Assembly: GCA_900170005.1 (NCBI GenBank)
Contig: LT827128.1
Location: forward strand, 3,840,168-3,904,167
DNA length: 64,000 nt
Direction: 5' to 3'
DNA from: Gordonibacter massiliensis (ex Traore et al. 2017)
GTDB lineage: Bacteria; Actinomycetota; Coriobacteriia; Coriobacteriales; Eggerthellaceae
Part shown: positions 1 through 64,000 of the stretch, one piece after another
Layout: the number at the start of each line of letters is the position of its first letter
How positions within the stretch are numbered: position 1 is the stretch's first letter
Notes under the pieces: generated by a model
Seen by the model: only the letters and a program-made list of their open reading frames with translations
The model's database searches: none
What the model was told of the DNA's origin: nothing
Program-made: the position numbers and the translations under genes

Positions 1-639
1 GGCTCCGTCGTCGTGTCCATCGTGCCCATGCTGCTGCTCATCCTGCTGTTCACCAGCTGCATGTCCATCGCGTCGGAGTCGGTGGCGGGCGAGAAGGAGC
101 GCGGCACCATGGCAACGCTTTTGGCCACGCCCATCAAGCGACGCGACATCGCGCTCGGCAAGGTGCTGGCCGTCACGCTCATCGGCCTGGCCATCGCCGC
201 GTCCAGCATGCTGGGCATCTTCGCGGGCCTGCCCAGCATCATGCAGGGCGCCGTGGACATGAACGTGTACGGGCCGACCGATTATCTGCTGCTCGTGCTG
301 GTGGTGGTGTCCGCCACGCTTCTGGTAGTCGTGCTCATCACCATGGTTTCCGCCTTGGCGAGGACCACGAAGGAGGCGGGCATGTACCTGACGCCGCTCA
401 TGATCGTGGTCATGCTCGTGGGCATCCTCGGCATGTTCGGCGGCGGGGCGAAGACGGAGTTCTGGTACTACCTTGTCCCGCTGTACAACTCCGTGCAGTG
501 CATGATCGGCATATTCACGTTCGACTTCCAGCCGGCGAACGTGGCTGTGTGCGTGCTGAGCAATCTCGTGTACACCGGCGCGGGCGTCCTCGTGCTGCAG
601 CGCATGTTCAACAGCGAGCGCCTGATGTTCGCGCGCTAG
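1..639 (+). CDS. ABC-2 type transporter permease, C-terminal part
   Basis: The reading frame is open at the left edge of the window, so the N-terminus is missing. The protein is an integral-membrane permease of the ABC-2 family, the membrane half of an ATP-driven exporter. The diagnostic stretch is AGEKERGTMATLLATP followed by KRRDIALGK, the family segment just before a transmembrane helix. About five hydrophobic helices follow, ending in LQRMFNSERLMFAR. NatB-like sodium or drug exporters have this arrangement. The substrate cannot be told. The partner ATPase is presumably upstream, outside the window. A palindromic repeat follows directly, so this gene probably ends its operon. Confidence 0.8.
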   Translation, partial: GSVVVSIVPMLLLILLFTSCMSIASESVAGEKERGTMATLLATPIKRRDIALGKVLAVTLIGLAIAASSMLGIFAGLPSIMQGAVDMNVYGPTDYLLLVLVVVSATLLVVVLITMVSALARTTKEAGMYLTPLMIVVMLVGILGMFGGGAKTEFWYYLVPLYNSVQCMIGIFTFDFQPANVAVCVLSNLVYTGAGVLVLQRMFNSERLMFAR

Positions 640-679
640 AACAGCCCTTCGCCACCCCATGGGGCCGAAGCCCTCCCCC

Positions 680-802
680 TGTCATCCTGAGCGGAGGTTG
701 CGAAGCAACCGCAGTCGAAGGATCCCGTGCGGTGCCAGCCGGAAGTCTCACGGTTGGCACCGCACGGGATCCTTCGACTCGCTTCGCTCGCTCAGGATGA
801 CA
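680..802. repeat. Dispersed palindromic repeat, copy 1
   Basis: It begins TGTCATCCTGAGCG and ends with the reverse complement CGCTCAGGATGACA. The interior is a long imperfect palindrome holding GAAGGATCC and its complement. Five related copies lie in the window (about 11388, 16238-17780 interrupted, 23780, 53918, 57501). A transcript would fold into a long hairpin, so it may also attenuate transcription between the two flanking plus-strand genes. Apart from this repeat I see nothing gene-like between 640 and 1003. Confidence 0.9.
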
Positions 803-1003
803 TGATGCGCAGTCTTCGCTCCGCCTAGGATGGCAAGGCGCCGCCGCGCGCCTTCGCTTGTCGCGTGTCGTATGCCGGCCTCGCACTGATTCGTGCCAGA
901 ATCGCTCTCGTCAAGCTCTTGTAACCCTACTGCCATCTGGGGAGACAAAGCCCGTGCTAGACTGGCCGATGCACTTCGTCATCGAAAACGGGAGGCGCGG
1001 GAC

Positions 1004-1735
<732 letters not shown>

Positions 1736-1743
1736 GGCGCGCC

Positions 1744-2565
1744 ATGCTGACCAGGAGAACCTTCATCCGTGCTACGGCGTTTGCGGCGGCCGGACTCGCG
1801 CTCGGCGCGCCCTTCGCCCTCACGGGCTGCGCGGCGAACCCGAACGTGCTGCGCGTGGGCACGAAGATCGACGTGCCCGGCTTCGGCTTCCAGAACCCCG
1901 AGACGGGCAACATCGAGGGCATGGAGGTGGACATCGCCCGCGAGCTGGCCCGCCGCATCAAGGGGAGTCCCGACGCGCTGCAGGTGACGGGCGTGAACGT
2001 GACCACGCGCGGCGCGATGCTCGACAACGGCACGCTCGACGCGACGCTGGCCACGTTCACCATCACCGACGCGCGCAAGAAGAGCTACAACTTCTCGCGC
2101 CCCTACTACACCGACCACATCGGCGTGCTGGTGAAGAAGTCGTCGGGCATCACCGACTTGAAGGACCTGGACGGCAAGACCGTGGGCGTGGCGCTGTCGG
2201 CCACGACGCGCGACAAGCTCACGGCCGCCGGCGACGAGATCGGCATCCACATGAACTTCGCCGAGTACTCCACCTACCCCGAGATCAAGATCGCGCTCGT
2301 CACCGGGCGCGTGGACGCGTTCTCGGTGGACCGCTCCATTCTGAACGGCTACGTGGACGACTCCACCATGCTGCTGAACACGCAGTTCGCGCCGCAGGAG
2401 TACGGCGTGGCCACGAAGAAGTCGAACACCCAGCTCGCCGACCAGGTGGACGCGGCCATCGCCGCCATGCAGGACGACGGCACGCTGCGCTCGCTCGAGG
2501 AGCGCTGGGGCCTCGTGGACGATGCGCCCGCAGGCGACGGGAAGGGCGGTGGCCAGGATGCTTGA
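1744..2565 (+). CDS. Amino-acid ABC transporter substrate-binding lipoprotein, Tat-type
   Basis: This is a periplasmic-binding-protein-like receptor (SBP_bac_3 type) of 273 residues, anchored outside the membrane. The N-terminus reads MLTRRTFIRATAF, a twin-arginine motif, then a hydrophobic stretch and the lipobox LTGC, so it is probably exported folded by Tat and lipidated. The mature part has the family pattern VGTKIDVPGFGF, MEVDIARELARRI and YYTDHIGVLVKK. I chose ATG 1744 because GAGG sits 6 bases upstream; GTG 1732 overlaps the preceding stop and is possible. It feeds the permeases just downstream. The ligand is a polar amino acid by family; which one is not shown. Confidence 0.92.
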   Translation: MLTRRTFIRATAFAAAGLALGAPFALTGCAANPNVLRVGTKIDVPGFGFQNPETGNIEGMEVDIARELARRIKGSPDALQVTGVNVTTRGAMLDNGTLDATLATFTITDARKKSYNFSRPYYTDHIGVLVKKSSGITDLKDLDGKTVGVALSATTRDKLTAAGDEIGIHMNFAEYSTYPEIKIALVTGRVDAFSVDRSILNGYVDDSTMLLNTQFAPQEYGVATKKSNTQLADQVDAAIAAMQDDGTLRSLEERWGLVDDAPAGDGKGGGQDA

Positions 2566-4396
2566 CATCTTCGCTCCCTACAAGTGGGAGGCGCTGGCAG
2601 AGCGCTGGCCCGACATCCTGGCCGCGTTCGGCACCACGGTGGGCATCTCCGCGCTGGCCTTGGTCATCGCGCTGGCGTTGGGCATCGTGTTCGGCGTGCT
2701 GTCCGTGTCGCGCATCGCGCCCTTGCGCTGGATCACCCGCGTGTACGTGGAAGTGGTGCAGAACGTGCCGCTGCTTCTGCAGGTGTTCGTGTTCTACGCC
2801 ATCTTCCCGCTGCTGGGGTTGTCGCTGGCGGCGTTCTGGATCGGCGTTCTGGCCATCGGCATCTACCACGGCGGCTACATATCCGAGGTGGTGCGCAGCG
2901 GCATCGGCTCCATCCACCGCGGGCAGTTCGAGGCCGCGAAAAGCCAGGGCTTCTCGTATTGGCAGACCATGTTCGTGATCATATTGCCGCAGGCCATCCG
3001 CATCATCATGCCGCCTTTGGCCGTGCAGGCGGCGAACCTGGTGAAGAACACCTCGGTGCTCGCGCTCATCGCGGGCGGCGAGCTCATGTACTTCTCGAAC
3101 TCGTTCGCCGGCGCCACGAGCTACTACGGGCCGGTGTACGTGGTGGCCGCGATCCTGTACTTCGTCATCTGCTTCCCGCTGTCGCGCCTGGCGCTGTACC
3201 TGGAGCGCCGCACCCGCGCACACCGGCATCTGTCCACGGGCGATGCCACCGAGGCGTTGGGCGAGGACACGATGGAGGTCACGCCGGGCACGCACGACAT
3301 CACCGGGCGCGCGGCGGCCGACGCCATGGCCGGCGGCGTGGGCACCATGCTCGACACGGTGGACATAGCCCCGGCCCGGCAGGCCCCCTCCCCGCGCCAC
3401 CCGCTGCACGTGCTGGGCGAGGACGCCGACGCGGCCTCCGGCGAGCGCGGCCCGCTGGAGCAGGCCTTCACCGGACGGCAGGCCGCCGAGATCGCCGACG
3501 AGATCGGGCGCGAGATAGCGCAGGAGATAGCCGAGGAATGCGGCGACGACGAGGCGTGCGCGGCCCGCGTCATGCGCACGAAGGCCGGCCGCCTGCGGGC
3601 GCACCGGCGCCTCGAGCGCCGCGTGGCCGCCCGGCGCGGCGTCGAGGGCGTTGCGAGCGCCGAGGCTGAGACGGGCGCCGCCGAGCCGGCTTCCTCCCAT
3701 GCCGTGGCGCAGGGCGTGCGCGACCTGGGCTCGAACCGAACCCCGGCGGCCGACGAGGCGCTGGCCTCCCGCGCCGAGACGTCCACGAGCGACCGCATCA
3801 CGAAGGACGTGCGCAAGCGCGTGGACGGGAGCGGCGACGCGCCGGCAGCCGGCAGCGCGTCGGCAGCGAGCGGTGGCATGTCGGCAACCGCCATTCCCGA
3901 GGACGCTCCCGAACGGGCCGTACGCGAAGAGGGTTCCCGCACGGCGCGCCGCCAGCGCGTCGACGCGCGCGACGAGGCCGAGCTTGACGAGGAGGCGTTC
4001 CTCGACAACGACTACGTGCCCGGCGAGTTGGACGCGCCCGCCGAGCGGGCCTCCCATGTGCGCGCCCCGCGCGACGAAGCCGACCTCGACGCGGAATCGC
4101 GCGACGCGGTCGCCCGCCGGGAGCGTGAGGAACGCCGTCAGGGCGTCGAGGCGCGCGAGGCGACGGGCGGCCCCGAGACGGTGGAGCACGACGACGTGGA
4201 CATGGAGGCGCTGGCCAACGAAGCCGACCGCGCCGCCGTCGAGGCGGCCGAGCGCGACGAGTTCGCGATGCAGATGGAGCTGGGCGAGATCGCCGAGGGC
4301 GAGGAGGCCGCCACCACGCCCGCGCCCGAAGGCCGCAAGCGCCCGAACGGCGTTGCGCCCGCAGACGGCGACAACGGACGAGGGGAGGACCGATGA
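2558..4396 (+). CDS. Amino-acid ABC transporter permease with very long charged C-terminal tail
   Basis: Residues 1-220 are a normal HisM/GlnP-type permease with several membrane helices and the EAA coupling loop (about 108-132, ending GQFEAAKSQGFS). Family members usually end there at 220-250 residues. Here about 390 further residues follow, rich in Ala, Arg, Glu and Asp and without hydrophobic segments, for example AAEIADEIGREIAQEIAEE. The tail is presumably cytosolic, disordered or coiled-coil. The start ATG 2558 overlaps the binding-protein gene by 8 bases and the end overlaps the next permease as ATGA, so the tail really is read through in the operon. The function of the tail is unknown. 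Confidence 0.9.
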   Translation: MLDIFAPYKWEALAERWPDILAAFGTTVGISALALVIALALGIVFGVLSVSRIAPLRWITRVYVEVVQNVPLLLQVFVFYAIFPLLGLSLAAFWIGVLAIGIYHGGYISEVVRSGIGSIHRGQFEAAKSQGFSYWQTMFVIILPQAIRIIMPPLAVQAANLVKNTSVLALIAGGELMYFSNSFAGATSYYGPVYVVAAILYFVICFPLSRLALYLERRTRAHRHLSTGDATEALGEDTMEVTPGTHDITGRAAADAMAGGVGTMLDTVDIAPARQAPSPRHPLHVLGEDADAASGERGPLEQAFTGRQAAEIADEIGREIAQEIAEECGDDEACAARVMRTKAGRLRAHRRLERRVAARRGVEGVASAEAETGAAEPASSHAVAQGVRDLGSNRTPAADEALASRAETSTSDRITKDVRKRVDGSGDAPAAGSASAASGGMSATAIPEDAPERAVREEGSRTARRQRVDARDEAELDEEAFLDNDYVPGELDAPAERASHVRAPRDEADLDAESRDAVARREREERRQGVEAREATGGPETVEHDDVDMEALANEADRAAVEAAERDEFAMQMELGEIAEGEEAATTPAPEGRKRPNGVAPADGDNGRGEDR

Positions 4397-5055
4397 GCGA
4401 TATAGCCGCCCTCTTCACCTGGGTGAACATGCGCTTCCTGCTGCAGGGCCTGGGCATGACGCTGCTCATCTCCGCGCTGGCCATCGCCTGCTCGGTGGTG
4501 CTGGGAACCGTCATCTCCGTCGTTCGCACGTCGAACAGCCGCGTGCTGCGCGGCGTGGCCACGGTCTACATCGAGGTGTTCAAGAACACGCCGCTGCTTC
4601 TGTGGATCATGTTCACGTTCTTCGTGGCACAGCTGCCGCCCATCGGCGCGGCCGTGCTGGCTTTCACCCTGTTCACCAGCGCCAGCGTTGCCGAGATCGT
4701 GCGCGGCGGCCTGGCGAGCGTGCCGTTCGGCCAGTACGAGGCCGCACGGAGCCAGGGCTTCTCCACCCCTCAGACCTACCTTCTGATCATCCTGCCCCAG
4801 GCGCTGCGCAACATGGTGCCCGCGCTGCTCTCCCAGTTCGTCACCACCATCAAGGACACGAGCTACCTCTGGGGCGCCATGGCGCTGCAGGAGCTCATGG
4901 GCCGCGGCATGATACTCATGAACAGCTACAACTCCACGGTGCAGATTTTCGCCATCTTCGGCATCATGGCCGCGATCTACTTCGTCGTGTGCTTCACGCT
5001 CTCGCAGATCGTGCGCGCCTACCAGCGCCGCCTGAAAGAGGCCCGCGCGGGGTAG
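4393..5055 (+). CDS. Amino-acid ABC transporter permease (second subunit)
   Basis: This is a 220-residue inner-membrane permease of the HisM/GlnM type that would pair with the tailed permease to form the translocation channel. The EAA loop is visible as AEIVRGGLASVPFGQYEAA followed by RSQGFS. It starts by ATGA overlap with the upstream permease, which implies translational coupling. Its 3' end overlaps the convergent lipase-like gene by 37 bases. It has no tail and ends QRRLKEARAG. The operon encodes a complete importer: ATPase, lipoprotein and two permeases. Confidence 0.93.
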   Translation: MSDIAALFTWVNMRFLLQGLGMTLLISALAIACSVVLGTVISVVRTSNSRVLRGVATVYIEVFKNTPLLLWIMFTFFVAQLPPIGAAVLAFTLFTSASVAEIVRGGLASVPFGQYEAARSQGFSTPQTYLLIILPQALRNMVPALLSQFVTTIKDTSYLWGAMALQELMGRGMILMNSYNSTVQIFAIFGIMAAIYFVVCFTLSQIVRAYQRRLKEARAG

Positions 5056-6263
5056 CGTTTCCGCAGGTGGCCGGTCGCGTCGCCCATGGCGGTCCGCGCG
5101 CTCGCGCGCAGGCCGCCCGTCGTGCCGGCTGCGAGCGCGCGGATGAACGACCGCGCGAGGCGGCCGATGAGGCGCCGGTCTTCGCGGGGAAGCGCGCTGC
5201 GCGCGTCGGCGACGTCCCTCGCATGCCGCACGAGCGACAACGGCAGTTCGGAGAACGATTCGGCTCCCGACGCCGCGAGGACGCGGTAGGCGCCGTCCAC
5301 GAACCGGCGGCGCTCGTCAAGCGGAACGCCCGCAAGCCACTCCTGCAGCCGTGCGGCGACGTGTGCCGTGCAGGGGCTCAAACGCCGCGCGGGGGCCAGG
5401 TCGCCGCCGGCTGCGCGCCATCTGCAGGGTACGTGGGCCTGCAGGGCGAACCCGCCGGACGCGACCGCGCGGCAGGCGGCGGGATCGGCGAACAGGAGCC
5501 CGTAGAACGAGGCGGCGGGCACGACCTTGCGCACGCCGCGCCCCATGTCCGCTGGCGGCTGCGCGTCCGGTCCGGGAGCGCGCAAGCCGGGCCCGTCGAG
5601 GTTGTGCGTCGAGACGAGGCGCTCGGCCACGGCGCTTTCGGCGTGGACGGCGGCGAACTCGGCGAGCGTCCCGCCTTTGGAATGCCCTCCCAGGCGCAAG
5701 GGCCCTTCGACGATGCCGGACACGGTTCGCAGATAGGCGAGCGCGTCCCGCTCGCCGGGCACCGACGGCTCGAACAGCAGGTCGAAGTCCTCCTTCCAGC
5801 CTGCAAGGGAAAGGTCGGTGCCGCGAAAGGCGAGGAAGTGCGTACCGTCGGGCAGGCGGAACGTCGTGGCCGAGAACTGCTCGGCCGGCTCGCTTTCGGC
5901 CGACCGCCGGTCGACGTGCAGCCCGGCCGCGATGCTTCCGTACCGAGGGCTGCCGCCCACGGCCAGGGCGAAGGCGCGGTCGAAACGCGCTGCCCAAGGG
6001 CAGAACCCGCCGCGGAGAACGCCGATGCGTTCGACGCGCAGGATGTCGGAAAGACTCGTCCAGCGCCGTCCGTCCGCGCGGAGCCCGCAGCCGTTCCCGT
6101 CCAGCGGTTCGACGAGGCCGCGCAGGGTGAAGCGGCTCACCTCCGACAAGACGACGGCGTCGAGGTCGCCGAAGGGAAGCTCGACGAACGTGCGGCGCTC
6201 GCGCGCCACGGCGCTTGCGAGCGGTCGAGGCCGCTCGCCGCCGTTTGATGCGGACGCGTCCAT
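5019..6263 (-). CDS. Lipase-like alpha/beta hydrolase (Mbeg1/DUF2974-like)
   Basis: The 414-residue protein resembles the Mbeg1-like/DUF2974 group of lipase-fold proteins. Visible marks are FSATTFRLPDGTHFLAFRGTD (the strand before the oxyanion region), LGGHSKGGTLAEFAA (nucleophile elbow GHSKGG with the presumed catalytic Ser) and STHNLDGPG. The N-terminal part VELPFGDLDAVVLSEVSRF is also typical. No signal peptide is seen, so it is probably cytosolic. I chose ATG 6263 because GGGAGG lies 4 bases upstream; ATG 6278 has no such site. It converges on and overlaps the permease gene. The substrate is unknown. Confidence 0.75.
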   Translation of the reverse strand: MDASASNGGERPRPLASAVARERRTFVELPFGDLDAVVLSEVSRFTLRGLVEPLDGNGCGLRADGRRWTSLSDILRVERIGVLRGGFCPWAARFDRAFALAVGGSPRYGSIAAGLHVDRRSAESEPAEQFSATTFRLPDGTHFLAFRGTDLSLAGWKEDFDLLFEPSVPGERDALAYLRTVSGIVEGPLRLGGHSKGGTLAEFAAVHAESAVAERLVSTHNLDGPGLRAPGPDAQPPADMGRGVRKVVPAASFYGLLFADPAACRAVASGGFALQAHVPCRWRAAGGDLAPARRLSPCTAHVAARLQEWLAGVPLDERRRFVDGAYRVLAASGAESFSELPLSLVRHARDVADARSALPREDRRLIGRLARSFIRALAAGTTGGLRASARTAMGDATGHLRKRYPARASFRRRW

Positions 6264-6598
6264 CCAGCCTCCCTTCATCTGCCGTCCGGGCCGCCCCGGA
6301 GCCTCGCACGCTTGCCGTGCCCGCTCGTGGAACGGGGGCTCCGCGAGCGGGTTTCGAGGACGCTTGCGACCAGCGGGCGGGCGGCGGGATGCTCTTCTCC
6401 GCGCCCACGGGGCGGGGTCGTGCGACGGCCCTCGGCTTCGACGCGGCGCACTGCGGACTTTCGGGCTATTCTAGCAGCCGGGCGGAGAGGAAACCGCAGG
6501 AGAAGATATATTCAGAGACAAATGTATACAATTAACAGAACAGAGTGGGGCCCATTGAGCTGTCGCCGCGGCCCTGCGAGCCGGAAGGGGGGGGGGTA
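6264..6598. other. Intergenic region with AT-rich patch and G10 tract
   Basis: No gene is seen here. Bases 6500-6545 are AT-rich against a GC-rich background (AGATATATTC, ATGTATACAATTAAC) and are the likeliest place for the minus-strand promoter of the hydrolase gene; TAGAAT on the minus strand at 6468-6473 is a possible -10. Bases 6587-6596 are ten consecutive G, directly after the stop codon of the next minus-strand gene. Confidence 0.5.
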
Positions 6599-7063
6599 TC
6601 AAAGCAGCGCGAGGTACGGCAGGTAGGCTTGCGCGCTTTCGGGAACGGCCAAGGTGACGTCCTGCCCGTAGGCGTTCACAGTGACGTAGGAGGGATCCTC
6701 GTAGGTGGTGATGGTGCCGTCCACCCCGAGGGCGCTGGCGCTCTCCGTGCCGGTTGCCACGGCATCGTTCGGCAGCGCGACGGCTTGCCAGTCGTTTATG
6801 GCCAGGCCGGCCACGGCTTCGTCGAACTGCTCGTCGGTCAGGCCGGTGGCGGCTTGGATGGCGGAGCGGTTCGATTTCACGGCGTCGTTGATCTTCCCCT
6901 TGACGTCGGCGGCGTCCATGGCGACGTTCGCGACGGCCGCCTTGGCGTTCTGGGCCGCGTCGCTCACCGGGCCGAGCGAGTGGTTCGAAAGAGCCACCAG
7001 GCCCACGCCCACGAGCACGATGACAACGAGCAGTCCGAGCAGCACTCCGAGCAGTTTCTTCAT
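6599..7063 (-). CDS. Small membrane-anchored protein of unknown function
   Basis: I do not recognise a family. The 154-residue product starts MKKLLGVLLGLLVVIVLVGV, a single N-terminal membrane helix or uncleaved signal anchor, followed by a soluble extracytoplasmic domain with Ala-rich helices (VSDAAQNAKAAVANVAMDAA) and a strand-rich end (GTITTYEDPSYVTVNAYGQ). AAGGAG lies 8 bases before ATG 7063, supporting the start. No lipobox or sortase motif is seen. It is monocistronic on the minus strand. The stop is followed by a C10 run on the coding strand. Confidence 0.7.
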   Translation of the reverse strand: MKKLLGVLLGLLVVIVLVGVGLVALSNHSLGPVSDAAQNAKAAVANVAMDAADVKGKINDAVKSNRSAIQAATGLTDEQFDEAVAGLAINDWQAVALPNDAVATGTESASALGVDGTITTYEDPSYVTVNAYGQDVTLAVPESAQAYLPYLALL

Positions 7064-7557
7064 GGCGCGACTCCTTGCGGTCTTCGAGGGGGCGATTGCG
7101 GCGTTCCGAGCGGAGCGGACGGACGGGCGATGCCGCCGCTGGTGCGTTTCGTGGTCGATACGCGCGGCGGTGAGTGGGTCGGTTCGGCGGCTTCACCTTG
7201 AAGGATAGCCTACCCGAGAATCGCCCGGTTCACGAAACGCCCGCAGCTTCTCCAACGCGCGGTAACGAAATCCCCATCGCATTTCCCGAACTCGCTTCGA
7301 GCCAAAAGCCCGATCGCCGGTGGGCGACCTGCGGGTTCTCCGATGCGTTGGAACCGTGCAAGGTTCGTGCAGGTTCCGCGCGGGGCGCTTGTCCAAAACC
7401 GCACGGCGGATCCGTTGGAAGCGTGCAAGGTCTGCGCGGCTTCGCGGCGGTCTCCCGACGGTCGCCGTGCAAGGTCGCGGCGCTACGATGGGAAGCGGTC
7501 TTCAAAGCGAGCGATGCGGAAGGCGGCACGACGGCGGATGACGGGTGGGCGCTTGCG
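7064..7557. other. Intergenic region with repeated GTGCAAGGT motif
   Basis: About 490 bases without a convincing gene. The motif GTGCAAGGT occurs three times (near 7358, 7429 and 7478); related copies occur near 58131-58180. I see no terminator or RNA gene. Confidence 0.4.
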
Positions 7558-7579
7558 TATATAACATAGATGTTATATA
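7558..7579. promoter_or_regulatory. Inverted-repeat operator of the HigBA pair
   Basis: Two perfect 10-bp arms, TATATAACAT and ATGTTATATA, are separated by AG, 25 bases before the toxin start codon. The sequence is very AT-rich and can double as a -10 element (TTATAT). Antitoxins of this class repress their own operon through such palindromes; that this one does so is an inference. Confidence 0.7.
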
Positions 7580-7604
7580 CTGCACTTGCCTGGGGAGGGG
7601 CGAC

Positions 7605-7955
7605 ATGGATTTCCAGGTGGTGTTCTATCGTAAGGCAGACGGTTCGGAGCCGGTTCGCGATTTCATGAATTCGCTAAGACCGAAGCTGAGGGCGAAAATG
7701 GCCGGCGATTTGGCAAAGCTGGAACAGCGGAACCTCGAGCTTCGCGAACCTTACGCCAAGCATATGGGCAGGGGCCTGTTCGAGTTAAGGATAGGGCAGG
7801 CGAACGATATCGCCCGGGCGTTCTACTTCTTCTACGAAGGGCACAAGATCATCGTGACGAACGGTTTTATCAAGAAGACGAGCAAGACGCCGCGATCGGA
7901 GCTTGAGCGCGCCCGAAGATACAAACGAGACTGGGAAGAAAGGCGGCCGCTATGA
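7605..7955 (+). CDS. higB: RelE/ParE-family toxin (HigB/Gp49-like)
   Basis: This is a 116-residue toxin of the RelE superfamily, HigB/phage Gp49 type, which cleaves mRNA at the ribosome in characterised members. Visible marks are FRKADGSEPV-like VVFYRKADGSEPVRDFMNSL, the core strand GLFELRIGQANDIARAFYFF and the basic end GFIKKTSKTPRSELERA-RR. The start ATG 7605 follows GGGGAGGGG by about 4 bases. The antitoxin gene overlaps its end by 4 bases and the operator palindrome lies just upstream. The toxin-first order is typical of HigBA. Confidence 0.9.
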   Translation: MDFQVVFYRKADGSEPVRDFMNSLRPKLRAKMAGDLAKLEQRNLELREPYAKHMGRGLFELRIGQANDIARAFYFFYEGHKIIVTNGFIKKTSKTPRSELERARRYKRDWEERRPL

Positions 7956-8224
7956 CGACACTCGCTGAGTACCATGCAGAGCAAATGAAAGACCCCGAGT
8001 ACGCCGCCGAGTACGAGCGCCTGCAGCCCGAGTACGACATCATCGACGCGATCATCACCGCGCGCGCCGAAGAGAACCTCACCCAGCGCGAGCTGGCCGA
8101 GCGCTGCGGCATGAAGCAGAGCGCCTTCGCCCGCCTGGAGTCCGGCAACGCCAACCCCACGCTCGAGACGCTCCAGCGCGTGGCCAAAGGGCTGGGCAAG
8201 CAACTTCGGATCAGCTTCGTCTGA
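7952..8224 (+). CDS. higA: HTH antitoxin (HigA-like, XRE family)
   Basis: This 90-residue protein has a C-terminal helix-turn-helix: LTQRELAERCGMKQSAFARL then ESGNANPTLETLQRVAKGLG. It would bind and neutralise the RelE-type toxin and repress the operon at the palindrome at 7558-7579. Translation is coupled to the toxin through the 4-base overlap. The N-terminal part (MTTLAEYHAEQMKDPEYAAEYERL) is the toxin-binding segment seen in this antitoxin class. Complete length for the family. Confidence 0.92.
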   Translation: MTTLAEYHAEQMKDPEYAAEYERLQPEYDIIDAIITARAEENLTQRELAERCGMKQSAFARLESGNANPTLETLQRVAKGLGKQLRISFV

Positions 8225-8562
8225 CGCCGCGCCCCCTTGCCATCCCGATCGAAGGCCACACGCGAGGAGTCTTCGTCGAGGGAGGTTCGGCCCTTGGATA
8301 TCCTTCGCCGTCCGCTCATCCGGCTGCTTCCCGCCGTGTCGAGAAGGTTCGCGCTTTTTCAAGAGAATCGCAATTTTCACCGCATTCGCGAAAAATCGTG
8401 TATGCTAGCGTCTGCTGCGCCCGACATCGGATGCGCGCGCCGCCTCGGCGGTCCGCGTCCGGCGCGAGCGCTTCATCCCCGCACACGTTAATAAACCAGT
8501 TGGGGCAATCGTGTGAACGCGACCAGGCCGCGGGAGGCGGCCCGTAGAACAGGAGGAACCGC
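8225..8562. other. Leader and promoter region of topA
   Basis: No gene is seen. TATGCT at about 8400-8405 is a possible -10. The short inverted repeat CACACG / CGTGTG brackets bases 8482-8514 and could form a hairpin in the topA leader. AGGAGG precedes the GTG start of topA by about 8 bases. Confidence 0.4.
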
Positions 8563-11088
8563 GTGAAGCTGGTGGTAACCGAGAAGAACGACGCGGCTCA
8601 GAAGATCGCCGATTTGCTCGGCGTGAAGAAACCCAAGGCGGACAAGGTGTATTCCACGCCCGTGTACCGCTTCGACGTGGACGGCGAGGAGTGGGTGACC
8701 ATCGGCCTGCGCGGCCACATCCTGGAGCCCGACTTCACCCCCTCGATGGTGTACAAGAAGCGCGGCGGCTGGCAGGGCGTGACCGAGGAGGGCGAGACGT
8801 TTCCCGCCGACCTGCCCGCGACGCTGCCCAAGCCCCCCTTCAAAAAGAAGAAGCCCTTCACCGAGGACGGCGTGGAACTGAAGACGTGGAAGATGGACGC
8901 GCTGCCGTATCTGGTGTACGCGCCCATCAAGAAGCAGCCCAAGGAGAAGGAGATCATCCGCTCCCTGAAGAACCTGGCGAAGAAGGCCGACTCGGTCATC
9001 ATCGCCACCGACTTCGACCGCGAGGGCGAGCTCATCGGAAGCGACGCGCTCAGTTGCATCCAGGAGGTGAACGCCTCGGCGCCCGTGTCCCGCGCGCGCT
9101 ACTCGGCGTTCACGAAGGAGGAGATCGCGCACGCGTTCTCCAACCTGGTGGAGCTGGACGTGAACCTGGCCTCCGCCGGCGCCTCGCGCCAGGACATCGA
9201 CCTCATCTGGGGCGCGGTGCTCACGCGCTACCTGACGCTCGTGAAGTTCGCCGGCTACGGCAACGTGCGCTCGTCCGGCCGCGTGCAGACGCCCACCCTC
9301 GCGCTCATCGTGGCCAAGGAGCGCGAGCGCCTGGCGTTCGTGCCCGAGGACTACTGGGTGATCCGCGGCGCGTTCGGCGCCGACCCCGACGCCTTCGAGG
9401 CCCCGCACGCCACGGCCCGCTTCAAGGCGGAAGCCGAGGCGCAGGCCGTCATGGCGCACGTGGAGGGCGCGACTGCCGCCACGGTTGCCTCCGTGGAGAA
9501 GAAGAAGCGCACGGTGCAGCCGCCTGCGCCGTTCAACACCACCTCGCTCATGGCCGCCGCGTCGGCCGAGGGCATCTCGCCCGCGCGCACTATGCGCATC
9601 GCCGAGAGCCTGTACATGGACGGCTACATCTCGTACCCCCGCGTGGACAACACCGTATACCCCAGCTCGCTCGACCTGGCCGAAACGGTGCGCGCCATCT
9701 CCGGCAACCCCGCCTACGCGCCGTACTGCAAGGAGCTTTTGGGATCAGGCGAGCTCAAGGCCACGCGCGGCAAGAAGGAGACGACGGACCACCCGCCCAT
9801 CTACCCCACGGCCAAGGCCACGCCCGACGATCTGGCACCTGCCGACTACAAGCTGTACAACCTCATCGCGCGCCGCTTCTTGGCGACGCTCTCGGAGGCG
9901 GCGGTTATCGAGGGGACGAAGGTGACGCTCGACGTGAACGCCGAGCCGTTCGTGGCCAAGGGCGACGTGCTGGTGAAGCCGGGCTACCGTGCCATCTACC
10001 CCTACGGCTTGAAGAAAGACGAGCAGCTGCCTGTGCTTTCGGAAGGCGAGACCATCGCGTTCGGCGGCGCCACCTGCACGAAGAAGCAGACCGAGCCGCC
10101 CGCGCGCTACAGCCAGGGCAAGCTCATCCAGGAGATGGAGAAGCTGGGCCTGGGCACGAAGTCCACGCGCCACTCCATCATCGAGCGCCTGTACACGGTG
10201 AAGTACATCCAGAACGACCCCATCGAGCCCAGCCAGCTGGGCATGGCCGTGTGCGACGCGCTCGACAAGTTCGCGCCGCACATCACGCACCCCGAGATGA
10301 CGGCCGAGCTGGAAGAGGAGATGGACAACATCGCCGAGGGTCGCACGACGAAGGCCCAAGTGGTGGACACGTCGCGCAACCTGCTGTCCGAGCAGCTGGC
10401 GAGCCTGCTTCCGCACTCGGAAGAGGTGAAGGACGCCCTGGCCGACGCCGTGGCCGCCGACGCCTACGTGGGCCCGTGCCCCAAGTGCGGCAAGGACCTG
10501 CAGCTGCGCGCGAGCCAGAAGACGCGCGGCATGTTCATCGGCTGCGCCGGCTGGCCCGACTGCGACGTCACGTACCCCCTGCCCAAGGGCAAGGTGGAGG
10601 CCGTGCCCGAGCCGTGCCCCACGTGCGGCATGCCCCAGGTGAAGGTGACGGCCTTCCGCAGCAAGCCGCGCACCATCTGCATCGACCCGAACTGCTCCAC
10701 GAACAAGGAGCCCGACGTGGAGGTGGGCGAGTGCCCCGCCTGCAAGGCCAACGGCAAAACGGCGAAGCTCATCGCGCAGAAGAACCCGCGCACGCTGAAG
10801 CGCTTCATCCGCTGCGAGAACTACGACGAATGCGGCACGGGCTACCCGCTGCCCCAGTACGGGGCGCTGGCCGCCACGGGCGAGGTGTGCGAGCACTGCG
10901 GCGCGCCGATGGTCGTCGTCACCACGAACCGCGGCCCTTGGAGGCTCTGCCCGAACTTCGACTGCCCCGGCAAGGAGCAGGACGAGGACAAGAAGGACGC
11001 CAAGGCCGGTGCCAAGAAGCCCGCGGCGAAGAAGCCGGCCGCCAAGAAGGCTCCCGCAAAGCGCAAGGCGCCCGCCAAGAAGGCCTAG
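8563..11088 (+). CDS. topA: DNA topoisomerase I with Lys/Ala-rich tail
   Basis: Type IA topoisomerase of 841 residues that relaxes negative supercoils by cutting one strand. The TOPRIM acidic motif ATDFDREGEL is at about 148-157, and the catalytic tyrosine is Y358 in GYISYPRVDN. From about residue 639 to 803 four Cys4 zinc-ribbon modules follow (CPKCGKD, CPTCGMP, CPACKAN, CEHCGAP). The last 35 residues are a Lys-Ala-Pro tail, common in actinobacterial TopA, where such tails bind DNA and raise processivity. Start GTG 8563 is supported by AGGAGG. A rho-independent terminator follows, so the gene is probably monocistronic. Confidence 0.97.
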   Translation: MKLVVTEKNDAAQKIADLLGVKKPKADKVYSTPVYRFDVDGEEWVTIGLRGHILEPDFTPSMVYKKRGGWQGVTEEGETFPADLPATLPKPPFKKKKPFTEDGVELKTWKMDALPYLVYAPIKKQPKEKEIIRSLKNLAKKADSVIIATDFDREGELIGSDALSCIQEVNASAPVSRARYSAFTKEEIAHAFSNLVELDVNLASAGASRQDIDLIWGAVLTRYLTLVKFAGYGNVRSSGRVQTPTLALIVAKERERLAFVPEDYWVIRGAFGADPDAFEAPHATARFKAEAEAQAVMAHVEGATAATVASVEKKKRTVQPPAPFNTTSLMAAASAEGISPARTMRIAESLYMDGYISYPRVDNTVYPSSLDLAETVRAISGNPAYAPYCKELLGSGELKATRGKKETTDHPPIYPTAKATPDDLAPADYKLYNLIARRFLATLSEAAVIEGTKVTLDVNAEPFVAKGDVLVKPGYRAIYPYGLKKDEQLPVLSEGETIAFGGATCTKKQTEPPARYSQGKLIQEMEKLGLGTKSTRHSIIERLYTVKYIQNDPIEPSQLGMAVCDALDKFAPHITHPEMTAELEEEMDNIAEGRTTKAQVVDTSRNLLSEQLASLLPHSEEVKDALADAVAADAYVGPCPKCGKDLQLRASQKTRGMFIGCAGWPDCDVTYPLPKGKVEAVPEPCPTCGMPQVKVTAFRSKPRTICIDPNCSTNKEPDVEVGECPACKANGKTAKLIAQKNPRTLKRFIRCENYDECGTGYPLPQYGALAATGEVCEHCGAPMVVVTTNRGPWRLCPNFDCPGKEQDEDKKDAKAGAKKPAAKKPAAKKAPAKRKAPAKKA

Positions 11089-11115
11089 CGCCCGAGCACC
11101 CGTTTCGCCCTTCGA

Positions 11116-11145
11116 CGGCGCAGCCCAGCGGCTGCGCCGTTTTTT
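11116..11145 (+). terminator. Rho-independent terminator of topA
   Basis: CGGCGCAG pairs with CTGCGCCG across an 8-base loop and is followed by six T. It starts 27 bases after the topA stop codon. Confidence 0.9.
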
Positions 11146-11180
11146 CATGCCTGGTGCTGTCGATAGATCGGCCTCGGCTC

Positions 11181-11340
11181 CAAGCGCACGGTTTTCGCCG
11201 CAATGTTGCGTTTGGGGAAGGTTTTCGGCGGCCACGATGTCGTGCGAGCCGTCGCCTACGCGCGTTCCCCCAGATGGCGCTTCTTCACGGTGGAAGCTCT
11301 CGGACCGAGGCGCAACATTGCGGCGAAAACCGTGCGCTTG
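11181..11340. mobile_element. 160-bp element with perfect 30-bp terminal inverted repeats (MITE-like)
   Basis: Bases 11181-11210 (starting CAAGCGCACGGTTTTCGCCG) and 11311-11340 are exact reverse complements. The 100 bases between them carry no gene. Perfect long arms, small size and lack of coding capacity fit a miniature non-autonomous element or a folded RNA element. No clear target duplication was seen, and no autonomous relative is present in the window. Confidence 0.6.
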
Positions 11341-11347
11341 AGGTCCG

Positions 11348-11554
11348 TTCCGCTGTTAAACCAACATTGACACGCACCCGGCCAGGTTGTCATCCTGAGC
11401 GGAGGCGGCGAAAGCCGCCGGAGTCGAAGGATCCCGCGCGGCGGCAGCAGCAAGCGCTTTCGGTTGGCGCCGCGCGGGATCCTTCGGCTCGCTCCGCTCG
11501 CTCAGGATGACAACGCATCGGGTTGCGGAATGTCAATGCTGGTTTAACAGCGGA
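11348..11554. repeat. Composite palindromic repeat, copy 2 (intact, with outer arms)
   Basis: The core 11388-11512 runs from TGTCATCCTGAGCG to its complement. It is enclosed by outer arms 11348-11372 and 11530-11554 (TTCCGCTGTTAAACCA and, inverted, TGGTTTAACAGCGGAA). This is the uninterrupted version of the repeat that at 14541-17820 is split by two insertion sequences, and it contains the exact IS110 target GTTGTCATCCTGAGCGG at 11387-11403. Confidence 0.9.
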
Positions 11555-11673
11555 AGGTCTGTGAAGCATGCTGCGACATGCCGTTTCGCTGGAGATGCGC
11601 GGCTTTCGGCCGCCGACGACGATGCGGGGCGCTACAATGCGGTCGCTGAATCTTACTTCGAAGGAGCTATCAC

Positions 11674-12597
11674 ATGCCTAAAGTAACCATCGTCGGCGCC
11701 GGCAACGTCGGGGCCACCGCCGCCCACATCATCGCGTCCAAGAACCTGGCCGACGTCGTGCTCATCGACGTGGCCGAGGGCCTGCCGCAGGGCAAGGCGC
11801 TCGACATGATGCACATGCGCAGCGTGGAGAAGTTCACCGTGCGCGTGACCGGCACGAACGACTATGCCGACACGCGCGATTCCGACATCGTCGTCATCAC
11901 GGCGGGCATCGCCCGCAAGCCCGGCATGACGCGCGAGGACCTGCTCGGCGTGAACGCCGGCATCATGAAGTCGGTGATCGGCCAGGCCATGGAGGCCTCC
12001 CCGAACGCCGTGTTCATCTGCGTGACGAACCCGCTCGACGTCATGACCACGCTGGCGTTCCGCGAGTCGGGCCTGCCGGCCAACCGCCTCATGGGCATGG
12101 GCGGCGTGCTGGACTCCTCGCGCCTGTCGTTCGCGGTGTGCGAGAAGCTGGGCTGCGAGCCGGCCGACGTGGTTGCCTGGGCCGTGGGCGCGCACGGCGA
12201 GGGCATGGTGTGCTGGCCGCGCTTCACCACGGTGGACGGCACCCCCATCACGGAGCTCATGGACGAGGCGGCCGTGGCCGAGGTCGTGCAGCGCTGCGTC
12301 AAGGGCGGCGCCGAGGTCGTGGCGCACCTCAAGACGGGCAGCGCCTACTACGCGCCGGGCGCGTCCATCGCGAAGATGGTCGAGGCCATCCTGGGCGACA
12401 CGCACGAGGTCATGAGCGTGTGCGCGCACATCGACGGCCAGTACGGCATCGAGGACCTCTACATGAACGTGCCGGCGCGCTTGGGTAAGAACGGCGTGGA
12501 GGAGGTCGTCGAGTTCGACCTGAACGACGACGAGCTGGCCGCGCTGCAGGCGAGCGCCGACAGCGTGCGCGCGGGGCTGGCGAACCTGCCGGAGTAG
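11674..12597 (+). CDS. mdh: Malate dehydrogenase
   Basis: NAD-dependent malate dehydrogenase of the LDH-like class, 307 residues, interconverting malate and oxaloacetate in the cytosol. Visible are the nucleotide-binding glycines GAGNVGATAA, the acidic residue ending strand two (LIDVAEG), substrate arginines in ITAGIARKPGMTREDLL, CVTNPLDVMT and the catalytic His in GAHGEGMVCWPRF. GAAGGAG lies about 8 bases before ATG 11674, and TACAAT at 11633-11638 is a plausible -10. With the fumarase genes at 18267-19936 it supplies the reductive C4 branch (oxaloacetate to fumarate). Confidence 0.96.
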   Translation: MPKVTIVGAGNVGATAAHIIASKNLADVVLIDVAEGLPQGKALDMMHMRSVEKFTVRVTGTNDYADTRDSDIVVITAGIARKPGMTREDLLGVNAGIMKSVIGQAMEASPNAVFICVTNPLDVMTTLAFRESGLPANRLMGMGGVLDSSRLSFAVCEKLGCEPADVVAWAVGAHGEGMVCWPRFTTVDGTPITELMDEAAVAEVVQRCVKGGAEVVAHLKTGSAYYAPGASIAKMVEAILGDTHEVMSVCAHIDGQYGIEDLYMNVPARLGKNGVEEVVEFDLNDDELAALQASADSVRAGLANLPE

Positions 12598-12613
12598 GTT
12601 CGACCTGCGGGGC

Positions 12614-12683
12614 GGGCGGGAGGTCGCACAGGGCTTCTCGCACACTTCGCGAAAGCTCGGCACCCTGCACGACCTCCCCGCCC
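12614..12683 (+). terminator. Long hairpin after mdh, probable terminator
   Basis: GGGCGGGAGGTCG pairs with CGACCTCCCCGCCC around an interior part, with a further CAGGG/CCCTG extension. There is only a short T-rich tail (TTGTTG), so termination strength is uncertain. Confidence 0.55.
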
Positions 12684-12804
12684 TTGTTGCGGGTTGGATG
12701 GGTCGGCGGGTTGCTACTATAGCGCGGATCATGGGGGCGTCGCTTGGGCGGCGCTCCCTTCGTTGGGGGAGGGGTCGAACTCTCCTTAATAAGAGAGGTT
12801 CAAC

Positions 12805-13596
12805 ATGCTGATCGAGATCGACGAGAGGTACTGCATCGGGTGCGGGCGCTGCGTGGACGACTGCGTGGGCGCGAACTTGGAGGTGGAGGGCGTCACGGCG
12901 CGCGTGAAAGGGAGTTGCATCCTGTGCGGGCACTGCGTGGCCGTGTGCCCGACCGGGGCGGTTTCCATTCCGAGCTATGATATGGCTGACGTGGAGGTAT
13001 GCTCGCCCGCCAGCGCGACCATCGATGTGCATACGCTGCTTCGGGCCATCAAGTCGCGTCGCAGCGTGCGCGACTACCTCCCGAACGCGGTGGAGCAGGA
13101 CGCGCTGCGCCTCGTGCTGGAGGCGGGACGCTACACCGCCACGGCGAAGAACGCCCAAGGCTGTCGCTTCATCGTGGTGCAGGACGAGCTCGACGAGCTC
13201 AAGCGCCTCGTGTGGAGCGGCATCGAGGACTTGCTGGCGCTTCCCGCCGACGACAAGCCGCGCTGGGTCAAGCTCTACAAGCCCTTCCTGCGCGACGCGC
13301 AGGCGGGGAAGCAGGACTTCCTGTTCCGCAATGCGCCCGCCGTCGCGTTCGTCGCGGCCGACCGCGCCGACGACGCGGGGCTGGCCGCGCAGAACATGGA
13401 GCTCGTGGCGGCTTCGCTCGACTTGGGTGCCCTGTTCAACGGCTACCTGTGCCGCGCCGCCGAGGAGCTTCCTGCCGTCAAGGCGTTCCTCCAGGCCGAG
13501 GACCGGCCGCTGCAGATCTGCATGCTGCTGGGCCATCCTGCGGTTTCCTACCGGCGCACGGCTCCCCGCCGTCCCGGCGACTTCGTGGTGAAGTAG
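12805..13596 (+). CDS. Ferredoxin-nitroreductase fusion protein
   Basis: The 263-residue protein joins two domains. Residues 1-60 hold two 4Fe-4S motifs, CIGCGRCVDDC and CILCGHCVAVC, with the following Pro. Residues 75-263 are a nitroreductase-family flavoprotein (IKSRRSVRDYLPNAVEQDAL, YTATAKNAQGCRFIVV, MELVAASLDLGALFNGY, MLLGHP). FMN binding and electron transfer from the clusters to the flavin are expected by family. Anaerobes use such fusions to reduce unknown nitro or quinone-like compounds. GAGAGG precedes ATG 12805. It stands alone between a hairpin and the 13634-13708 operator. Confidence 0.9.
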   Translation: MLIEIDERYCIGCGRCVDDCVGANLEVEGVTARVKGSCILCGHCVAVCPTGAVSIPSYDMADVEVCSPASATIDVHTLLRAIKSRRSVRDYLPNAVEQDALRLVLEAGRYTATAKNAQGCRFIVVQDELDELKRLVWSGIEDLLALPADDKPRWVKLYKPFLRDAQAGKQDFLFRNAPAVAFVAADRADDAGLAAQNMELVAASLDLGALFNGYLCRAAEELPAVKAFLQAEDRPLQICMLLGHPAVSYRRTAPRRPGDFVVK

Positions 13597-13633
13597 CGGG
13601 GCGCGCTGTTCGAACGCTTTCGCTTTCGAGCTA

Positions 13634-13708
13634 GCAAAAAGTAAAGAGCTCTTGACATTATGGGACCGGGGTGCCATACTCTGAAAAGTCAAGAGTTCTT
13701 TACTTTTG
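13634..13708 (+). promoter_or_regulatory. Promoter framed by paired operators, for the membrane-protein/HTH operon
   Basis: TTGACA (13652-13657) and CATACT (13675-13680) are 17 bases apart, a good sigma-70 promoter. Each hexamer is next to one arm of a long inverted repeat: AGTAAAGAGCTCTTGAC on the left and its near-complement GTCAAGAGTTCTTTACT on the right. Each arm is itself a near palindrome, AAGAGNTCTT. Two dimers binding either side would hold the promoter shut. The small HTH protein at 14071 is the natural candidate. Confidence 0.75.
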
Positions 13709-13734
13709 CGGAGCGAAAGCGGAAGGAGCCGGAC

Positions 13735-14055
13735 ATGGACGAGATGGAGAAATCGATCAAGACGCGGTCGGAATCGCTGGGATTCAAGCTCGCCCTTTTG
13801 CTGCTGACAACATGGACGCTGGTCGACTTGGTGCTGTACGTGACGACCGGCCGCTTCCACGACATGCTGCCGGGATTCGTGCTCCTCGCCGTGGTCCTGG
13901 CGCAGGTCTTGTCGGAGCAGTGGATGAAGCGGAGCATGGTGGCGGGCGACGACGAGTACCGCGAGCCCAACCGCGTCGCGCAGATGCTCGTGGGCGCGCT
14001 GGGAGTGGCGATCGTGGTGTTCTTCGCCGGCTTCGTCGCGCTCTACGTGGCGTAG
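13735..14055 (+). CDS. Small integral membrane protein
   Basis: The 106-residue product has three predicted membrane helices: LGFKLALLLLTTWTLVDLVLY, MLPGFVLLAVVLAQVL and VAQMLVGALGVAIVVFFAGF. Between the second and third is a charged loop, MKRSMVAGDDEYREPNR. I do not recognise a named family with certainty, but small membrane proteins of this kind are commonly encoded directly before a YozG-like HTH gene, as here. GGAAGGAG lies about 6 bases before ATG 13735. It is expressed from the operator-framed promoter at 13634-13708. Confidence 0.75.
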   Translation: MDEMEKSIKTRSESLGFKLALLLLTTWTLVDLVLYVTTGRFHDMLPGFVLLAVVLAQVLSEQWMKRSMVAGDDEYREPNRVAQMLVGALGVAIVVFFAGFVALYVA

Positions 14056-14070
14056 CGGGTAGGGCTAGCC

Positions 14071-14262
14071 ATGCGCAACGACATCAAGCGGCTTCGGAAG
14101 GAGAAGGGCCTGCGCCAAGAGGATCTGGCCCAGCGCTGCGGCGTGAGCCGCCAGACCATCGTGGCCGTGGAGAACGACAAATACGACCCCACGCTGCCCC
14201 TCGCCCTGCGCCTCGCCCGCGAACTCGGCACGACGGTGGAGGAGCTGTTCCATCTGGATTGA
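14071..14262 (+). CDS. Small XRE-type HTH regulator (YozG/YgzD-like)
   Basis: A 63-residue protein that is almost only a helix-turn-helix: MRNDIKRLRKEKGLRQEDLA then QRCGVSRQTIVAVENDKYDP and TLPLALRLARELGTTVEELF. The length and the ENDKYDP turn are typical of the stand-alone HTH proteins paired with small membrane proteins. It follows the membrane-protein stop by 15 bases and very probably represses its own operon through the AAGAGNTCTT operators at 13634-13708. Confidence 0.9.
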   Translation: MRNDIKRLRKEKGLRQEDLAQRCGVSRQTIVAVENDKYDPTLPLALRLARELGTTVEELFHLD

Positions 14263-14375
14263 CCCGCGAGGGTTCGATTCCGTCCGCCGCAGCCTTCCGC
14301 ATTGGAGTCGACGGCGAATGGTGCGCTTCCAGGCGCAGGGCGAGCGCCCTGGGCTGTTCTCGCGGTTGCTCTGCT

Positions 14376-14527
14376 GCACGAAAATCACCGATGTCCCCCT
14401 TGTCCGCATTGCACGAGAGCACTCTCAAAGTGCGCGAACTGGGCAAACGATCGACGCGAGCGAGTTTGGCCGATGCGCTCGGGCTCAAAACGTCGTGAGA
14501 TAGGGGGACGTCGGTGATTTTTGCACC
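14376..14527. repeat. About 150-bp element with imperfect 26-bp inverted ends
   Basis: The arms are 14376-14402 (TGCACGAAAATCACCGATGT on) and 14500-14526, matching with about three mismatches. The interior has short open frames but none with a ribosome site or a recognisable product. It looks like a decayed insertion-sequence end pair or a MITE. It lies just left of the DDE insertion sequence. Confidence 0.5.
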
Positions 14528-14550
14528 ATACGAATGCCACTCTATGTTAA

Positions 14551-16206
14551 CCACACCTTCCCGGTTTTTTAGGTATGCAGCGCCTCGACCGACAGCGGGG
14601 TGTTAAGCGCCTCGAAGAGCCGCTGGTGGGCGCCCTTGCAGTTCGCGCACGACCATGCGCCGTCTCTTTTGTTCAGCTTGATCATTCTGGCGTCCAGCAG
14701 GCATTCGCGCATCGTCTTGCCTTTCACCTGCGCCGTCGCATCTTTGAGCCGTTTGTGAATGAGCGCAGAGACGAGCATGACGAAGGCGAGGCCTTGGGTT
14801 TTGTAGTAATCTTTAAGATAGAGCGAATGGTACCCGATGTCGTTTTTGAGGTAGTTGAAGAACGTCTCTATGGACCATCTGCGCTTGTAGAGCTTGAAGA
14901 CCTCGTCGGCAGGCTCGGAAAGGTTTGTCTGCAGCACGATCACGCCCATCAGGTCCTTCATCTTTTCGAAGCGCTCCTCGGTGTAGCTTTTCCTGCCCTG
15001 CTCGATATATCGCAGGTAGTTGGACTGCTCGAGCGCCGCCATGTTCAGGTCGCGGTAGGCGATGATCCGCCTTCCCGGCTCGTCGCGCGAGGCCCAGTAC
15101 TCGACGGCCGAGGCTTTCCTATCCCTTTGATAGACGAACCTTCCATCGACGTGTGCGAGAGCAACCGCGTCCATGCATCCTTTGAGCCTGCGATGCAAAG
15201 GGATGACGTAGGAGTTGTTCCGGGAGGAGAGCGTCCGCACGTTCTCCTCGCTGTAGAAGCCGCTGTCCAGGATGAAGAGCATGTCGTGGAGCTCCTCGCG
15301 CGCGAGGACGTCCTTGACGCTGAGCTTGTCGAGGTTCCCTCCTTCGAAGGCGCGCGAGAGCAGCGGGGTCCCGTCGTTCACGTCGTAGGCCATGAGGACG
15401 TTCACCTGCCCCTCGTGCAGCATCGCCGACCTGTAGCCCTTCTCGGCCAGGTCGTTGCATGCGGAGGCGCTACCCACGACGTGCCCGTCGATGGCCGTCA
15501 CGCGCGAGCAGCGGCTTGCGAGCAGGGCCTCGAAGGCCATGACGCCGCCCTGCCTGCGTCCGAGCACATCGTAGAGCGAGCCGACGGCGTCCGGCCCCAT
15601 CTTCAGGCCGGGGAAGGCGAGCGACATGCAGCTCATCTCGTAGAGCTTCCCGACGTCGCGCATGCGGGTGAGGCCCTGGGTGAGGTGCGTGAGCGCGACG
15701 AGGTAGATGCGCGTCGCGTCGAGCGCGTCGAAGCACTCCTTGAGCAGGCCGAGCACGTCCAGCGAGTTGCGCATCGCCACGGCCCAGTCGCCGAACTCGA
15801 GCGTCGTCACCTCCCCTTGCGAGCTGCGCCGCCCGTTGGCGACGAACCCGATCCCCTCCTTGATGGAGCCGATGCACTTTCCCATCTTCGTGCGTCTCTT
15901 GCCGCCGCCGTCCTTGACGCTGCGGTACTCGTAGACGTAGTAGTTGCCCGCTATGGCCTTGACCATCGTCCCTTTGGGCTTGCACGCGCGGATGTGCTCC
16001 GGAACCGAATACCCTCCCATGGCGGCCCTCCTTGCGAAACATACCTAATACATACCTAAATTGTAGCACGGAGAATCCGAACAAGCAAGGGAAAGAAGCT
16101 CGCGCTATGCCGTTTCACCAGGCAATTCACTTCTCGATCCGCAGCCGCTGGAGCGGGTGGCCGCAACGACGTGCGGCGGTGTACCTAAAAATCCGGGAAG
16201 GTGTGG
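14551..16206 (-). mobile_element. Insertion sequence, IS4-superfamily (IS1634-like), with TTAA duplication
   Basis: Terminal inverted repeats are visible: CCACACCTTCCCGGTTTTTT at 14551 and, inverted, the end at 16182-16206 (one mismatch in the first 25 bases). TTAA flanks both sides (14547-14550 and 16207-16210), a likely target duplication. The 1656-bp element carries one transposase gene, whose stop codon lies inside the left terminal repeat. Between transposase start and right end, ACATACCTAA occurs twice, echoing the TACCTAAAAA of the terminal repeat. The right-flank sequence matches the left arm of the composite repeat at 11348. Confidence 0.9.
14569..16020 (-). CDS. IS4-superfamily DDE transposase
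   Basis: The 483-residue transposase has the DDE RNase-H fold pattern: first Asp in VTAIDGHVVGSAS, second Asp in MLFILDSGFYSEENV, and the final Glu in YKRRWSIETFFNYLK, an exact Y-(2)-R-(3)-E-(6)-K signature of the IS4 superfamily. The N-terminal part (NYYVYEYRSVKDGGGKRRTK) is typical of the IS1634-like branch. AAGGAGGG precedes ATG 16020. The gene is intact with no frameshift, so the element may be active. The C-terminal end has a CANCKG zinc-like pair. Confidence 0.92.
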   Translation of the reverse strand: MGGYSVPEHIRACKPKGTMVKAIAGNYYVYEYRSVKDGGGKRRTKMGKCIGSIKEGIGFVANGRRSSQGEVTTLEFGDWAVAMRNSLDVLGLLKECFDALDATRIYLVALTHLTQGLTRMRDVGKLYEMSCMSLAFPGLKMGPDAVGSLYDVLGRRQGGVMAFEALLASRCSRVTAIDGHVVGSASACNDLAEKGYRSAMLHEGQVNVLMAYDVNDGTPLLSRAFEGGNLDKLSVKDVLAREELHDMLFILDSGFYSEENVRTLSSRNNSYVIPLHRRLKGCMDAVALAHVDGRFVYQRDRKASAVEYWASRDEPGRRIIAYRDLNMAALEQSNYLRYIEQGRKSYTEERFEKMKDLMGVIVLQTNLSEPADEVFKLYKRRWSIETFFNYLKNDIGYHSLYLKDYYKTQGLAFVMLVSALIHKRLKDATAQVKGKTMRECLLDARMIKLNKRDGAWSCANCKGAHQRLFEALNTPLSVEALHT

Positions 16207-16247
16207 TTAAACCAGCATCGACATGCACCCGAACTGGTTGTCATCCT
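16207..16247. repeat. Left fragment of interrupted palindromic repeat, copy 3
   Basis: Bases 16207-16247 match 11354-11394 of the intact copy (TTAAACCA..., CACGCACCC-like, GTTGTCATCCT). The repeat stops at the IS110 junction after the CT at 16246-16247 and resumes at 17586. On its left it is cut by the DDE insertion sequence at TTAA. Confidence 0.85.
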
Positions 16248-16263
16248 ATGGGACAATAGATGC

Positions 16264-16490
16264 GCTTTCCGATGATGAGGAGCGTCATTGGAAGAGAAGC
16301 CCCGCCCTGCCGGCCGACCCGTTGTCATCCAGGCCCTCGGTGCCTTCGCTCAGGCTCGTCGCCGGCAGGCGGGGCTTCGCCGTGAAAACCGCGCGGGGGC
16401 CTTCGGGGATGACTTGATAGGAGCCCGTCGGGGGGCGCCCGACATGCCATAGGATCGTCTCGCCCGGAAGCCTTCCCGCGCAACCCTTTC
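16264..16490 (+). ncRNA. Predicted IS110 bridge RNA with readable target-binding loop
   Basis: Two large stem-loops are visible. Loop 1 (16298-16376): outer stem GCCCCGCCCTGCCGGC with GCCGGCAGGCGGGGC (one bulge). Inside are GTTGTCATCC (16321-16330, identical to the target strand left of the core), a short AGGC/GCCT stem, and CGCTCAGG (16347-16354, complementary to the target right side CCTGAGCG). Loop 2 (16398-16472): outer stem GGCCTTCGGG with CCCGGAAGCC, apical stem GTCGGG/CCCGAC. Its 5' side holds ATAGGAGC (matches the element's right end) and its 3' side CCATAG (complement of CTATGG at the element's left end). Ends of the RNA are estimated. Donor-loop pairing is less certain than target-loop pairing. 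Confidence 0.8.
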
Positions 16491-16504
16491 GGGAGGAATC
16501 CATT

Positions 16505-17557
16505 ATGGCAGACGGATGCAGGGTTGTCACAGGGGGCGTCGACACGCACAAGGACGCCCACGCGGCAGCGGTTCTGGACGCCGCGGGCGCGCTGCTCGGC
16601 GCGCGGCCGTTCCCCGCCGACGCCGGGGGCTACGCCTCGATGCTCGCGTGGATGCGCGGGTTCGGGGAGGTCTCGGCCGTCGGCGTCGAGGGGACGGGAG
16701 GCTACGGGGCGGGGCTCGCCCGCGCGCTCGCGCTCGCAGGCGTTCCCGTCCTCGAGGTCGTCTCGCCCGACCGCTCCGAGCGGCGCCGCCGCGGCAAGGA
16801 CGACGGGTTCGACGCCGTCCAGGCGGCGCGCGCGGCGCTCGCGGGGGCCCGCTGCGCGCCGGCCAAGTCGCGGGGCCTCGAGGCCGAGGCCCTGGGCGCG
16901 CTGGAGGCAGCCTACGAGGGCGCCGTGAAGGCGAGGACGGCGGCGCTGAACGCGCTGCAGGCCCGGGTCGTCTCCCTGCCCGAGGGCATGCGCGCGCCGC
17001 TTCGGGGCATGGGGTCCTCCGAGCTCGCCCGCGCCTGCGCCTCCATGCGCCCGGGCGCGGGCGCGACGCCCGAGGCGTCCCTGCGCGCAGCCCTCCGCTC
17101 GCTCGCGCGCCGGGCGCTCGCGCTGGAGAAGGAGGCCGGGGACCTGGAGGCGAGGATCGACGCGCTCACGGAGAAGCTCGTCCCCTCGGTGCGGGCGCTC
17201 GTCGGCGCCGGCCCGCACGTCGCCGCGAGGCTCCTGCTCGCGGCGGGCGCGAACGTCTCCCGCCTGCGCTCGGAGGCGTCGTTCTCCATGCTGTGCGGGG
17301 CGAGCCCCGTCCCCGCCTCGAGCGGCAGGACCAGCCGCCACCGGCTCAGCCGGGGCGGGGACAGGCGGGCCAACTCGGCGCTCTACACCATGGCCATCAC
17401 CCGCATGGCCCACGACGAGAGGACCCGCGCCTACGTCGCGCGCAGGATGTCCGAGGGCAAGACGAAGAGGGAGGCGATACGCTGCCTCAAGCGCTACATC
17501 GCCCGCGAAGCCTACCATGCCATCGTGCGGGACATGGAGGCCCCGGGGATGGCGTGA
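16505..17557 (+). CDS. IS110-family recombinase (DEDD plus serine)
   Basis: This 350-residue recombinase catalyses bridge-RNA-guided insertion and excision in characterised relatives such as IS621. The RuvC-like DEDD residues are visible as D13 (GVDTHKD), E62 (VGVEGTGGYG) and D100 with D103 (KDDGFDAVQ). A coiled-coil region follows (about 195-225). The C-terminal Tnp domain has CGASPVPASSGRTSRHRLSR with candidate catalytic Ser272/Ser273. GGGAGG lies about 8 bases before ATG 16505. The frame is intact. The GC content is even higher than the neighbours. Confidence 0.95.
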   Translation: MADGCRVVTGGVDTHKDAHAAAVLDAAGALLGARPFPADAGGYASMLAWMRGFGEVSAVGVEGTGGYGAGLARALALAGVPVLEVVSPDRSERRRRGKDDGFDAVQAARAALAGARCAPAKSRGLEAEALGALEAAYEGAVKARTAALNALQARVVSLPEGMRAPLRGMGSSELARACASMRPGAGATPEASLRAALRSLARRALALEKEAGDLEARIDALTEKLVPSVRALVGAGPHVAARLLLAAGANVSRLRSEASFSMLCGASPVPASSGRTSRHRLSRGGDRRANSALYTMAITRMAHDERTRAYVARRMSEGKTKREAIRCLKRYIAREAYHAIVRDMEAPGMA

Positions 17558-17567
17558 GAAAGCCCTC

Positions 17568-17587
17568 TTGACAACATAGGAGCGTCT
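17568..17587 (+). promoter_or_regulatory. Right-end -35 that would form a promoter on the excised circle
   Basis: TTGACA lies at 17568-17573. When element ends are joined at the CT core, it comes to lie 18 bases before GACAAT (16252-16257) of the left end, making a sigma-70-like promoter directed into the bridge RNA. IS110 elements are known to use such a junction promoter; here it is read from sequence only. Confidence 0.7.
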
Positions 17588-17820
17588 GAGCGGAGGCGGC
17601 GCGAGCCGCCGGAGTCGAAGGATCCCGTGCGGTGCCAACCGAAAGCGCTACGGCTGCCGCCGCACGGGATCCTTCGTCCTCGCTCCGCGGGGCCTCCCCG
17701 CGCGCTCCGCGTGCTCGGGAGTTCGACGGTCCGCCGGACCGTCGAATGCTCCGCTCGCTCAGGATGACGATGCGCTGGCCTGCGGAATGCCGGCGGTGGC
17801 TTGACATAGGGCTTATGGAG
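17588..17820. repeat. Right fragment of interrupted palindromic repeat, copy 3
   Basis: It continues from the CT core with GAGCGGAGGCGGCG and ends in CGCTCAGGATGAC near 17769, followed by a decayed outer arm (GTGGCTTGACATAGGG). Inside is an extra perfect palindrome at 17721-17747 (arms GTTCGACGGTCCG / CGGACCGTCGAAT), a sub-element also found in the copy at 57501. Confidence 0.85.
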
Positions 17821-18253
17821 ACGGGAGGTTCCATGGTCTTCGGGCAGCCCGCGCAGGAAAGCACGCCATTCGCTTCTAAACCGAGTTCGGCATAAGCCCG
17901 TTCGTGGCTGCGTAGTATCAGGTCGCCGTCGGGCGCTACGCAAGGGCTTGTCAATGGCGGTTCGACATCAGGGCATGCCGGTATTGCACAAGAGCCTGCG
18001 ATGTTCGGCGATGGGGGGGTAGAAACGTCGTCCTGCTCGGAACGGTGCCGTGCTGCGGCATCGTGGACCGTTCTTCCGATCTCTAGCGCTTCCCGGCGGA
18101 GGCAGACCAGTGAGGTGGAATACCTTTGCCGAGCATCAAACATCAGGGTTTGTGCGCTTTCGAGCGAATCGCTTGCACGGCTCTCGTTCTGGAGGACGGG
18201 CGAAGGGTTGGACGCGCTTGCGGCATTTCGCTCGGCGGGCGCAGTGCTTGCGC
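17821..18253. other. Intergenic region, no gene recognised
   Basis: About 430 bases. Short open frames exist on both strands but none has a ribosome site or a product I recognise. It may hold decayed sequence from the mobile-element hotspot to its left. Confidence 0.4.
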
Positions 18254-18259
18254 TATAAT
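18254..18259 (+). promoter_or_regulatory. TATAAT -10 element placed for a leaderless fumarase mRNA
   Basis: A consensus TATAAT ends 7 bases before the ATG of the fumarase alpha gene, so transcription would begin at or beside the start codon. No ribosome-binding site is seen between them. No good -35 is visible. Confidence 0.55.
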
Positions 18260-18266
18260 CTTTGAC

Positions 18267-19400
18267 ATGGAAACCATCATCACGAAATCACAGGTTGCGG
18301 ACGCCGTCTACGCGGCCATCCCGCGGCTGGCCTGCGAATTGCCGGCTGACATCGCAGCGGGGCTCGAGGCCGCGCGCGCTGCGGAGGACACCCCGCGCGG
18401 GCGGGCCGTGCTCGACCAGCTGGTGGAGAACGCGCGCATCGCGCGGGAGGATCGCGTGCCCATCTGCCAGGACACCGGCACGGTGTGGGTGAGCTTGGAG
18501 ATAGGGCCGGGCGTCCTCGCGGCCGGCGACGTGTTCGCCGACGTGGACAAAGCGGTCGCCCGCGCCTACGACGAGGCGCGCCTGCGCAAGTCGGTGGTGC
18601 GCGACGCCGTGCTCGACCGCGCGAACACGGGCGACAACACGCCTGCGTTCTGCGACATCCACCCGGTGGACGAGCCGGGCGCGGCGCGGCTGCACATCAT
18701 GCTGAAGGGCGGCGGCTCGGACAACGCGAGCCGCGTGGTCATGCTGGTGCCGGGCGCCGGCAAGCAGGGCATCGTGGACGAGCTCGTGCGCTGCGTGCGC
18801 GAGAAGGGCGCCAACGCCTGCCCGCCGCTCGTGGTGGGCGTGGGCATCGGCTCCACGTTCGACAAGGTGGCCGGCCTCGCGAAGCGGGCGCTCATGCGCC
18901 CGGTGGACGAGCCGGCAACCGACCCGCGCGTGCGCGCGCTGGAGGAGGAGCTGCTCGCGGCGGTGAACGCCACGGGCGTGGGCCCCGGCGGCCTGGGCGG
19001 CCGCACGACGGCGCTCGCCGTGCGCGTTGCCACGGCCCCGTGCCACATCGCCGCGCTTCCGCTCGCCATCAACATGGGCTGCTCCGCCATGCGTCGGGTT
19101 ACGGTCGACCTTCGGGAGCACGGCGGTCGTTCGACAGCGGACGTTCCCGCAGGGGCGGGCTGCTGCCCGCCCGGCGCGGACGGTCGCGGCGAAGGCGAGC
19201 CTGCGGCGGGCGCATCGGGCGCTTGCGAGTCCGTCCTGCGCTCGCCGCACGGCGAGGCAGGTCGGCGGGCCAGCGCGCCGGGCGGGCAGCAGCCCGCCCC
19301 TACGGGGAGTGTTCGGCTCTCGGGCAATCCGAGTGCGAAAGGGAACGCCGAACCCCCGGAAACCCGCTCGGACGGTCCGGCGGAAGGGGGTGCGCGATGA
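18267..19400 (+). CDS. Fumarate hydratase alpha subunit (class I, Fe-S) with repeat-derived tail
   Basis: This is the alpha subunit of a two-subunit oxygen-sensitive 4Fe-4S fumarase (FumA-N/TtdA type). Visible: VPICQDTGTVWV with a cluster Cys, KGGGSDNASRVVMLVPGAG, GIGSTFDKVAGLAKRAL, GPGGLGGRTTALAV, CHIAALPLAINMGCSAMRR with further Cys. The family core ends near residue 280. About 95 more residues follow, encoded largely by a palindromic repeat (19150-19303), Gly/Ala/Pro-rich and without structure cues. The beta gene overlaps by ATGA. It could instead be a tartrate dehydratase, but the position with mdh favours fumarase. Confidence 0.9.
   Translation: METIITKSQVADAVYAAIPRLACELPADIAAGLEAARAAEDTPRGRAVLDQLVENARIAREDRVPICQDTGTVWVSLEIGPGVLAAGDVFADVDKAVARAYDEARLRKSVVRDAVLDRANTGDNTPAFCDIHPVDEPGAARLHIMLKGGGSDNASRVVMLVPGAGKQGIVDELVRCVREKGANACPPLVVGVGIGSTFDKVAGLAKRALMRPVDEPATDPRVRALEEELLAAVNATGVGPGGLGGRTTALAVRVATAPCHIAALPLAINMGCSAMRRVTVDLREHGGRSTADVPAGAGCCPPGADGRGEGEPAAGASGACESVLRSPHGEAGRRASAPGGQQPAPTGSVRLSGNPSAKGNAEPPETRSDGPAEGGAR
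19150..19303. repeat. Palindromic repeat inside the 3' end of the fumarase alpha gene
   Basis: The left arm, AGGGGCGGGCTGCTGCCCGC (from 19151), and its complement at 19280-19301 enclose about 110 bases. The element keeps the reading frame open for the whole tail. It is a different family from the TGTCATCCTGAGCG repeat. Confidence 0.8.
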
Positions 19401-19936
19401 GCGACGCGAAGCGCCTGGCCCTGCCGTTCGACCGCGGCACGTTGGCAGCCTTGGAGGCGGGCGACGCGTGCCTGCTCACGGGGCCGCTGTACACGCTGCG
19501 CGACGCGGGGCACGTGCTCCTCATGGCCGAGCTGGAGGCCGCCGGCGGGCAGCTACCGTACGGCTTGGACGGCCAGGCCATCTTCTACGCGGGTCCCACG
19601 CCCGCGGCCGCCGGCCGCCCGTTCGGCGCGGTCGGGCCCACCACGGCCAGCCGCATGGACTTCGCGGCGCCGGCGCTGCACCGCGCGGGCATCGCGGCCA
19701 CGGTGGGGAAGGGCCGACGCAGCGCCGAGGTGCGCGAGGCGTGCGCGGCCACGGGTTCCGTTTATTTCGTGGCGTGCGGCGGGGCTGCGGCCTACCTGGC
19801 GAAGTGCGTGGCATCATCGGAGACGGTGGCGTACGACGACCTCGGCACCGAGGCGCTGCGCCGCATCGAGGTGGTGGACTTCCCCGTGTTCGTGGGCGTG
19901 GACGTGCGCGGGCGCGACGTGTACGACCTCGTTTGA
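19397..19936 (+). CDS. Fumarate hydratase beta subunit (class I)
   Basis: The 179-residue beta subunit (FumA-C/TtdB type) completes the active site with alpha. Marks: LTGPLYTLRDAGHVLLMAEL (substrate loop with the conserved Arg-Asp-Ala-His), IFYAGPTPAAAGRPFGAVGPTT, SRMDFAAPALH, VGKGRR and YFVACGGAAAYLAKCV. It starts at ATGA overlapping the alpha stop, which implies coupled translation after the repeat-derived tail. The length is normal for a separate beta subunit. It converts malate to fumarate in the cytosol. Confidence 0.93.
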   Translation: MSDAKRLALPFDRGTLAALEAGDACLLTGPLYTLRDAGHVLLMAELEAAGGQLPYGLDGQAIFYAGPTPAAAGRPFGAVGPTTASRMDFAAPALHRAGIAATVGKGRRSAEVREACAATGSVYFVACGGAAAYLAKCVASSETVAYDDLGTEALRRIEVVDFPVFVGVDVRGRDVYDLV

Positions 19937-19981
19937 GCGCGCCGCCTTGTCGACGCTGACCGTTAGGATCGAAAAGACACC

Positions 19982-21031
19982 GTGACGCAGGAATTTCCGG
20001 AAAACGATGCCCCTCGCGGCATCTTCATAACGTTCGAGGGCGGCGAGGGCGCCGGCAAGACGACGCACATCCGCTTCCTGTCCGAGAAGCTGCGCGAGCG
20101 CGGCCGCGAGGTGGTGTGCCTGCGCGAGCCCGGCGGCACCGGCGTGGGCGAGGAGCTGCGCGCCGTGGTGCTGGATCCGAAGAACGAGAACCTGGCCGAC
20201 GAGGCCGAGCTGCTCATATACGAGGCGGCCCGCGCGCAGATCGTGGCCGAGGTCGTCCGACCGGCGCTCGACCGCGGCGCCGTGGTGCTGTGCGACCGCT
20301 TCGCCGACTCCACCGTGGCCTACCAGGTGCACGGGCGCGGCCTGGACGCGGACTTCGTCGAGCGGGCGAACGCCTTCGCCTGCCAGGGCACGGTTCCCGA
20401 CCGCACCATCCTCATGGTCACGGGCGGCACGGCGAAGACGGGGCTCGCCCGCGCCACGCACCGCAACGGCGCCGACCGGCTGGAGCTGGCGGGCGAGGAG
20501 TTCCACACGCGCGTGAACGAGGGGTTCCTCGCGCTCGCGCGCGACCACGCCGACCGCGTGCGCGTGGTGCAGTCGGCCTCGAAGAAGTCGAAGACGGCGG
20601 CCCGCGTGTTCCGCGAGCTGGCCGACCTGTTCCCCTGGATGGCCGACGTCGCGGACGACCCGGCCTTCTTCGCGGCGCTCGACGTGCGCCGCCCCCGCCC
20701 GCAGGGCGCGGGCTCCGGCAACCGCGCGGGCGGCGGCAAGGGCCGATCCGGCGGCAACCGCGGCGGCCAGGGCGGAAGCACCCGCGGCAAAGGCAACGGT
20801 GGTGGCAGCAGCCGCAACGGCGGCAACGGCAATCGCGGCGGAAGCGGCAGAAGCGACGACCGGGCGGGCAAGTCCGCCGGCAAAGAACGCAAGCCGCAGA
20901 CGAACAAACCCAGCGGCTCCCCAGGTCGAGCCTCCACGCCGAAGGGTGCCCCTGCGCACGGCGTGGGCAACCCCGGCTCCGAAGGCGCGCCGGACGCCCG
21001 CGCCCCGCGCGGCAAGGGCCAGGGGAGGTAG
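19982..21031 (+). CDS. tmk: Thymidylate kinase with Gly/Arg/Ser-rich tail
   Basis: dTMP kinase makes dTDP for DNA synthesis. The P-loop is FEGGEGAGKTTHI, the dTMP loop LREPGGTGVGEELR, then DRFADSTVAYQ and the lid region ARATHRNGADRLELAGEEF. The catalytic domain ends near residue 235; usual enzymes are about 210 residues. About 115 further residues are low-complexity (Gly, Ser, Asn, Arg; RGG-like repeats such as GGNRGGQGG), resembling RNA-binding disordered tails. The start is GTG 19982. holB follows 3 bases after the stop, a common tmk-holB-ricT order. Confidence 0.93.
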   Translation: MTQEFPENDAPRGIFITFEGGEGAGKTTHIRFLSEKLRERGREVVCLREPGGTGVGEELRAVVLDPKNENLADEAELLIYEAARAQIVAEVVRPALDRGAVVLCDRFADSTVAYQVHGRGLDADFVERANAFACQGTVPDRTILMVTGGTAKTGLARATHRNGADRLELAGEEFHTRVNEGFLALARDHADRVRVVQSASKKSKTAARVFRELADLFPWMADVADDPAFFAALDVRRPRPQGAGSGNRAGGGKGRSGGNRGGQGGSTRGKGNGGGSSRNGGNGNRGGSGRSDDRAGKSAGKERKPQTNKPSGSPGRASTPKGAPAHGVGNPGSEGAPDARAPRGKGQGR

Positions 21032-21034
21032 GCC

Positions 21035-22204
21035 ATGGCCGACGCATTCGAGGGCATCCTGGGCCAGCCGCAGGTGCGCGAGTTCCTGCGCACGAGCGTG
21101 GCGAACGGGCGCGTGACGCACGCCTACCTGTTCACGGGCCCCGCCGGCTCGAACAAGACGATGGCGGCCTACGCGCTGGCCCAGGCGCTGCTGTGCCCGA
21201 AGGGCCCCCACGGTCCGCGCGGCGGCCAATGCGGCGCCTGCGACACGTGCGGCCGCGTCATGCGCAAGAAGCATCCCGACGTGCGCTACTTCGCGCCCGA
21301 GGGCGCGGGCGGCTATCTGGTAGATCAGATCCGCGACATCGCGGCCGACACGGCGCTCGCGCCCATCCAGGCCGACAAGAAGATATACATCCTCGACCGC
21401 GTGGACCTGCTGGGCACCCAAGCTGCCAACGCTTTCCTGAAAACGCTGGAGGAGCCGCCCTCCGACGTGGTGCTCATCCTGCTCGGCCGCACGCGCGAGA
21501 GCGTGCTGCCCACCATCGTGTCGCGCTGCCAGGTGGTGCCGTTCCGCCATATCCCGGCCAGCGAGGCCGCCGGCATCCTGGCGCAGAACACGGGCGCGTC
21601 GCTGGAGAAGGCCCGCATCGCCATCGAGGCGTGCGACGGCTCCATCACGCGCGGTATCGAGTTCTTGAAGTCCAACGAGCGCCTTGCGTTCCGCGCCCGC
21701 GTGCTCGAGGCGCTGGCGCTTTTGCGCAACGCCGACGACTGGGATCTGCTGGGGCAGGCGAGCGAGCTCGTGGTGCTGGCGAAGGCCCCGCTCGACGTCG
21801 TGCGCGCCGCTCAGGAGGAGGAGCTGGCCGAGAACGCCGACTTCCTGGCGAAGTCGGCCATACGCCAGATCGAGGCGCGCAACAAGCGCCAGCTCACGGC
21901 CAAGAGCTTCGAGTCGCTGCGCCAGCTCACGGCCATCATCCGCTCGTGGCTGCGCGACGTACTGGCCGTGTGCGCCGAAACGCCCGAGCTGGTCATCAAC
22001 GTGGACGCCCGCGGCGCGATCGAGGACGCCGCCCGTTCCACCGACGAGGCGCGCGCCGCCGCCGCGTTGGCGGCCGTGCGCCGGTGCGACGAGGCCATCT
22101 CGTATAATGTATCCCCGGAAACGTGCATCGACGCGCTGCTCTTCGAAACGAGGGACGCGCTGTACCGCCCCCGCCCGCATGCGGCGGACGGGCGCATGAG
22201 ATAG
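21035..22204 (+). CDS. holB: DNA polymerase III delta-prime subunit
   Basis: Clamp-loader AAA+ subunit of 389 residues. The P-loop reads GPAGSNKT (about 35-42), with Asn where a Gly is usual, so ATP use may be weak as in other delta-prime subunits. A Cys4 zinc module follows, CGACDTCGRVMRKKHPD. Then come YILDRVDLLGTQAANAFLKT and LEEPPSDVVLILLGR with the SRC motif (TIVSRCQVV). The C-terminal helical domain is present. It is tightly spaced with tmk (3 bases) and ricT (13 bases), so replication and nucleotide supply are co-transcribed. Confidence 0.93.
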   Translation: MADAFEGILGQPQVREFLRTSVANGRVTHAYLFTGPAGSNKTMAAYALAQALLCPKGPHGPRGGQCGACDTCGRVMRKKHPDVRYFAPEGAGGYLVDQIRDIAADTALAPIQADKKIYILDRVDLLGTQAANAFLKTLEEPPSDVVLILLGRTRESVLPTIVSRCQVVPFRHIPASEAAGILAQNTGASLEKARIAIEACDGSITRGIEFLKSNERLAFRARVLEALALLRNADDWDLLGQASELVVLAKAPLDVVRAAQEEELAENADFLAKSAIRQIEARNKRQLTAKSFESLRQLTAIIRSWLRDVLAVCAETPELVINVDARGAIEDAARSTDEARAAAALAAVRRCDEAISYNVSPETCIDALLFETRDALYRPRPHAADGRMR

Positions 22205-22217
22205 AGAGGTATCGGCA

Positions 22218-23744
22218 ATGGTTCGGATAGCGCCCATCAGGCTCGCTTACAACCCGAAGACGCTCTGGTTCGACCCGGGCGACTTGGAACTGAAGAAGGA
22301 CGACCCGGTCGTGGTTTCCACGGCGCGCGGCCTGGAGTTCGGCTACTTGGCCGACGACGTGTTCGAGGCCGAAGAGGCCCAGGTGAAGAAGCTGAAGTCC
22401 GCGCTCAAGCCCGTGAAACGGCTCGCGAGCGAAGAGGACGCGGCCCGCGCCGAGGAGATGGAGCGCAAAAGCGCCGAGGCGCTGCCCGTGTTCAAGGAGA
22501 TGGCGGCCGAGGCCAGCGAGGACATGCACCCGGTGTCCGTGGAGTTCTTGCTCGACGGCGACAAGGCCGTGTTCTACTTCGAGGCCGAGGAGCGCGTGGA
22601 CTTCCGCGAGCTCGTGCGCAAGCTGGCCGCGCACTTCCACGTGCGCATCGACATGCGCCAGATCGGCGTGCGCGACGAGGCCCGCATGGTGGGCGGCCTG
22701 GGGCATTGCGGCCAGGAGCTGTGCTGCAAGCGCCTGGGCGGCGAGTTCTGCCCAGTGTCCATCCGCATGGCCAAGGAGCAGGACCTCTCGCTGAACCCCC
22801 AGAAGATATCCGGCGTGTGCGGGCGCCTCATGTGCTGCCTGCGCTACGAGTTCGACGCCTACAAGGACTTCAAGAGCCGCGCTCCGAAGCAGAACTCCCA
22901 GGTGGAGACGCCGGCGGGCATGGCGAAGGTCGTGGATTTGGACGTGCCGCGCGAAGTGGTGTCGCTCAAGGTGGATGGCGAGAAGCCCGTGAAGGTGCCG
23001 CTGGCGGATTTCGACCCGCCCGAGGAGGACTCGAACCGCCCGAACCGCGTGGGCCAGGAGGCATGGGACGAGGCCACGACGCAGGCCGTGATAGGCGTGG
23101 CGGGCGAGAGCTCCATCTTCGCCACCACGCAGCTCACGGGCGCGGACAAGCTGGCCGACCCCACGGCCGTGCGCCGCACGGGCTCGGGCGGCAAGGGCGG
23201 CTCGAAGGGCCGCAACGGCTCCGGGAAGGGCTCCGGCGCGGGCTCCGGTTCCGGCTCGGGCGCGCAGGCGGGCGGCGGCGAGTGCCGCAAGCCGCGCAGG
23301 CGCCGCTCCACGAAGGTGTCGGCCGACGGCACGGCCCAGCCCGCGACGGTGGACGAGGGCTCCTCGAAGCGCAAGCCGAAGCAGGGCGGCGAGGCGGCCT
23401 CGAACGGCGGCAAGAAGCAGGGCGCCCAGAAGAAAGGCGGCCAGAACGGCGGCAAGAAGGGCCAGGGCGGCCAGGGCGGCGGCCGCAACGGCGCCGCGTC
23501 CCCGAACGGAGGCCGCGGCGGCTCGGGTCAGGGCGCAGGCAAGAAGCAGGGCGCGAAAGGCGGCCAGGGCCAGGCGAAGCAGGGTCCGCGTCCCGGCCAG
23601 AAGTCGTCGGGCCTACGCCAGCAGGGCGGCAGCGCGCCTGCGCAGGGCGGCGCCGTGGCGCCGGGAGGCGACGGCGGCCATCGCCGCGCCCGCCGTCGCA
23701 GCCACAAGGCCGGCGGTGCGCAGGGCCCAGGCGGCGAGGGCTGA
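22218..23744 (+). CDS. ricT: PSP1-domain protein RicT/YaaT with long basic tail
   Basis: The first about 280 residues are a PSP1/YaaT protein: FEYLADD-like LEFGYLADDVFEAEEAQV, DGDKAVFYFEAEERVDFREL, then the Cys-rich part LGHCGQELCCKRLGGEFCPV and CGRLMCCLRYEFDAY. In Bacillus, RicT forms a 4Fe-4S-bearing complex with RicA and RicF that steers RNase Y and phosphorelay proteins. The last about 190 residues are low-complexity (GSGSGSG, GGKKQGAQKKGGQNGGKK), Lys/Gly/Gln-rich, likely RNA-binding. The tail resembles that of Tmk two genes upstream. Start ATG 22218 after AGAGAGG. A palindromic repeat follows the gene. Confidence 0.9.
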   Translation: MVRIAPIRLAYNPKTLWFDPGDLELKKDDPVVVSTARGLEFGYLADDVFEAEEAQVKKLKSALKPVKRLASEEDAARAEEMERKSAEALPVFKEMAAEASEDMHPVSVEFLLDGDKAVFYFEAEERVDFRELVRKLAAHFHVRIDMRQIGVRDEARMVGGLGHCGQELCCKRLGGEFCPVSIRMAKEQDLSLNPQKISGVCGRLMCCLRYEFDAYKDFKSRAPKQNSQVETPAGMAKVVDLDVPREVVSLKVDGEKPVKVPLADFDPPEEDSNRPNRVGQEAWDEATTQAVIGVAGESSIFATTQLTGADKLADPTAVRRTGSGGKGGSKGRNGSGKGSGAGSGSGSGAQAGGGECRKPRRRRSTKVSADGTAQPATVDEGSSKRKPKQGGEAASNGGKKQGAQKKGGQNGGKKGQGGQGGGRNGAASPNGGRGGSGQGAGKKQGAKGGQGQAKQGPRPGQKSSGLRQQGGSAPAQGGAVAPGGDGGHRRARRRSHKAGGAQGPGGEG

Positions 23745-23779
23745 CGGTCTGCGCGTCGCCGCCATCTTGGCTGGAGGCT

Positions 23780-23910
23780 TGTCATCCTGAGCGGAGGCGC
23801 GAAGCGCCGCAGTCGAAGGATCCCGTGCGGCGACAGCGGGAAGCGCCACGGCTGTCGCCGCACGGGATCCTTCGACTGCGCTCCCTGCGGTCGCTTCGCT
23901 CAGGATGACA
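23780..23910. repeat. Dispersed palindromic repeat, copy 4
   Basis: It runs from TGTCATCCTGAGCG to CGCTCAGGATGACA with the GAAGGATCC palindrome in between. It sits directly after ricT and may end that transcript. Confidence 0.9.
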
Positions 23911-24110
23911 AATGGGCAGCCGCGGTCGCTTCGCTCGGGATGACAGACGAGGGGCGATCGCGTTTGCTCTGCGTGGGCGACAGGAGGGCGCCCGCGGTCG
24001 CTCCGCTCAGGATGGCGGTGGGACGGTCGTGGTTGCTCTGCGGGGGAGGGACGGGCGGCTGCGGTCGCTCCGCTTGGGTGGCAACGGTGCCGCGGTCGTT
24101 CCGTGGCGCG
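23911..24110. repeat. Degenerate tandem copies of the repeat's right end
   Basis: The block GCGGTCGCTTCGCTCAGGAT recurs with changes near 23888, 23928, 23995, 24060 and 24093, each copy 35-65 bases apart and more decayed than the last. It fills the gap before pncB. No gene is seen. Confidence 0.65.
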
Positions 24111-24132
24111 GCTCGAGACAGAGGGAGGACGC

Positions 24133-25593
24133 ATGAACATCGATTACGCGCTGCTCACGGACCTGTACCAGATCACCATGGCGCAGGGCTACTGGGAAAG
24201 CGGGAAGGGCGCCACGCAGGCGTGCTTCCACATGTACTTCCGCGACTACCCGTTCAAGGGCGGCTACGCCGTGGCCTGCGGCACGGCGCAACTGGCCGAG
24301 CTGGTGGAGGGCTTTGCGTTTTCGGAGGAGGACCGCGCCTACCTGGCTTCGCTCGACGCCCCCGGCGGCGGCAAGCTGTTCAAGCCGGCCTTCCTGGACT
24401 TCTTGGCCGACTACCGCCTGTCCGTGGACATCGACGCCGTGCCCGAGGGCACCGTGGTGTTCCCGCACGAGCCGCTCGTGCGCGTAACGGGCCCCATCAT
24501 GGACTGCCAGCTCATCGAGACGGCCCTTCTGAACTGCGTGAACTTCGAAACGCTCATCGCCACGAAGGCGGCGCGCGTGTGCCAGGCGGCCCAGGCCCCC
24601 GTGGCGGAGTTCGGCCTGCGCCGCGCCCAAGGGGCGGCGGGCGGCATCTGGGCGAGCCGCGCGGCCGTCGTGGGCGGCTGCTCGTCCACCTCCAACGTGC
24701 TGGCGGGCAAGCTGTTCGGCATCCCCGTGTCAGGCACGCACGCGCACTCGTGGGTCATGTCGTTCCCCGACGAGCTCTCCGCCTTCCGCGCCTACGCCGA
24801 GGCGTTCCCGAAGAACTGCATCCTGCTCGTGGACACCTACGACGTGGAGCAGGGCGTGAGAAACGCCATCACGGTGGGGCTCGAGATGCGCGAGCGCGGC
24901 GAGAGGCTCACCGGCATCCGCATCGACTCGGGCGACCTGGCGTGGCTCGCGAAGATGGCGCGGCGCATGCTGGACGAGGCGGGGCTTGACGACTGCGGCA
25001 TCGTGCTGTCCAACGATCTGGACGAGTTCACCATCCAGTCCATCCGCGACGAGGGGGCGCAGGTTATGTCGTGGGGCGTGGGCACGAAGCTGGCCTGCGC
25101 CTTCGACCAGCCCACCCTGGGCGGCGTGTACAAGCTGTCGGCCACGCGCGAGCCGGGCGACAAGGAGTGGATCGACCGGTTGAAGATTTCGGAGTCCATC
25201 GGCAAGCTCACCACGCCGGGGGTGCTGGACGTGCGGCGCTACTTCTACTGCGACAGCGGGCGCTTGGCCGGCGACATGGTGTTCGACGTGAACGCGCCGG
25301 GCGACGGGAGGCGCGAGCTCATCGTGGACCCCTCCGACGACCTGCGGCAGAAGAACCTCGCTGGGTTGTGCTCCGAGACGCTGCTCAAGCCGCTCGCGCG
25401 CGACGGCAGCGTGGTGCTCGACGCCTCCGGCCGCGACGCGCTGGCCGCGCGCGAGCGGGCGCGGACGGGGCTCGCCCTGCTCGACGAGAGCCAGAAGCGT
25501 ATGCTGAACCCGCACACCTACCCCGTCGGCCTCGAATATGGTCTTTTTGAGCGCCGCCGCGAATTGGTTGCCCGCATGCGCGGCATCGCGTAG
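24133..25593 (+). CDS. pncB: Nicotinate phosphoribosyltransferase
   Basis: The 486-residue enzyme joins nicotinate to PRPP for NAD salvage. Family marks: ALLTDLYQITMAQGYWESG at the N-terminus, RVTGPIMDCQLIETALLN, FGLRRAQGAAGGIWASRAAV, VSGTHAHSWVMSF with the catalytic-region His, LLVDTYDVEQGV, IRIDSGDLAWLAK and SWGVGTKL. Start ATG 24133 follows GGGAGGA by 4 bases. With nadK at 53498 it belongs to NAD(P) metabolism. The gene stands between the repeat block and two degV genes on the same strand. Confidence 0.95.
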   Translation: MNIDYALLTDLYQITMAQGYWESGKGATQACFHMYFRDYPFKGGYAVACGTAQLAELVEGFAFSEEDRAYLASLDAPGGGKLFKPAFLDFLADYRLSVDIDAVPEGTVVFPHEPLVRVTGPIMDCQLIETALLNCVNFETLIATKAARVCQAAQAPVAEFGLRRAQGAAGGIWASRAAVVGGCSSTSNVLAGKLFGIPVSGTHAHSWVMSFPDELSAFRAYAEAFPKNCILLVDTYDVEQGVRNAITVGLEMRERGERLTGIRIDSGDLAWLAKMARRMLDEAGLDDCGIVLSNDLDEFTIQSIRDEGAQVMSWGVGTKLACAFDQPTLGGVYKLSATREPGDKEWIDRLKISESIGKLTTPGVLDVRRYFYCDSGRLAGDMVFDVNAPGDGRRELIVDPSDDLRQKNLAGLCSETLLKPLARDGSVVLDASGRDALAARERARTGLALLDESQKRMLNPHTYPVGLEYGLFERRRELVARMRGIA

Positions 25594-25650
25594 TTTAATG
25601 TGGTTACGGTTAGCTTGCGCTCCCTGCGCCTAAGCCCAAGGTAAGGTGCC

Positions 25651-26553
25651 ATGATCAAGATACTCACCGATTCGGTAGCGTCCATTCCCGCCGACGTGGC
25701 GCGAAAGGCCGGTATCGACATCGTAACGCTGTACGTGAACCGCGACGGCCGGGAACTCGCCGACGCGGACATAGACCTGGACGCGTTCTACGCCGACATC
25801 TACGACATGGTGGACGACATCCCCACGTCGAGCCAGCCCTCGCAGCACACGCTGGAGTCGGTGTTCGAGCAGGCCGCGCAGGCCGGCGACGAGGTGTTGG
25901 GCATCTTCATCTCCACGGGGCTCTCGGGTGCCTACGAGGGCGCGGTGCGCGCCGCGCGCGCCGTGAAGGCCCGCAACATCGGCTTCTCCTACGCGTTGGT
26001 GGATTCCAGCTCGTGCGGCTACGACGAGGCGTGGCCGGTGTTCGACGCCGTCGCCGCGCGCGACGCCGGGCAGGACTTGGAAAGCTGCACGCGGGCCGCG
26101 CTCAAGGGCATCGAGTCCACGCGCTTTCTGTTCACGCCCGAGACGCTCACGTTCTTGCAGAAGGGCGGCCGCATCGGGGGCGCCGCGGCGCTGCTGGGCA
26201 ACCTCATACAGCTGTCGCCCGTGCTCACCGTGTCCGACGGGGAGGCAACGACGCTCGCGAAGGTGCGCACGCGCAAGAAGGCGCTGGAGAAGATCGTGGC
26301 CACGTTCAAAGACGATGTGGAGCGCCACGGCCTGAAGAACATGGTCGTGCACTACATCGGCGACAAGGCGCCCGCCGTGCAATGGGCCCGCGACGTGGTG
26401 GAGCCGCTGGTCGGGCGCACCGTGCAGGTGCTGCCCGTGAGCCCGGTCATCGGCCTGCACGTGGGTCCGGCCGTGGGCATCGCCTACGAGTGCGCCAGCG
26501 CCCTTGCCGGCAAGCTCACGAAGCCGGTGCGCTCGCGCCTGTGCACGTCGTGA
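25651..26553 (+). CDS. DegV family fatty-acid-binding protein 1
   Basis: 300 residues. DegV proteins bind a fatty acid and, in Firmicutes, serve as FakB partners that present it to the kinase FakA. Marks: MIKILTDSVASIPADVARK, IPTSSQPSQHTLESVF, ISTGLSGAYEGAVRAA, LVDSSSCGYDEAW, TFLQKGGRIGG and PVIGLHVGPAVGIAY. No fakA gene is in this window. It is followed 60 bases later by a second, diverged degV. Start ATG 25651 after AAGGTGCC is acceptable; the ribosome site is weak. Confidence 0.9.
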   Translation: MIKILTDSVASIPADVARKAGIDIVTLYVNRDGRELADADIDLDAFYADIYDMVDDIPTSSQPSQHTLESVFEQAAQAGDEVLGIFISTGLSGAYEGAVRAARAVKARNIGFSYALVDSSSCGYDEAWPVFDAVAARDAGQDLESCTRAALKGIESTRFLFTPETLTFLQKGGRIGGAAALLGNLIQLSPVLTVSDGEATTLAKVRTRKKALEKIVATFKDDVERHGLKNMVVHYIGDKAPAVQWARDVVEPLVGRTVQVLPVSPVIGLHVGPAVGIAYECASALAGKLTKPVRSRLCTS

Positions 26554-26612
26554 GCGCGCCCGCGAGGCGCGAGCAGACCGACCGCGTACTTCCGAAGGAG
26601 ACTGACGACCCC

Positions 26613-27539
26613 ATGCCGCATTCCTGCAACCTCATCATCGACTCGTGCTGCGACTTGCCGTTCGAGGTGGTGGATCGCGACGGGGTGGAGCTCATCGAGT
26701 TCCCCTACGTCATGAGCGACGGCGAGCATGCCGACGACCTGTACCGCGCCACGTCGGCGCACGACTTCTACCAGGCCATGCGCGACGGCGAGGAGCCCAC
26801 GACGGCGCAGGTTCCCGTGCCGGTGTTCCGCGCGGCCTTCGAGCGCGCGGTGGAAAGCGGCGTGCCCACCGTGTACCTGAGCTTCTCCAGCGGGCTGTCC
26901 GGCAGCTTCGACGCGGCCGTGCTCGTGCGCGAGCAGATCATGGCCGAGCACCCCGATGCGGAGCTGTACCTGGTGGACACGCGCTTGGCGTCGGTGGCCG
27001 AGGGGCTGCTGGTGTACGAGGCGCTGCGCCAGCGCGACAAGGGGCTTTCGGCCCGGGAGCTGGCGAAGTGGGCCGAAGAGGCGCGCTTCTTCGTGGACGC
27101 CGAGTTCATGGTGGAGGATCTGGAATCGCTGCGTCGCGGCGGGCGCATTCCCGGTTCGGTGGCCTACGCGGGCTCGAAGCTCGACGTGAAGCCCATGCTC
27201 ACCATCGGGTTGGACGGCAAGCTGTCGCTGGCCGGCGTGGCGCGCGGGCGCAAGAAGGGCGTGAAGCAGCTGGCGGAATACTACCAGAAGCGCGTGGCGG
27301 AGACCCATCCCGGCCAGTGCGTGGTGGTGGCGACGGCCGACTGCCCGAAGGACGCGGAGCGCCTGAAAGAGGCGCTGTCGAAGATAGACGATTCCATCCT
27401 GTTTCTTGAGAGCAGCGTGGGCCCTGTGATAGGCTCGCATGTGGGCCCCGGCATGATAGCCTTGGTGTTCTGGGGCAACGACAAGCGCGAGGACATGTCG
27501 GTGGCCGACCGCATAGCCCGCAAGGTCAAGCAGGGATAG
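26613..27539 (+). CDS. DegV family fatty-acid-binding protein 2
   Basis: 308 residues, a paralogue of the preceding gene. Marks: CNLIIDSCCDLPFEVVDRDG, EPTTAQVPVPVFRAAFE, SFSSGLSGSFDAAVLVRE, LVDTRLASVAEGLLVYEA, ESLRRGGRIPGSVAYAG and PVIGSHVGPGMIALVFWG. GAAGGAG lies upstream of ATG 26613. The two copies differ widely in sequence, so they probably bind different fatty acids or serve different partners. Same strand and close spacing suggest one transcript from pncB or from the first degV. Confidence 0.9.
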   Translation: MPHSCNLIIDSCCDLPFEVVDRDGVELIEFPYVMSDGEHADDLYRATSAHDFYQAMRDGEEPTTAQVPVPVFRAAFERAVESGVPTVYLSFSSGLSGSFDAAVLVREQIMAEHPDAELYLVDTRLASVAEGLLVYEALRQRDKGLSARELAKWAEEARFFVDAEFMVEDLESLRRGGRIPGSVAYAGSKLDVKPMLTIGLDGKLSLAGVARGRKKGVKQLAEYYQKRVAETHPGQCVVVATADCPKDAERLKEALSKIDDSILFLESSVGPVIGSHVGPGMIALVFWGNDKREDMSVADRIARKVKQG

Positions 27540-27603
27540 GCGCGCCGCACGGCGCAGACGACGCAACGATACGATTACGAGCGCCCGGAAAGGGGCCATG
27601 TTC

Positions 27604-28572
27604 ATGGACAAGCGGTATGCATACATCGGAAACGACGCCGTCGGCGCGATAGTTCGGGAGCGCTTGGGCGAGGCGGGTTACGCGCGCACGGACGACGTGG
27701 CGAGCGCTGCGGTCGTCGTGACGTACTGCACGTCGCAGACCGCGCTCGAGGACGCGTACTTCGACGAGGAGGGCGTCGTGCAGGCGGCGCGGCCGCACAC
27801 GATGCTCGTGGACCTGTCGGCGTCCACGCCCAGCTTCGCGCGCGAGTTGAACGCCGTTGCCGTCGTGAGCGATCTGGCGGCCGTCGAGGCGCCGCTCGTG
27901 GTGGCCGATCCGGTGTCCTCCGACGCGCTCGGCCGGGACAACCTCATGTGCCTCGTGGGCGGTGAGGAGGACGACGTCGCGGCCGCGCTGCCCGTGCTCG
28001 AGGCGCTGGCGGGTACCGTGCAGGAAACGGGCGGGTCGGGCTCGGCCCAGCTGGCACGCGCCGCCTACACGCTGCAGACCGCGGCGCAGATCATGTCGGC
28101 CATCGAGGCCGACGCGCTCTACCGGGCCATCCAGCGCTCGGCGAACTCGTTCGGCTCGTCGTTCGGGCGCGCCGGTGCCACGACGCCCGAGGCCGAGCAG
28201 GTTCTGTCCGCGGTGAACGAGGGGCGCTTCGACGGCGCCTACACGGTGGAGATGCTCATGGCCGAGCTCTCGGCCGCGCTCATGGCGGCCGACGACGTGG
28301 ACCTCATCCTGCCGCAGGCCGAGGCGTGCATGCACCTGCTGGAGCTGTTGGCCGTGATCGGCGGCGCCGACAAGGCGCCCTCCGCGCTGGCCCTGGTGTA
28401 CGGCGAGGAGGCGGCCTGCGCGGAGAACGGCCTTGACTGGACGCGCGCCGAGCAGGCGTACGGCCCCCAGGACGAGGACGACGAGTACGGCTTCGACGAA
28501 GGGTTCGACGACGGCTGCGGCCACGACCACGGCGACTATCCCTCCGGTTTCGGCGCGTACTCGGCGAACTAA
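27604..28572 (+). CDS. 6-phosphogluconate/3-hydroxyisobutyrate dehydrogenase-like protein, unusual
   Basis: 322 residues with the two-domain plan of the beta-hydroxyacid dehydrogenases: an N-terminal Rossmann-like part (RYAYIGNDAVGAIVRERL), LVDLSASTPSFAREL, VVADPVSSDALGRDNLMCLV, then a helical domain (GSAQLARAAYTLQTAAQIMS, ALYRAIQRSANSFGSS). The glycine motif is degenerate (YIGNDAVG) and the usual catalytic Lys is not evident, so activity is doubtful. The C-terminus is Asp/Gly/His-rich (DEDDEYGFDEGFDDGCGHDH), possibly metal-binding. ATG 27604 has AAAGGGG 8 bases upstream; ATG 27598 is too close to it. Confidence 0.65.
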   Translation: MDKRYAYIGNDAVGAIVRERLGEAGYARTDDVASAAVVVTYCTSQTALEDAYFDEEGVVQAARPHTMLVDLSASTPSFARELNAVAVVSDLAAVEAPLVVADPVSSDALGRDNLMCLVGGEEDDVAAALPVLEALAGTVQETGGSGSAQLARAAYTLQTAAQIMSAIEADALYRAIQRSANSFGSSFGRAGATTPEAEQVLSAVNEGRFDGAYTVEMLMAELSAALMAADDVDLILPQAEACMHLLELLAVIGGADKAPSALALVYGEEAACAENGLDWTRAEQAYGPQDEDDEYGFDEGFDDGCGHDHGDYPSGFGAYSAN

Positions 28573-28664
28573 GCTCGCAGGGGCGAACGGGACACCTTCC
28601 GGCTAGCTCGGCCGGGTTGTCTGCGAGCCGTTCCCTCCGTCGGCCTCTTTCTGCGGGTTGCCCC

Positions 28665-28704
28665 GTAGGGGCGCTCTCCAGAGCGCCCGCTCGCGCGAAG
28701 CGCG
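28665..28704. repeat. GGGCGCTCT palindromic repeat, copy 1
   Basis: GTAGGGGCGCTCTCCAGAGC then GCCC forms a short hairpin. Related copies occur at 30125-30160 (inverted) and 62690-62728. Confidence 0.65.
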
Positions 28705-28792
28705 AGAACGCGACCCCCGGTTGCTTTTCCGGCTTGCGCAAAAACGGGGCCGCATAAAAAGCCGTCGAACCGCGCGTTCTCGCAACCGCATC

Positions 28793-28874
28793 GGAGGGCA
28801 AGGGCTCTGCCCTTGCCGTCGACCTGCGAAAACGTTCCTTGTTGAGCGGCAAGGGCAGAGCCCTTGCCCTCCGA
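28793..28874. repeat. Perfect 27-bp inverted repeat
   Basis: Arms 28793-28819 and 28848-28874 are exact complements (CGGAGGGCAAGGGCTCTGCC on the left) around a 28-base loop. It lies between the dehydrogenase-like gene and the PflX-like gene. No T-tract follows, so it is a repeat element more than a terminator. Confidence 0.8.
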
Positions 28875-28964
28875 AGAGGGATCCAACGGCGCTTTCGATA
28901 CGATCCTCTCGGCCAACCGGCCGGATTGTCCGGGACGGCTTTGCATGAGGAAGGACGGAGTTTC

Positions 28965-29918
28965 ATGAACGACCTGCTGCCTGCTTCCTGCGACCTGTGC
29001 CCGCGCGCGTGCGGGGCGAATCGGGCGGCGGGGAAGCGCGGGACGTGCGGGGCGGACGATTCGCTCGTGGTGGCGCGCGCGGCGCTGCATTTCTGGGAGG
29101 AGCCCCCCATCAGCGGCGCGCGCGGCAGCGGCACCGTGTTCTTCGCCCATTGCCCGCTCAAGTGCTGCTACTGCCAGAATGCCGTGATAGCCGCCGGCGA
29201 GGCGGGGCGCGCCGTGAGCGTCGAGCGGCTCGCGGAGATATGCCTGGAGCTCCAAGCGCAGGGCGCGCTCAACGTGAACTTCGTCACGCCAACGCACTAC
29301 GCGCCGCAGGCGCGCGCCGCCGTGGGCATCGCCCGCGAACGCGGCCTTGTGCTGCCGGTGGTGTGGAACACCTCGGGCTACGAGACGGTGGCCGCCGTGC
29401 GCGCCAACGCGGACGCGGTGGACGCGTACCTCACCGACTTCAAGTACGCCGACGCCGCGCTGGCGGCGCGCTACTCGCATGCGCCGGACTACCCGGACGT
29501 CGCCCTCGCGGCCCTCGACGAGATGGTGCGGAGCACGGGTCCCGTGGCGTTCGACGAGGTGGACGACGAGCCGCGCCTCGTGCGCGGCACGGTGGTGCGC
29601 CACCTCATGCTGCCGGACGCGTTGGAGGACTCGAAGCGCGTCGTGCGGCTGGTGCACGAGCGCTACGGAGCCGACGTGCGGTTGTCGCTCATGAACCAGT
29701 ACACGCCCGTGCTGGCCGACGCGGCCGCCTTGGGCGACAAGCGCGCCCGCGCGGCGTTGCGCCGCTGTCCCGAGTTGGCGCGCCGCGTGCCCGACGGCGA
29801 TTACGAGCGCCTGCTCGACTACGCCGACGAACTGGGCGTGGAGGACTACTTCTGGCAAGAGGGCGGCGCCGCCGAGGAGAGCTTCATCCCTCCGTTCGAC
29901 CTCACGGGAGTCCTGTAG
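28965..29918 (+). CDS. PflX-like radical SAM protein
   Basis: 317 residues of the COG1313 (PflX) type, related to pyruvate-formate-lyase activating enzymes. N-terminal Cys motif CDLCPRACGANRAAGKRGTC, then FWEEPPISGARGSGTVFFAH, and the radical SAM cluster motif CPLKCCYCQN (C-x3-C-x2-C). FVTPTHYAPQ and LPVVWNTSGYET are family segments. It cleaves S-adenosylmethionine to make a radical; the target is unknown in this family. GGACGGAG precedes ATG 28965. Flanked by repeats on both sides, likely monocistronic. Confidence 0.9.
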   Translation: MNDLLPASCDLCPRACGANRAAGKRGTCGADDSLVVARAALHFWEEPPISGARGSGTVFFAHCPLKCCYCQNAVIAAGEAGRAVSVERLAEICLELQAQGALNVNFVTPTHYAPQARAAVGIARERGLVLPVVWNTSGYETVAAVRANADAVDAYLTDFKYADAALAARYSHAPDYPDVALAALDEMVRSTGPVAFDEVDDEPRLVRGTVVRHLMLPDALEDSKRVVRLVHERYGADVRLSLMNQYTPVLADAAALGDKRARAALRRCPELARRVPDGDYERLLDYADELGVEDYFWQEGGAAEESFIPPFDLTGVL

Positions 29919-30197
29919 GTTCCGCGGGTTGCGGGTTCCGGCGGCCTGCCGGCCGCCGGAACTGCTCGACGCTGCGGCCCGTCCTCGCACCCGACCTCGC
30001 GGCGATCGCGCGGACTCGCGTACCGAAGTACGCTTCGCCCGCGCGATCCCCACGATCTCGGGCACCAGGGCGGCCCTCGCTGACTTGCTACGCCGACCTG
30101 GGCGGCTGTTTTCGCGCTTCGCGCGAACGGGCGCGCTGGAGAGCGCCCCTACGACAACCTGAATGGCCGTTTTCGCGCTTCTCGCGGGTTCGCCCTC
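29919..30197. other. Intergenic region with several hairpins
   Basis: GGTTCCGGCGGCC pairs with GGCCGCCGGAAC (29933-29961). An imperfect palindrome centred on CGCGTACCGAAGTACGC lies near 30015-30031. A GGGCGCGCTGGAGAGCGCCC repeat copy is at 30129-30148. No gene is seen. The region lies between convergent genes. Confidence 0.5.
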
Positions 30198-31328
30198 CTA
30201 CACCGTGATCAGCTCGTACTCGCGCGTTCCCAGGCCTATCTTCTCGGCGTGCTCCAGGCAGGTGCGCCATTCCGATTCGGGGGTGGAGTTCGTGAAGTGG
30301 TCGCCAGCGGCTTGGAAACCGGGGCTGGTCAGGTTGTCGGAGAGCTTGCTGCCGGGCAGGGGGGAGGCGGCCAGGCAGGCGTCGACGCACGCCTGGTCGA
30401 GGGCGAGCGGGTCGACGGAGGCGAACATGCCCAGGTTCGGCAGGATGGGCGCGTCGTTCTCGGCGTGGCAGTCGCAGTGGGGCGACACGTCCACCACGAG
30501 CGACACGTGGAACTGCGGGCGCCCGTCCACGACGGCCTTCGCGTACTCGGCCATGCGGCGGTTGAGGTCGGCGTTGGCGGCGTCCTGCGCGAAGCCGATG
30601 GCGTCGAAGTTGCAGGCGCCCAGGCAGCGCCCGCAGCCCACGCAGTGCGCGGCGTCCACGGTCATCTTGCGCGCGGCCTCGTCGAACACCAGGCCGCCGT
30701 TCGCGCACTGGGGAAGGCACTTCTTGCAGCCGCGGCACTTCTCCGCGTCGATCGTGGGCCGGCCGTTGCTGTGCTGCTCGGTCTTGCCGGCGCGCGAGCC
30801 GCAGCCCATGCCGATGTTCTTGATGGCGCCGCCGAACCCGGTGAGCTCGTGGCCCTTGAAGTGCGTGAGGCTGATGAACGCGTCGGCGTCCATGACGGCG
30901 TGGCCGATCTTCGCCGCCTTCACGTACTCGCCGCCCGCCACCGGCACCTCCACGTCGTCGGTGCCCTTCAGGCCGTCGCCGATGAGGATGGGGCAGCCCG
31001 CAGTGAGCGGCGTGAAGCCGTTCTGCCACGCGCACTCCAAATGCTCCAGCGCGTTCTTGCGGCTGCCGGGGTACATGGTGTTGCAGTCGGTGAGGAACGG
31101 CTTGCCGCCCAGCTCCTTCACCACGTCCACGACGGCGCGCGCGTAGTTCGGGCGCAGGTAGCTGATGTTGCCCAACTCGCCGAAGTGCAGCTTGACGGCC
31201 ACGAACTTGCCGTCGAGGTCCAAATCGGCGATGCCCGCGCGCTTGATGAGCTTCTTCAGCTTCGTGGGCAGCCCGTCGCCGAACGCCTCGGTGCGGAAGT
31301 CCGTGAAGTACACCTTTGCCGGTTCCAT
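30198..31328 (-). CDS. DUF362 / 4Fe-4S ferredoxin-domain protein
   Basis: 376 residues. The N-terminal and middle parts are DUF362 (COG2768): VYFTDFRTEAFGDGLPTKL, GKFVAVKLHFGELGNISYLR, LTDCNTMYPGSRKNALEH, ISLTHFKGHELTGFGGAIKN. Two ferredoxin motifs follow, CRGCKKCLPQC and CVGCGRCLGAC. A cytosolic electron-transfer role is likely; the reaction is unknown. AAGGAGG lies 9 bases before ATG 31328. An in-frame upstream extension exists but has no ribosome site. Nothing else is co-transcribed with certainty. Confidence 0.88.
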   Translation of the reverse strand: MEPAKVYFTDFRTEAFGDGLPTKLKKLIKRAGIADLDLDGKFVAVKLHFGELGNISYLRPNYARAVVDVVKELGGKPFLTDCNTMYPGSRKNALEHLECAWQNGFTPLTAGCPILIGDGLKGTDDVEVPVAGGEYVKAAKIGHAVMDADAFISLTHFKGHELTGFGGAIKNIGMGCGSRAGKTEQHSNGRPTIDAEKCRGCKKCLPQCANGGLVFDEAARKMTVDAAHCVGCGRCLGACNFDAIGFAQDAANADLNRRMAEYAKAVVDGRPQFHVSLVVDVSPHCDCHAENDAPILPNLGMFASVDPLALDQACVDACLAASPLPGSKLSDNLTSPGFQAAGDHFTNSTPESEWRTCLEHAEKIGLGTREYELITV

Positions 31329-31608
31329 GATGGAAGCCTCCTTCTCCGCCGCCCGCGCGGCGCTCTCGCCTGCGTTGCCCTTCCCGCTATGATAACGGCT
31401 CGAACGCACCCCAGGCCGAGAGAATTGTGAAATACGGACGCCTTCCGACGCGCTCGCCCGGAGCGGTGGGGGGTCTCGCGGGTCCTTCGGCTTCCGGCCT
31501 TCGCCGCGCGTGCGGGTGCGAAAGCGGACGGGGTGGAAGTTTTCGCGCATAAGCCGGCTCAGCCGCGCCAGAGGCACTCGGCGGGCGGCGGCGTCGGGCT
31601 GAACGCGG

Positions 31609-32547
31609 CTACCCGCGCCAGAGGCGCTCGGCGGGCGCGCCCTCGCCGCGAGCGAGCTCGGCGCCGGGCAGGTCCTCGTGCATCTCCAGGATGTTCTTCC
31701 ACAGGCGCTTGGGCATGAACTGGCGACGCAGCTCGGGGTTGTAGCGCGCCTCCACGGCCACGGTGCGGTAGAAGCGCTTCCAAGCGGCCTGCATAAGCCG
31801 CTCGTCGGCGGCGCGGTCGGGCACGTTCAGCTCGTCGGTGCGCACGAGGTACCAGTCGCGCCCCTCGTACACGCCCGCCAGGCGGTGCACCTCGTCGTAG
31901 ATGATGAACGGCTGCGTGTTGAAGCGCCCGGCGAACCAATCCATGAGCAGGGGCACCACGGAGGCGGAGGGGTTGCAGCGCGCGAGCCACACGCCGTTCT
32001 CCAAATGCTCGAAGCGCAGGAACTGCACCATGTGGTGGCGTTCGTTGCCCACGGCGCGCACCAGGCGGTGCAGGGGCTCCACGGCGGGGTGGGCGAGGTC
32101 GTTGAGCACGCTTTTGCTCGCCTTGCCCGAGCACCCGATGGCGTCGGTGGGGCGGCTCGACCCCATGGGGCCGCTGCACGAGCCGCGTTTGCGGCACCCG
32201 GAGCAGTCGTGCGGACGGTTGGCCGCCATGGCGTAGCGCACGAAGCGGTACACGACGGTGCCCGCGTCAGGATCGTCGGAGAGCGAGGCGCGCATGACGG
32301 CGTCGTAGGCCGCGGCTCCGCAGGCCCGCTTGATGCCGCGCTGCACGCGCACGGCGCGCTCCACGTCCGTCTCGACGAAGCGCACCGTCTGCCCCAGGCG
32401 CGGCTGGAGGATCGCCTCCGGAGCGACGTCCTGCGGGTCCTCGCGACGGGCATACGCCTCGAACACGGCCGAGAGCAGGCCTTCCAGCGATCCGTCGTAG
32501 GCGTAGGCCACGTCGGAAAGCGGCTCTTCAGGCGCGACGCCGCTCAT
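31609..32547 (-). CDS. DNA-metabolism protein paired with radical SAM enzyme (DUF4130/TIGR03915-like)
   Basis: 312 residues, recognised as the partner protein always found with the TIGR03916 radical SAM enzyme. Marks: YAYDGSLEGLLSAVFEAY at the N-terminus, HRLVRAVGNERHHMVQFLRF, DWFAGRFNTQPFIIYDEVHR, WYLVRTD and the C-terminal PELRRQFMPKRLWKNILEM. An insertion with Cys residues (CSGCRKRGSCSG) is seen in the middle. Its start overlaps the radical SAM stop as ATGA, so the two are translated together. The role in DNA repair or modification is inferred by the family and by the SOS-type promoter upstream. Confidence 0.88.
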   Translation of the reverse strand: MSGVAPEEPLSDVAYAYDGSLEGLLSAVFEAYARREDPQDVAPEAILQPRLGQTVRFVETDVERAVRVQRGIKRACGAAAYDAVMRASLSDDPDAGTVVYRFVRYAMAANRPHDCSGCRKRGSCSGPMGSSRPTDAIGCSGKASKSVLNDLAHPAVEPLHRLVRAVGNERHHMVQFLRFEHLENGVWLARCNPSASVVPLLMDWFAGRFNTQPFIIYDEVHRLAGVYEGRDWYLVRTDELNVPDRAADERLMQAAWKRFYRTVAVEARYNPELRRQFMPKRLWKNILEMHEDLPGAELARGEGAPAERLWRG

Positions 32548-34073
32548 GCGGGCACCGCCTCGGGCTGCTCGAGGGCGCGCTGCCAGCCGAAGACCCCGTC
32601 GGCGGCCGGGCGCCCCGTTCCTCCGACACGCCTCTGGGCGGGGGCGGCCGACGCGCCTTCGCGATCGTCGATCCCGTCGGCGAGTCGCGCGCGATCCGCG
32701 TCGGACAGGGAACGCCCGCTCCCGGCTCCGCCGCCTGCGATGCGGGCCTTCTCGGGCGTTTCCACGCTTTCGAACAGGCTCATCTGGCCGGGGCAGGTCT
32801 TGTCCGCCCGGCGTCCGTGGTTGCCGCCCTTGGTGGGCGCGGCCAAGTGCGCCCGCAGCCCCTCGCGGGAGAAGTCCGCGCCCTGGCCCGCGTATTTCCC
32901 GTTGCATGTGATGAAGAAGCGGGCTCGCTTGTAGGCTACGCCCAAACGGCGCAGCTCGCGTTCGCCGAGCGTCGTGGTGCGGCGCGCCCGCACGATGGAG
33001 TGCGCTCCCTTCACGCCGATGCCCGGCACGCGCAGCAGCGCCTCGAGCGGCGCCTTGTTCACCTCGACGGGGAAGAAGTCCAGGTGGTTGAGCGCCCAGT
33101 TCGCCTTCGGGTCGACCTCGGGGTCGAGGAAGGGGTGCTCCTCGTCGATGATCTCGGCGACGTCGAAGCGGTAGAAGCGCAGCAGCCAATCGGCTTGGTA
33201 GAGCCGATGCTCGCGGTTGAGCTGCACGGCGTCGGTGCCGGGCAGGCGCGCGTCGTCGTTCACGGGCGTGTAGGCGCTGAAGAACACGCGCTTGAGCGAC
33301 AGCGTGCGGTAGAGCGCGGCCGACAGGTTGAGTATCTGGAAGTCGCTCTCGGGCGAGGCCCCCACGATCATCTGCGTGGACTGCCCGGCCGGCACGAAGG
33401 CCCGCTCCTTCTTCTTCGGCCGCACCTGCTTCATGTACGTGGTCTGCTTGCGCACGAGCGCGCGCGTGTCCTTGTCGACGGCGATGTTGTCGCGTATCTG
33501 GCGCATGGGCGCGAGGATGCGCTGCTTGTCCTTTTCGGGCGCGAGCAGCGCCAAGCTCTTCTGCGAGGGAAGCTCCATGTTCACGCTCATGCGGTCGGCC
33601 AAATGCCCCAGCTCGTCCACGAGCTCGGGGGAGGTGCCGGGCACGGCCTTGGCGTGGATGTAGCCGCGGAAGCCGTGCTCGTTGCGCAGAAGCGACAGCG
33701 TTTGGATCATGAGCTCGGTGGTGTAGTCGGGGTTCTTGATGACGCCCGAGCTGAGGAACAGCCCCTCGATGTAGTTGCGGCGGTAGAACGCGATGGTGAG
33801 GTCGGCCAGCTCGCGGGGCGTGAAGGCCGCGCGCTTCACCTCGTTGGAGCAGCGGTTGACGCAGTAGGCGCAGTCGTAGACGCACACGTTGGTCATGAGC
33901 ACCTTCAGCAACGTGATGCAGCGCCCGTCCGCCGCGAAGCTGTGGCAGCAGCCCGCCGCCATCGTGTTGCCCAGCTTGCCCTTCTGCGCGTCGCGGTCGA
34001 TGCCCGACGACGTGCAGGCCACGTCGTATTTCGCCGCATCGGCAAGCACTTCCAGTTTGTCGATCAGTTCCAT
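32544..34073 (-). CDS. Putative DNA modification/repair radical SAM protein (TIGR03916-like)
   Basis: 509 residues. The radical SAM motif is CVYDCAYCVNRC; the core continues with FLSSGVIKNPDYTTELMIQT and GYIHAKAVPGTSPELVDELG. A helix-hairpin-helix DNA-binding motif is clear, LEALLRVPGIGVKGAHSIV. The C-terminal about 90 residues are low-complexity. It probably acts on DNA with its overlapping partner gene; the chemistry is unknown. I prefer ATG 34073 (MELIDKLEVLADAAKYD), the usual family start; ATG 34097 is possible. The promoter at 34124-34152 carries a LexA-type box. Confidence 0.9.
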   Translation of the reverse strand: MELIDKLEVLADAAKYDVACTSSGIDRDAQKGKLGNTMAAGCCHSFAADGRCITLLKVLMTNVCVYDCAYCVNRCSNEVKRAAFTPRELADLTIAFYRRNYIEGLFLSSGVIKNPDYTTELMIQTLSLLRNEHGFRGYIHAKAVPGTSPELVDELGHLADRMSVNMELPSQKSLALLAPEKDKQRILAPMRQIRDNIAVDKDTRALVRKQTTYMKQVRPKKKERAFVPAGQSTQMIVGASPESDFQILNLSAALYRTLSLKRVFFSAYTPVNDDARLPGTDAVQLNREHRLYQADWLLRFYRFDVAEIIDEEHPFLDPEVDPKANWALNHLDFFPVEVNKAPLEALLRVPGIGVKGAHSIVRARRTTTLGERELRRLGVAYKRARFFITCNGKYAGQGADFSREGLRAHLAAPTKGGNHGRRADKTCPGQMSLFESVETPEKARIAGGGAGSGRSLSDADRARLADGIDDREGASAAPAQRRVGGTGRPAADGVFGWQRALEQPEAVPA

Positions 34074-34123
34074 GCGCACGCCCGTTCGCCAGATCAAATG
34101 TTCGCCATAATATCCGTTCGTTT

Positions 34124-34152
34124 ATAATAGGCAAACGGGCGTTCGTTGTCAA
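34124..34152 (-). promoter_or_regulatory. Sigma-70 promoter with SOS (LexA) box in the spacer
   Basis: On the minus strand TTGACA (34152-34147) and TATTAT (34129-34124) are exactly 17 bases apart. The spacer holds CGAACGCCCGTTTG (34145-34132), one mismatch from the Gram-positive/actinobacterial LexA consensus CGAAC-N4-GTTCG. A bound repressor would block the promoter, matching a DNA-damage role of the operon. Confidence 0.8.
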
Positions 34153-34230
34153 TCAACAGAACAAGGCGATGGAAGATCGGCCGGATCTCGAAACCCGAGG
34201 GCGGCCGAGCCCGATTCCGCTTCCGGCATG

Positions 34231-34259
34231 AAAAAAGCCAGGCACTCGTAATGCCTGGC
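34231..34259 (-). terminator. Terminator of tRNA-Thr
   Basis: On the minus strand GCCAGGCA pairs with TGCCTGGC around TTACGAG and is followed by six T. It lies 15 bases after the tRNA 3' end. Confidence 0.92.
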
Positions 34260-34273
34260 CTGCGGTTTCGTGG

Positions 34274-34345
34274 AGCCAGTGACAGGACTCGAACCTGCAA
34301 CCCACAGTTTACAAAACTGTTGCGCTACCATTGCGCCACACTGGC
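34274..34345 (-). tRNA. tRNA-Thr(TGT)
   Basis: Read on the minus strand: acceptor stem GCCAGTG with CACTGGC, D-arm GCGCAATGGTAGCGC, anticodon stem ACAGT/ACTGT around the loop TTTGTAA (anticodon TGT), and T-arm with GGTTCGAGTCC. CCA is not encoded. The cloverleaf is complete with 72 bases including the discriminator base. A strong terminator follows. Confidence 0.95.
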
Positions 34346-34489
34346 ACGCTATCGTTCGCGTCTGCGTATTGTACGTCATCGACTTCGTTTAGGGAAGCCC
34401 GATGGGACCAACGGACCTGCGCCAAGGCGTGACGCGGCCCGCGCGCGGTCGAACGAGATCCTTCCGCGCGCAGGGGCGGGGAGGGGCCG

Positions 34490-35518
34490 TCACCCCTCGC
34501 GCAACACGGCGCGCCTGAACGCGACCGCGTCGTCGGGCGATACGCAAACCGCGCGCACGGGGCGGGGCTTGCCCAAAAGGCTGCGCGCCTGCACGGGCTC
34601 GGACAGCACGATCCAGCACGGCGCCGCGCCCAGGGCCGCCATGTTCACGCGCTCGCGCTTCGGCAGGGCGGGCTCGCCGGCCCCCACGCTCTCCACCAGG
34701 TCGAGCGGAACGTCCAGGCGGAAGTGGGATCCCCATTTCACCCGCAGCGTGTCGTCGTCCACGAGCAGCGGGTTCAACGCGACGGCCCGAGCGTCGCCGA
34801 CGATCCACGCGAGCGTGTACGCCGTGAGCGCCGTGAGCGCGATAGCCGCCGCCTCGCTCCATTGGGCGACGAGCAGGTGAACGGCGGCCGCCTCGATGGG
34901 CAGCAGCGCCGCGATCACGCCGACCAGGGCCAGGTACCCGCTTTTCCGGTGGTAGGAGAACGCACGGCTTCCTGCGGGGACGATCGGCGCGCGCCGCCAC
35001 GAGAACAGCGCATAGTACCAAATGGAAAGCTCCGTCGCGCACGCATGGGCCGCGCCCTCGTGACGAACGAGTTCGAGGAAGGGGCGCTCGAACCACTCGA
35101 GCGGTTCGTCGGATGCCCGGCGCGCCGCACGGAAGCTCCGCGCGAGCCGTCGTCCCTCGCGGATGCCGATCGTCAGGTCCACGGCCACGGCCAGCGCGGC
35201 GAGCGGCACGTGCAACGAGAACTGCCCCGCAGGCGCGAACTGCGCCGAAACGAGGCCGCCCAAGCCGATGACGGGCAGCACGAACAGCGGAGACAGCCCG
35301 TTTCTGCGAACGACCAGCAGGTAGAACGCCAACGGCACGCACACCATGAGGTCGAACGGCACGGCGACGCCCGCTGCGAAGGCGCGCCCCGCATCCGGAA
35401 CGGCGGCCATGCAGGCGAGGTCGATGCCGTACAACGCCAGGCAGACGGCGAGCGGCAGGGCGAGCCGCGCCGCCTTTGATCCGGCGGGCGAGGAGGGGTT
35501 CGGCAAGGCGGCGTTCAT
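34490..35518 (-). CDS. Polytopic membrane protein of unknown function
   Basis: I do not recognise a family. The 342-residue product has about seven hydrophobic segments, for example ARLALPLAVCLALYGIDLAC, VPFDLMVCVPLAFYLLVV, LFVLPVIGLGGLVSAQFA and YLALVGVIAALLPIEAAAV, then a soluble C-terminal domain (about 240-342) with WGSHFRLDVPLDLVESVGAG, which resembles the membrane-bound PH-like domains of other actinobacterial proteins. AAGGAG precedes ATG 35518 by 7 bases. It is divergent from asnB. Confidence 0.7.
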   Translation of the reverse strand: MNAALPNPSSPAGSKAARLALPLAVCLALYGIDLACMAAVPDAGRAFAAGVAVPFDLMVCVPLAFYLLVVRRNGLSPLFVLPVIGLGGLVSAQFAPAGQFSLHVPLAALAVAVDLTIGIREGRRLARSFRAARRASDEPLEWFERPFLELVRHEGAAHACATELSIWYYALFSWRRAPIVPAGSRAFSYHRKSGYLALVGVIAALLPIEAAAVHLLVAQWSEAAAIALTALTAYTLAWIVGDARAVALNPLLVDDDTLRVKWGSHFRLDVPLDLVESVGAGEPALPKRERVNMAALGAAPCWIVLSEPVQARSLLGKPRPVRAVCVSPDDAVAFRRAVLREG

Positions 35519-35787
35519 GGGCGGGCTCCTTCGCTCGATCTTCGCGGCTCCCACGATCGCAGGGCCGCATGCGTTCTCGATATAGTACCATGCGCCTCTT
35601 CGCCCCGTCGGCTCTTGCCGCCCGAACGGGGGCCTTGCACCATGCGCTCGCTCGCGCTTTTCGCAGGAGTGATGGGGTTTCCATCGCCGTTCTTGGGGAT
35701 TGCGCGGCGGTGGCGTATCATACCGAAGGATATGGACGCAGGTGCCGCGCGGCTCGCGCGGGCACGCACGCAGGAGGAGCCAATCGC

Positions 35788-37749
35788 ATGTGCGGATTCG
35801 TGGGATTCACCACCGTTGATTACAGCGCCGACGCCAACAGGGCGATCGTCAAGGACATGGCCGACCGCATCGCCCATCGCGGGCCCGACGACGAGGGCTT
35901 CTTCGTGGACGACGGCATCGCCATGGGTTTTCGCCGCCTGAGCATCATCGACCTCGAGGGCTCGCGCCAGCCCATGCAGAACGCCGACGGCACCGTGACC
36001 GTCACGTTCAACGGCGAGATCTACAACTTCCAGGAGCTGCGCGCCGAGCTGGAGGCGCTGGGCTACGAGTTCGTCACGAACGGCGACACCGAGACCGTCG
36101 TGCACGGCTACGAGGCGTGGGGCACCGACGTGTTCGAGAAGCTGCGCGGCATGTTCGCCATCGCCATCTGGGACGCGCCGAAGAAGCGCCTGGTGTGCGC
36201 GCGCGACCTGTTCGGCATCAAGCCCCTCTACTACCAGCACGACGGCGGCCGCCTGATCTACGGCAGCGAGATCAAGGCGTTCCTGGCGCACCCGGCGTTC
36301 AAGAAGGAGCTCAACCGCGAGATGCTGCCGCAGTACCTGTGCTTCGAGTACATGAACGACTCGCAGACCATGTTCAAGGACGTGCACAAGCTGCTGCCCG
36401 GCCACTTCATGGTGTTCGAGGACGGCGAGCTGCGCACCGAGTGCTACTACCGCATCACGTACAAGATCGACGAGTCGAAGTCGCTCGACGAGTGGGCCGA
36501 CGAGATCAACCGCGTGTTCGACGAGTCCGTGGCGGCGCACGAGATCGCCGACGTGGAGATCGGCAGCTTCCTGTCGGGCGGCATCGACAGCTCGCTGGCC
36601 GCGTACTGCATGGGGCAGCACGCGCCCGACATCAAGACGTTCTCGGTGGGCTACGACATCGGCTGCGAGGACAAGCTGGCCCAGATCGCCGCGCAGTCGG
36701 ACTTCGAGATCAAGCTGAACGAGCTGGAGGACGCCACCGAGTTCGCGAAGTGGGCGAACCTGCCGAACTACCAGGTGCAGGTGGATGCGAAGGAATTCCT
36801 GGACATCGTGCCCACCGAGCAGTACCACATGGACGAGCCGCTGGGCGCGCCCTCCGCAATCCCGCTCTTCTTCGTGAGCCGCCTGGCGCGCGAGCAGGTG
36901 AAGGTGGTGCAGTCGGGCGAGGGCGCCGACGAGCTGTTCGGCGGCTACTGGATCTACCACGACCAGTTCGAGTTCGGGAAGTACTTCAAGGTGCCGCGCC
37001 CCCTGCGCGCCGCCGCGGGCGCCATCGCCGAGAAAATGCCGCCGTTCCACGGGCGCCGTTTCGCCATGCGCGGCTCGGGCGGCCCGGAGAAGAGCTACCA
37101 GCGCGCGAGCATGAACTACATGTGGGACGAGATCCCCAACGTGCTGCGCGACTACGCGGGCCCCTGCAAGCCGTGGGAGTGGTGCAAGCCGCATTTCGAC
37201 GAAGCCGCCAAGCAGGACATCGACATCATCACGCAGACGCAGTACGTGGACATGGTCAGCTACATGCCGTTCGACATCTGCCTGAAGGCCGACAAGATGT
37301 CCATGTCGCAGTCGCTCGAGCTGCGCGTGCCGTTCTTGGACAAGAAGGTGCTCGACGTGGCGCTGCAGCTGCCCACCGCCTGCCGCGTGGACGACGACCA
37401 CGCGAAGTACGCGCTGCGCGTGGCCGCCAGCAAGCTGGGCTTCCAGAAGAAGGTGGCGAACATGCCGAAGCAGCCGTTCATCACGCCGCTCACGGTGTGG
37501 CTGCAGACCGACCTGTACTACGACCGCATCAAGGAGGCGTTCACGAGCGAGGCCGCGCACGAGTTCTTCAACGTGGACTACCTCGTGCAGATGCTCGACG
37601 ACCACAAGTCGGCCGACTTCAGCACCGTTGAGGGCCGCGGCAAGCTCAAGATGATGCGCATCTGGAACATCTACTGCTTCCTGTGCTGGTACGAGGTGTT
37701 CTTCGGCGAGTCCAGCAAACAGCTGGCCCCGAAGACGCAGGTGGCGTAA
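35788..37749 (+). CDS. asnB: Asparagine synthase, glutamine-hydrolysing
   Basis: 653 residues. Cys2 (MCGFVGFTT) is the nucleophile of the N-terminal glutaminase domain, followed by RIAHRGPDDEG, FRRLSIIDLE and FNGEIYNFQELR. The synthetase domain has the PP-loop SGGIDSSLAA and GEGADELFGGYW. It makes asparagine (or amidates a related carboxylate) from aspartate, glutamine and ATP. AGGAGGAG precedes ATG 35788. The region after the PP-loop (GCEDKLAQIAAQSDFEIKLN) departs from the usual family consensus. The stop is followed at once by a C10 tract. Confidence 0.95.
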   Translation: MCGFVGFTTVDYSADANRAIVKDMADRIAHRGPDDEGFFVDDGIAMGFRRLSIIDLEGSRQPMQNADGTVTVTFNGEIYNFQELRAELEALGYEFVTNGDTETVVHGYEAWGTDVFEKLRGMFAIAIWDAPKKRLVCARDLFGIKPLYYQHDGGRLIYGSEIKAFLAHPAFKKELNREMLPQYLCFEYMNDSQTMFKDVHKLLPGHFMVFEDGELRTECYYRITYKIDESKSLDEWADEINRVFDESVAAHEIADVEIGSFLSGGIDSSLAAYCMGQHAPDIKTFSVGYDIGCEDKLAQIAAQSDFEIKLNELEDATEFAKWANLPNYQVQVDAKEFLDIVPTEQYHMDEPLGAPSAIPLFFVSRLAREQVKVVQSGEGADELFGGYWIYHDQFEFGKYFKVPRPLRAAAGAIAEKMPPFHGRRFAMRGSGGPEKSYQRASMNYMWDEIPNVLRDYAGPCKPWEWCKPHFDEAAKQDIDIITQTQYVDMVSYMPFDICLKADKMSMSQSLELRVPFLDKKVLDVALQLPTACRVDDDHAKYALRVAASKLGFQKKVANMPKQPFITPLTVWLQTDLYYDRIKEAFTSEAAHEFFNVDYLVQMLDDHKSADFSTVEGRGKLKMMRIWNIYCFLCWYEVFFGESSKQLAPKTQVA

Positions 37750-37759
37750 CCCCCCCCCC
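37750..37759. repeat. C10 homopolymer directly after the asnB stop codon
   Basis: Ten C follow TAA. The small membrane-anchored gene at 6599-7063 has the same feature on its coding strand. The tract lies between convergent genes. Confidence 0.8.
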
Positions 37760-37800
37760 TCGGAATCGCGGTTGTTTGAAGGCGCTCGGCCGGCGTGCGG

Positions 37801-39588
37801 TTAGGCGCGCCGCGCAGCGTCGGGGGAGTCGGTGCGGCGATCGAGCTGTCGAGCCAAGACGAGGTGCAGCTTTTCTGGGAGCAGGGCCGGGTCCTGGATC
37901 GTTTCGAAATTGCTCGTCAGGGGCAGTCCGTTGAATTCGCCGATGTTGATGTGCGTGAGGTAGACGTTCGGCGGCAGACCCATAGCGCATTTTCTAGCCT
38001 GTAAGCCGTCGGCAAACAGGCCGTCGCTCACCACCAGGCATACGACGTCGCGAGCCGGTTCGGCAACGGCGCGGATCTGCACCTGCCTGAGTGCGGCGGT
38101 GATCAAGGTTTGCTCGCTGGTAGGGTTGTTGACCTGGTTGAAGGCATAGCGTCTGCGCTCGTAAGCATGGGCGAGTTCCAGGGGCGTCAGCTCGGCCCAG
38201 CCTTCGCCGAAGGCAAGCAATTGGGTGCGTATATCCACCGATCCTTGTCGTTGATCGTGCGAGGCAAGCTGTATTGCCCGATCTATGCCCTCGATAAGGC
38301 AAACCGCCATAGCGCCGGCGCTACGGGCATTTTCCCCCGTCATGGAGATGCTCACGTCAAGCAGCACGTATAGGTCCATGCCGCGAAACTGCAGGTTCTG
38401 CAGGCGGCTGCGCCGCTGTCGTTTCTGCCAAATCGCATTCTCGCAACCGGACTGGAGTTGGAGGTGAGCTTGCACGAGCGTGCCGGGATGCATGCGGGTG
38501 CCGCTGCGGGCAAGCCGAGCGCGGTAGCGAAAAACGCTCAACCGCTCCTGCGGCGTCGCTATGCGCACCAGGACGTCGGCGATGCGTTCGATGGTGTCGC
38601 GCCATCGCTGCGCCGTGTGCTCGTAGGATGCTCGGCTGCCGTCATGAAACGCCATTGCTTTGAGTTCGGGGGACATGCTGGGCAGGTTGAGACTGGGCGT
38701 TTTGTCCGCTTCCACGGGTGTTTCGTTGTTGTCGGCGATCAGCTGGTCGATAGTGCTTTCGTTCACGGTAGCGAGCAAAGCCTGGGCGCGCGTGTTCGTC
38801 TCGGCCTCTTGGCGCAGCGCGTTTTCGTCGTTGGCGGCATCTTTGGAAGCGCCGTAGGATTGCTCGTTGTCGTAGAGGTGCATCAGGTCGTAAAAACTCA
38901 ACGCCTCCTCATCAAACTTGATCATGCGTGCGAGCAGCGGCGTTATCAGGCTCGCCGCCTGGGTGTGGCGGGCACGGTAGGGCAGGCTCTCGTCGAACAA
39001 GAGGCGTTTGAGTGCGGCTAGGCACGGGTTCATAGCGGCAGTGGTGCCCAGGCATTCGACGACGAGCGGCGAAACGACCACGTTGGGCCGGTCTTCGAAA
39101 AGATAGAGGCGCAGGGCGCGCATAAGCTGGATATGCAAGGGCTCGCTCGCCATCACGTGGGCCGCCATGCGCGAGAGATACGCTTCGAAGTGCTGTTTGG
39201 CAAAGGGAACGCGGCTGATCATGCGCGCATACGCCGCCATGTCGTCGACGCACGTTTGCAGATAGCGTTGCGCGGGGCGCGACAGGTCGTTCCGGTAGTC
39301 GAAGCGCTGGCACCAGTCGTCGAGCAGGAAGTCCTGCGCGCGGGTCGCCACGAAGCAGGCAACCATGGTGTCGACTTCGTCGAGGGTGATGGCGCCGCGC
39401 ACGCCATAGCGCTCGCGCGCGGCGATGTCCTCGTTGAGCTCATGGTTCACCAGCAGATCGATGCCGCTGCGGGTAAGCCGGCATCCGGTTCTAACCTCGG
39501 CGCCCACGCAGACCGCGGCGATGCGGAGCCCGCTGACGGCCGCTACGCGTTCGACCGTGCGATTCACCTGCTCGATGCGAGCGATCAT
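37801..39588 (-). CDS. VWA-domain protein partner of MoxR ATPase
   Basis: 595 residues. The C-terminal half is a von Willebrand A domain with a complete MIDAS start DVSISMTGEN (about residue 411) and LVVSDGLFADG. The N-terminal half is helical and of no known family. MoxR-VWA pairs act as chaperones that insert metal or activate metalloenzymes (for example CoxD/CoxE, NorQ/NorD, RavA/ViaA in characterised systems). It starts 3 bases after the MoxR-type stop. The operon is divergent from the chaperone, regulator and molybdoenzyme genes, so a role in maturing that enzyme is my inference. Confidence 0.85.
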   Translation of the reverse strand: MIARIEQVNRTVERVAAVSGLRIAAVCVGAEVRTGCRLTRSGIDLLVNHELNEDIAARERYGVRGAITLDEVDTMVACFVATRAQDFLLDDWCQRFDYRNDLSRPAQRYLQTCVDDMAAYARMISRVPFAKQHFEAYLSRMAAHVMASEPLHIQLMRALRLYLFEDRPNVVVSPLVVECLGTTAAMNPCLAALKRLLFDESLPYRARHTQAASLITPLLARMIKFDEEALSFYDLMHLYDNEQSYGASKDAANDENALRQEAETNTRAQALLATVNESTIDQLIADNNETPVEADKTPSLNLPSMSPELKAMAFHDGSRASYEHTAQRWRDTIERIADVLVRIATPQERLSVFRYRARLARSGTRMHPGTLVQAHLQLQSGCENAIWQKRQRRSRLQNLQFRGMDLYVLLDVSISMTGENARSAGAMAVCLIEGIDRAIQLASHDQRQGSVDIRTQLLAFGEGWAELTPLELAHAYERRRYAFNQVNNPTSEQTLITAALRQVQIRAVAEPARDVVCLVVSDGLFADGLQARKCAMGLPPNVYLTHINIGEFNGLPLTSNFETIQDPALLPEKLHLVLARQLDRRTDSPDAARRA

Positions 39589-39591
39589 GGC

Positions 39592-41016
39592 TTAGCCAAC
39601 CGGACCGAGGTCAATGCCCACCAGCAAGGCGGCTTGTCGCGCAAGGCTGGCGTTGCGGCTTGACCCTGCTTGGTCAAGGGTGCGCAACAGCTTGTCGATG
39701 AGGTAGAGGTCGAGGTGGCGCCCGGGTAGGTTTCCTCCCGCGCTGTCTTGGACGGCGCGGTTGAGGGCGCGCGGCGTGATGCAGTCGGTCAGCAAAGGGG
39801 CGGTGTCCTCGCGCACGATGCTGGCTGCCTGGTCGTTCTCGAGCGAGATGGCCGCGTCTTTTGCCGGCACGGCGTAGAGGTGCTCGGTCAAGGTGGCAAG
39901 ATGCACCAAGGCGTTCAAAAGGTCACGGTCGAGGTGGCGGCTGAAAACACCATCGGCGTCAACCGCCTCGCAGAGGGCGAGCCGCATCAGGGAGGGGCTG
40001 GGATGGCGCAGGGGATCGTGGTCGAGATCGGGGTAGGTTCGCTCGATGACTTCGAAACGGTCGCGGATGGCGGGGTCGAGGACCTCGCGGTGTCGGTAAC
40101 GCGCCGATGCTTCGTTAGCGGTGGCGAACACGGTGAATCCTGGCTGCACCACCAGATCGATGCCCTCTTCCTGCAAGAATACCGATTCGCCGGGGCGCTT
40201 GAGCAGAACGTCTTGCAAGCGTGCGATGATCGCCTGATCGCCGAAGTTGATTTCGTCGAGCAGCAGCGGAACGCCAGCGCGCATGGCTCGGGGAAGGGGG
40301 CCTTCCTCGAACACGAACGTATTCCGAACGGCATCGTGAACCATCTTTCCCATCAGCTCGTCGCTCATCATGTCGCCCTTGACTGAGACGATAAGCGGCT
40401 CGGTGCCATACAGGCGCATGACGAACTTCGCCATCTGGGTTTTCGCGATGCCCTTGTCGCCCACGAGAAGGGTGGGGCGCGCCGAGAGGGCGTTGCCGAC
40501 TAACGTGTCGATGTCCTGTATCATCTCGCGGTCGAACAGCAGGCCGTAGCGCCGTATCGTCTCGCGGTCATGCAGCGCTTGGGCGCGCTCGGCTATGTCG
40601 GCTCGTGCGTTGCCGCGCGCGGCTTTCAGGTTTTTGCGCGCGCGGGAGATGTCCTTTTCATAGCAGGCCAGTTCGACGTCGGTGAAGATGCGGCCGGCTT
40701 TGGCGGCGTCGACCATCGTCTGCCATAAAGCCAGATGCGCATTAAGCTGGCGTTCGTAGAGCTCCGCGAGCGCGTAGGTGGCCACGATGTCGTCTTCCTG
40801 CTGCTGGTAGTCGAGGTATTGCATAACCGCATCCTGCATGAGCTTTTGGGGGATCAGGCCCTCTTCGCCGAGCGGGATTATCTGCTTGCGCACTTCGGGC
40901 ACGATGGTTCCGTCTTCTTCGAAAAGCGTGAAGCGCCCTTCTCCGTCTTGGGGGACGGTGATTCCGTACGACTGCAAGGCGGGAATGTAGTACGTGGCGA
41001 GGTTTTCAAACCACAT
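39592..41016 (-). CDS. MoxR-type AAA+ ATPase
   Basis: 474 residues. The AAA+ core has Walker A GDKGIAKT (about 186-193), Walker B LLLDEIN (251-257), and the sensor segment VFATANEASARYRHREVLDP with arginine residues in AIRDRF. The first 170 residues form an extra helical part (LYERQLNAHLALWQTMVDAA) not found in minimal MoxR. It probably works with the VWA protein encoded next as a remodelling machine. Its promoter region faces the chaperone gene and carries CACCC repeats at 41055-41072. Confidence 0.87.
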   Translation of the reverse strand: MWFENLATYYIPALQSYGITVPQDGEGRFTLFEEDGTIVPEVRKQIIPLGEEGLIPQKLMQDAVMQYLDYQQQEDDIVATYALAELYERQLNAHLALWQTMVDAAKAGRIFTDVELACYEKDISRARKNLKAARGNARADIAERAQALHDRETIRRYGLLFDREMIQDIDTLVGNALSARPTLLVGDKGIAKTQMAKFVMRLYGTEPLIVSVKGDMMSDELMGKMVHDAVRNTFVFEEGPLPRAMRAGVPLLLDEINFGDQAIIARLQDVLLKRPGESVFLQEEGIDLVVQPGFTVFATANEASARYRHREVLDPAIRDRFEVIERTYPDLDHDPLRHPSPSLMRLALCEAVDADGVFSRHLDRDLLNALVHLATLTEHLYAVPAKDAAISLENDQAASIVREDTAPLLTDCITPRALNRAVQDSAGGNLPGRHLDLYLIDKLLRTLDQAGSSRNASLARQAALLVGIDLGPVG

Positions 41017-41054
41017 GGTCTTCCTCGTTTCCTGATCGGCATGACAGTTGCTTT

Positions 41055-41072
41055 CACCCTAGCGCCCACCCG
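41055..41072. promoter_or_regulatory. CACCC direct-repeat site A (MoxR operon side)
   Basis: CACCCT at 41055 and CACCCG at 41067, 12 bases apart, the second continuing as CCCACCCGGGG. It lies 39 bases upstream of the MoxR-type start codon. Confidence 0.6.
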
Positions 41073-41198
41073 GGGCGACTTCATGCGCTCGGGAGGGCGA
41101 AATGGCGGGGTGAAACGCAGGGCGAGATAGCCATGATCGGGCTAAGCGGCCTTGCCGCAGACGATGCGAAAAAGGAGGGCCACGAGCAAACGACGCTT

Positions 41199-41237
41199 CT
41201 CACCCTATCTGTCACCCTGGTAAACCACCCGGGTGGT
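41199..41237. promoter_or_regulatory. CACCC direct-repeat site B with palindrome (chaperone side)
   Basis: CTCACCCT (41199), TCACCCT (41212) and CCACCCGGG (41225) are spaced 12 and 13 bases. The last is part of the perfect palindrome ACCACCCGGGTGGT (41224-41237). The site lies about 100 bases before the trigger-factor-like gene. The same three-part arrangement is at 45546-45580. Confidence 0.75.
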
Positions 41238-41335
41238 AGCTGTACGGAGGGGTGAGATGGGTTCACTATCGTCGAGAACGCACTGCGGGGATGGCTGGCG
41301 GTGACGACATGACGGCGCACAAGGAGGATGGAAGC

Positions 41336-42706
41336 ATGGATATCCGGGTTGAAGACAGGCGCGTTGAAGACGAGTCGGTAACGCTGACGGTGCGCGTGGC
41401 TGCAAGCGAGCTTGAATCGCTCGAGCGCGGCGCCTGCTTGGTAGTGGCCCAGCGAAACGGCATCGATCTGGACGGCGACGAGACGGCGCGCGAACTGCTC
41501 GATAGCGCGCTCGGCGAATCCGAGGCGGCGGCGATGGTGGCGCAAACCATGAAGAGCTTCGTCGCGCCGTTCGCCTTGTCGTCAGAAAGCGAAGACTACT
41601 CGGTGGTGGGCGCGCCGGTCTTCGATGCCGAGCGCGGCCTGGACGACGAGAGGGATTTGGTCTTCGAGGCAACGTGGACGCGTCTCGGCGCCGTGACGCT
41701 TTCCTCCTATGATCCCCTTGAGCTGGCGGTTCCGCCCATTTCGGTGAGCGAGGCCGAAATCGATGCGCGGATGGAAGAGGTCGCGCAGTCTTACACCAGC
41801 GTCGAGCGCGACGAAGGCCGCACCCAGGTTGCCGAGGGCGATGTGGTGCAGATATCGATGGACTGCCTGAAGGATGGCGAGCGCTTCGAGCAGCTGTGCT
41901 TCACCAACCGTTTGTACCGGGCAGGTTCGGGGCAGATGCCGGAAGGCTTTGACGAGGCGCTTGCCAATGTCCCGGTGGGCAGCATGGTGCACGTCGATTT
42001 CCTGCTGCCGACGCGCGAGGAGCTCGACGGGACGCTCTCGGGGCACTCCATCTGCGCGGAGGTGAAAGTGGAGGCTATCATGCGCGAAGTAGCCTGCACG
42101 CTGACCGACGACTTCGTTTCCCAAAACATTCCCGGCGCCAACAGCGTGACCGACCTGCGGGAGCGGTCCCGCAGAGAGCTCGAGCGGCAAAAGGCGGAGC
42201 AGATGCGCCATTACCGCAACTTCATGGCGGCGGGCGAACTCGCCAAGCGCATCGAGGGCTACGTTGCCGATGCGGCCTATGATGCCGTGGCTGATCAGAT
42301 GATGGACTCGCTGTACGAGCAGGCGCGCGCCGAGCGCACGACGGTAGGCGAGCTTCTGAACGCGCAAGGCTCGAGCGAGGAAGAGTACCGTATGATGGTG
42401 CTCATGCAGGCACGCGCTCAGCTGCGCCAGGGGGCCGCGCTCGACGCATGGGCCAGGCACCGCGGCCTTGAAGTAACCGACGCCGATATCGATGCGTTCT
42501 TCTCATCTTCGGCGCAGGGCCAGGGCGCTCGGATGCGCGAAGAGGTTGAAAGCGGCGGCTATCTTTACCTGGCGCGCGAGGGGGCCTTGCGCCTCAAGGC
42601 AAGCGAGGACCTCGTGGCGTGCGCCACGCTGGTTGAAGATGCTTCTCTGCAGATGTCGGCGGGGACAGCGCCGACGGTAGGGAAAGGTAGCATAATAGCG
42701 GGGTAG
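41336..42706 (+). CDS. Trigger-factor-like chaperone lacking the ribosome-docking motif
   Basis: 456 residues with the plan of trigger factor: an N-terminal domain, an FKBP-like part (EGDVVQISMDCLKDGERFEQ, MPEGFDEALANVPVGSMVHV), and the helical C-terminal arms (LRERSRRELERQKAEQMRHY, YMMVLMQARAQLRQG-like). The ribosome-binding signature GFRxGxxP expected in the first 50 residues is absent. It is therefore more likely a free or client-specific chaperone than the housekeeping Tig. AAGGAGG sits 8 bases before ATG 41336. The molybdoenzyme downstream is the obvious client candidate. Confidence 0.8.
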   Translation: MDIRVEDRRVEDESVTLTVRVAASELESLERGACLVVAQRNGIDLDGDETARELLDSALGESEAAAMVAQTMKSFVAPFALSSESEDYSVVGAPVFDAERGLDDERDLVFEATWTRLGAVTLSSYDPLELAVPPISVSEAEIDARMEEVAQSYTSVERDEGRTQVAEGDVVQISMDCLKDGERFEQLCFTNRLYRAGSGQMPEGFDEALANVPVGSMVHVDFLLPTREELDGTLSGHSICAEVKVEAIMREVACTLTDDFVSQNIPGANSVTDLRERSRRELERQKAEQMRHYRNFMAAGELAKRIEGYVADAAYDAVADQMMDSLYEQARAERTTVGELLNAQGSSEEEYRMMVLMQARAQLRQGAALDAWARHRGLEVTDADIDAFFSSSAQGQGARMREEVESGGYLYLAREGALRLKASEDLVACATLVEDASLQMSAGTAPTVGKGSIIAG

Positions 42707-42743
42707 GTACCGGTGACGCGCGAGTTGACAAGGAGGCAGGGCC

Positions 42744-45491
42744 ATGGCGGCAGGCATACCTATGAAGGTTTCGCACGATGTTGCATTGGCGAAGATCACC
42801 GCGCCTCGTTGCTCGTCCCTCTCCATCGACCGAGATGGCGCGCTGCAAAGCCTGATCGAGTGCTTGAGCGGCAAGATCGTGACGGTCGAGGCTCCGGCGG
42901 GGTCGGCAAGAAGCGGCTTTCTGGCAGAAGCGTACCGGCGCCTCGGCGACGATCCCGAGCATTGGCGAACGGCCTGGCTGTCAGTGGACGAAGCCGACGA
43001 CCGCGATAGGTTGGCGCGCCATGTGCTGGCCGCCCTGCACACGGTGTGGCCCGAGCTCGATACGGTCGAACTGGCCCGGCTTTACCGGGAAAACCCCACC
43101 TACTATTCGGTTGCGCTCAGCAACTTCTTGCTCGAACGCGCTTCCGATGTGAGGGTGGACGTGGTTTTGTTCGTCGACGACCTGCATAGGGCCGCCCCCG
43201 ATGCCATCGCGGAATTTCTCAATTCGGCGGCGCGCTATTTCCCTGAAACGGTGCACGTGGTAGCTTCGGGCAACTATCTGCTGTGGGAGTACATCGATTT
43301 GGCTTTTCGCGACGAGGTGCGCATGTTCCCCTCGGACAAGCTCAACTTCACCCAGGACGAGGTGGAAGCCATTTTGAGGCAGGCCATGGACATCCAGACA
43401 TCGCCGCAGGTCTCCTACGTGTCCGAAACGCCCATCAAGCTGGATGCGCAGGATTTGAAGGCGCTTGCGGCTGATCTGTGGAACATAACGAACGGCTGGT
43501 CGCTCGGCGTTCGCACGTATGCCGACGCGCTTGTCCGCGGGTCGATCGACTGCTCCGCAACGGTGGACGAGCGTGCGCTCGGGCAGATGCTCAACCGCTT
43601 TTTCCGCAGCAGCGTATTGGATGAGCTGCCCGAAGATCTGGCACAGTTCGTAATCGAAGTGGCGCTGACCGATACGGTGTGCGCCGACTTGTGCAATGCG
43701 CTCACCTCGCGCACCGACTCCAAGTTCGTCCTGCGCGATTTGCGCCTACGGGGGTGCTTTCTCAGTCCGTGCGCCAACGAGGCGGGCTGGTTCGAGTTCC
43801 ATCCGCTGTTTCGCCGATGGCTGCGCATGAAACAGGGTCAGATGGACGCCGACCGTCTGCTCGAGTTGTGCCGGACGGCAAGCGATTGGTACGAAGCGCA
43901 CCGGATGACCTCCGAGGCGGCGAAGTACTTGCTGATGGCGTCGGATTCCAACTTCATCGAGAACCTGGCCCAAGCATCGGGATACGAGTCGCAGCGCGCC
44001 GGCGTGACCTACTCCGAATGGATCAGCCGCATTCCGGCAGCTCGGTTCACCGAGTCACCCCAATTGGCGCTCCATGCGGCCTGGGGGTATGTCATCTGCG
44101 CCCGAACGGACGAGGGCTTGCGTTGGATCGAGGTGTTCGAGCGCGCCGCCGCTCGCGAACTCGGCCAGGATGGACCCGATGCTTCGATCGTGGTGGACCT
44201 GTTCCGGGCAAAATGCCTTGAAATGGACTGCCTCCATGATGAAGCCATGGTCAAAAGCGAGGCCATCCTGCACTCTCACGAGGAAGAGCTCTCTCTTCCT
44301 CAGCGTTGCCTGTTGCTGCACTCCCTGGCGGAATCATATGTGCGGAGGGGCCGGTTCGACGAGGCGCTGAAGAACTATCTGCAGGCAGAGGTCATGGCCG
44401 AGCTGGGCAAGTCCGACTTTTACCTCGCCATGTGCCGTATGGGCATCATCTCCCTGCGCATCGCGCAGGGAGAACTGAAGGAGGCCCTCGAACTGTGCGA
44501 AAAGGCGCTCGCCGAATGCCCCGATACCGTTATCCCGTACGGGTCGCTGCTTGCCTCCAAGGGATACCTGTGCGTGGAGATGGACCGGCTGGAAGAGGCG
44601 CGCGAGTGCGTCGAACGCGCCCACCGTATCGTGTCAACGTCTCGCAACGTGGATATGCTCTACGAGGCCGAGGCCGAGCGCGCCCATTACTACGCGGCGG
44701 TGGGGAAGCACGCCCAGGCTTTCAACCTGATAACGAAGACGGCGCTGCAGATGGGCACGGCAAGCGTGCCGCGCAGCATCAACCTGCTCGTGTATGTCAG
44801 GCAGGTCCAGGTAGCGTTGGCCATGGGATACGTTCCCGAGGCGGATGCGGCGGCGAAGCGCCTTGAGGCGGGCATTGGCCGGGGCGATATAGATTTCGAG
44901 CTGGCTGGTTTGGCTGCCAGGGCCGCAGTCGACGATGCTTCGGGAAGCGTCGGCGATCCCGACGACATCTTGCCGTCCGTCGAGCGCGCATGCGATGCGG
45001 GACTCGGCTTGCGCGAACTCGAGCTTTCCCTCCGGGCGGCCGAGCGCTTGGCGGCCCGGGGAAGGCGTTCCGATGCCCTCATGTACCTCAACCGTGCGCT
45101 CAGGCTGCAAGCCGGCCAGCAGGTGGTCGGCCCCTTCTTGCGTTCCGGCGGAAAAATCCGCGCGTTGCTTCACGAGATCGTGGATGTGCGCAAGTCCGGC
45201 GGACAGGCTCGCCAGCTTGCCAAGGCGGTGCTGCACCGTTTCGGGGCCAATGAAGCCGAGGAGACGGTGCTGGAGCGCACGACGAACCCCATGGCCCGCT
45301 TCGGCTTGACCGAGCGCGAGTGCGAGGTGCTGGAGCTTCTTGACGCGGGCCTTTCCCGACGGGAGATCGCCGAGGTGCTCACCGTGTCGCTGAACACGGT
45401 GAAAAGCCACGTGGGAGGCATCTACAGCAAGCTGGGGGTCACTAACCGCATCGACGCATTCTCCATCGTCCACGACGGCGAGGACGAGTAG
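42744..45491 (+). CDS. Large LuxR-family (MalT/LAL-like) transcriptional regulator
   Basis: 915 residues. The N-terminal STAND-type ATPase has a degenerate P-loop (VEAPAGSARSGFL, with Ser for the Lys of GxxGxGK[ST]) and the Walker B-like VVLFVDDLHRAAPDA. The middle is made of TPR-like helices (YVRRGRFDEALKNYLQAEV, LKEALELCEKALAECPDTV). The C-terminus is a LuxR HTH, LTERECEVLELLDAGLSRRE to NTVKSHVGGIYSKLGVTNR (about 854-900). The start follows AAGGAGG. Eggerthellaceae often pair such regulators with substrate-induced molybdoenzymes. It probably controls the CACCC-repeat promoters of this block. Confidence 0.88.
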   Translation: MAAGIPMKVSHDVALAKITAPRCSSLSIDRDGALQSLIECLSGKIVTVEAPAGSARSGFLAEAYRRLGDDPEHWRTAWLSVDEADDRDRLARHVLAALHTVWPELDTVELARLYRENPTYYSVALSNFLLERASDVRVDVVLFVDDLHRAAPDAIAEFLNSAARYFPETVHVVASGNYLLWEYIDLAFRDEVRMFPSDKLNFTQDEVEAILRQAMDIQTSPQVSYVSETPIKLDAQDLKALAADLWNITNGWSLGVRTYADALVRGSIDCSATVDERALGQMLNRFFRSSVLDELPEDLAQFVIEVALTDTVCADLCNALTSRTDSKFVLRDLRLRGCFLSPCANEAGWFEFHPLFRRWLRMKQGQMDADRLLELCRTASDWYEAHRMTSEAAKYLLMASDSNFIENLAQASGYESQRAGVTYSEWISRIPAARFTESPQLALHAAWGYVICARTDEGLRWIEVFERAAARELGQDGPDASIVVDLFRAKCLEMDCLHDEAMVKSEAILHSHEEELSLPQRCLLLHSLAESYVRRGRFDEALKNYLQAEVMAELGKSDFYLAMCRMGIISLRIAQGELKEALELCEKALAECPDTVIPYGSLLASKGYLCVEMDRLEEARECVERAHRIVSTSRNVDMLYEAEAERAHYYAAVGKHAQAFNLITKTALQMGTASVPRSINLLVYVRQVQVALAMGYVPEADAAAKRLEAGIGRGDIDFELAGLAARAAVDDASGSVGDPDDILPSVERACDAGLGLRELELSLRAAERLAARGRRSDALMYLNRALRLQAGQQVVGPFLRSGGKIRALLHEIVDVRKSGGQARQLAKAVLHRFGANEAEETVLERTTNPMARFGLTERECEVLELLDAGLSRREIAEVLTVSLNTVKSHVGGIYSKLGVTNRIDAFSIVHDGEDE

Positions 45492-45545
45492 CCGCGCATC
45501 GGCTCGCCTCTGTTGTCATCGGCGGGCGCGTGCGCACGTCCCCGC

Positions 45546-45580
45546 CTCACCCTGCTTCTCATCCTAGCCTCCATCCCGGG
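45546..45580. promoter_or_regulatory. CACCC direct-repeat site C (molybdoenzyme promoter)
   Basis: CTCACCCT (45546), TCATCCT (45559) and CCATCCCGGG (45571) repeat the order and spacing (12 and 12 bases) of the site at 41199-41237. It lies about 160 bases before the oxidoreductase start codon, in the gap after the regulator gene. Confidence 0.75.
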
Positions 45581-45737
45581 AATAGGCTGGGGAAACCACC
45601 TTGGGCGCATCATGTTCGCCGCCCCCGCCCTCAATAGAATGATCTTAACGGCATGCGAGCGAAACCCGGGCTTGCCCGCATGCGACTTTCGCGGGGCTGG
45701 GAGGATGCCCCGCACAGACCATTCGAGAGGGGCTGCA

Positions 45738-48485
45738 ATGGAACTTAAGAAGACCGAACGGGTCGAGGTCAAGCTTCCTGCCGACATGCCGAACAAGTAC
45801 ATCGACGAGACCGGCGTCCAGTGGACGTATTCCCGCTGCTTCTACTGCCATATGAACTGCGGCATCGTCATCGGCGTCGACACCAAGACCGACCGCGTGG
45901 TGGAGATTCGCGGCAACTGGAAAGAGGGCACGGTGTTGTGCGACCGCATGGGCGAGCGCGGCCAGAAGGCCATCCAGATGCACTACCACCCTAAGCGCAT
46001 CAACCATGTTCTGAAGCGCGCCGGCGAGCGCGGCGAGGACAAGTGGGAGGAGATCCCCTACGAGAAGGCGATGGACGAGATCGCCGACAAGCTGCAGGCG
46101 CTGATCGACAAGTACGGTCCCGAGACGCTGGTCTCTTCCGAGGGAACGTACCGCTCCGACCACCTGTGGGCGCGCACCCGCTTCTTCAACAACCTCGGCA
46201 ACCCGGGCAACGTCATCGACCCCGGTACCATCTGCTGGTGCTGGAACTACACGCTGAACATGGCCATGGTGGGCTGGCCTATCGAGGCCATCTCGCCGGT
46301 GGGCATCGACCAATCCGACACGTTCGTGGTATGGGGCCTTTCGGCTTCCGAGAAATACGGCCCGCAAAGCCCCATGTGGCGCCAGTATCTTGCTGCTATG
46401 GACCGCCCCGGCAAGAAGCCGAAGATGATCGTCATCGACCCGTATTGCACCACGCAGGCCCTGCTGGCCGACATCTGGATGCCCATCTACCCCGGCACCG
46501 ACCATGCGCTCGCCCTGGCTTGGCTGCACGAGGTCATCGAGAACGAGTGGTATGACGAGGAGTTCATCAAGTGGTGGTCGAACGGCCCGTTCCTGTTGGA
46601 CAAGAAGACCAAGCACACCATCCGCGCCGATCAGGTTAAAGAGGGAGCCGCGCACTCCGACTTCGTGGTGTGGGACGACCTTGCCAACGACATCTTGCTG
46701 TGGAACTCTGACAAGAACGAGTGGTTCGCCGACGGCGACGTCGACCCGGCTCTGAGCGGCACCCATACCATCTCGCTGCTCGACGGCTCCTCGGTCGAGT
46801 GCTACACCGCCTGGGATGCCATCAAGGAGATGGCCGAGCCTTACAGCCCGCAGTGGGCGGCTCCCGTCACCGGCATCCCCGAGAACAAGATCGCCGATTC
46901 CGCCCGCGTGTACGCCACCAACGGCAACGCGTTCATCACCTGGGGCCTCGGCGGCGGCGACCAGGCCGGCCCGAACGCCTCGCGCCTGTGCATCACCAAG
47001 ACCATCCTGCGCATCATCTGCAATTACATCGACAAGCCGGGCGGCGAATATGTGGGCGAGCCCGGCGTCGTGCAGGCCGACGGCTCCAAGCCGTTCCCGT
47101 ACCGCGACGCCGAGATGGAGATGTCCGAGCTCGTCACGCCGGAGATCCGCAAGAAGTACATCGGCTACGACCAGTTCCGCGCCATGAGCTGGAAGGGCTA
47201 CGAGCCGATCTACGACGCCTACATGAAGATGTTCGGCGTCCCGCGCCCTATGCTGCACCAGCTGCTGTGCTCGCCGGTGCTGGTGTACGACGCCATGGAG
47301 TTCGGCGATCCCTATCCCATCAAGGCCATGATCATGTGGTCCTCCAACCCGTTCGCCTGGGCGCCCGATCCGCAGCGCCTGTACAAGATCATGAAGAACA
47401 ACCTGGAGCTTATCGTCTCGGTCGAGTACTGGAAGACCCCTGCCGCGGCTATGGCCGACTACATCATCCCCGGCTGCGACTCCCTCGAGCGCCCGTGCTT
47501 TACCACCGCCGAGGACTCCAACGACTTCGTGGTTTGCGGCGACCGCGGCTCCAAGCCGGTGGGCGACCGCGTTATGGACTACGATTTCTTCCGCGGTTTG
47601 GGTATCCGCATGGGTCAGGCCGAGGCTTGGCCGTGGGAGACCTACGAGGACGTCATCAAGTACCGCATCTCGCGCGGAGTCGACGTCGACTACACCACGC
47701 TATGCGAGCAGGGCACTTGGTTCCCCGGGCCCACTCGGTCCTTCAAGTACGCCGAGACGTTGCCGAATGGACAGACCAAGGGCTTCGCGACGCCTACCCG
47801 CAAGGCCGAAATCTACCCCACGCTCATGGAAGATCTGGACTACAGTGCGCTTCCGTACTACCGCGAACTGCCCGAGACGCCGCTTTCGAATCCCGAACTT
47901 GCCAAGAAGTACCCGCTGCGCCTGACCACCGGCGGTCGCGTCTCGGTTCTGTACCACTCCGAGAACCGCGTTCCCGGCCAGGGCACCCGCTCCATCTTCC
48001 CGTACCCCAGCGTTTACATGCATCGCGAGGACGCCCGTGCCTGCGGCGTGCGCGACGGCGACTGGGTTTGGATCGAGAACGAGCGCGGGCGCATCAAGCA
48101 GGTTGCCCATGTCGACCAGGCCATCATCAAGGGTACCGTGCAGGCCATGCCCTCGTGGTGGTATCCGGAGCTTCCGGCAGAGGAGCCGTGGAACCAGGGC
48201 GCGTTCATCTCCAACGTCGGCTGCCTGGTGGATGGCACGGTCAGGGGTTCCGACGAAGCCACGGGAACATGGACGAACCGCGGCCTGCTCTGCCGCATCT
48301 ACCCGTGCATCGATCCTGCCGATCGCACGGACGTGACAGTGACAGGTGACCAGTTCATCGAGGGCGACACCTACTTCAACGATCAGTACGACAAGCTGGG
48401 CTGCCGTGAGATCAAGCGGATCGACTGGGAGAACGCCGATCCGGGCCAGCATCCCACATGCACGTACGACACGCTCGGCAAGTAG
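45738..48485 (+). CDS. Cytosolic molybdopterin oxidoreductase, acetylene-hydratase-like
   Basis: 915 residues of the DMSO-reductase superfamily, with bis-MGD cofactor expected. The N-terminal 4Fe-4S ligands are C34, C37, C41 (CFYCHMNC) and C68. A metal-ligand candidate is C166 or C168 in GTICWCWNYT, which would fit the Cys-ligated acetylene-hydratase branch. Later marks: MIVIDPYCTTQALLADIWMP, IKAMIMWSSNPFAWAPDPQR, GCDSLERPCF, and the C-terminal MopB domain VSVLYHSENRVPGQ. There is no Tat signal, so it is cytosolic. Catechol dehydroxylases of this bacterial group are relatives, but the substrate here cannot be read from sequence. GAGAGGGG precedes ATG 45738. Confidence 0.9.
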   Translation: MELKKTERVEVKLPADMPNKYIDETGVQWTYSRCFYCHMNCGIVIGVDTKTDRVVEIRGNWKEGTVLCDRMGERGQKAIQMHYHPKRINHVLKRAGERGEDKWEEIPYEKAMDEIADKLQALIDKYGPETLVSSEGTYRSDHLWARTRFFNNLGNPGNVIDPGTICWCWNYTLNMAMVGWPIEAISPVGIDQSDTFVVWGLSASEKYGPQSPMWRQYLAAMDRPGKKPKMIVIDPYCTTQALLADIWMPIYPGTDHALALAWLHEVIENEWYDEEFIKWWSNGPFLLDKKTKHTIRADQVKEGAAHSDFVVWDDLANDILLWNSDKNEWFADGDVDPALSGTHTISLLDGSSVECYTAWDAIKEMAEPYSPQWAAPVTGIPENKIADSARVYATNGNAFITWGLGGGDQAGPNASRLCITKTILRIICNYIDKPGGEYVGEPGVVQADGSKPFPYRDAEMEMSELVTPEIRKKYIGYDQFRAMSWKGYEPIYDAYMKMFGVPRPMLHQLLCSPVLVYDAMEFGDPYPIKAMIMWSSNPFAWAPDPQRLYKIMKNNLELIVSVEYWKTPAAAMADYIIPGCDSLERPCFTTAEDSNDFVVCGDRGSKPVGDRVMDYDFFRGLGIRMGQAEAWPWETYEDVIKYRISRGVDVDYTTLCEQGTWFPGPTRSFKYAETLPNGQTKGFATPTRKAEIYPTLMEDLDYSALPYYRELPETPLSNPELAKKYPLRLTTGGRVSVLYHSENRVPGQGTRSIFPYPSVYMHREDARACGVRDGDWVWIENERGRIKQVAHVDQAIIKGTVQAMPSWWYPELPAEEPWNQGAFISNVGCLVDGTVRGSDEATGTWTNRGLLCRIYPCIDPADRTDVTVTGDQFIEGDTYFNDQYDKLGCREIKRIDWENADPGQHPTCTYDTLGK

Positions 48486-48642
48486 CGGGCTGTCGGCACG
48501 GGGCAGATGACACCTCCCCGCAACGTGTGGCATGAACAACCGAGGGGGCGGCAGCCGATGCTGGCGCCCCCTCGACGGGGCAGCGGAAGAGAGTGCGCGG
48601 TGCGGGTCGAGCGCGGATGTGTGGCGGGAGGGGAATCGTTTT

Positions 48643-48954
48643 ATGACGTTCTGGTCGCAGTTCTTCGAAATGCTGTTTCTGGTGGGCTTCGGGATCGCCT
48701 GGCCTTCCTCCATCGTGAAATCGATCCGCTCGAGAACGGCAAAAGGCAAGAGCCTGCTGTTCCTGAGCATATCGTTTTGCGCCTACCTGTGCGGGATCAC
48801 CTCGAAATTCACGGCTACGTCCTTGAGCTACGTGGTGGTGTTCTACGTGATCAACCTCTGCTTCGTGGGGACCGATATCGTGCTGTACTTCATCAACTCG
48901 AAGCGTGACAAAGAACGCGAGGCGCAGGAGGCGAGTGTGCTGGGGGACGGCTGA
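48643..48954 (+). CDS. Small PQ-loop/SemiSWEET-like membrane protein
   Basis: 103 residues with three membrane helices: FFEMLFLVGFGIAWPSSIV, LLFLSISFCAYLCGI and YVVVFYVINLCFVGTDIVLY. The loop WPSSIVKSIRSRTAKGKSLL resembles the PQ-loop turn of SemiSWEET sugar or small-molecule carriers, which work as dimers. GGGAGGGG lies about 9 bases before ATG 48643. It follows the molybdoenzyme by about 160 bases on the same strand and could carry that enzyme's substrate or product. This assignment is tentative. Confidence 0.65.
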   Translation: MTFWSQFFEMLFLVGFGIAWPSSIVKSIRSRTAKGKSLLFLSISFCAYLCGITSKFTATSLSYVVVFYVINLCFVGTDIVLYFINSKRDKEREAQEASVLGDG

Positions 48955-48998
48955 GCACCGCCTTGCGGCGCGGGCTTGCCTTCGGACTGGATGGACGC

Positions 48999-49298
48999 AT
49001 GGCTTACGGACCTCTCAGAACCCATTTCACTTCGCGAAAACGCGTCTCGATAGACGCGCATCTGTGCGTGGGCTGCAAGCTTTGCATGCGCGGCTGCCCC
49101 TTGGGCAACGTGATCGGCTATGACGCGAACGCGCGCCGAGCGTATGTGGACGATGCCTTGGTTTGCGGCGGGTGCGGAGCGTGCTTGCGCACCTGTCCCG
49201 CCAACGCCGTCCATATGGTGGAGGAACTCGCGCAAGGAGCGCTTTCCCCTCGTACGGCGCCCGTTATCGCCCCTGGCCAACGTCGTACCACCCCTTGA
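48999..49298 (+). CDS. Two-cluster 4Fe-4S ferredoxin-like protein
   Basis: 99 residues from ATG 48999 (TTG 48963 would add 12). Two ferredoxin motifs: CVGCKLCMRGCPLGNV and CGGCGACLRTCPANAV. It is a likely electron carrier for the molybdoenzyme two genes upstream. No good ribosome site is seen before ATG 48999; translation may be coupled to the PQ-loop gene, whose stop is 45 bases away. The C-terminal about 25 residues are Pro/Arg-rich and overlap a CACCC repeat site for the next gene. Confidence 0.8.
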   Translation: MAYGPLRTHFTSRKRVSIDAHLCVGCKLCMRGCPLGNVIGYDANARRAYVDDALVCGGCGACLRTCPANAVHMVEELAQGALSPRTAPVIAPGQRRTTP

Positions 49299-49329
49299 AC
49301 CACCCTCTTGCTGGCCGGGTGAGAGGGTG
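49289..49329. promoter_or_regulatory. CACCC direct-repeat site D and hairpin
   Basis: CACCCC (49289) and CACCCT (49301) are 12 bases apart. CCACCCTCT (49300-49308) also pairs with AGAGGGTGG (49322-49330), giving a hairpin. The site lies between the ferredoxin-like and the collagen-like genes. Confidence 0.6.
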
Positions 49330-49438
49330 GGATAAATCGCGCAGGCGGGGTCATGTCCTGCGCGGAATCGGCTCCTACAATTTCGAATAGGGAAAGCGGC
49401 TAGGATAGGCGGCTTTCATTTCATAAGGAGGTTTTCCC

Positions 49439-49642
49439 ATGTGCTTCAGACCATCGACCCCGGTAGTCAACAATCCCGAAGGTGCGGGCAGCCCAAGCGC
49501 TCCCGGCGCTCCCGGCGCGCCTGGCACCCCCAAGGCTCCCGGCGCGCCTGGCGCCCCCGGTACGCCTGATGCCCCCAAAGCTCCCGGCGCGCCTGGTGCT
49601 TCCAGCACGCCGAAATCCTCCGAAGCTTCCTTCCGAAAGTAA
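49439..49642 (+). CDS. Small collagen-like protein (Gly-Ala-Pro repeats)
   Basis: 67 residues: MCFRPSTPVVNNPEGAGSPS, then about ten collagen-type triplets built from APG, then SSTPKSSEASFRK. A near-ideal AAGGAGG lies 7 bases before the ATG, strong evidence of real translation. There is no signal peptide or membrane helix. A Cys at position 2 could be a metal ligand or modification site. I do not know a function. It ends the molybdoenzyme block and has its own CACCC repeat site upstream. Confidence 0.7.
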   Translation: MCFRPSTPVVNNPEGAGSPSAPGAPGAPGTPKAPGAPGAPGTPDAPKAPGAPGASSTPKSSEASFRK

Positions 49643-49785
49643 ACGGCAGCGTCGGGTCCTCCGCAGCGCGTTCGCTGCGTCAACGGCGCCGCTACCGTTG
49701 GGTGAAGGTCGGTAACGGAACGCCTGGGCGAACGCGCGCCGGTGATAGGCTCGTCGCATCAAGCCGATGCGATAGGAGCTTCATC

Positions 49786-51039
49786 ATGTCCGCCCGTTCT
49801 GCCTTGCCCGCCGATTTCGCCGAAACCGTCGTTCCGCCCCGCTGCCCGAAAACGGCTGTGCCGCGTGCGTCCGTGCGCCCGCTCGCTCTCGCAAGCCTCG
49901 TTTGCGCGGCTCTCGTCGTGCTGTGCGCCATCGCTCCGGGGCGGGCGCTGGCGGCTCCGGCGGGGCCTTTCGACGTGGAAGGGCCGACCGACGCGTATGC
50001 GTGGGATGGCTCGACGCTGTCGGTCACGGCCAACGGCGTGACCATCGCCGGCATGGCCGACCCGTCTTCGGGCTCGTCGGGCGACGTGAGCGTGGGAACG
50101 GGCGTGAACTACCTCGATGTCGGCTCGAACGTGCGCATCGGCACGCTTGCGATGGCGGGAACCACGGGGTTGCGCCTTGCGGGGCCCGGTAACGAGGTGA
50201 GCGTGTGGAACATGGCGCGGAGCGCGGGGGTGAGCGGGGAGGGCGCGGTGACGCTCGGCACGGTCCAGCAGCCTCTCGAAGTGCTCCCGTCGGCCACGGT
50301 GGTGCTCGCAGGCGGCGCGCCTGCCGTATCCATCTGGGCGGGCGGAACGCTCGTGCTCGATCCCGCCTCGTCGCTGGGCACCATCACGCATTTCGGCGGC
50401 ACGCTCGACCTTTCGCGCATCCCCCTCGGCTCACCCCTCAGCATAGCAGGGTACTCGGTGGGCGGCCAATACACATCGAACACCATCGTGGCGCCGTTCG
50501 GGGCGACCCGCCTCTCGGAACTCTTGGCGGTGAGCAACCTGTTCGTGAACGGTGGCGACACCGCCATCGTGGAAGACGGCGAGCGCGTGGGCACGTTGCA
50601 GGATGACGGCTCGTTCCTCATCACGGCCACGCGTGCGGTCACGTTCGTCGGTTGGGATGGGCGGGTGCTCGATACCGAGACGGTGCCGCTGTTCGGCGCG
50701 GCCACCGCGCCCGACGTGTCCGCGCCCGATGGCTACCGCTTTGCCGGATGGGACCGCGACTTCTCGTACATAACGCAGAACGTCACGGTGGCGGCCCGGT
50801 TCGAGAAGCTGCCCGAGCCCACTCCGCAGCCCGCGCCGACTCCCGCGCAGCCGTCGGGCGGCAACACCGCCGCCGCTTCGCCAACGAAAACCTCGAAGTA
50901 CATACCCGCCCCCTCGAAGCTCGCCGCCACCGGTGATGCTGCAGGTCCGGCAGTTGCCGAAGCGGTTGCTGCAACGGCAACGGTTGCAGCAATCGTTGCC
51001 CTGGTGCTCCGCAGGCGCGAACGCTTGGGAAAGGGCTAG
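49786..51039 (+). CDS. Secreted surface protein with LAATG sorting signal
   Basis: 417 residues. A long N-terminal signal region (LALASLVCAALVVLCAIAPG then RALAAPAG as cleavage region) is followed by a beta-helix-like, Gly/Val/Thr-rich domain (LDVGSNVRIGTLAMAGTTGL), a Listeria-Bacteroides-type segment (VTFVGWDGRVLDTETVPLF, GYRFAGWDRDFSYITQN), a Pro/Thr spacer (PEPTPQPAPTPAQPSG) and SKLAATGD, then a membrane helix and RRRERLGKG. LAxTG is the motif of actinobacterial class E sortases. AGGAG precedes ATG 49786. A cell-wall-attached surface protein of unknown ligand. Confidence 0.8.
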   Translation: MSARSALPADFAETVVPPRCPKTAVPRASVRPLALASLVCAALVVLCAIAPGRALAAPAGPFDVEGPTDAYAWDGSTLSVTANGVTIAGMADPSSGSSGDVSVGTGVNYLDVGSNVRIGTLAMAGTTGLRLAGPGNEVSVWNMARSAGVSGEGAVTLGTVQQPLEVLPSATVVLAGGAPAVSIWAGGTLVLDPASSLGTITHFGGTLDLSRIPLGSPLSIAGYSVGGQYTSNTIVAPFGATRLSELLAVSNLFVNGGDTAIVEDGERVGTLQDDGSFLITATRAVTFVGWDGRVLDTETVPLFGAATAPDVSAPDGYRFAGWDRDFSYITQNVTVAARFEKLPEPTPQPAPTPAQPSGGNTAAASPTKTSKYIPAPSKLAATGDAAGPAVAEAVAATATVAAIVALVLRRRERLGKG

Positions 51040-51207
51040 AACAAGGGAATCTTTCCGAGGAGGAAGTCGTTGATCGGCGCATCGTCGGAGTCCACTACGA
51101 GGGTATGCGTGTCAGGGTACAGCTTGGCGAACGCATTGCGATCGCCCAATCCTTTTATTGTGCCGCTTTTAACCTCGATAGCGGTGCGCGTGGTGCCATA
51201 GGCCTTC
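51037..51207 (-). pseudogene. C-terminal remnant of a DUF4143 AAA-type ATPase gene
   Basis: On the minus strand the sequence reads TRTAIEVKSGTIKGLGDRNA, FAKLYPDTHTLVVDSDDAPI and NDFLLGKIPLF then stop. The EVKSG motif and the FL...IPL ending are those of the DUF4143 domain at the C-terminus of AAA-family ATP-binding proteins (about 400 residues when whole). The rest of the gene is missing; a palindrome lies where it should continue. A decayed remnant. Confidence 0.65.
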
Positions 51208-51215
51208 TATCGAAA

Positions 51216-51255
51216 ATGCTCAACGACTGAACAAAAATGTTCAGTCGTTGAGCAT
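51216..51255. terminator. Perfect 18-bp palindrome between convergent genes
   Basis: ATGCTCAACGACTGAACA and its exact complement are separated by AAAA. The position between the converging surface-protein and murJ genes suggests a bidirectional terminator, but no T-tracts flank it. It could instead be an operator or an element end left with the DUF4143 remnant. Confidence 0.5.
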
Positions 51256-51325
51256 AATGCCGTCAAGCATATGGTGAATGTGCTGCGCAGGCGTTCCTTC
51301 CGCCCTGCGTTACGCCCGTCCCGCG

Positions 51326-53431
51326 TTACGCCCGCCCGCGCCCCAGCTTCCCGGCGACCTTGCCGGCGATGGAGCTCACGAACGCGGCCTCGGGTACGTG
51401 CAGCTTCATGGCCAGGCCGAACGTCGCGACGAGCGACACCACGCCACCGGCCGCCACGTAGGCCAGCGCCTGCGGGATGGAGCCCGACAGGGGCGCCACG
51501 AACGTGGTCAGGGCGTACAGCACGCCGCCGCCCAACGCCGCGCCCAACCCGCCCAGCAGAAGCGCCACGACGAACGCCTTCGCCGTCGAGCGCAGCCCGA
51601 ACGGTCCCAAGCGGCGGCGCAGGTACGCGAACAGGCACGCGTCGGCCACCACGTAGAACAGCACCTCGCCTGCGGCGATGATCTCGATGGGGAAGCTCTC
51701 CGCGTGCGAGGCGCCGAACATCGTGAGCGCGATCTGCGCCGCGCCGGCCACGAAGTTGAACGCCGCGAACACGCCCATCTTCCGCAGGCTCGAGAATATC
51801 TTCTGCAGGTACGTGTTCACGCCGTACACCGGCAGCGCGAACGCGAGCACGCTCATGTACGAGGCGATGGACGCCACGTTCTCCGCGGTGAACGCGCCGG
51901 CGCGGAACACGGTGATGAGCGGCAGCGAGAACACCATGAGGTACAGCGCGAAGGGGATCATGAAGAACAGGATCTGGTTCGTGCCGCTCACGATGCCGCG
52001 CTTCACGCCCTCGGCGTTGCCTTCGGCCTGCATGTCGGCCAGCTCGGTGAACATGGCCGTGGTGATGGGCACGGCCAAAAACGAGTAGGGCAGCGTGAAC
52101 CACTGGCGCGCGTACAGCAGGATGGACGGTCCGTTGTCGGCGAAGCTGTACGCCGCCGCGTTCTGCACCGACACTACCACGAACGAGCACACCATGACGA
52201 ACAGGGCCGGCACGCCCAGCGAGAGCGTCTCGCGCAGCGCCGGGTCGCGGAAGTTGATGCGCGGCCGCAGCCGGATGCCGTTGCGCTTGAGCGCGGGCAG
52301 TTGGATGGCCAGCGCCACGAACACGCCCAGCGGGTTTCCGATGGCTATGACGTAGAGCGCCGCATCGGGGTTCTGTGGCGCCATGAACGCGTACAGCAGA
52401 AACGACGCGATGACCACGACGCTCTGCGCTGCGGGCGCGATGGACGACCACAGGTAGTCGCGGTTCGCGTTGAGCAAGCCCGATATGATGGCGGTGGCGC
52501 CCGAGAACACGATTTGGATGGCGAAGAACTGGAAGAAGAACACCGATTGCGCCATCTCGCGCTGATCGGAGTAGAAACTCTGCGTGTAGATGAAGAACGC
52601 CGGGAACGCGATGCAGAGCGCGGCCACCACGCCCAGCAGCACCACGACGATGGTGAGCAGGCTGGAGGCGTACTCGTTGCCCGCCCGCTGGCCTAGCTTC
52701 TTCTTCACCGACAGGTACACCGGCAGAAACGCCGTCACCAGGATGCCGCCTATCACCAGCTCGTAGAGCTGGGAGGGCAGGTTGTTGGCCACCTGGTAGG
52801 AGCTGGAGAGCAGCGTGGAGCCCAGCGCGAAGGCCATCGTCCACGTGCGCACGAAGCCCAGCACGCGCGACACCATGGTGCACACGCTGATGAGCGCGGC
52901 GGACGAGCCCACGGCGGCGGCATCGCCCTGCTCGGCGTCGTCCGTGCGCGCGAGCGCCGTCTTGTCCACGCCGGCGTGCTTGCTGACGATGGGAAGCTCG
53001 GAGGTCGAGCCGGGGAAGGCCGCCCGCTCGGCGCGACGACTCGCCACGGCCGCAGCTTGTGCCGCGGTGCGCGGGTCGGGCGTCTGCGGCTCGAAGGGGT
53101 CGCGCGGGGGAGTGGTGCGGTCGACGCCGGCGTGGCTTCCGCCTATGCGGATCTCGGAAGTCTCGCCCGGAGCGGCGGCGCGCAGGCGGGCCTTCGCGCT
53201 GGCGGGGTCGAGCCGTGGTTCCGGACGCGGCACCACCTGCTGAGCCACGGCGGCCGCGATGACCGTGCGGTCCAAGCCCGCGTGCCGCCCGCCCACGCGG
53301 ATCTCCGACGTGGAGCCGGGATCGGCCGCGCGCGCATGCGAAGGCGCGAGGCGCTTCTCGGAAGAGGGCGTGTGGGCTGGTGTCGGCTCGGCAACGCGCG
53401 TATGTTGAGCTCGTGCGAGCTTGTCGGACAT
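51326..53431 (-). CDS. murJ: Lipid II flippase MurJ with three-repeat cytosolic N-terminal extension
   Basis: 701 residues. From about residue 176 (GSSAALISVCTMVSRVLGFV, RTWTMAFALG) it is a normal MOP-superfamily MurJ with about 14 helices; LPSQLYELVIGGILVTAFLP and NANRDYLWSSIAP are typical. It flips lipid II for cell-wall synthesis. The 175-residue N-terminal extension holds three repeats about 50 residues apart: PGSTSEIRVGGRHAGLDRT (38-56), PGETSEIRIGGSHAGVDRT (88-106) and PGSTSELPIVSKHAGVDKT (140-158). They lie on the cytosolic side, and the HAG(V/L)D(R/K)T ending suggests phospho-Thr or partner docking. Start ATG 53431. Confidence 0.9.
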   Translation of the reverse strand: MSDKLARAQHTRVAEPTPAHTPSSEKRLAPSHARAADPGSTSEIRVGGRHAGLDRTVIAAAVAQQVVPRPEPRLDPASAKARLRAAAPGETSEIRIGGSHAGVDRTTPPRDPFEPQTPDPRTAAQAAAVASRRAERAAFPGSTSELPIVSKHAGVDKTALARTDDAEQGDAAAVGSSAALISVCTMVSRVLGFVRTWTMAFALGSTLLSSSYQVANNLPSQLYELVIGGILVTAFLPVYLSVKKKLGQRAGNEYASSLLTIVVVLLGVVAALCIAFPAFFIYTQSFYSDQREMAQSVFFFQFFAIQIVFSGATAIISGLLNANRDYLWSSIAPAAQSVVVIASFLLYAFMAPQNPDAALYVIAIGNPLGVFVALAIQLPALKRNGIRLRPRINFRDPALRETLSLGVPALFVMVCSFVVVSVQNAAAYSFADNGPSILLYARQWFTLPYSFLAVPITTAMFTELADMQAEGNAEGVKRGIVSGTNQILFFMIPFALYLMVFSLPLITVFRAGAFTAENVASIASYMSVLAFALPVYGVNTYLQKIFSSLRKMGVFAAFNFVAGAAQIALTMFGASHAESFPIEIIAAGEVLFYVVADACLFAYLRRRLGPFGLRSTAKAFVVALLLGGLGAALGGGVLYALTTFVAPLSGSIPQALAYVAAGGVVSLVATFGLAMKLHVPEAAFVSSIAGKVAGKLGRGRA

Positions 53432-53457
53432 GGACGGACGCTTTCCGGTGCATCGGA

Positions 53458-53463
53458 TATAAT
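53458..53463 (+). promoter_or_regulatory. TATAAT -10 of nadK
   Basis: Consensus TATAAT 34 bases before the nadK start, in the gap between divergent murJ and nadK. No clear -35 is seen. Confidence 0.5.
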
Positions 53464-53497
53464 GGCCCATCATAGCAAACCGGGAAAGAAGACCTTC

Positions 53498-54502
53498 ATG
53501 CACATCCTCATCGTACGCAATAATTCCAACTCGAAGGCCGTGGACGCGTCGCTGCTGCTGGCCACGTACCTGGCCACGCAGGGTGCGGACTACACGCTGG
53601 TCAACTCGTCCGACCTGTCGTGCCAGGGCAGCCATGAGGAGCTGAACGCGGCGCTGGCCTCCGGGGTGGAGATGGCCGTGGTGCTGGGCGGCGACGGCAC
53701 CATCCTGCGCACCGCGCAGCAGATAGGCACGTCGGGCGTGCCCATCTTGGGGATGAACTTCGGCCGCTTGGGCTTTCTGGCGAACACGAGCGAGGAGGGC
53801 GTCGTGTCGGCGGTGGCCGCGGCCCTCGCCGGCGACGTGGTGGCCGAGCAGCGCACGAACCTGCAGATCGACGTAGTATGCGAAGGCGAACCCGACCCCT
53901 GGGGCGACGATGGCGACTGTCATCCTGAGCGCGGTGCAGACCCCTCCTGTCATCCCGCGCATGGCGACCCTCTCTGTCATCCTGCGCGCAGCGCGCAGCG
54001 CGGAGTCGAAGGATCCCCCGCGGCGCCAGCCGACCCCGCCCCGGCCACCCCGCTCCGCACGTTCTTCGCCCTCAACGAGCTGGCCGTCACCCGCGGAGCT
54101 CACGGGCGCATCATCGACTTCGGCTTGGGCGTGTCAGGCGCGCACATCGCCGACATGCGCGGCGACGGCCTGGTGGTGGCCACGGCCACAGGCTCGACGG
54201 CCTACGCGCTCTCGGCCGGCGGACCGCTCGTGTCGCCGGGCTTCACGGGGCTCGTGGTGGTGCCGCTCGCGCCGCATACGCTGCACTCGCGCGCCATCGT
54301 CACGGCGTCCAACGACGTGGTGGAGATGGATCTGTCCCGCAACGCCGAGACGCGCGAGGCCACGCTGTTCGTCGACGGCGAGCTCCTGGTTTTCGACCGC
54401 ACCGTGCGACGCGTCTACATCCGTCGGGGAGACGCCCCCACGGTGCTGCTGCGCTACCAGCGAGAAGGCTTCTACGAGCATGCCGCGCGCGTGTTCTTCT
54501 AA
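53498..54502 (+). CDS. nadK: NAD kinase with in-frame palindromic-repeat insertion
   Basis: 334 residues. It phosphorylates NAD to NADP. The motif VVLGGDGTILRTAQQIGTSG (about 66-85) has the catalytic GGDGT, followed by MNFGRLGFLANTSEEG. After residue 140 about 38 residues are translated repeat (DCHPERGADPSCHPAHGDPL, then CHPARSAQRGVEGSPAAP), after which the enzyme resumes with TFFALNELAVTRGAHGRIID and TGSTAYALSAGGP. The insertion lies in the loop between the N-terminal and C-terminal domains, where length varies among NadK proteins, so the enzyme may be active. The frame is intact and ends EHAARVFF. Confidence 0.92.
   Translation: MHILIVRNNSNSKAVDASLLLATYLATQGADYTLVNSSDLSCQGSHEELNAALASGVEMAVVLGGDGTILRTAQQIGTSGVPILGMNFGRLGFLANTSEEGVVSAVAAALAGDVVAEQRTNLQIDVVCEGEPDPWGDDGDCHPERGADPSCHPAHGDPLCHPARSAQRGVEGSPAAPADPAPATPLRTFFALNELAVTRGAHGRIIDFGLGVSGAHIADMRGDGLVVATATGSTAYALSAGGPLVSPGFTGLVVVPLAPHTLHSRAIVTASNDVVEMDLSRNAETREATLFVDGELLVFDRTVRRVYIRRGDAPTVLLRYQREGFYEHAARVFF
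53918..54030. repeat. Dispersed palindromic repeat, copy 5, inside nadK
   Basis: TGTCATCCTGAGCG starts at 53918; partial copies of its first part recur at 53949 (TGTCATCCCGCG) and 53976 (TGTCATCCTGCGCG), and GGAGTCGAAGGATCC lies at 54001-54015. The right half of the normal palindrome is absent. It keeps the reading frame. Confidence 0.85.
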
Positions 54503-54594
54503 AGTGCATAAAATCGCTAAAATACGCGCGTTTTACTGGGAATTGGTTACCGCATATATGTCAAAAATAGAATAATCTGTAGAGCTGATTTCGG

Positions 54595-54624
54595 TTGACT
54601 TACCCCACCCCCATGGCGTATCTT
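54595..54624 (+). promoter_or_regulatory. Promoter of the surface-protein cassette
   Basis: TTGACT (54595-54600) and TATCTT (54619-54624) are 18 bases apart. A structured leader follows (TCTTAGCTTACTAAG, GAGCTTAGA). The next start codon is at 54683 behind AGGAG. Confidence 0.6.
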
Positions 54625-54682
54625 AGCTTACTAAGTTCTCCCGTTTCGGCTGGTGAGCTTAGAAGTCTAGGAGTTATTACGT

Positions 54683-55423
54683 ATGAGCGAGCAAGACAGT
54701 CAGAGCATGCAGAGCCTTCCAGTAGACGACACCGAACCGAATGTTTCTTCGCATCAAGCGGACGGCGAAAACGCCGTCGATGATGCCACGCGGAACCAGG
54801 GTTCGAGTGCTTCTTCTGATTCGGCATCTGTCGAACAGACCTCCGCAACCGGAGCTTCTGATACTCATTCAACCAATGCGAATACCGCAGCCGAGGTAGC
54901 CAAGAAAACCGGCAAGATACTCGGCATGTCCAAGCACGCCTTCGCCGCCCTCGTGGCCGTGGTGGCCGTGGCCGGAGCCGTGGTTGCCGGCGTCGTTTTG
55001 ACGCAGCAGCCCGCCGTGGAGGACTGGTTCGACTCGAACGCCGCGCAAGGCCAATTCGAGGGCAAGTCGAAAGAAGAGATACAAGCCGCGCTGAACGAAG
55101 AAGTGGCGAAGGGCGTGATGAACATCTCCATCGCCGCCGTCATCGTGTTCCCCGACGGCGCGTCCGAGGGCGAGGCCCGCATCGAGAACATCGCCGCGAA
55201 CCCGATGGATCAGAAGGTGACCATCACGCTGAAGGACGGCGACGAGACGGTGTACGAGTCCGGCGCCATCGCACCCGATCAGCACATTCAGAACATCAAG
55301 CTGTCGAAGGACCTCGCCCCTGGCGACTACGCCGCCGTGGCGACCTTCACCGGCTACGATAGGGAAACCCACAAGCAGACCGGCCAGGCGGCCGCAGAAA
55401 TCACGTTGCGTATCGAAGGCTAA
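54683..55423 (+). CDS. Membrane-anchored protein with polar N-terminus, surface cassette gene 1
   Basis: 246 residues, no family recognised. Residues 1-85 are a polar Ser/Thr/Asp/Gln-rich cytosolic segment. One membrane helix follows (HAFAALVAVVAVAGAVVAGVV), then an extracytoplasmic domain with ASEGEARIENIAANPMDQKV and TITLKDGDETVYESGAIAPD, which reads like a beta-sandwich. AGGAG lies 9 bases before ATG 54683. The next two genes follow on the same strand with short gaps, suggesting one operon for cell-surface proteins. Confidence 0.75.
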   Translation: MSEQDSQSMQSLPVDDTEPNVSSHQADGENAVDDATRNQGSSASSDSASVEQTSATGASDTHSTNANTAAEVAKKTGKILGMSKHAFAALVAVVAVAGAVVAGVVLTQQPAVEDWFDSNAAQGQFEGKSKEEIQAALNEEVAKGVMNISIAAVIVFPDGASEGEARIENIAANPMDQKVTITLKDGDETVYESGAIAPDQHIQNIKLSKDLAPGDYAAVATFTGYDRETHKQTGQAAAEITLRIEG

Positions 55424-55492
55424 GGGGCCTTCGACGAGAGATACGAGAGCATGTCAGACAACGTAATGGCACATCATGAAAGGAAAAGGATC

Positions 55493-56065
55493 ATGGAGAA
55501 GACGAGTCGGTTCAATTACATCAAAAAGGGGATCGTAGGCGTGTGCGCAGCAACGATGCTGACGGGATTGTGTGCAGGGACGGCGTTTGCGGATGACGCC
55601 ACGAAAGCGGATGATAGCGGAACCATGACCAGCGCGATCGCTGTCGATACGCAGAAAATTGGCCAGATTAGCGTGACCGTTCCGACGGCTCCAATGAAGG
55701 CTATCGCAACGGTAGACGGCGAGATGGTGTTCGGAGAGTACGTCTTTACAAATAACTCCCCCCTGTCAGTGCAGGTGACGAAGATGGTTTTTACCAAGGA
55801 GGATAGCATCAATCTGGTGAAGGAAGCTGGCAACACTTCCAACGAGATGCTGATCTCGGCGACTTTTGCAGAAGGCGCCGCTGCTGTGAATCTCGCCGAT
55901 TGCACGGAGGAAAACAATACAACTTCTCTGCCCGGGGTGTCGGCTATTAACAAGGGCGCCGAGGGGAAGATTTCTCTTACAGGGCAACTTTCCAATGTAA
56001 CAAAAGATATCATCAACGAGGACCTCTCTATTGGAACCGTTGTTTGGACTCTTGCGGCCGTGTAG
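55493..56065 (+). CDS. Secreted protein, surface cassette gene 2
   Basis: 190 residues. Signal peptide MEKTSRFNYIKKGIVGVCAA then TMLTGLCAGTAFADD (cleavage after AFA). The mature part is a strand-rich domain: QISVTVPTAPMKAIATVDGE, YVFTNNSPLSVQVTKMVFTK, and ending LSIGTVVWTLAAV. The same domain recurs at the C-terminus of the next protein. It reads like the WxL-type or fimbrial-type secreted domains but is not clearly either. AAAGGAAAAGG precedes ATG 55493; ATG 55451 would hide the signal peptide. Codon usage is less GC-rich than the neighbours, which may indicate transfer. Confidence 0.75.
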   Translation: MEKTSRFNYIKKGIVGVCAATMLTGLCAGTAFADDATKADDSGTMTSAIAVDTQKIGQISVTVPTAPMKAIATVDGEMVFGEYVFTNNSPLSVQVTKMVFTKEDSINLVKEAGNTSNEMLISATFAEGAAAVNLADCTEENNTTSLPGVSAINKGAEGKISLTGQLSNVTKDIINEDLSIGTVVWTLAAV

Positions 56066-56120
56066 GCTTTTTGTCAATAGTTGAAAGAAGTAGAGTCGCA
56101 TTCAAGGGGCGGCATGACCT

Positions 56121-57479
56121 GTGAAGCACCAAGAAAAAAAGCATGATGTATTGACGAAGGCCGCACCCATAAAGGGTGTGGCCTTCGTGCTCTCTTCGAT
56201 GCTGGCTTTTGGGGCTTTGTGGCCAATGTCGTTTTCTTTCGCAGATGCCGAAACCGATGCTCCAGCGGCTAAGTCTACTGCTGGAGCTCCTGACAACGTG
56301 GCTGCCGAACCACTTACGGCGAGCCCGGTCCCTTTTGAGCCGGTCGTTCCTGCGGTTTCCGTTCCCGACTATGAGAACGCGTGGTCCATCGGCAAGAATG
56401 ATGCTGCGATGGTGGTCGCGGAGCTCTGGGACGACGGCACGTTCGTCGTGGACGGCGCCGGCGACACGCAGGCGTTCGAGCGCGTCGAGGACGTTCCCTG
56501 GCTCGCCGCGGGCGTAGCCGACGACATCAAGCGCGTTGTGTTCGCCGACGCGGTGGAAGCCGCGAGCTTGGCTCATTGGTTCGAGGGCTGCACGAACCTC
56601 GAAGAGGTTGCGAACGTGCCTGTCGGGGCCAAGGACCTCACGCGCCTGTTCTTCGACTGCCCGAAGCTCATGGAGCTGCCGGACGATTTCGCCATTGCGG
56701 ACGATACCAAGGTCGATGAGCTGTTCGGCTTCAAGGAGGCTCCTGCCGAGCCGATCGAAACCGTCTATCGCGGAACCGACGAGAACGTGCTCGCCTACAA
56801 TTGGGATGCCGACGCCCGTATCCTCGTGAACCCCGATGCTCCGGCGTCCGATCCTGAGGACGACCCCGCTGCGGTCGACCCCGATGCCGATGCGATCGAA
56901 CCCGACCCTGCAGACGATGAGCAAATTCCCGCCAGCGACGAAGCCGAGGACGTTACGGGCAGTCTCGATGGCGATGATTCCACGCTTGGAGTCGATCCCG
57001 GTGCCGAGTCCGCCAAAGACGCTTCCGTCGAGCCCGACGATGCAGCGAATTCGGTCAACGAGGAGGGCGACGCGCAGGTCAACATCACCATTCCTTCGTC
57101 GGTGTCCATGATGCTGGGGCAGGACGACCCCAACAGCGCTACCATCCCCGTCATGGTGGCCAACCGCTCCGAGCGCGCCGTGGCCGTAACCGGCGCACGG
57201 CTCAAGCGCGCCGACATGGACTTGCCGGGAGGCTCGTGGTCGCTCACCACCGAGGGCGGCGCCACCACGTTCGTGAGCGACGCCCGTTTCACGCCGCTGG
57301 GCTTGGAGGTGGCGTTCGACCGTCCAGTCATCTTGGCCGCCGGCGACACGGGCACCCAGCTCACCTGGCACGGCACCTTCACCGACTACGGCATGAAGAC
57401 CCTGCTGAACGCCGTCCTCGCCGCCGGCGACGCCGGCTTCACCTACGGCTCCATGATCTGGATAGTGTCCGCAGCTTAA
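56121..57479 (+). CDS. Large secreted protein with BspA-like and shared C-terminal domain, surface cassette gene 3
   Basis: 452 residues from GTG 56121. Signal peptide (GVAFVLSSMLAFGALWPMSF then SFADA). Residues about 85-215 resemble BspA-type leucine-rich segments (SLAHWFEGCTNLEEVANVPV, LTRLFFDCPKLMELPDDFAI). A very acidic Asp/Pro/Ala linker follows (about 235-310). The C-terminal domain (VNITIPSSVSMMLGQDDPNS, VMVANRSERAVAVTGARLKR, ending TYGSMIWIVSAA) is a paralogue of the domain in gene 2. No sortase motif or anchor is seen, so it may be held by a partner, possibly gene 1. Confidence 0.75.
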   Translation: MKHQEKKHDVLTKAAPIKGVAFVLSSMLAFGALWPMSFSFADAETDAPAAKSTAGAPDNVAAEPLTASPVPFEPVVPAVSVPDYENAWSIGKNDAAMVVAELWDDGTFVVDGAGDTQAFERVEDVPWLAAGVADDIKRVVFADAVEAASLAHWFEGCTNLEEVANVPVGAKDLTRLFFDCPKLMELPDDFAIADDTKVDELFGFKEAPAEPIETVYRGTDENVLAYNWDADARILVNPDAPASDPEDDPAAVDPDADAIEPDPADDEQIPASDEAEDVTGSLDGDDSTLGVDPGAESAKDASVEPDDAANSVNEEGDAQVNITIPSSVSMMLGQDDPNSATIPVMVANRSERAVAVTGARLKRADMDLPGGSWSLTTEGGATTFVSDARFTPLGLEVAFDRPVILAAGDTGTQLTWHGTFTDYGMKTLLNAVLAAGDAGFTYGSMIWIVSAA

Positions 57480-57500
57480 CCCCGCAAAAAGTCCCCTTGC

Positions 57501-57686
57501 TGTCATCCTGAGCGGAGCGCCGCAGGCGCGGAGTCGAAGGATCTTCGGCCAAGGGAGTCTTCCGTTCTCGAAGATCCTTCGACTCCGGTCTTCGGCTGAG
57601 TTTTGCCCCAAGAGCCCCCATGCGCTTGTCGCTTCGCGGCGCAAGCATTCGACAGTCCACTGGACTGTCGAATGCTCAGGATGACA
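57501..57686. repeat. Dispersed palindromic repeat, copy 6
   Basis: From TGTCATCCTGAGCG to CTCAGGATGACA. The interior has CGAAGATCC with its inverted match, and a perfect palindrome at 57647-57673 (arms ATTCGACAGTCCA / TGGACTGTCGAAT) that also occurs, diverged, inside copy 3. Confidence 0.88.
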
Positions 57687-57740
57687 ACAGGGGGGCCGAC
57701 AAAGGGGTCGACGGCGATGCAAACAGCGAGTTCATGCCTC

Positions 57741-57770
57741 TTGCTTTTCGCAACGTGCGCTCGCTATAAT
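57741..57770 (+). promoter_or_regulatory. Promoter of candidate small RNA
   Basis: TTGCTT (57741-57746) and consensus TATAAT (57765-57770) are 18 bases apart. No start codon with a ribosome site follows before the terminator. Confidence 0.65.
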
Positions 57771-57776
57771 ACGAAT

Positions 57777-57872
57777 CACCGGCGGTGCCCAGGACGGCGA
57801 GTTATAGGCGCTCTACCATCCAGCTCGGGCGGCGCAGGTATTCGGGAGGCCGGGATTATTTCCCGGCCTTTG
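57777..57872 (+). ncRNA. Candidate small RNA of about 95 nt
   Basis: A promoter upstream and a terminator hairpin (AGGCCGGGA / TCCCGGCCT, 57847-57869, then TTT) bound a short transcript with no credible open frame. The first half on the minus strand resembles parts of a tRNA with its middle deleted (GAGCTGGATGGTAGAGC). It lacks the conserved SRP RNA core. Function unknown. Confidence 0.5.
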
Positions 57873-58203
57873 CTATTTCAGCTTCTCCTTGGACCCCTCC
57901 CTGCTTCGTCCGCGTATCTTATGTTCCGTCCACAGATCGCGGAGAAAGCTCGCTATCGTGGCCACCGCTGCGTAGGCGTAAAGGATTTCAAGAACTACGT
58001 TCATAGGCATCGCTCCTTCGAAAGAAGCGCCACCCGAGTGCGGACACCGCCGGCACTGGTATTCTACGCCGAATACCAGTGCTTGAGAAGATATTATTTT
58101 CCCAGATCACATGCATAAAACTGCAAGAACTGTGCAAGGTTCCAGCAAGATCCGTGCAAGCTTTCTGCAAGGTTCAACCGGCTTCCGCACAACGGTTTCC
58201 GCA
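57873..58203. other. Intergenic region with GTGCAAGGTT-type repeats
   Basis: No gene is recognised. Bases 58131-58180 hold TGTGCAAGGTTCCAG, CCGTGCAAGC and CTGCAAGGTTCAAC, related to the motif at 7358-7487. An imperfect palindrome GGTATTCTACGCCGAATACC lies at 58059-58078. Confidence 0.4.
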
Positions 58204-58232
58204 TCAAAAAAGGCCCCTCGTTGAGGGGCCTT
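58204..58232 (-). terminator. Terminator of the DUF1846 gene
   Basis: On the minus strand AGGCCCCTC pairs with GAGGGGCCT around AACG or similar, followed by TTTTTT. It starts about 20 bases after the stop codon. Confidence 0.92.
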
Positions 58233-58251
58233 TCCGTACATGTCGCGCGCC

Positions 58252-59733
58252 TTACTTGTGGTAGTACCGATGCTGCTCGTACTTGGGCTCGCAGCACACG
58301 TTGATGCCCAGCGTGCGGTAGAGCTTCTCGTCGGTGGACGAGATGATGACCGAGAAGAACGCGTCGCAACCGCGCAAATCGTCGATGTGGTCCACGAGCT
58401 TGGCGGCCAAGGGGTCGGTGGCCGAGCTGATGGACAGCGCGATGAGCGTCTCGTCGGAGTGCAGGCGCGGGTTGCGGCTGTGCAGCTGGTCGGTCTTCAG
58501 ACGGCAGATGGGCTCGATGACCTCGTCGCTGATGACGTCGATCTCGTCATCGACGCCCGCCACGCCCTTCAGCGCGTTCATCAGCAGCGACGATGCCGCT
58601 CCCAAAAGCGACGAGGTCTTGCCCGTCACCACGGTGCCGTCCGGCAGCGTCATGGCGCCCACGGGGCCGCCGGTGGTCTCCTCCTTCAGCAGCGCCGCCG
58701 AGCGCGCCGGCGAGAAGCTCGCGTTGATGCCGGCCTGGTTCATCAGCAGCTCCAGCTTCTCCACGTGCTCCTGGCCCACGCCGGTGCGGCGCGTTTCCAC
58801 AGCAGCTTGGAAGTAGCGGCGCACGATCTCCATCTTGGCGGCCTCGCGCACGGCCTCGTCGTCCACGATGGCGTTGCCGGCCATGTTCACGCCCATGTCG
58901 GTGGGCGACTGGTACGGGCTCGTTTCGGAGATGCGCTCCATCATGGCCTTCAGCACGGGGAATATCTCCACGTCGCGGTTGTAGTTCACCGTGGTCTCGC
59001 CGTAGGCTTCCAAGTGGAAGGGGTCGATGGTGTTCGCGTCGTCCAAGTCCACGGTGGCGGCCTCGTAGGCTATGTTCACCGGGTGCTTCAGCGGCAGGTT
59101 CCAGATGGGGAACGTCTCGTACTTCGCGTAGCCGGCCGCCACGCCGCGCTGGTGCTCGTGGTAGAGCTGCGAGAGGCACGTGGCCATCTTGCCGCTGCCG
59201 GGGCCGGGGGCCGTCACCACCACCAGGGGGCGCGTGGTCTCCACGTACTCGTTCTTGCCGTAGCCCTCGTCGCTCACGATGCGGTCGATGTCGTAGGGGT
59301 AGCCGGCGATGGGGTAGTGCAGGTAGCTGCGGATGCCCAGGCTCTCCAGGCGCTTGCGGAACGCCTCGGCCGAGGGCTGGTTCGTGTAGTGGGTGATGAC
59401 CACGCCCGTGGTGGCGAAGCCCATGCCGCGGAAGATGTCCATGAGGCGCAGCACGTCCTCGTCGTAGGTGATGCCCAAGTCGCCGCGCACCTTGCTCTTC
59501 TCGATGTCGTTCGCGTTGATGGCGATGATGATCTCCGCGTCGTCCACCAGGCTCTTCAGCATGCGTATCTTGGAGTCGGGCTCGAAACCGGGCAGCACGC
59601 GGGCGGCATGGTAGTCGTCGAAGAGCTTGCCGCCGAACTCCAGGTAGAGCTTGCCGCCGAACTGGTCGATGCGGTTGCGGATGTGCTCTGCCTGCAGCGC
59701 GATGTACTGGTCGTTGTCGAATCCGATGCGCAT
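58252..59733 (-). CDS. DUF1846 (UPF0371) protein
   Basis: 493 residues, the normal length of this widely conserved family without settled function. Marks: MRIGFDNDQYIALQAEHIRN, ITHYTNQPSAEAFRKRLESL, VVTAPGPGSGKMATCLSQLY (a P-loop-like glycine motif), EAYGETTVNYNRDVEIFPVL and SPTDMGVNMAGNAI. Structures in the family suggest nucleotide-binding, ligase-like folds. AAGGAG lies 10 bases before ATG 59733. It is monocistronic with its own terminator and is divergent from pyrG. Confidence 0.93.
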   Translation of the reverse strand: MRIGFDNDQYIALQAEHIRNRIDQFGGKLYLEFGGKLFDDYHAARVLPGFEPDSKIRMLKSLVDDAEIIIAINANDIEKSKVRGDLGITYDEDVLRLMDIFRGMGFATTGVVITHYTNQPSAEAFRKRLESLGIRSYLHYPIAGYPYDIDRIVSDEGYGKNEYVETTRPLVVVTAPGPGSGKMATCLSQLYHEHQRGVAAGYAKYETFPIWNLPLKHPVNIAYEAATVDLDDANTIDPFHLEAYGETTVNYNRDVEIFPVLKAMMERISETSPYQSPTDMGVNMAGNAIVDDEAVREAAKMEIVRRYFQAAVETRRTGVGQEHVEKLELLMNQAGINASFSPARSAALLKEETTGGPVGAMTLPDGTVVTGKTSSLLGAASSLLMNALKGVAGVDDEIDVISDEVIEPICRLKTDQLHSRNPRLHSDETLIALSISSATDPLAAKLVDHIDDLRGCDAFFSVIISSTDEKLYRTLGINVCCEPKYEQHRYYHK

Positions 59734-59897
59734 GGGCTTTCGGGCTCCTTCCGTGCACGGTGTTTCCGGTGTGTTAATTAGCGTGCCGCATGAGCGCAGC
59801 GCCAAAAGTCTATTGTAGAATAGACAAGCGTTTGGGAAGCGACAAAGTTCGGCTCCTCGAGCGCTTTTTTATTGCACCGGTTCGAACAAGACGGTAA

Positions 59898-61508
<1,611 letters not shown>

Positions 61509-61524
61509 CGGGAGGCGCGCGGGC

Positions 61525-62424
61525 ATGGACGCCGTGCGAGCGCTCATGGGGGAGTACCTCTCGCACCTGCGCGTTGAGCGGGGGTCGTCGCCGCTCACCG
61601 TGTCGGCGTACGCCACGGACCTGCGCGACTACGCCGCGTTCCTGGAGGAGCGGGGCGTGCAAGAGGTGGAGGACATCGACCGCGCCACCGTGGTCGACTT
61701 CGAAGCCAGCCTGGTGGATCGCCAGTACGCCACGTCGAGCGTGGATCGGCGCGTGTCGGTGATCAAGGGCTTCCACCGCTTCCTCGTGCGGGAGGGCTAC
61801 GCGCGCCGCAACCCCACCGACACGCTGCAGCTGCCGAAGCCCCCCGAGCGCCTGCCCGACGTGCTGTCGGTGAAGCAGGTGGACGACATGCTGTCGGCCT
61901 GCACGGGTCGCGAGCCGCTGGAGCTGCGCAACCGCGCCATACTGGAGGTACTGTACGGCTGCGGGCTGCGCGTGAGCGAGTGCACGGGGCTCGACCTGGG
62001 CGACTGCATCCTCGATGAGGGCTACCTGCGCATCGTGGGCAAGGGGAACAAGGAGCGCATCGCCCCCATCTCGGGTGCCGCGCTCGAGGCGATAGGCGAC
62101 TATCTGGAGCATGTGCGCCCCGAGCTTGTGAAGCCCTACGCCAAGCCCACGGCGGCCGTGTTCCTGAACGCGCGCGGCGGACGCCTTACGCGCCAGAGCG
62201 TGCACGCCATCGTGGCCGAGGCGGGGCACCTTATCGGCATGGACAACCTCCATCCTCACATGCTGCGCCACTCGTTCGCCACCCACATGCTGGAAGGCGG
62301 CGCCGACCTGCGCGTCATCCAGGAGATACTGGGGCATTCCGACATATCGACGACGCAGATATACACCCACGTCAACCGCACCCACATCCGCGAGGAATAC
62401 CTGAACGCCCACCCGCGCGCATAA
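61525..62424 (+). CDS. xerD: Tyrosine recombinase XerD-like
   Basis: 299 residues, the size of XerC/XerD, which resolve chromosome dimers at dif with FtsK. The N-terminal SAM-like domain is YLSHLRVERGSSPLTVSAYA. Catalytic residues are visible: Arg in GCGLRVSECTGLDL, Lys in VGKGNKERIAPIS, His-x-x-Arg in HPHMLRHSFATHML, His in ILGHSDISTTQIYTH and the Tyr nucleophile in QIYTHV. The absence of attachment sites or phage genes nearby supports a housekeeping role. No dif site is seen in the window. Confidence 0.92.
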   Translation: MDAVRALMGEYLSHLRVERGSSPLTVSAYATDLRDYAAFLEERGVQEVEDIDRATVVDFEASLVDRQYATSSVDRRVSVIKGFHRFLVREGYARRNPTDTLQLPKPPERLPDVLSVKQVDDMLSACTGREPLELRNRAILEVLYGCGLRVSECTGLDLGDCILDEGYLRIVGKGNKERIAPISGAALEAIGDYLEHVRPELVKPYAKPTAAVFLNARGGRLTRQSVHAIVAEAGHLIGMDNLHPHMLRHSFATHMLEGGADLRVIQEILGHSDISTTQIYTHVNRTHIREEYLNAHPRA

Positions 62425-62607
62425 GTATTCCTATTTGGGAATAATATAAGCCGAGTAATTAAATTAGAACGAAAAAACGAATCGTGCATGGCGACGCGAA
62501 CGCGCCGGTGCCGCCGCATCGCCATGCCGGCGGACGCGTTGTTGCGCGAATCGGGCACCGTGCGGCGATAGTCGTCCCCTGTTCCGTCATCCGCCTTCGA
62601 TGCGGAA

Positions 62608-62623
62608 TGTTTCACGTGAAACA
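62608..62623. promoter_or_regulatory. parS centromere site (ParB binding)
   Basis: TGTTTCACGTGAAACA is a perfect 16-bp palindrome that matches the universal bacterial parS consensus (TGTTNCACGTGAAACA). The palindrome extends to AATGTTTCACGTGAAACATT. No parAB genes are in the window. Confidence 0.9.
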
Positions 62624-62689
62624 TTCGTTCGTTTTTTGATCGCCGTTCGGTGCTTGCGCGGAGTCGTTCGCTGCCTTTCCGGCTTTGCC

Positions 62690-62728
62690 GGAACGGGCGC
62701 TCTGGGGAGCGCCCCTGCGAGGGGAGAC
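62690..62728. repeat. GGGCGCTCT palindromic repeat, copy 3
   Basis: GAACGGGCGCTCTGGGGAGC then GCCCC, the same family as at 28665 and 30125. Confidence 0.65.
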
Positions 62729-62887
62729 TTCGCCCCCCGGCGTTTTCCCGAACCACATGTTGTGGGCGCATCGCCCATGTTGCCCACATATGGCACCCCC
62801 GTTTTCCCGTGTGCCGGAAATCACTTAACGGGACGGTAACGGGTGGGCTTCACCACGCCGAAAAGGGGGCGGAATACCCCAAAAATG

Positions 62888-62916
62888 TTGCGAAGTGGGG
62901 CGAAGTGGGATAGAAT
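62888..62916 (+). promoter_or_regulatory. mraZ promoter with MraZ operator repeats
   Basis: TTGCGA (62888-62893) and TAGAAT (62911-62916) are 17 bases apart. Two GTGGG repeats (62895 and 62905) with 5-base spacing fill the spacer, the known MraZ autoregulatory operator pattern. Bound MraZ would cover the promoter. Confidence 0.85.
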
Positions 62917-62961
62917 GCCAAACATCGAAAGGGCCGAGTGGGCCGAATGCGAAAGGGTGGC

Positions 62962-63438
62962 ATGGCGGACGTCGTCGACACAGCGGAGAGCACGAAGGCG
63001 GCGACGGAAGTCGTCGACCTCAACGGCGAGTTCCGCTTCAAGGTCGATGCCAAGGGCCGTATGTCCCTGCCCGCGAAGTTCCGCAAGGTGCTTTCGAACG
63101 ATCTGGTGGTAACCCGCAATCCGAAGGACGAGTGCCTCTACGTCTTCGAGCCCCGTGGCTTCAACGCCTGGGTCGCGGAGGTGTTCGAGGACAAGTTCGG
63201 CAAGTACGACTCTTCCAACGACCTGCACGTGCGCCTGCGCCGCAAGCTCAAGGCACGCGCGAAGGACGTCGAGGTGGACGGCTCGGGACGCATCATGCTC
63301 CCGTCGGAGGCGCGCGAGGCGACGGACATCGACAAGGACGTCGTCGTCGTGGGCAACACGGGCTATTTCGAGATCTGGGACGCGAAGCGTTACGAGGTGC
63401 AGGACGACGACACCGACCTCGGTGTTCTGTTCGGCTGA
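62962..63438 (+). CDS. mraZ: MraZ transcriptional regulator
   Basis: 158 residues. Two SpoVT/AbrB-like modules: NGEFRFKVDAKGRMSLPAKF and VEVDGSGRIMLPSEAREATD. MraZ is the first gene of the division and cell-wall (dcw) cluster and represses it by binding GTGGG repeats, which are present in the promoter. ATG 62962 with AAAGGG 4 bases upstream is preferred; ATG 62947 and GTG 62938 are in frame. It has an N-terminal extension of about 25 residues before the first module. rsmH follows 9 bases after the stop. Confidence 0.95.
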   Translation: MADVVDTAESTKAATEVVDLNGEFRFKVDAKGRMSLPAKFRKVLSNDLVVTRNPKDECLYVFEPRGFNAWVAEVFEDKFGKYDSSNDLHVRLRRKLKARAKDVEVDGSGRIMLPSEAREATDIDKDVVVVGNTGYFEIWDAKRYEVQDDDTDLGVLFG

Positions 63439-63447
63439 TCGTAAGAC

Positions 63448-64000
63448 GTGAGCGAAGTGACAAGCGAATATCGGCATACACCGGTTCTGCTCGCCGAGTG
63501 CCTCGAACAATCGAACCTCAAACCACAGCAAACGTTCGTGGACGCAACACTCGGCGGTGCAGGGCATTCCCTCGAAGCGGCCAAGCTCGTAGGCCCCGGG
63601 GGCACGCTCGTCGGCATCGACCAGGACGAGGTGGCGCTCGCCGCCGCCCGCGCCCGGCTCGAAGCACTGCCCGACGACACGCGCCCCAATCTGGAGCTTC
63701 TGCGCGGCAACTTCGGGGATATGGACGACCTGCTCGTCAGCGCCGAGATACCCGGGGTCGATGCGTTCCTCTTCGACCTGGGCGTGTCCTCGGTGCAGAT
63801 CGACACACCGTCTCGCGGCTTCTCCTTCAAGGAGAACGGCCCCCTTGATATGCGGATGGATCCGGGGAAAACCACCCTAACCGCAGCAGAGATCATCAAC
63901 ACCTACAACACAGCAGATCTCACTCGGATCATCCGTATGTACTCTGACGAGAAGTGGGCAAGCCGCATTGCGGAGTTCGTCGTGCGAGCGCGGGAGAACG
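63448..64000 (+). CDS. rsmH: 16S rRNA m4C1402 methyltransferase, truncated by the window
   Basis: The first 184 codons of RsmH/MraW are present and the frame is open at the right edge. Marks: EYRHTPVLLAECLE, TFVDATLGGAGHSLEAAKLV, VGIDQDEVALAAA (SAM-binding), VDAFLFDLGVSSVQIDTPSR and GFSFKENGPLDMRMDP. It methylates C1402 of 16S rRNA. Start GTG 63448, with a weak ribosome site, 9 bases after mraZ. The dcw cluster should continue beyond the window. Confidence 0.95.
   Translation, partial: MSEVTSEYRHTPVLLAECLEQSNLKPQQTFVDATLGGAGHSLEAAKLVGPGGTLVGIDQDEVALAAARARLEALPDDTRPNLELLRGNFGDMDDLLVSAEIPGVDAFLFDLGVSSVQIDTPSRGFSFKENGPLDMRMDPGKTTLTAAEIINTYNTADLTRIIRMYSDEKWASRIAEFVVRAREN

Follow-up and report, generated by a model that had tools for sequence, protein, structure and literature searches.

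A putative LexA-controlled radical SAM/DUF4130 operon with an array of operator-like boxes in Gordonibacter massiliensis

A LexA-type box inside the promoter of an operon raises the question of whether the genes behind it are switched on by DNA damage, and of what their products would then do. Such a promoter is located on the minus strand of the window, by which is meant the whole stretch of 64,000 nucleotides of Gordonibacter massiliensis DNA that was analyzed. It consists of TTGACA (from 34152), a 17-nucleotide spacer and TATTAT (to 34124), and precedes a radical SAM gene with its start codon at 34073. Two promoter-like sites were revealed by scanning positions 33900-34500, the shuffle mean being 0.1. 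As claimed in the original prediction, CGAACGCCCGTTTG lies within the spacer, and it is the sole exact match to CGAACRNNYGTTYG in the 64 kb. Three additional CGAAC sites were identified towards the start codon. From the upstream neighbor onwards, the features are:

34271-34345, minus strand: tRNA-Thr(TGT), the upstream neighbor on the same strand (tRNA search)
34235-34261, minus strand: terminator-like hairpin and T tract, separating tRNA-Thr from the promoter (one found against a shuffle mean of 0.7, not above chance by count)
34124-34152, minus strand: sigma-70-type promoter TTGACA-N17-TATTAT (11 of 12 consensus bases)
34132-34145, minus strand: box 1, CGAACGCCCGTTTG, between the -35 and -10 elements (-2.9 bits under the matrix built from lexA promoters; half-site information 1.24 and 1.16 bits)
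34107-34120, minus strand: box 2, CGAACGGATATTAT, over the presumed transcription start (-1.7 bits; half-sites 1.93 and 1.81 bits in 14 in-register promoters)
34091-34104, minus strand: box 3, CGAACATTTGATCT, in the leader (14.5 bits; half-sites 1.93 and 1.83 bits)
34075-34088, minus strand: box 4, CGAACGGGCGTGCG, adjoining the start codon (-6.0 bits; half-sites 1.63 and 1.26 bits)

The single box that had been proposed as the operator is correctly placed, but the putative operator is an array of four sites, of which three had been missed and the noted one is not the best. Likewise, the description "near-textbook" holds for the architecture of this promoter but not for the strength of that box. 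Box 3 was the top match of the lexA matrix in the whole window, and box 4 is the weakest evidence for a LexA site among the four. Box 2 ends in ATTCT or ATTCC in the other 13 in-register relatives, and the ATGG at the start of the radical SAM gene is kept in 14 of 14.

The use of exact-motif enrichment as proof of LexA control failed. The exact sequence CGAACNNNNGTTYG is present at 11 distinct places in 3.95 Mb and is not enriched genome-wide, with 17 strand counts as compared to 20 for the reversed control. About 4e-4 exact copies are expected per given 150-bp promoter (150 x 11/3.95e6); box 1 is informative by its position, not by the frequency of its motif.

One LexA match was found in the genome, carrying PF01726 (HTH) and Peptidase_S24 (autocleavage) domains. 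The possibility, raised with the original prediction, that the LexA of this organism recognizes a different box was checked in its own promoter, where AGAACCTTTGTTCG, CGAACAAAGGTTCA and a weaker third site, AAACATTTGTTCG, are of the CGAAC-N4-GTTCG type. Because this promoter and the lexA promoters of the host's bacterial family (L001, L013-L042) carry such sites, LexA most likely uses the CGAAC-N4-GTTCG box type here, as far as can be judged from sequence. The family promoters mostly have three boxes at 28 or 29 bp, with at least three sites in 22 of 30. The recA promoter of this genome likewise shows a TTGACA-box-CATAAT design, with CAAACATTTGTACG, and exact LexA-type boxes are located directly upstream of rarA/mgsA (L008) and ruvC (L011). 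The lexA matrix was constructed from 60 sites, allowing at most one mismatch, in 31 lexA upstream regions of the family. Three of these regions yielded no matrix site, including one with only 40 bp of upstream sequence, and scores of lexA promoters with this matrix are training-set scores.

Other sites were met in the scans. A LexA-type box, CGAACATAAGTTCG, is found just before TATAAT at G000:C1:3365724-3365737 (L010), upstream of a pair of genes for Gp49 (PF05973) and HTH_3 proteins, possibly an SOS-controlled toxin-antitoxin module to judge by its sequence. At window positions 62608-62623, upstream of an ORF (62938-63438) which by eye encodes MraZ, there is a parS-like palindrome, TGTTTCACGTGAAACA, which we take to be a ParB site of the parS consensus type. 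A lexA-matrix match at 62618 was set aside since it overlaps this parS-like sequence.

Conservation of the boxes was followed in 83 radical SAM promoters of the family, i.e. those of the 84 genomes over the cut-off minus G080, in which the start of the gene is on another contig; lexA of G110 and rpsB of G006 were excluded for too little upstream sequence. The best site between -150 and +14 reached at least 8 bits in 72 of the 83 promoters (dinucleotide shuffles, 1.9%). With the same matrix and threshold, 24 of 31 recA promoters and 0 of 30 promoters of the ribosomal gene rpsB were positive. Allowing up to two mismatches, at least one site was present within 150 bp in 81 of 83 promoters (shuffles, 9.3%) and at least two sites in 76 of 83 (shuffles, 0.2%), and the controls gave 27 of 31 for recA and 0 of 30 for rpsB. 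The two exceptions have boxes at -274 and -247 (G018) and at -276 and -251 (G071), the first upstream box lying behind TTGACA in G018 and TTGACT in G071. The radical SAM promoters share the box type and the multiple boxes with the lexA promoters of the family but differ in a non-random spacing, which is 16 bp in 54 neighboring pairs and 23-26 bp in 40, as compared to 28 bp (36 pairs) and 29 bp (12 pairs) at lexA.

The 14 in-register promoters used for the footprint had been picked by their CGAAC-like bases at -56 and -40, so that conservation in the left half of box 2 and of box 3 results from this selection. The unselected right half-sites of boxes 2 and 3 have 1.81 and 1.83 bits, respectively, against 0.23 bits further upstream, and in this alignment boxes 2 and 3 appear better conserved than box 1. 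These 14 promoters are from near relatives and their conservation is partly descent; that of the leader could also come in part from an RNA or translation signal.

Outside of the family, sites of this type were found in some groups. The promoter set was made up of 42 of 80 loci (L188-L224 and L239 being left out as family members) and 19 loci of a further search, which remained after L291 (gene start missing) and family members had been set aside, three weak matches of that search having no locus; groups were assigned from record titles and family labels. All 11 metagenome-assembled genomes of Coriobacteriales/Coriobacteriia taken as outside the family (identity 56-64%) reached at least 10 bits (shuffles, 1.4%), and 4 of 6 genomes of another family of the same order reached 8 bits (shuffles, 3.3%). 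Among Clostridia/Bacillota, 16 of 29 radical SAM promoters scored at least 8 bits (shuffles, 2.8%). With the lexA matrix of the host family, 8 bits were reached by 1 of 13 other Actinomycetota and by neither of the two Endomicrobium promoters; for these Actinomycetota a shuffle percentage is not given, because sequences containing N had stayed unshuffled. Based on these low scores (1/13, 16/29, 0/2), the link to LexA would be lineage-limited, or other LexA motifs would be used in the low-scoring groups. In the low-scoring cases LexA may be absent or recognize a different motif, or transcription may come from an operon promoter further upstream.

The two genes behind the promoter were identified by profile searches, in agreement with the pair that had been named for this locus, and their features are:

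32544-34073, minus strand: radical SAM protein TIGR03916, 509 aa (609 bits, cut-off 343.5)
33861-33884, minus strand: C64, C68 and C71, forming the CX3CX2C cluster motif (kept without exception in the 44 aligned proteins)
32979-33068, minus strand: helix-hairpin-helix-like segment, residues 336-365 (PF12836 E 0.00073, below cut-off; ComEA-type HhH E 7.4e-5)
32772-32786, minus strand: QMSLF, candidate beta-clamp-binding motif, residues 430-434 (QxxLF consensus)
31609-32547, minus strand: partner TIGR03915/DUF4130, 312 aa (TIGR03915 211 bits, cut-off 112; DUF4130 138 bits)

The ATG of the partner gene overlaps the TGA of the radical SAM gene (ATGA). Both families are over their cut-offs in 84 each of the 119 family genomes, 83 of which have both; either one is present in 85 genomes, G118 having only TIGR03916 and G100 only TIGR03915, and G066, whose match is below the cut-off, being left out of the 84. 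Among named relatives, Gordonibacter sp. 28C has the enzyme closest to this radical SAM protein (91% identity). The Radical_SAM domain itself was matched with 31.6 bits. The further cysteines C20, C43, C52 and C390 are kept in 43, 40, 42 and 42 of 44 sequences, respectively, and could hold an auxiliary cluster. The predicted model of this protein (pLDDT 78) gave lipoyl synthases as best fold match (Z 17.3, rmsd 3.0 over 220 residues), followed by HydE, matches which appear to reflect only the common radical SAM barrel; spore photoproduct lyase was not among the best 50 rows. That no chemistry is known for the pair, as had been stated, fits the database names, which read "putative" and "domain of unknown function".

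The QMSLF motif is located in the low-confidence tail of the radical SAM model (pLDDT about 50) and conforms to the clamp-binding consensus QL[S/D]LF or QxxLF given, with QLSLF as the motif of PolC, in PMC12309361. QxxLF was found in 63 of 76 radical SAM tails from the genome scan, 1.2 being expected from shuffled tails; the 76 are the 80 radical SAM loci minus four without stop codon (L209, L219, L247, L257). Near variants such as QLSIF, QLSLW and QLSFF are present in 12 of the 13 remaining tails. One of the 13, L224, comes from a truncated gene, and its tail had been excised at an incorrect position. Of the 80 loci, 60 were also inspected directly. As a control, the last 120 aa of 42 aligned partners were scanned, and QxxLF is in none of them, 1.08 being expected. 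On this pattern the QMSLF tail is likely to dock on the beta clamp. No paper joining a clamp motif with a radical SAM protein was among the matches listed in the open PMC literature. In 13 of the 42 DUF4130 partners, from other groups, QxxLF occurs outside of the last 120 aa, where a second clamp-type motif or a strand of the fold is possible. The distant radical SAM relatives L290 and L292, of other Actinomycetota, have by eye neither a downstream DUF4130-looking ORF nor a clamp-type motif; that motif and partner go together is just a hint from two cases.

The partner was analyzed by profile scans, for which its first 19 residues were removed, and by structure prediction (pLDDT 86, pTM 0.83). 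A uracil-DNA glycosylase domain was not matched on either protein of the pair in the profile search. The top two Foldseek matches of the partner reached TM-scores of no more than 0.26-0.28. With a second aligner, nearly every listed row was, to go by its title, a DHH/DHHA1 protein (RecJ, Cdc45, family II pyrophosphatase, NrnA), but the best of these matches (Z 8.2, rmsd 5.2 over 192 residues) is close to the level of unrelated models. A relation of DUF4130 to DHH/RecJ proteins by sequence received no support from hhalign against RecJ, NrnA-type and PPase-type profiles, with probabilities of 0.1, 0.1 and 3.7% from three shallow profiles; these had been built from 30 loci labelled by length and motif, the NrnA set being mixed. 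The RecJ/Cdc45-like resemblance of the model is a weak lead. A weak profile match to TM1739 (1zup) was also obtained (E 0.54). A cysteine-rich insert, CSGCRKRGSC (window 32176-32205, residues 115-124), is present in the partner and in only some of its relatives.

Taken together, repression of the operon by LexA, i.e. SOS control, is highly probable from the sequence comparisons, and the LexA-repressed promoter of the original prediction is supported by the way the boxes are kept in 83 relatives, as judged against positive and negative controls. Against it are the poor scores of boxes 1, 2 and 4 with the lexA matrix. The CGAAC array might instead be bound by another regulator, or be partly a leader-RNA or translation signal, LexA not being the main controller. 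Boxes 2 and 3 indeed deviate from the lexA consensus (ATTCT, GATC) and yet have strongly conserved right halves, while box 4 touches the start codon, before which a clear Shine-Dalgarno sequence is not visible. This alternative is improbable, as the same type of palindrome is found at lexA, recA, ruvC and rarA, the family-wide enrichment is specific (rpsB 0/30), and the boxes of G018 and G071 sit together with a promoter 247-276 bp upstream, which is operator-like. A chance box, with constitutive expression of the operon or its transcription from the tRNA-Thr promoter, might be proposed from the chance-like genome-wide frequency of the exact motif and from the terminator-like hairpin after the tRNA, which does not exceed the shuffle count. 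The operon has its own strong promoter, however, and at least one box occurs in 83 of 83 family members, in 81 of them within 150 bp and in the other two at a greater distance upstream. Based on this conservation and the controls (81/83 against 9.3% in shuffles; rpsB 0/30), a chance origin was rejected as extremely improbable.

It could also be that the operon is SOS-controlled and that its enzymes serve DNA modification instead of repair, or have a nucleic acid other than chromosomal DNA as their target. The NCBI name "DNA modification/repair" would fit, and lipoyl synthases and HydE, the best fold matches, are generic radical SAM barrels. The HhH segment, the clamp-type motif in 63 of 76 tails and the SOS control favor DNA repair or replication, and this reading is regarded here as rather unlikely, though it retains some weight. 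As for the function, the best guess remains that the pair processes damaged bases of DNA at replication forks or close to them.

The array, its conservation and the matching operator of lexA are observed directly; the binding of LexA and the induction we infer from them. LexA dimers would occupy box 1 between the -35 and -10 elements, box 2 at the transcription start, box 3 and possibly box 4 in the leader, and the operon would be off. Upon DNA damage, RecA would trigger the self-cleavage of LexA and the operon would be released. The gene pairing, the cluster motif and the clamp-type motif are likewise visible in the sequence; binding to the clamp, DNA as the substrate and the chemistry are inferences. 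The products would be a radical SAM enzyme, which has an HhH segment of the DNA-binding type and probably docks on the beta clamp by its tail, plus the DUF4130 partner, and damaged bases of DNA in the vicinity of replication forks would probably be repaired or processed by the two together. Tentatively, and with considerable doubt, they might form an SOS-induced, clamp-docked radical SAM machine which reverses or repairs base lesions at stalled forks, with a QLSLF-type C-terminal tail, maybe a second iron-sulfur cluster (C20, C43, C52, C390), and a partner of RecJ/Cdc45-type DHH descent whose nuclease site is gone and which has turned to binding DNA or nucleotides.

COG4277 is presumably the same protein family as TIGR03916. 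A two-gene COG1573-COG4277 operon with a uracil-DNA glycosylase is reported to be under SOS control in Bacteroidetes, and the same control is cited there for Verrucomicrobia and Alphaproteobacteria (PMC8565304). The idea of SOS control is less new than had been assumed, because that of this related operon with uracil-DNA glycosylase was already published. Both are two-gene operons under damage-response control. The operon described here differs in that its partner is TIGR03915/DUF4130 without the glycosylase domain, that its boxes, arrayed up to four in number, are of the Gram-positive CGAAC-N4-GTTCG type, and that its clade is Coriobacteriia. It corresponds to the TIGR03916/TIGR03915 pair of NCBIfam, both members being adjacent and over their cut-offs; the SOS array and the clamp motif are additions to the definition of that pair. 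A figure legend in another paper ties DUF4130 to SplB-like proteins (PMC3765255). SplB and spore photoproduct lyase-type enzymes also belong to the radical SAM proteins with a link to SOS and DNA repair, but lipoyl synthase and HydE were the best fold rows of the model here. The LexA regulon of Streptomyces venezuelae includes the radical SAM protein vnz_31145 (PMC9380542); here, too, a LexA site accompanies a radical SAM gene of an actinobacterium, possibly one of another radical SAM family. The operon is not named in the portion of the main text covered of a study on the gut SOS meta-regulon (PMC3998124), and in a term search the words "radical SAM", "uracil" and "glycosylase" were absent from the main text of a Caulobacter SOS paper (PMC12700426). 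The form without uracil-DNA glycosylase and with a multi-site operator, as in Coriobacteriia and part of Clostridia, was not found among the matches listed in the open PMC literature. The SOS-controlled kind of operon is known, and this form is a new addition to it.

The TIGR03916/TIGR03915 pair recurs across Coriobacteriia, Clostridia and other groups. The family-wide LexA operators tell when the enzymes would be produced, and the clamp-type motif suggests where they act; a search for the substrate could therefore concentrate on DNA damage that blocks replication in gut anaerobes. If the clamp-docked machine were real, it would represent a radical-chemistry repair pathway coupled to the replisome.
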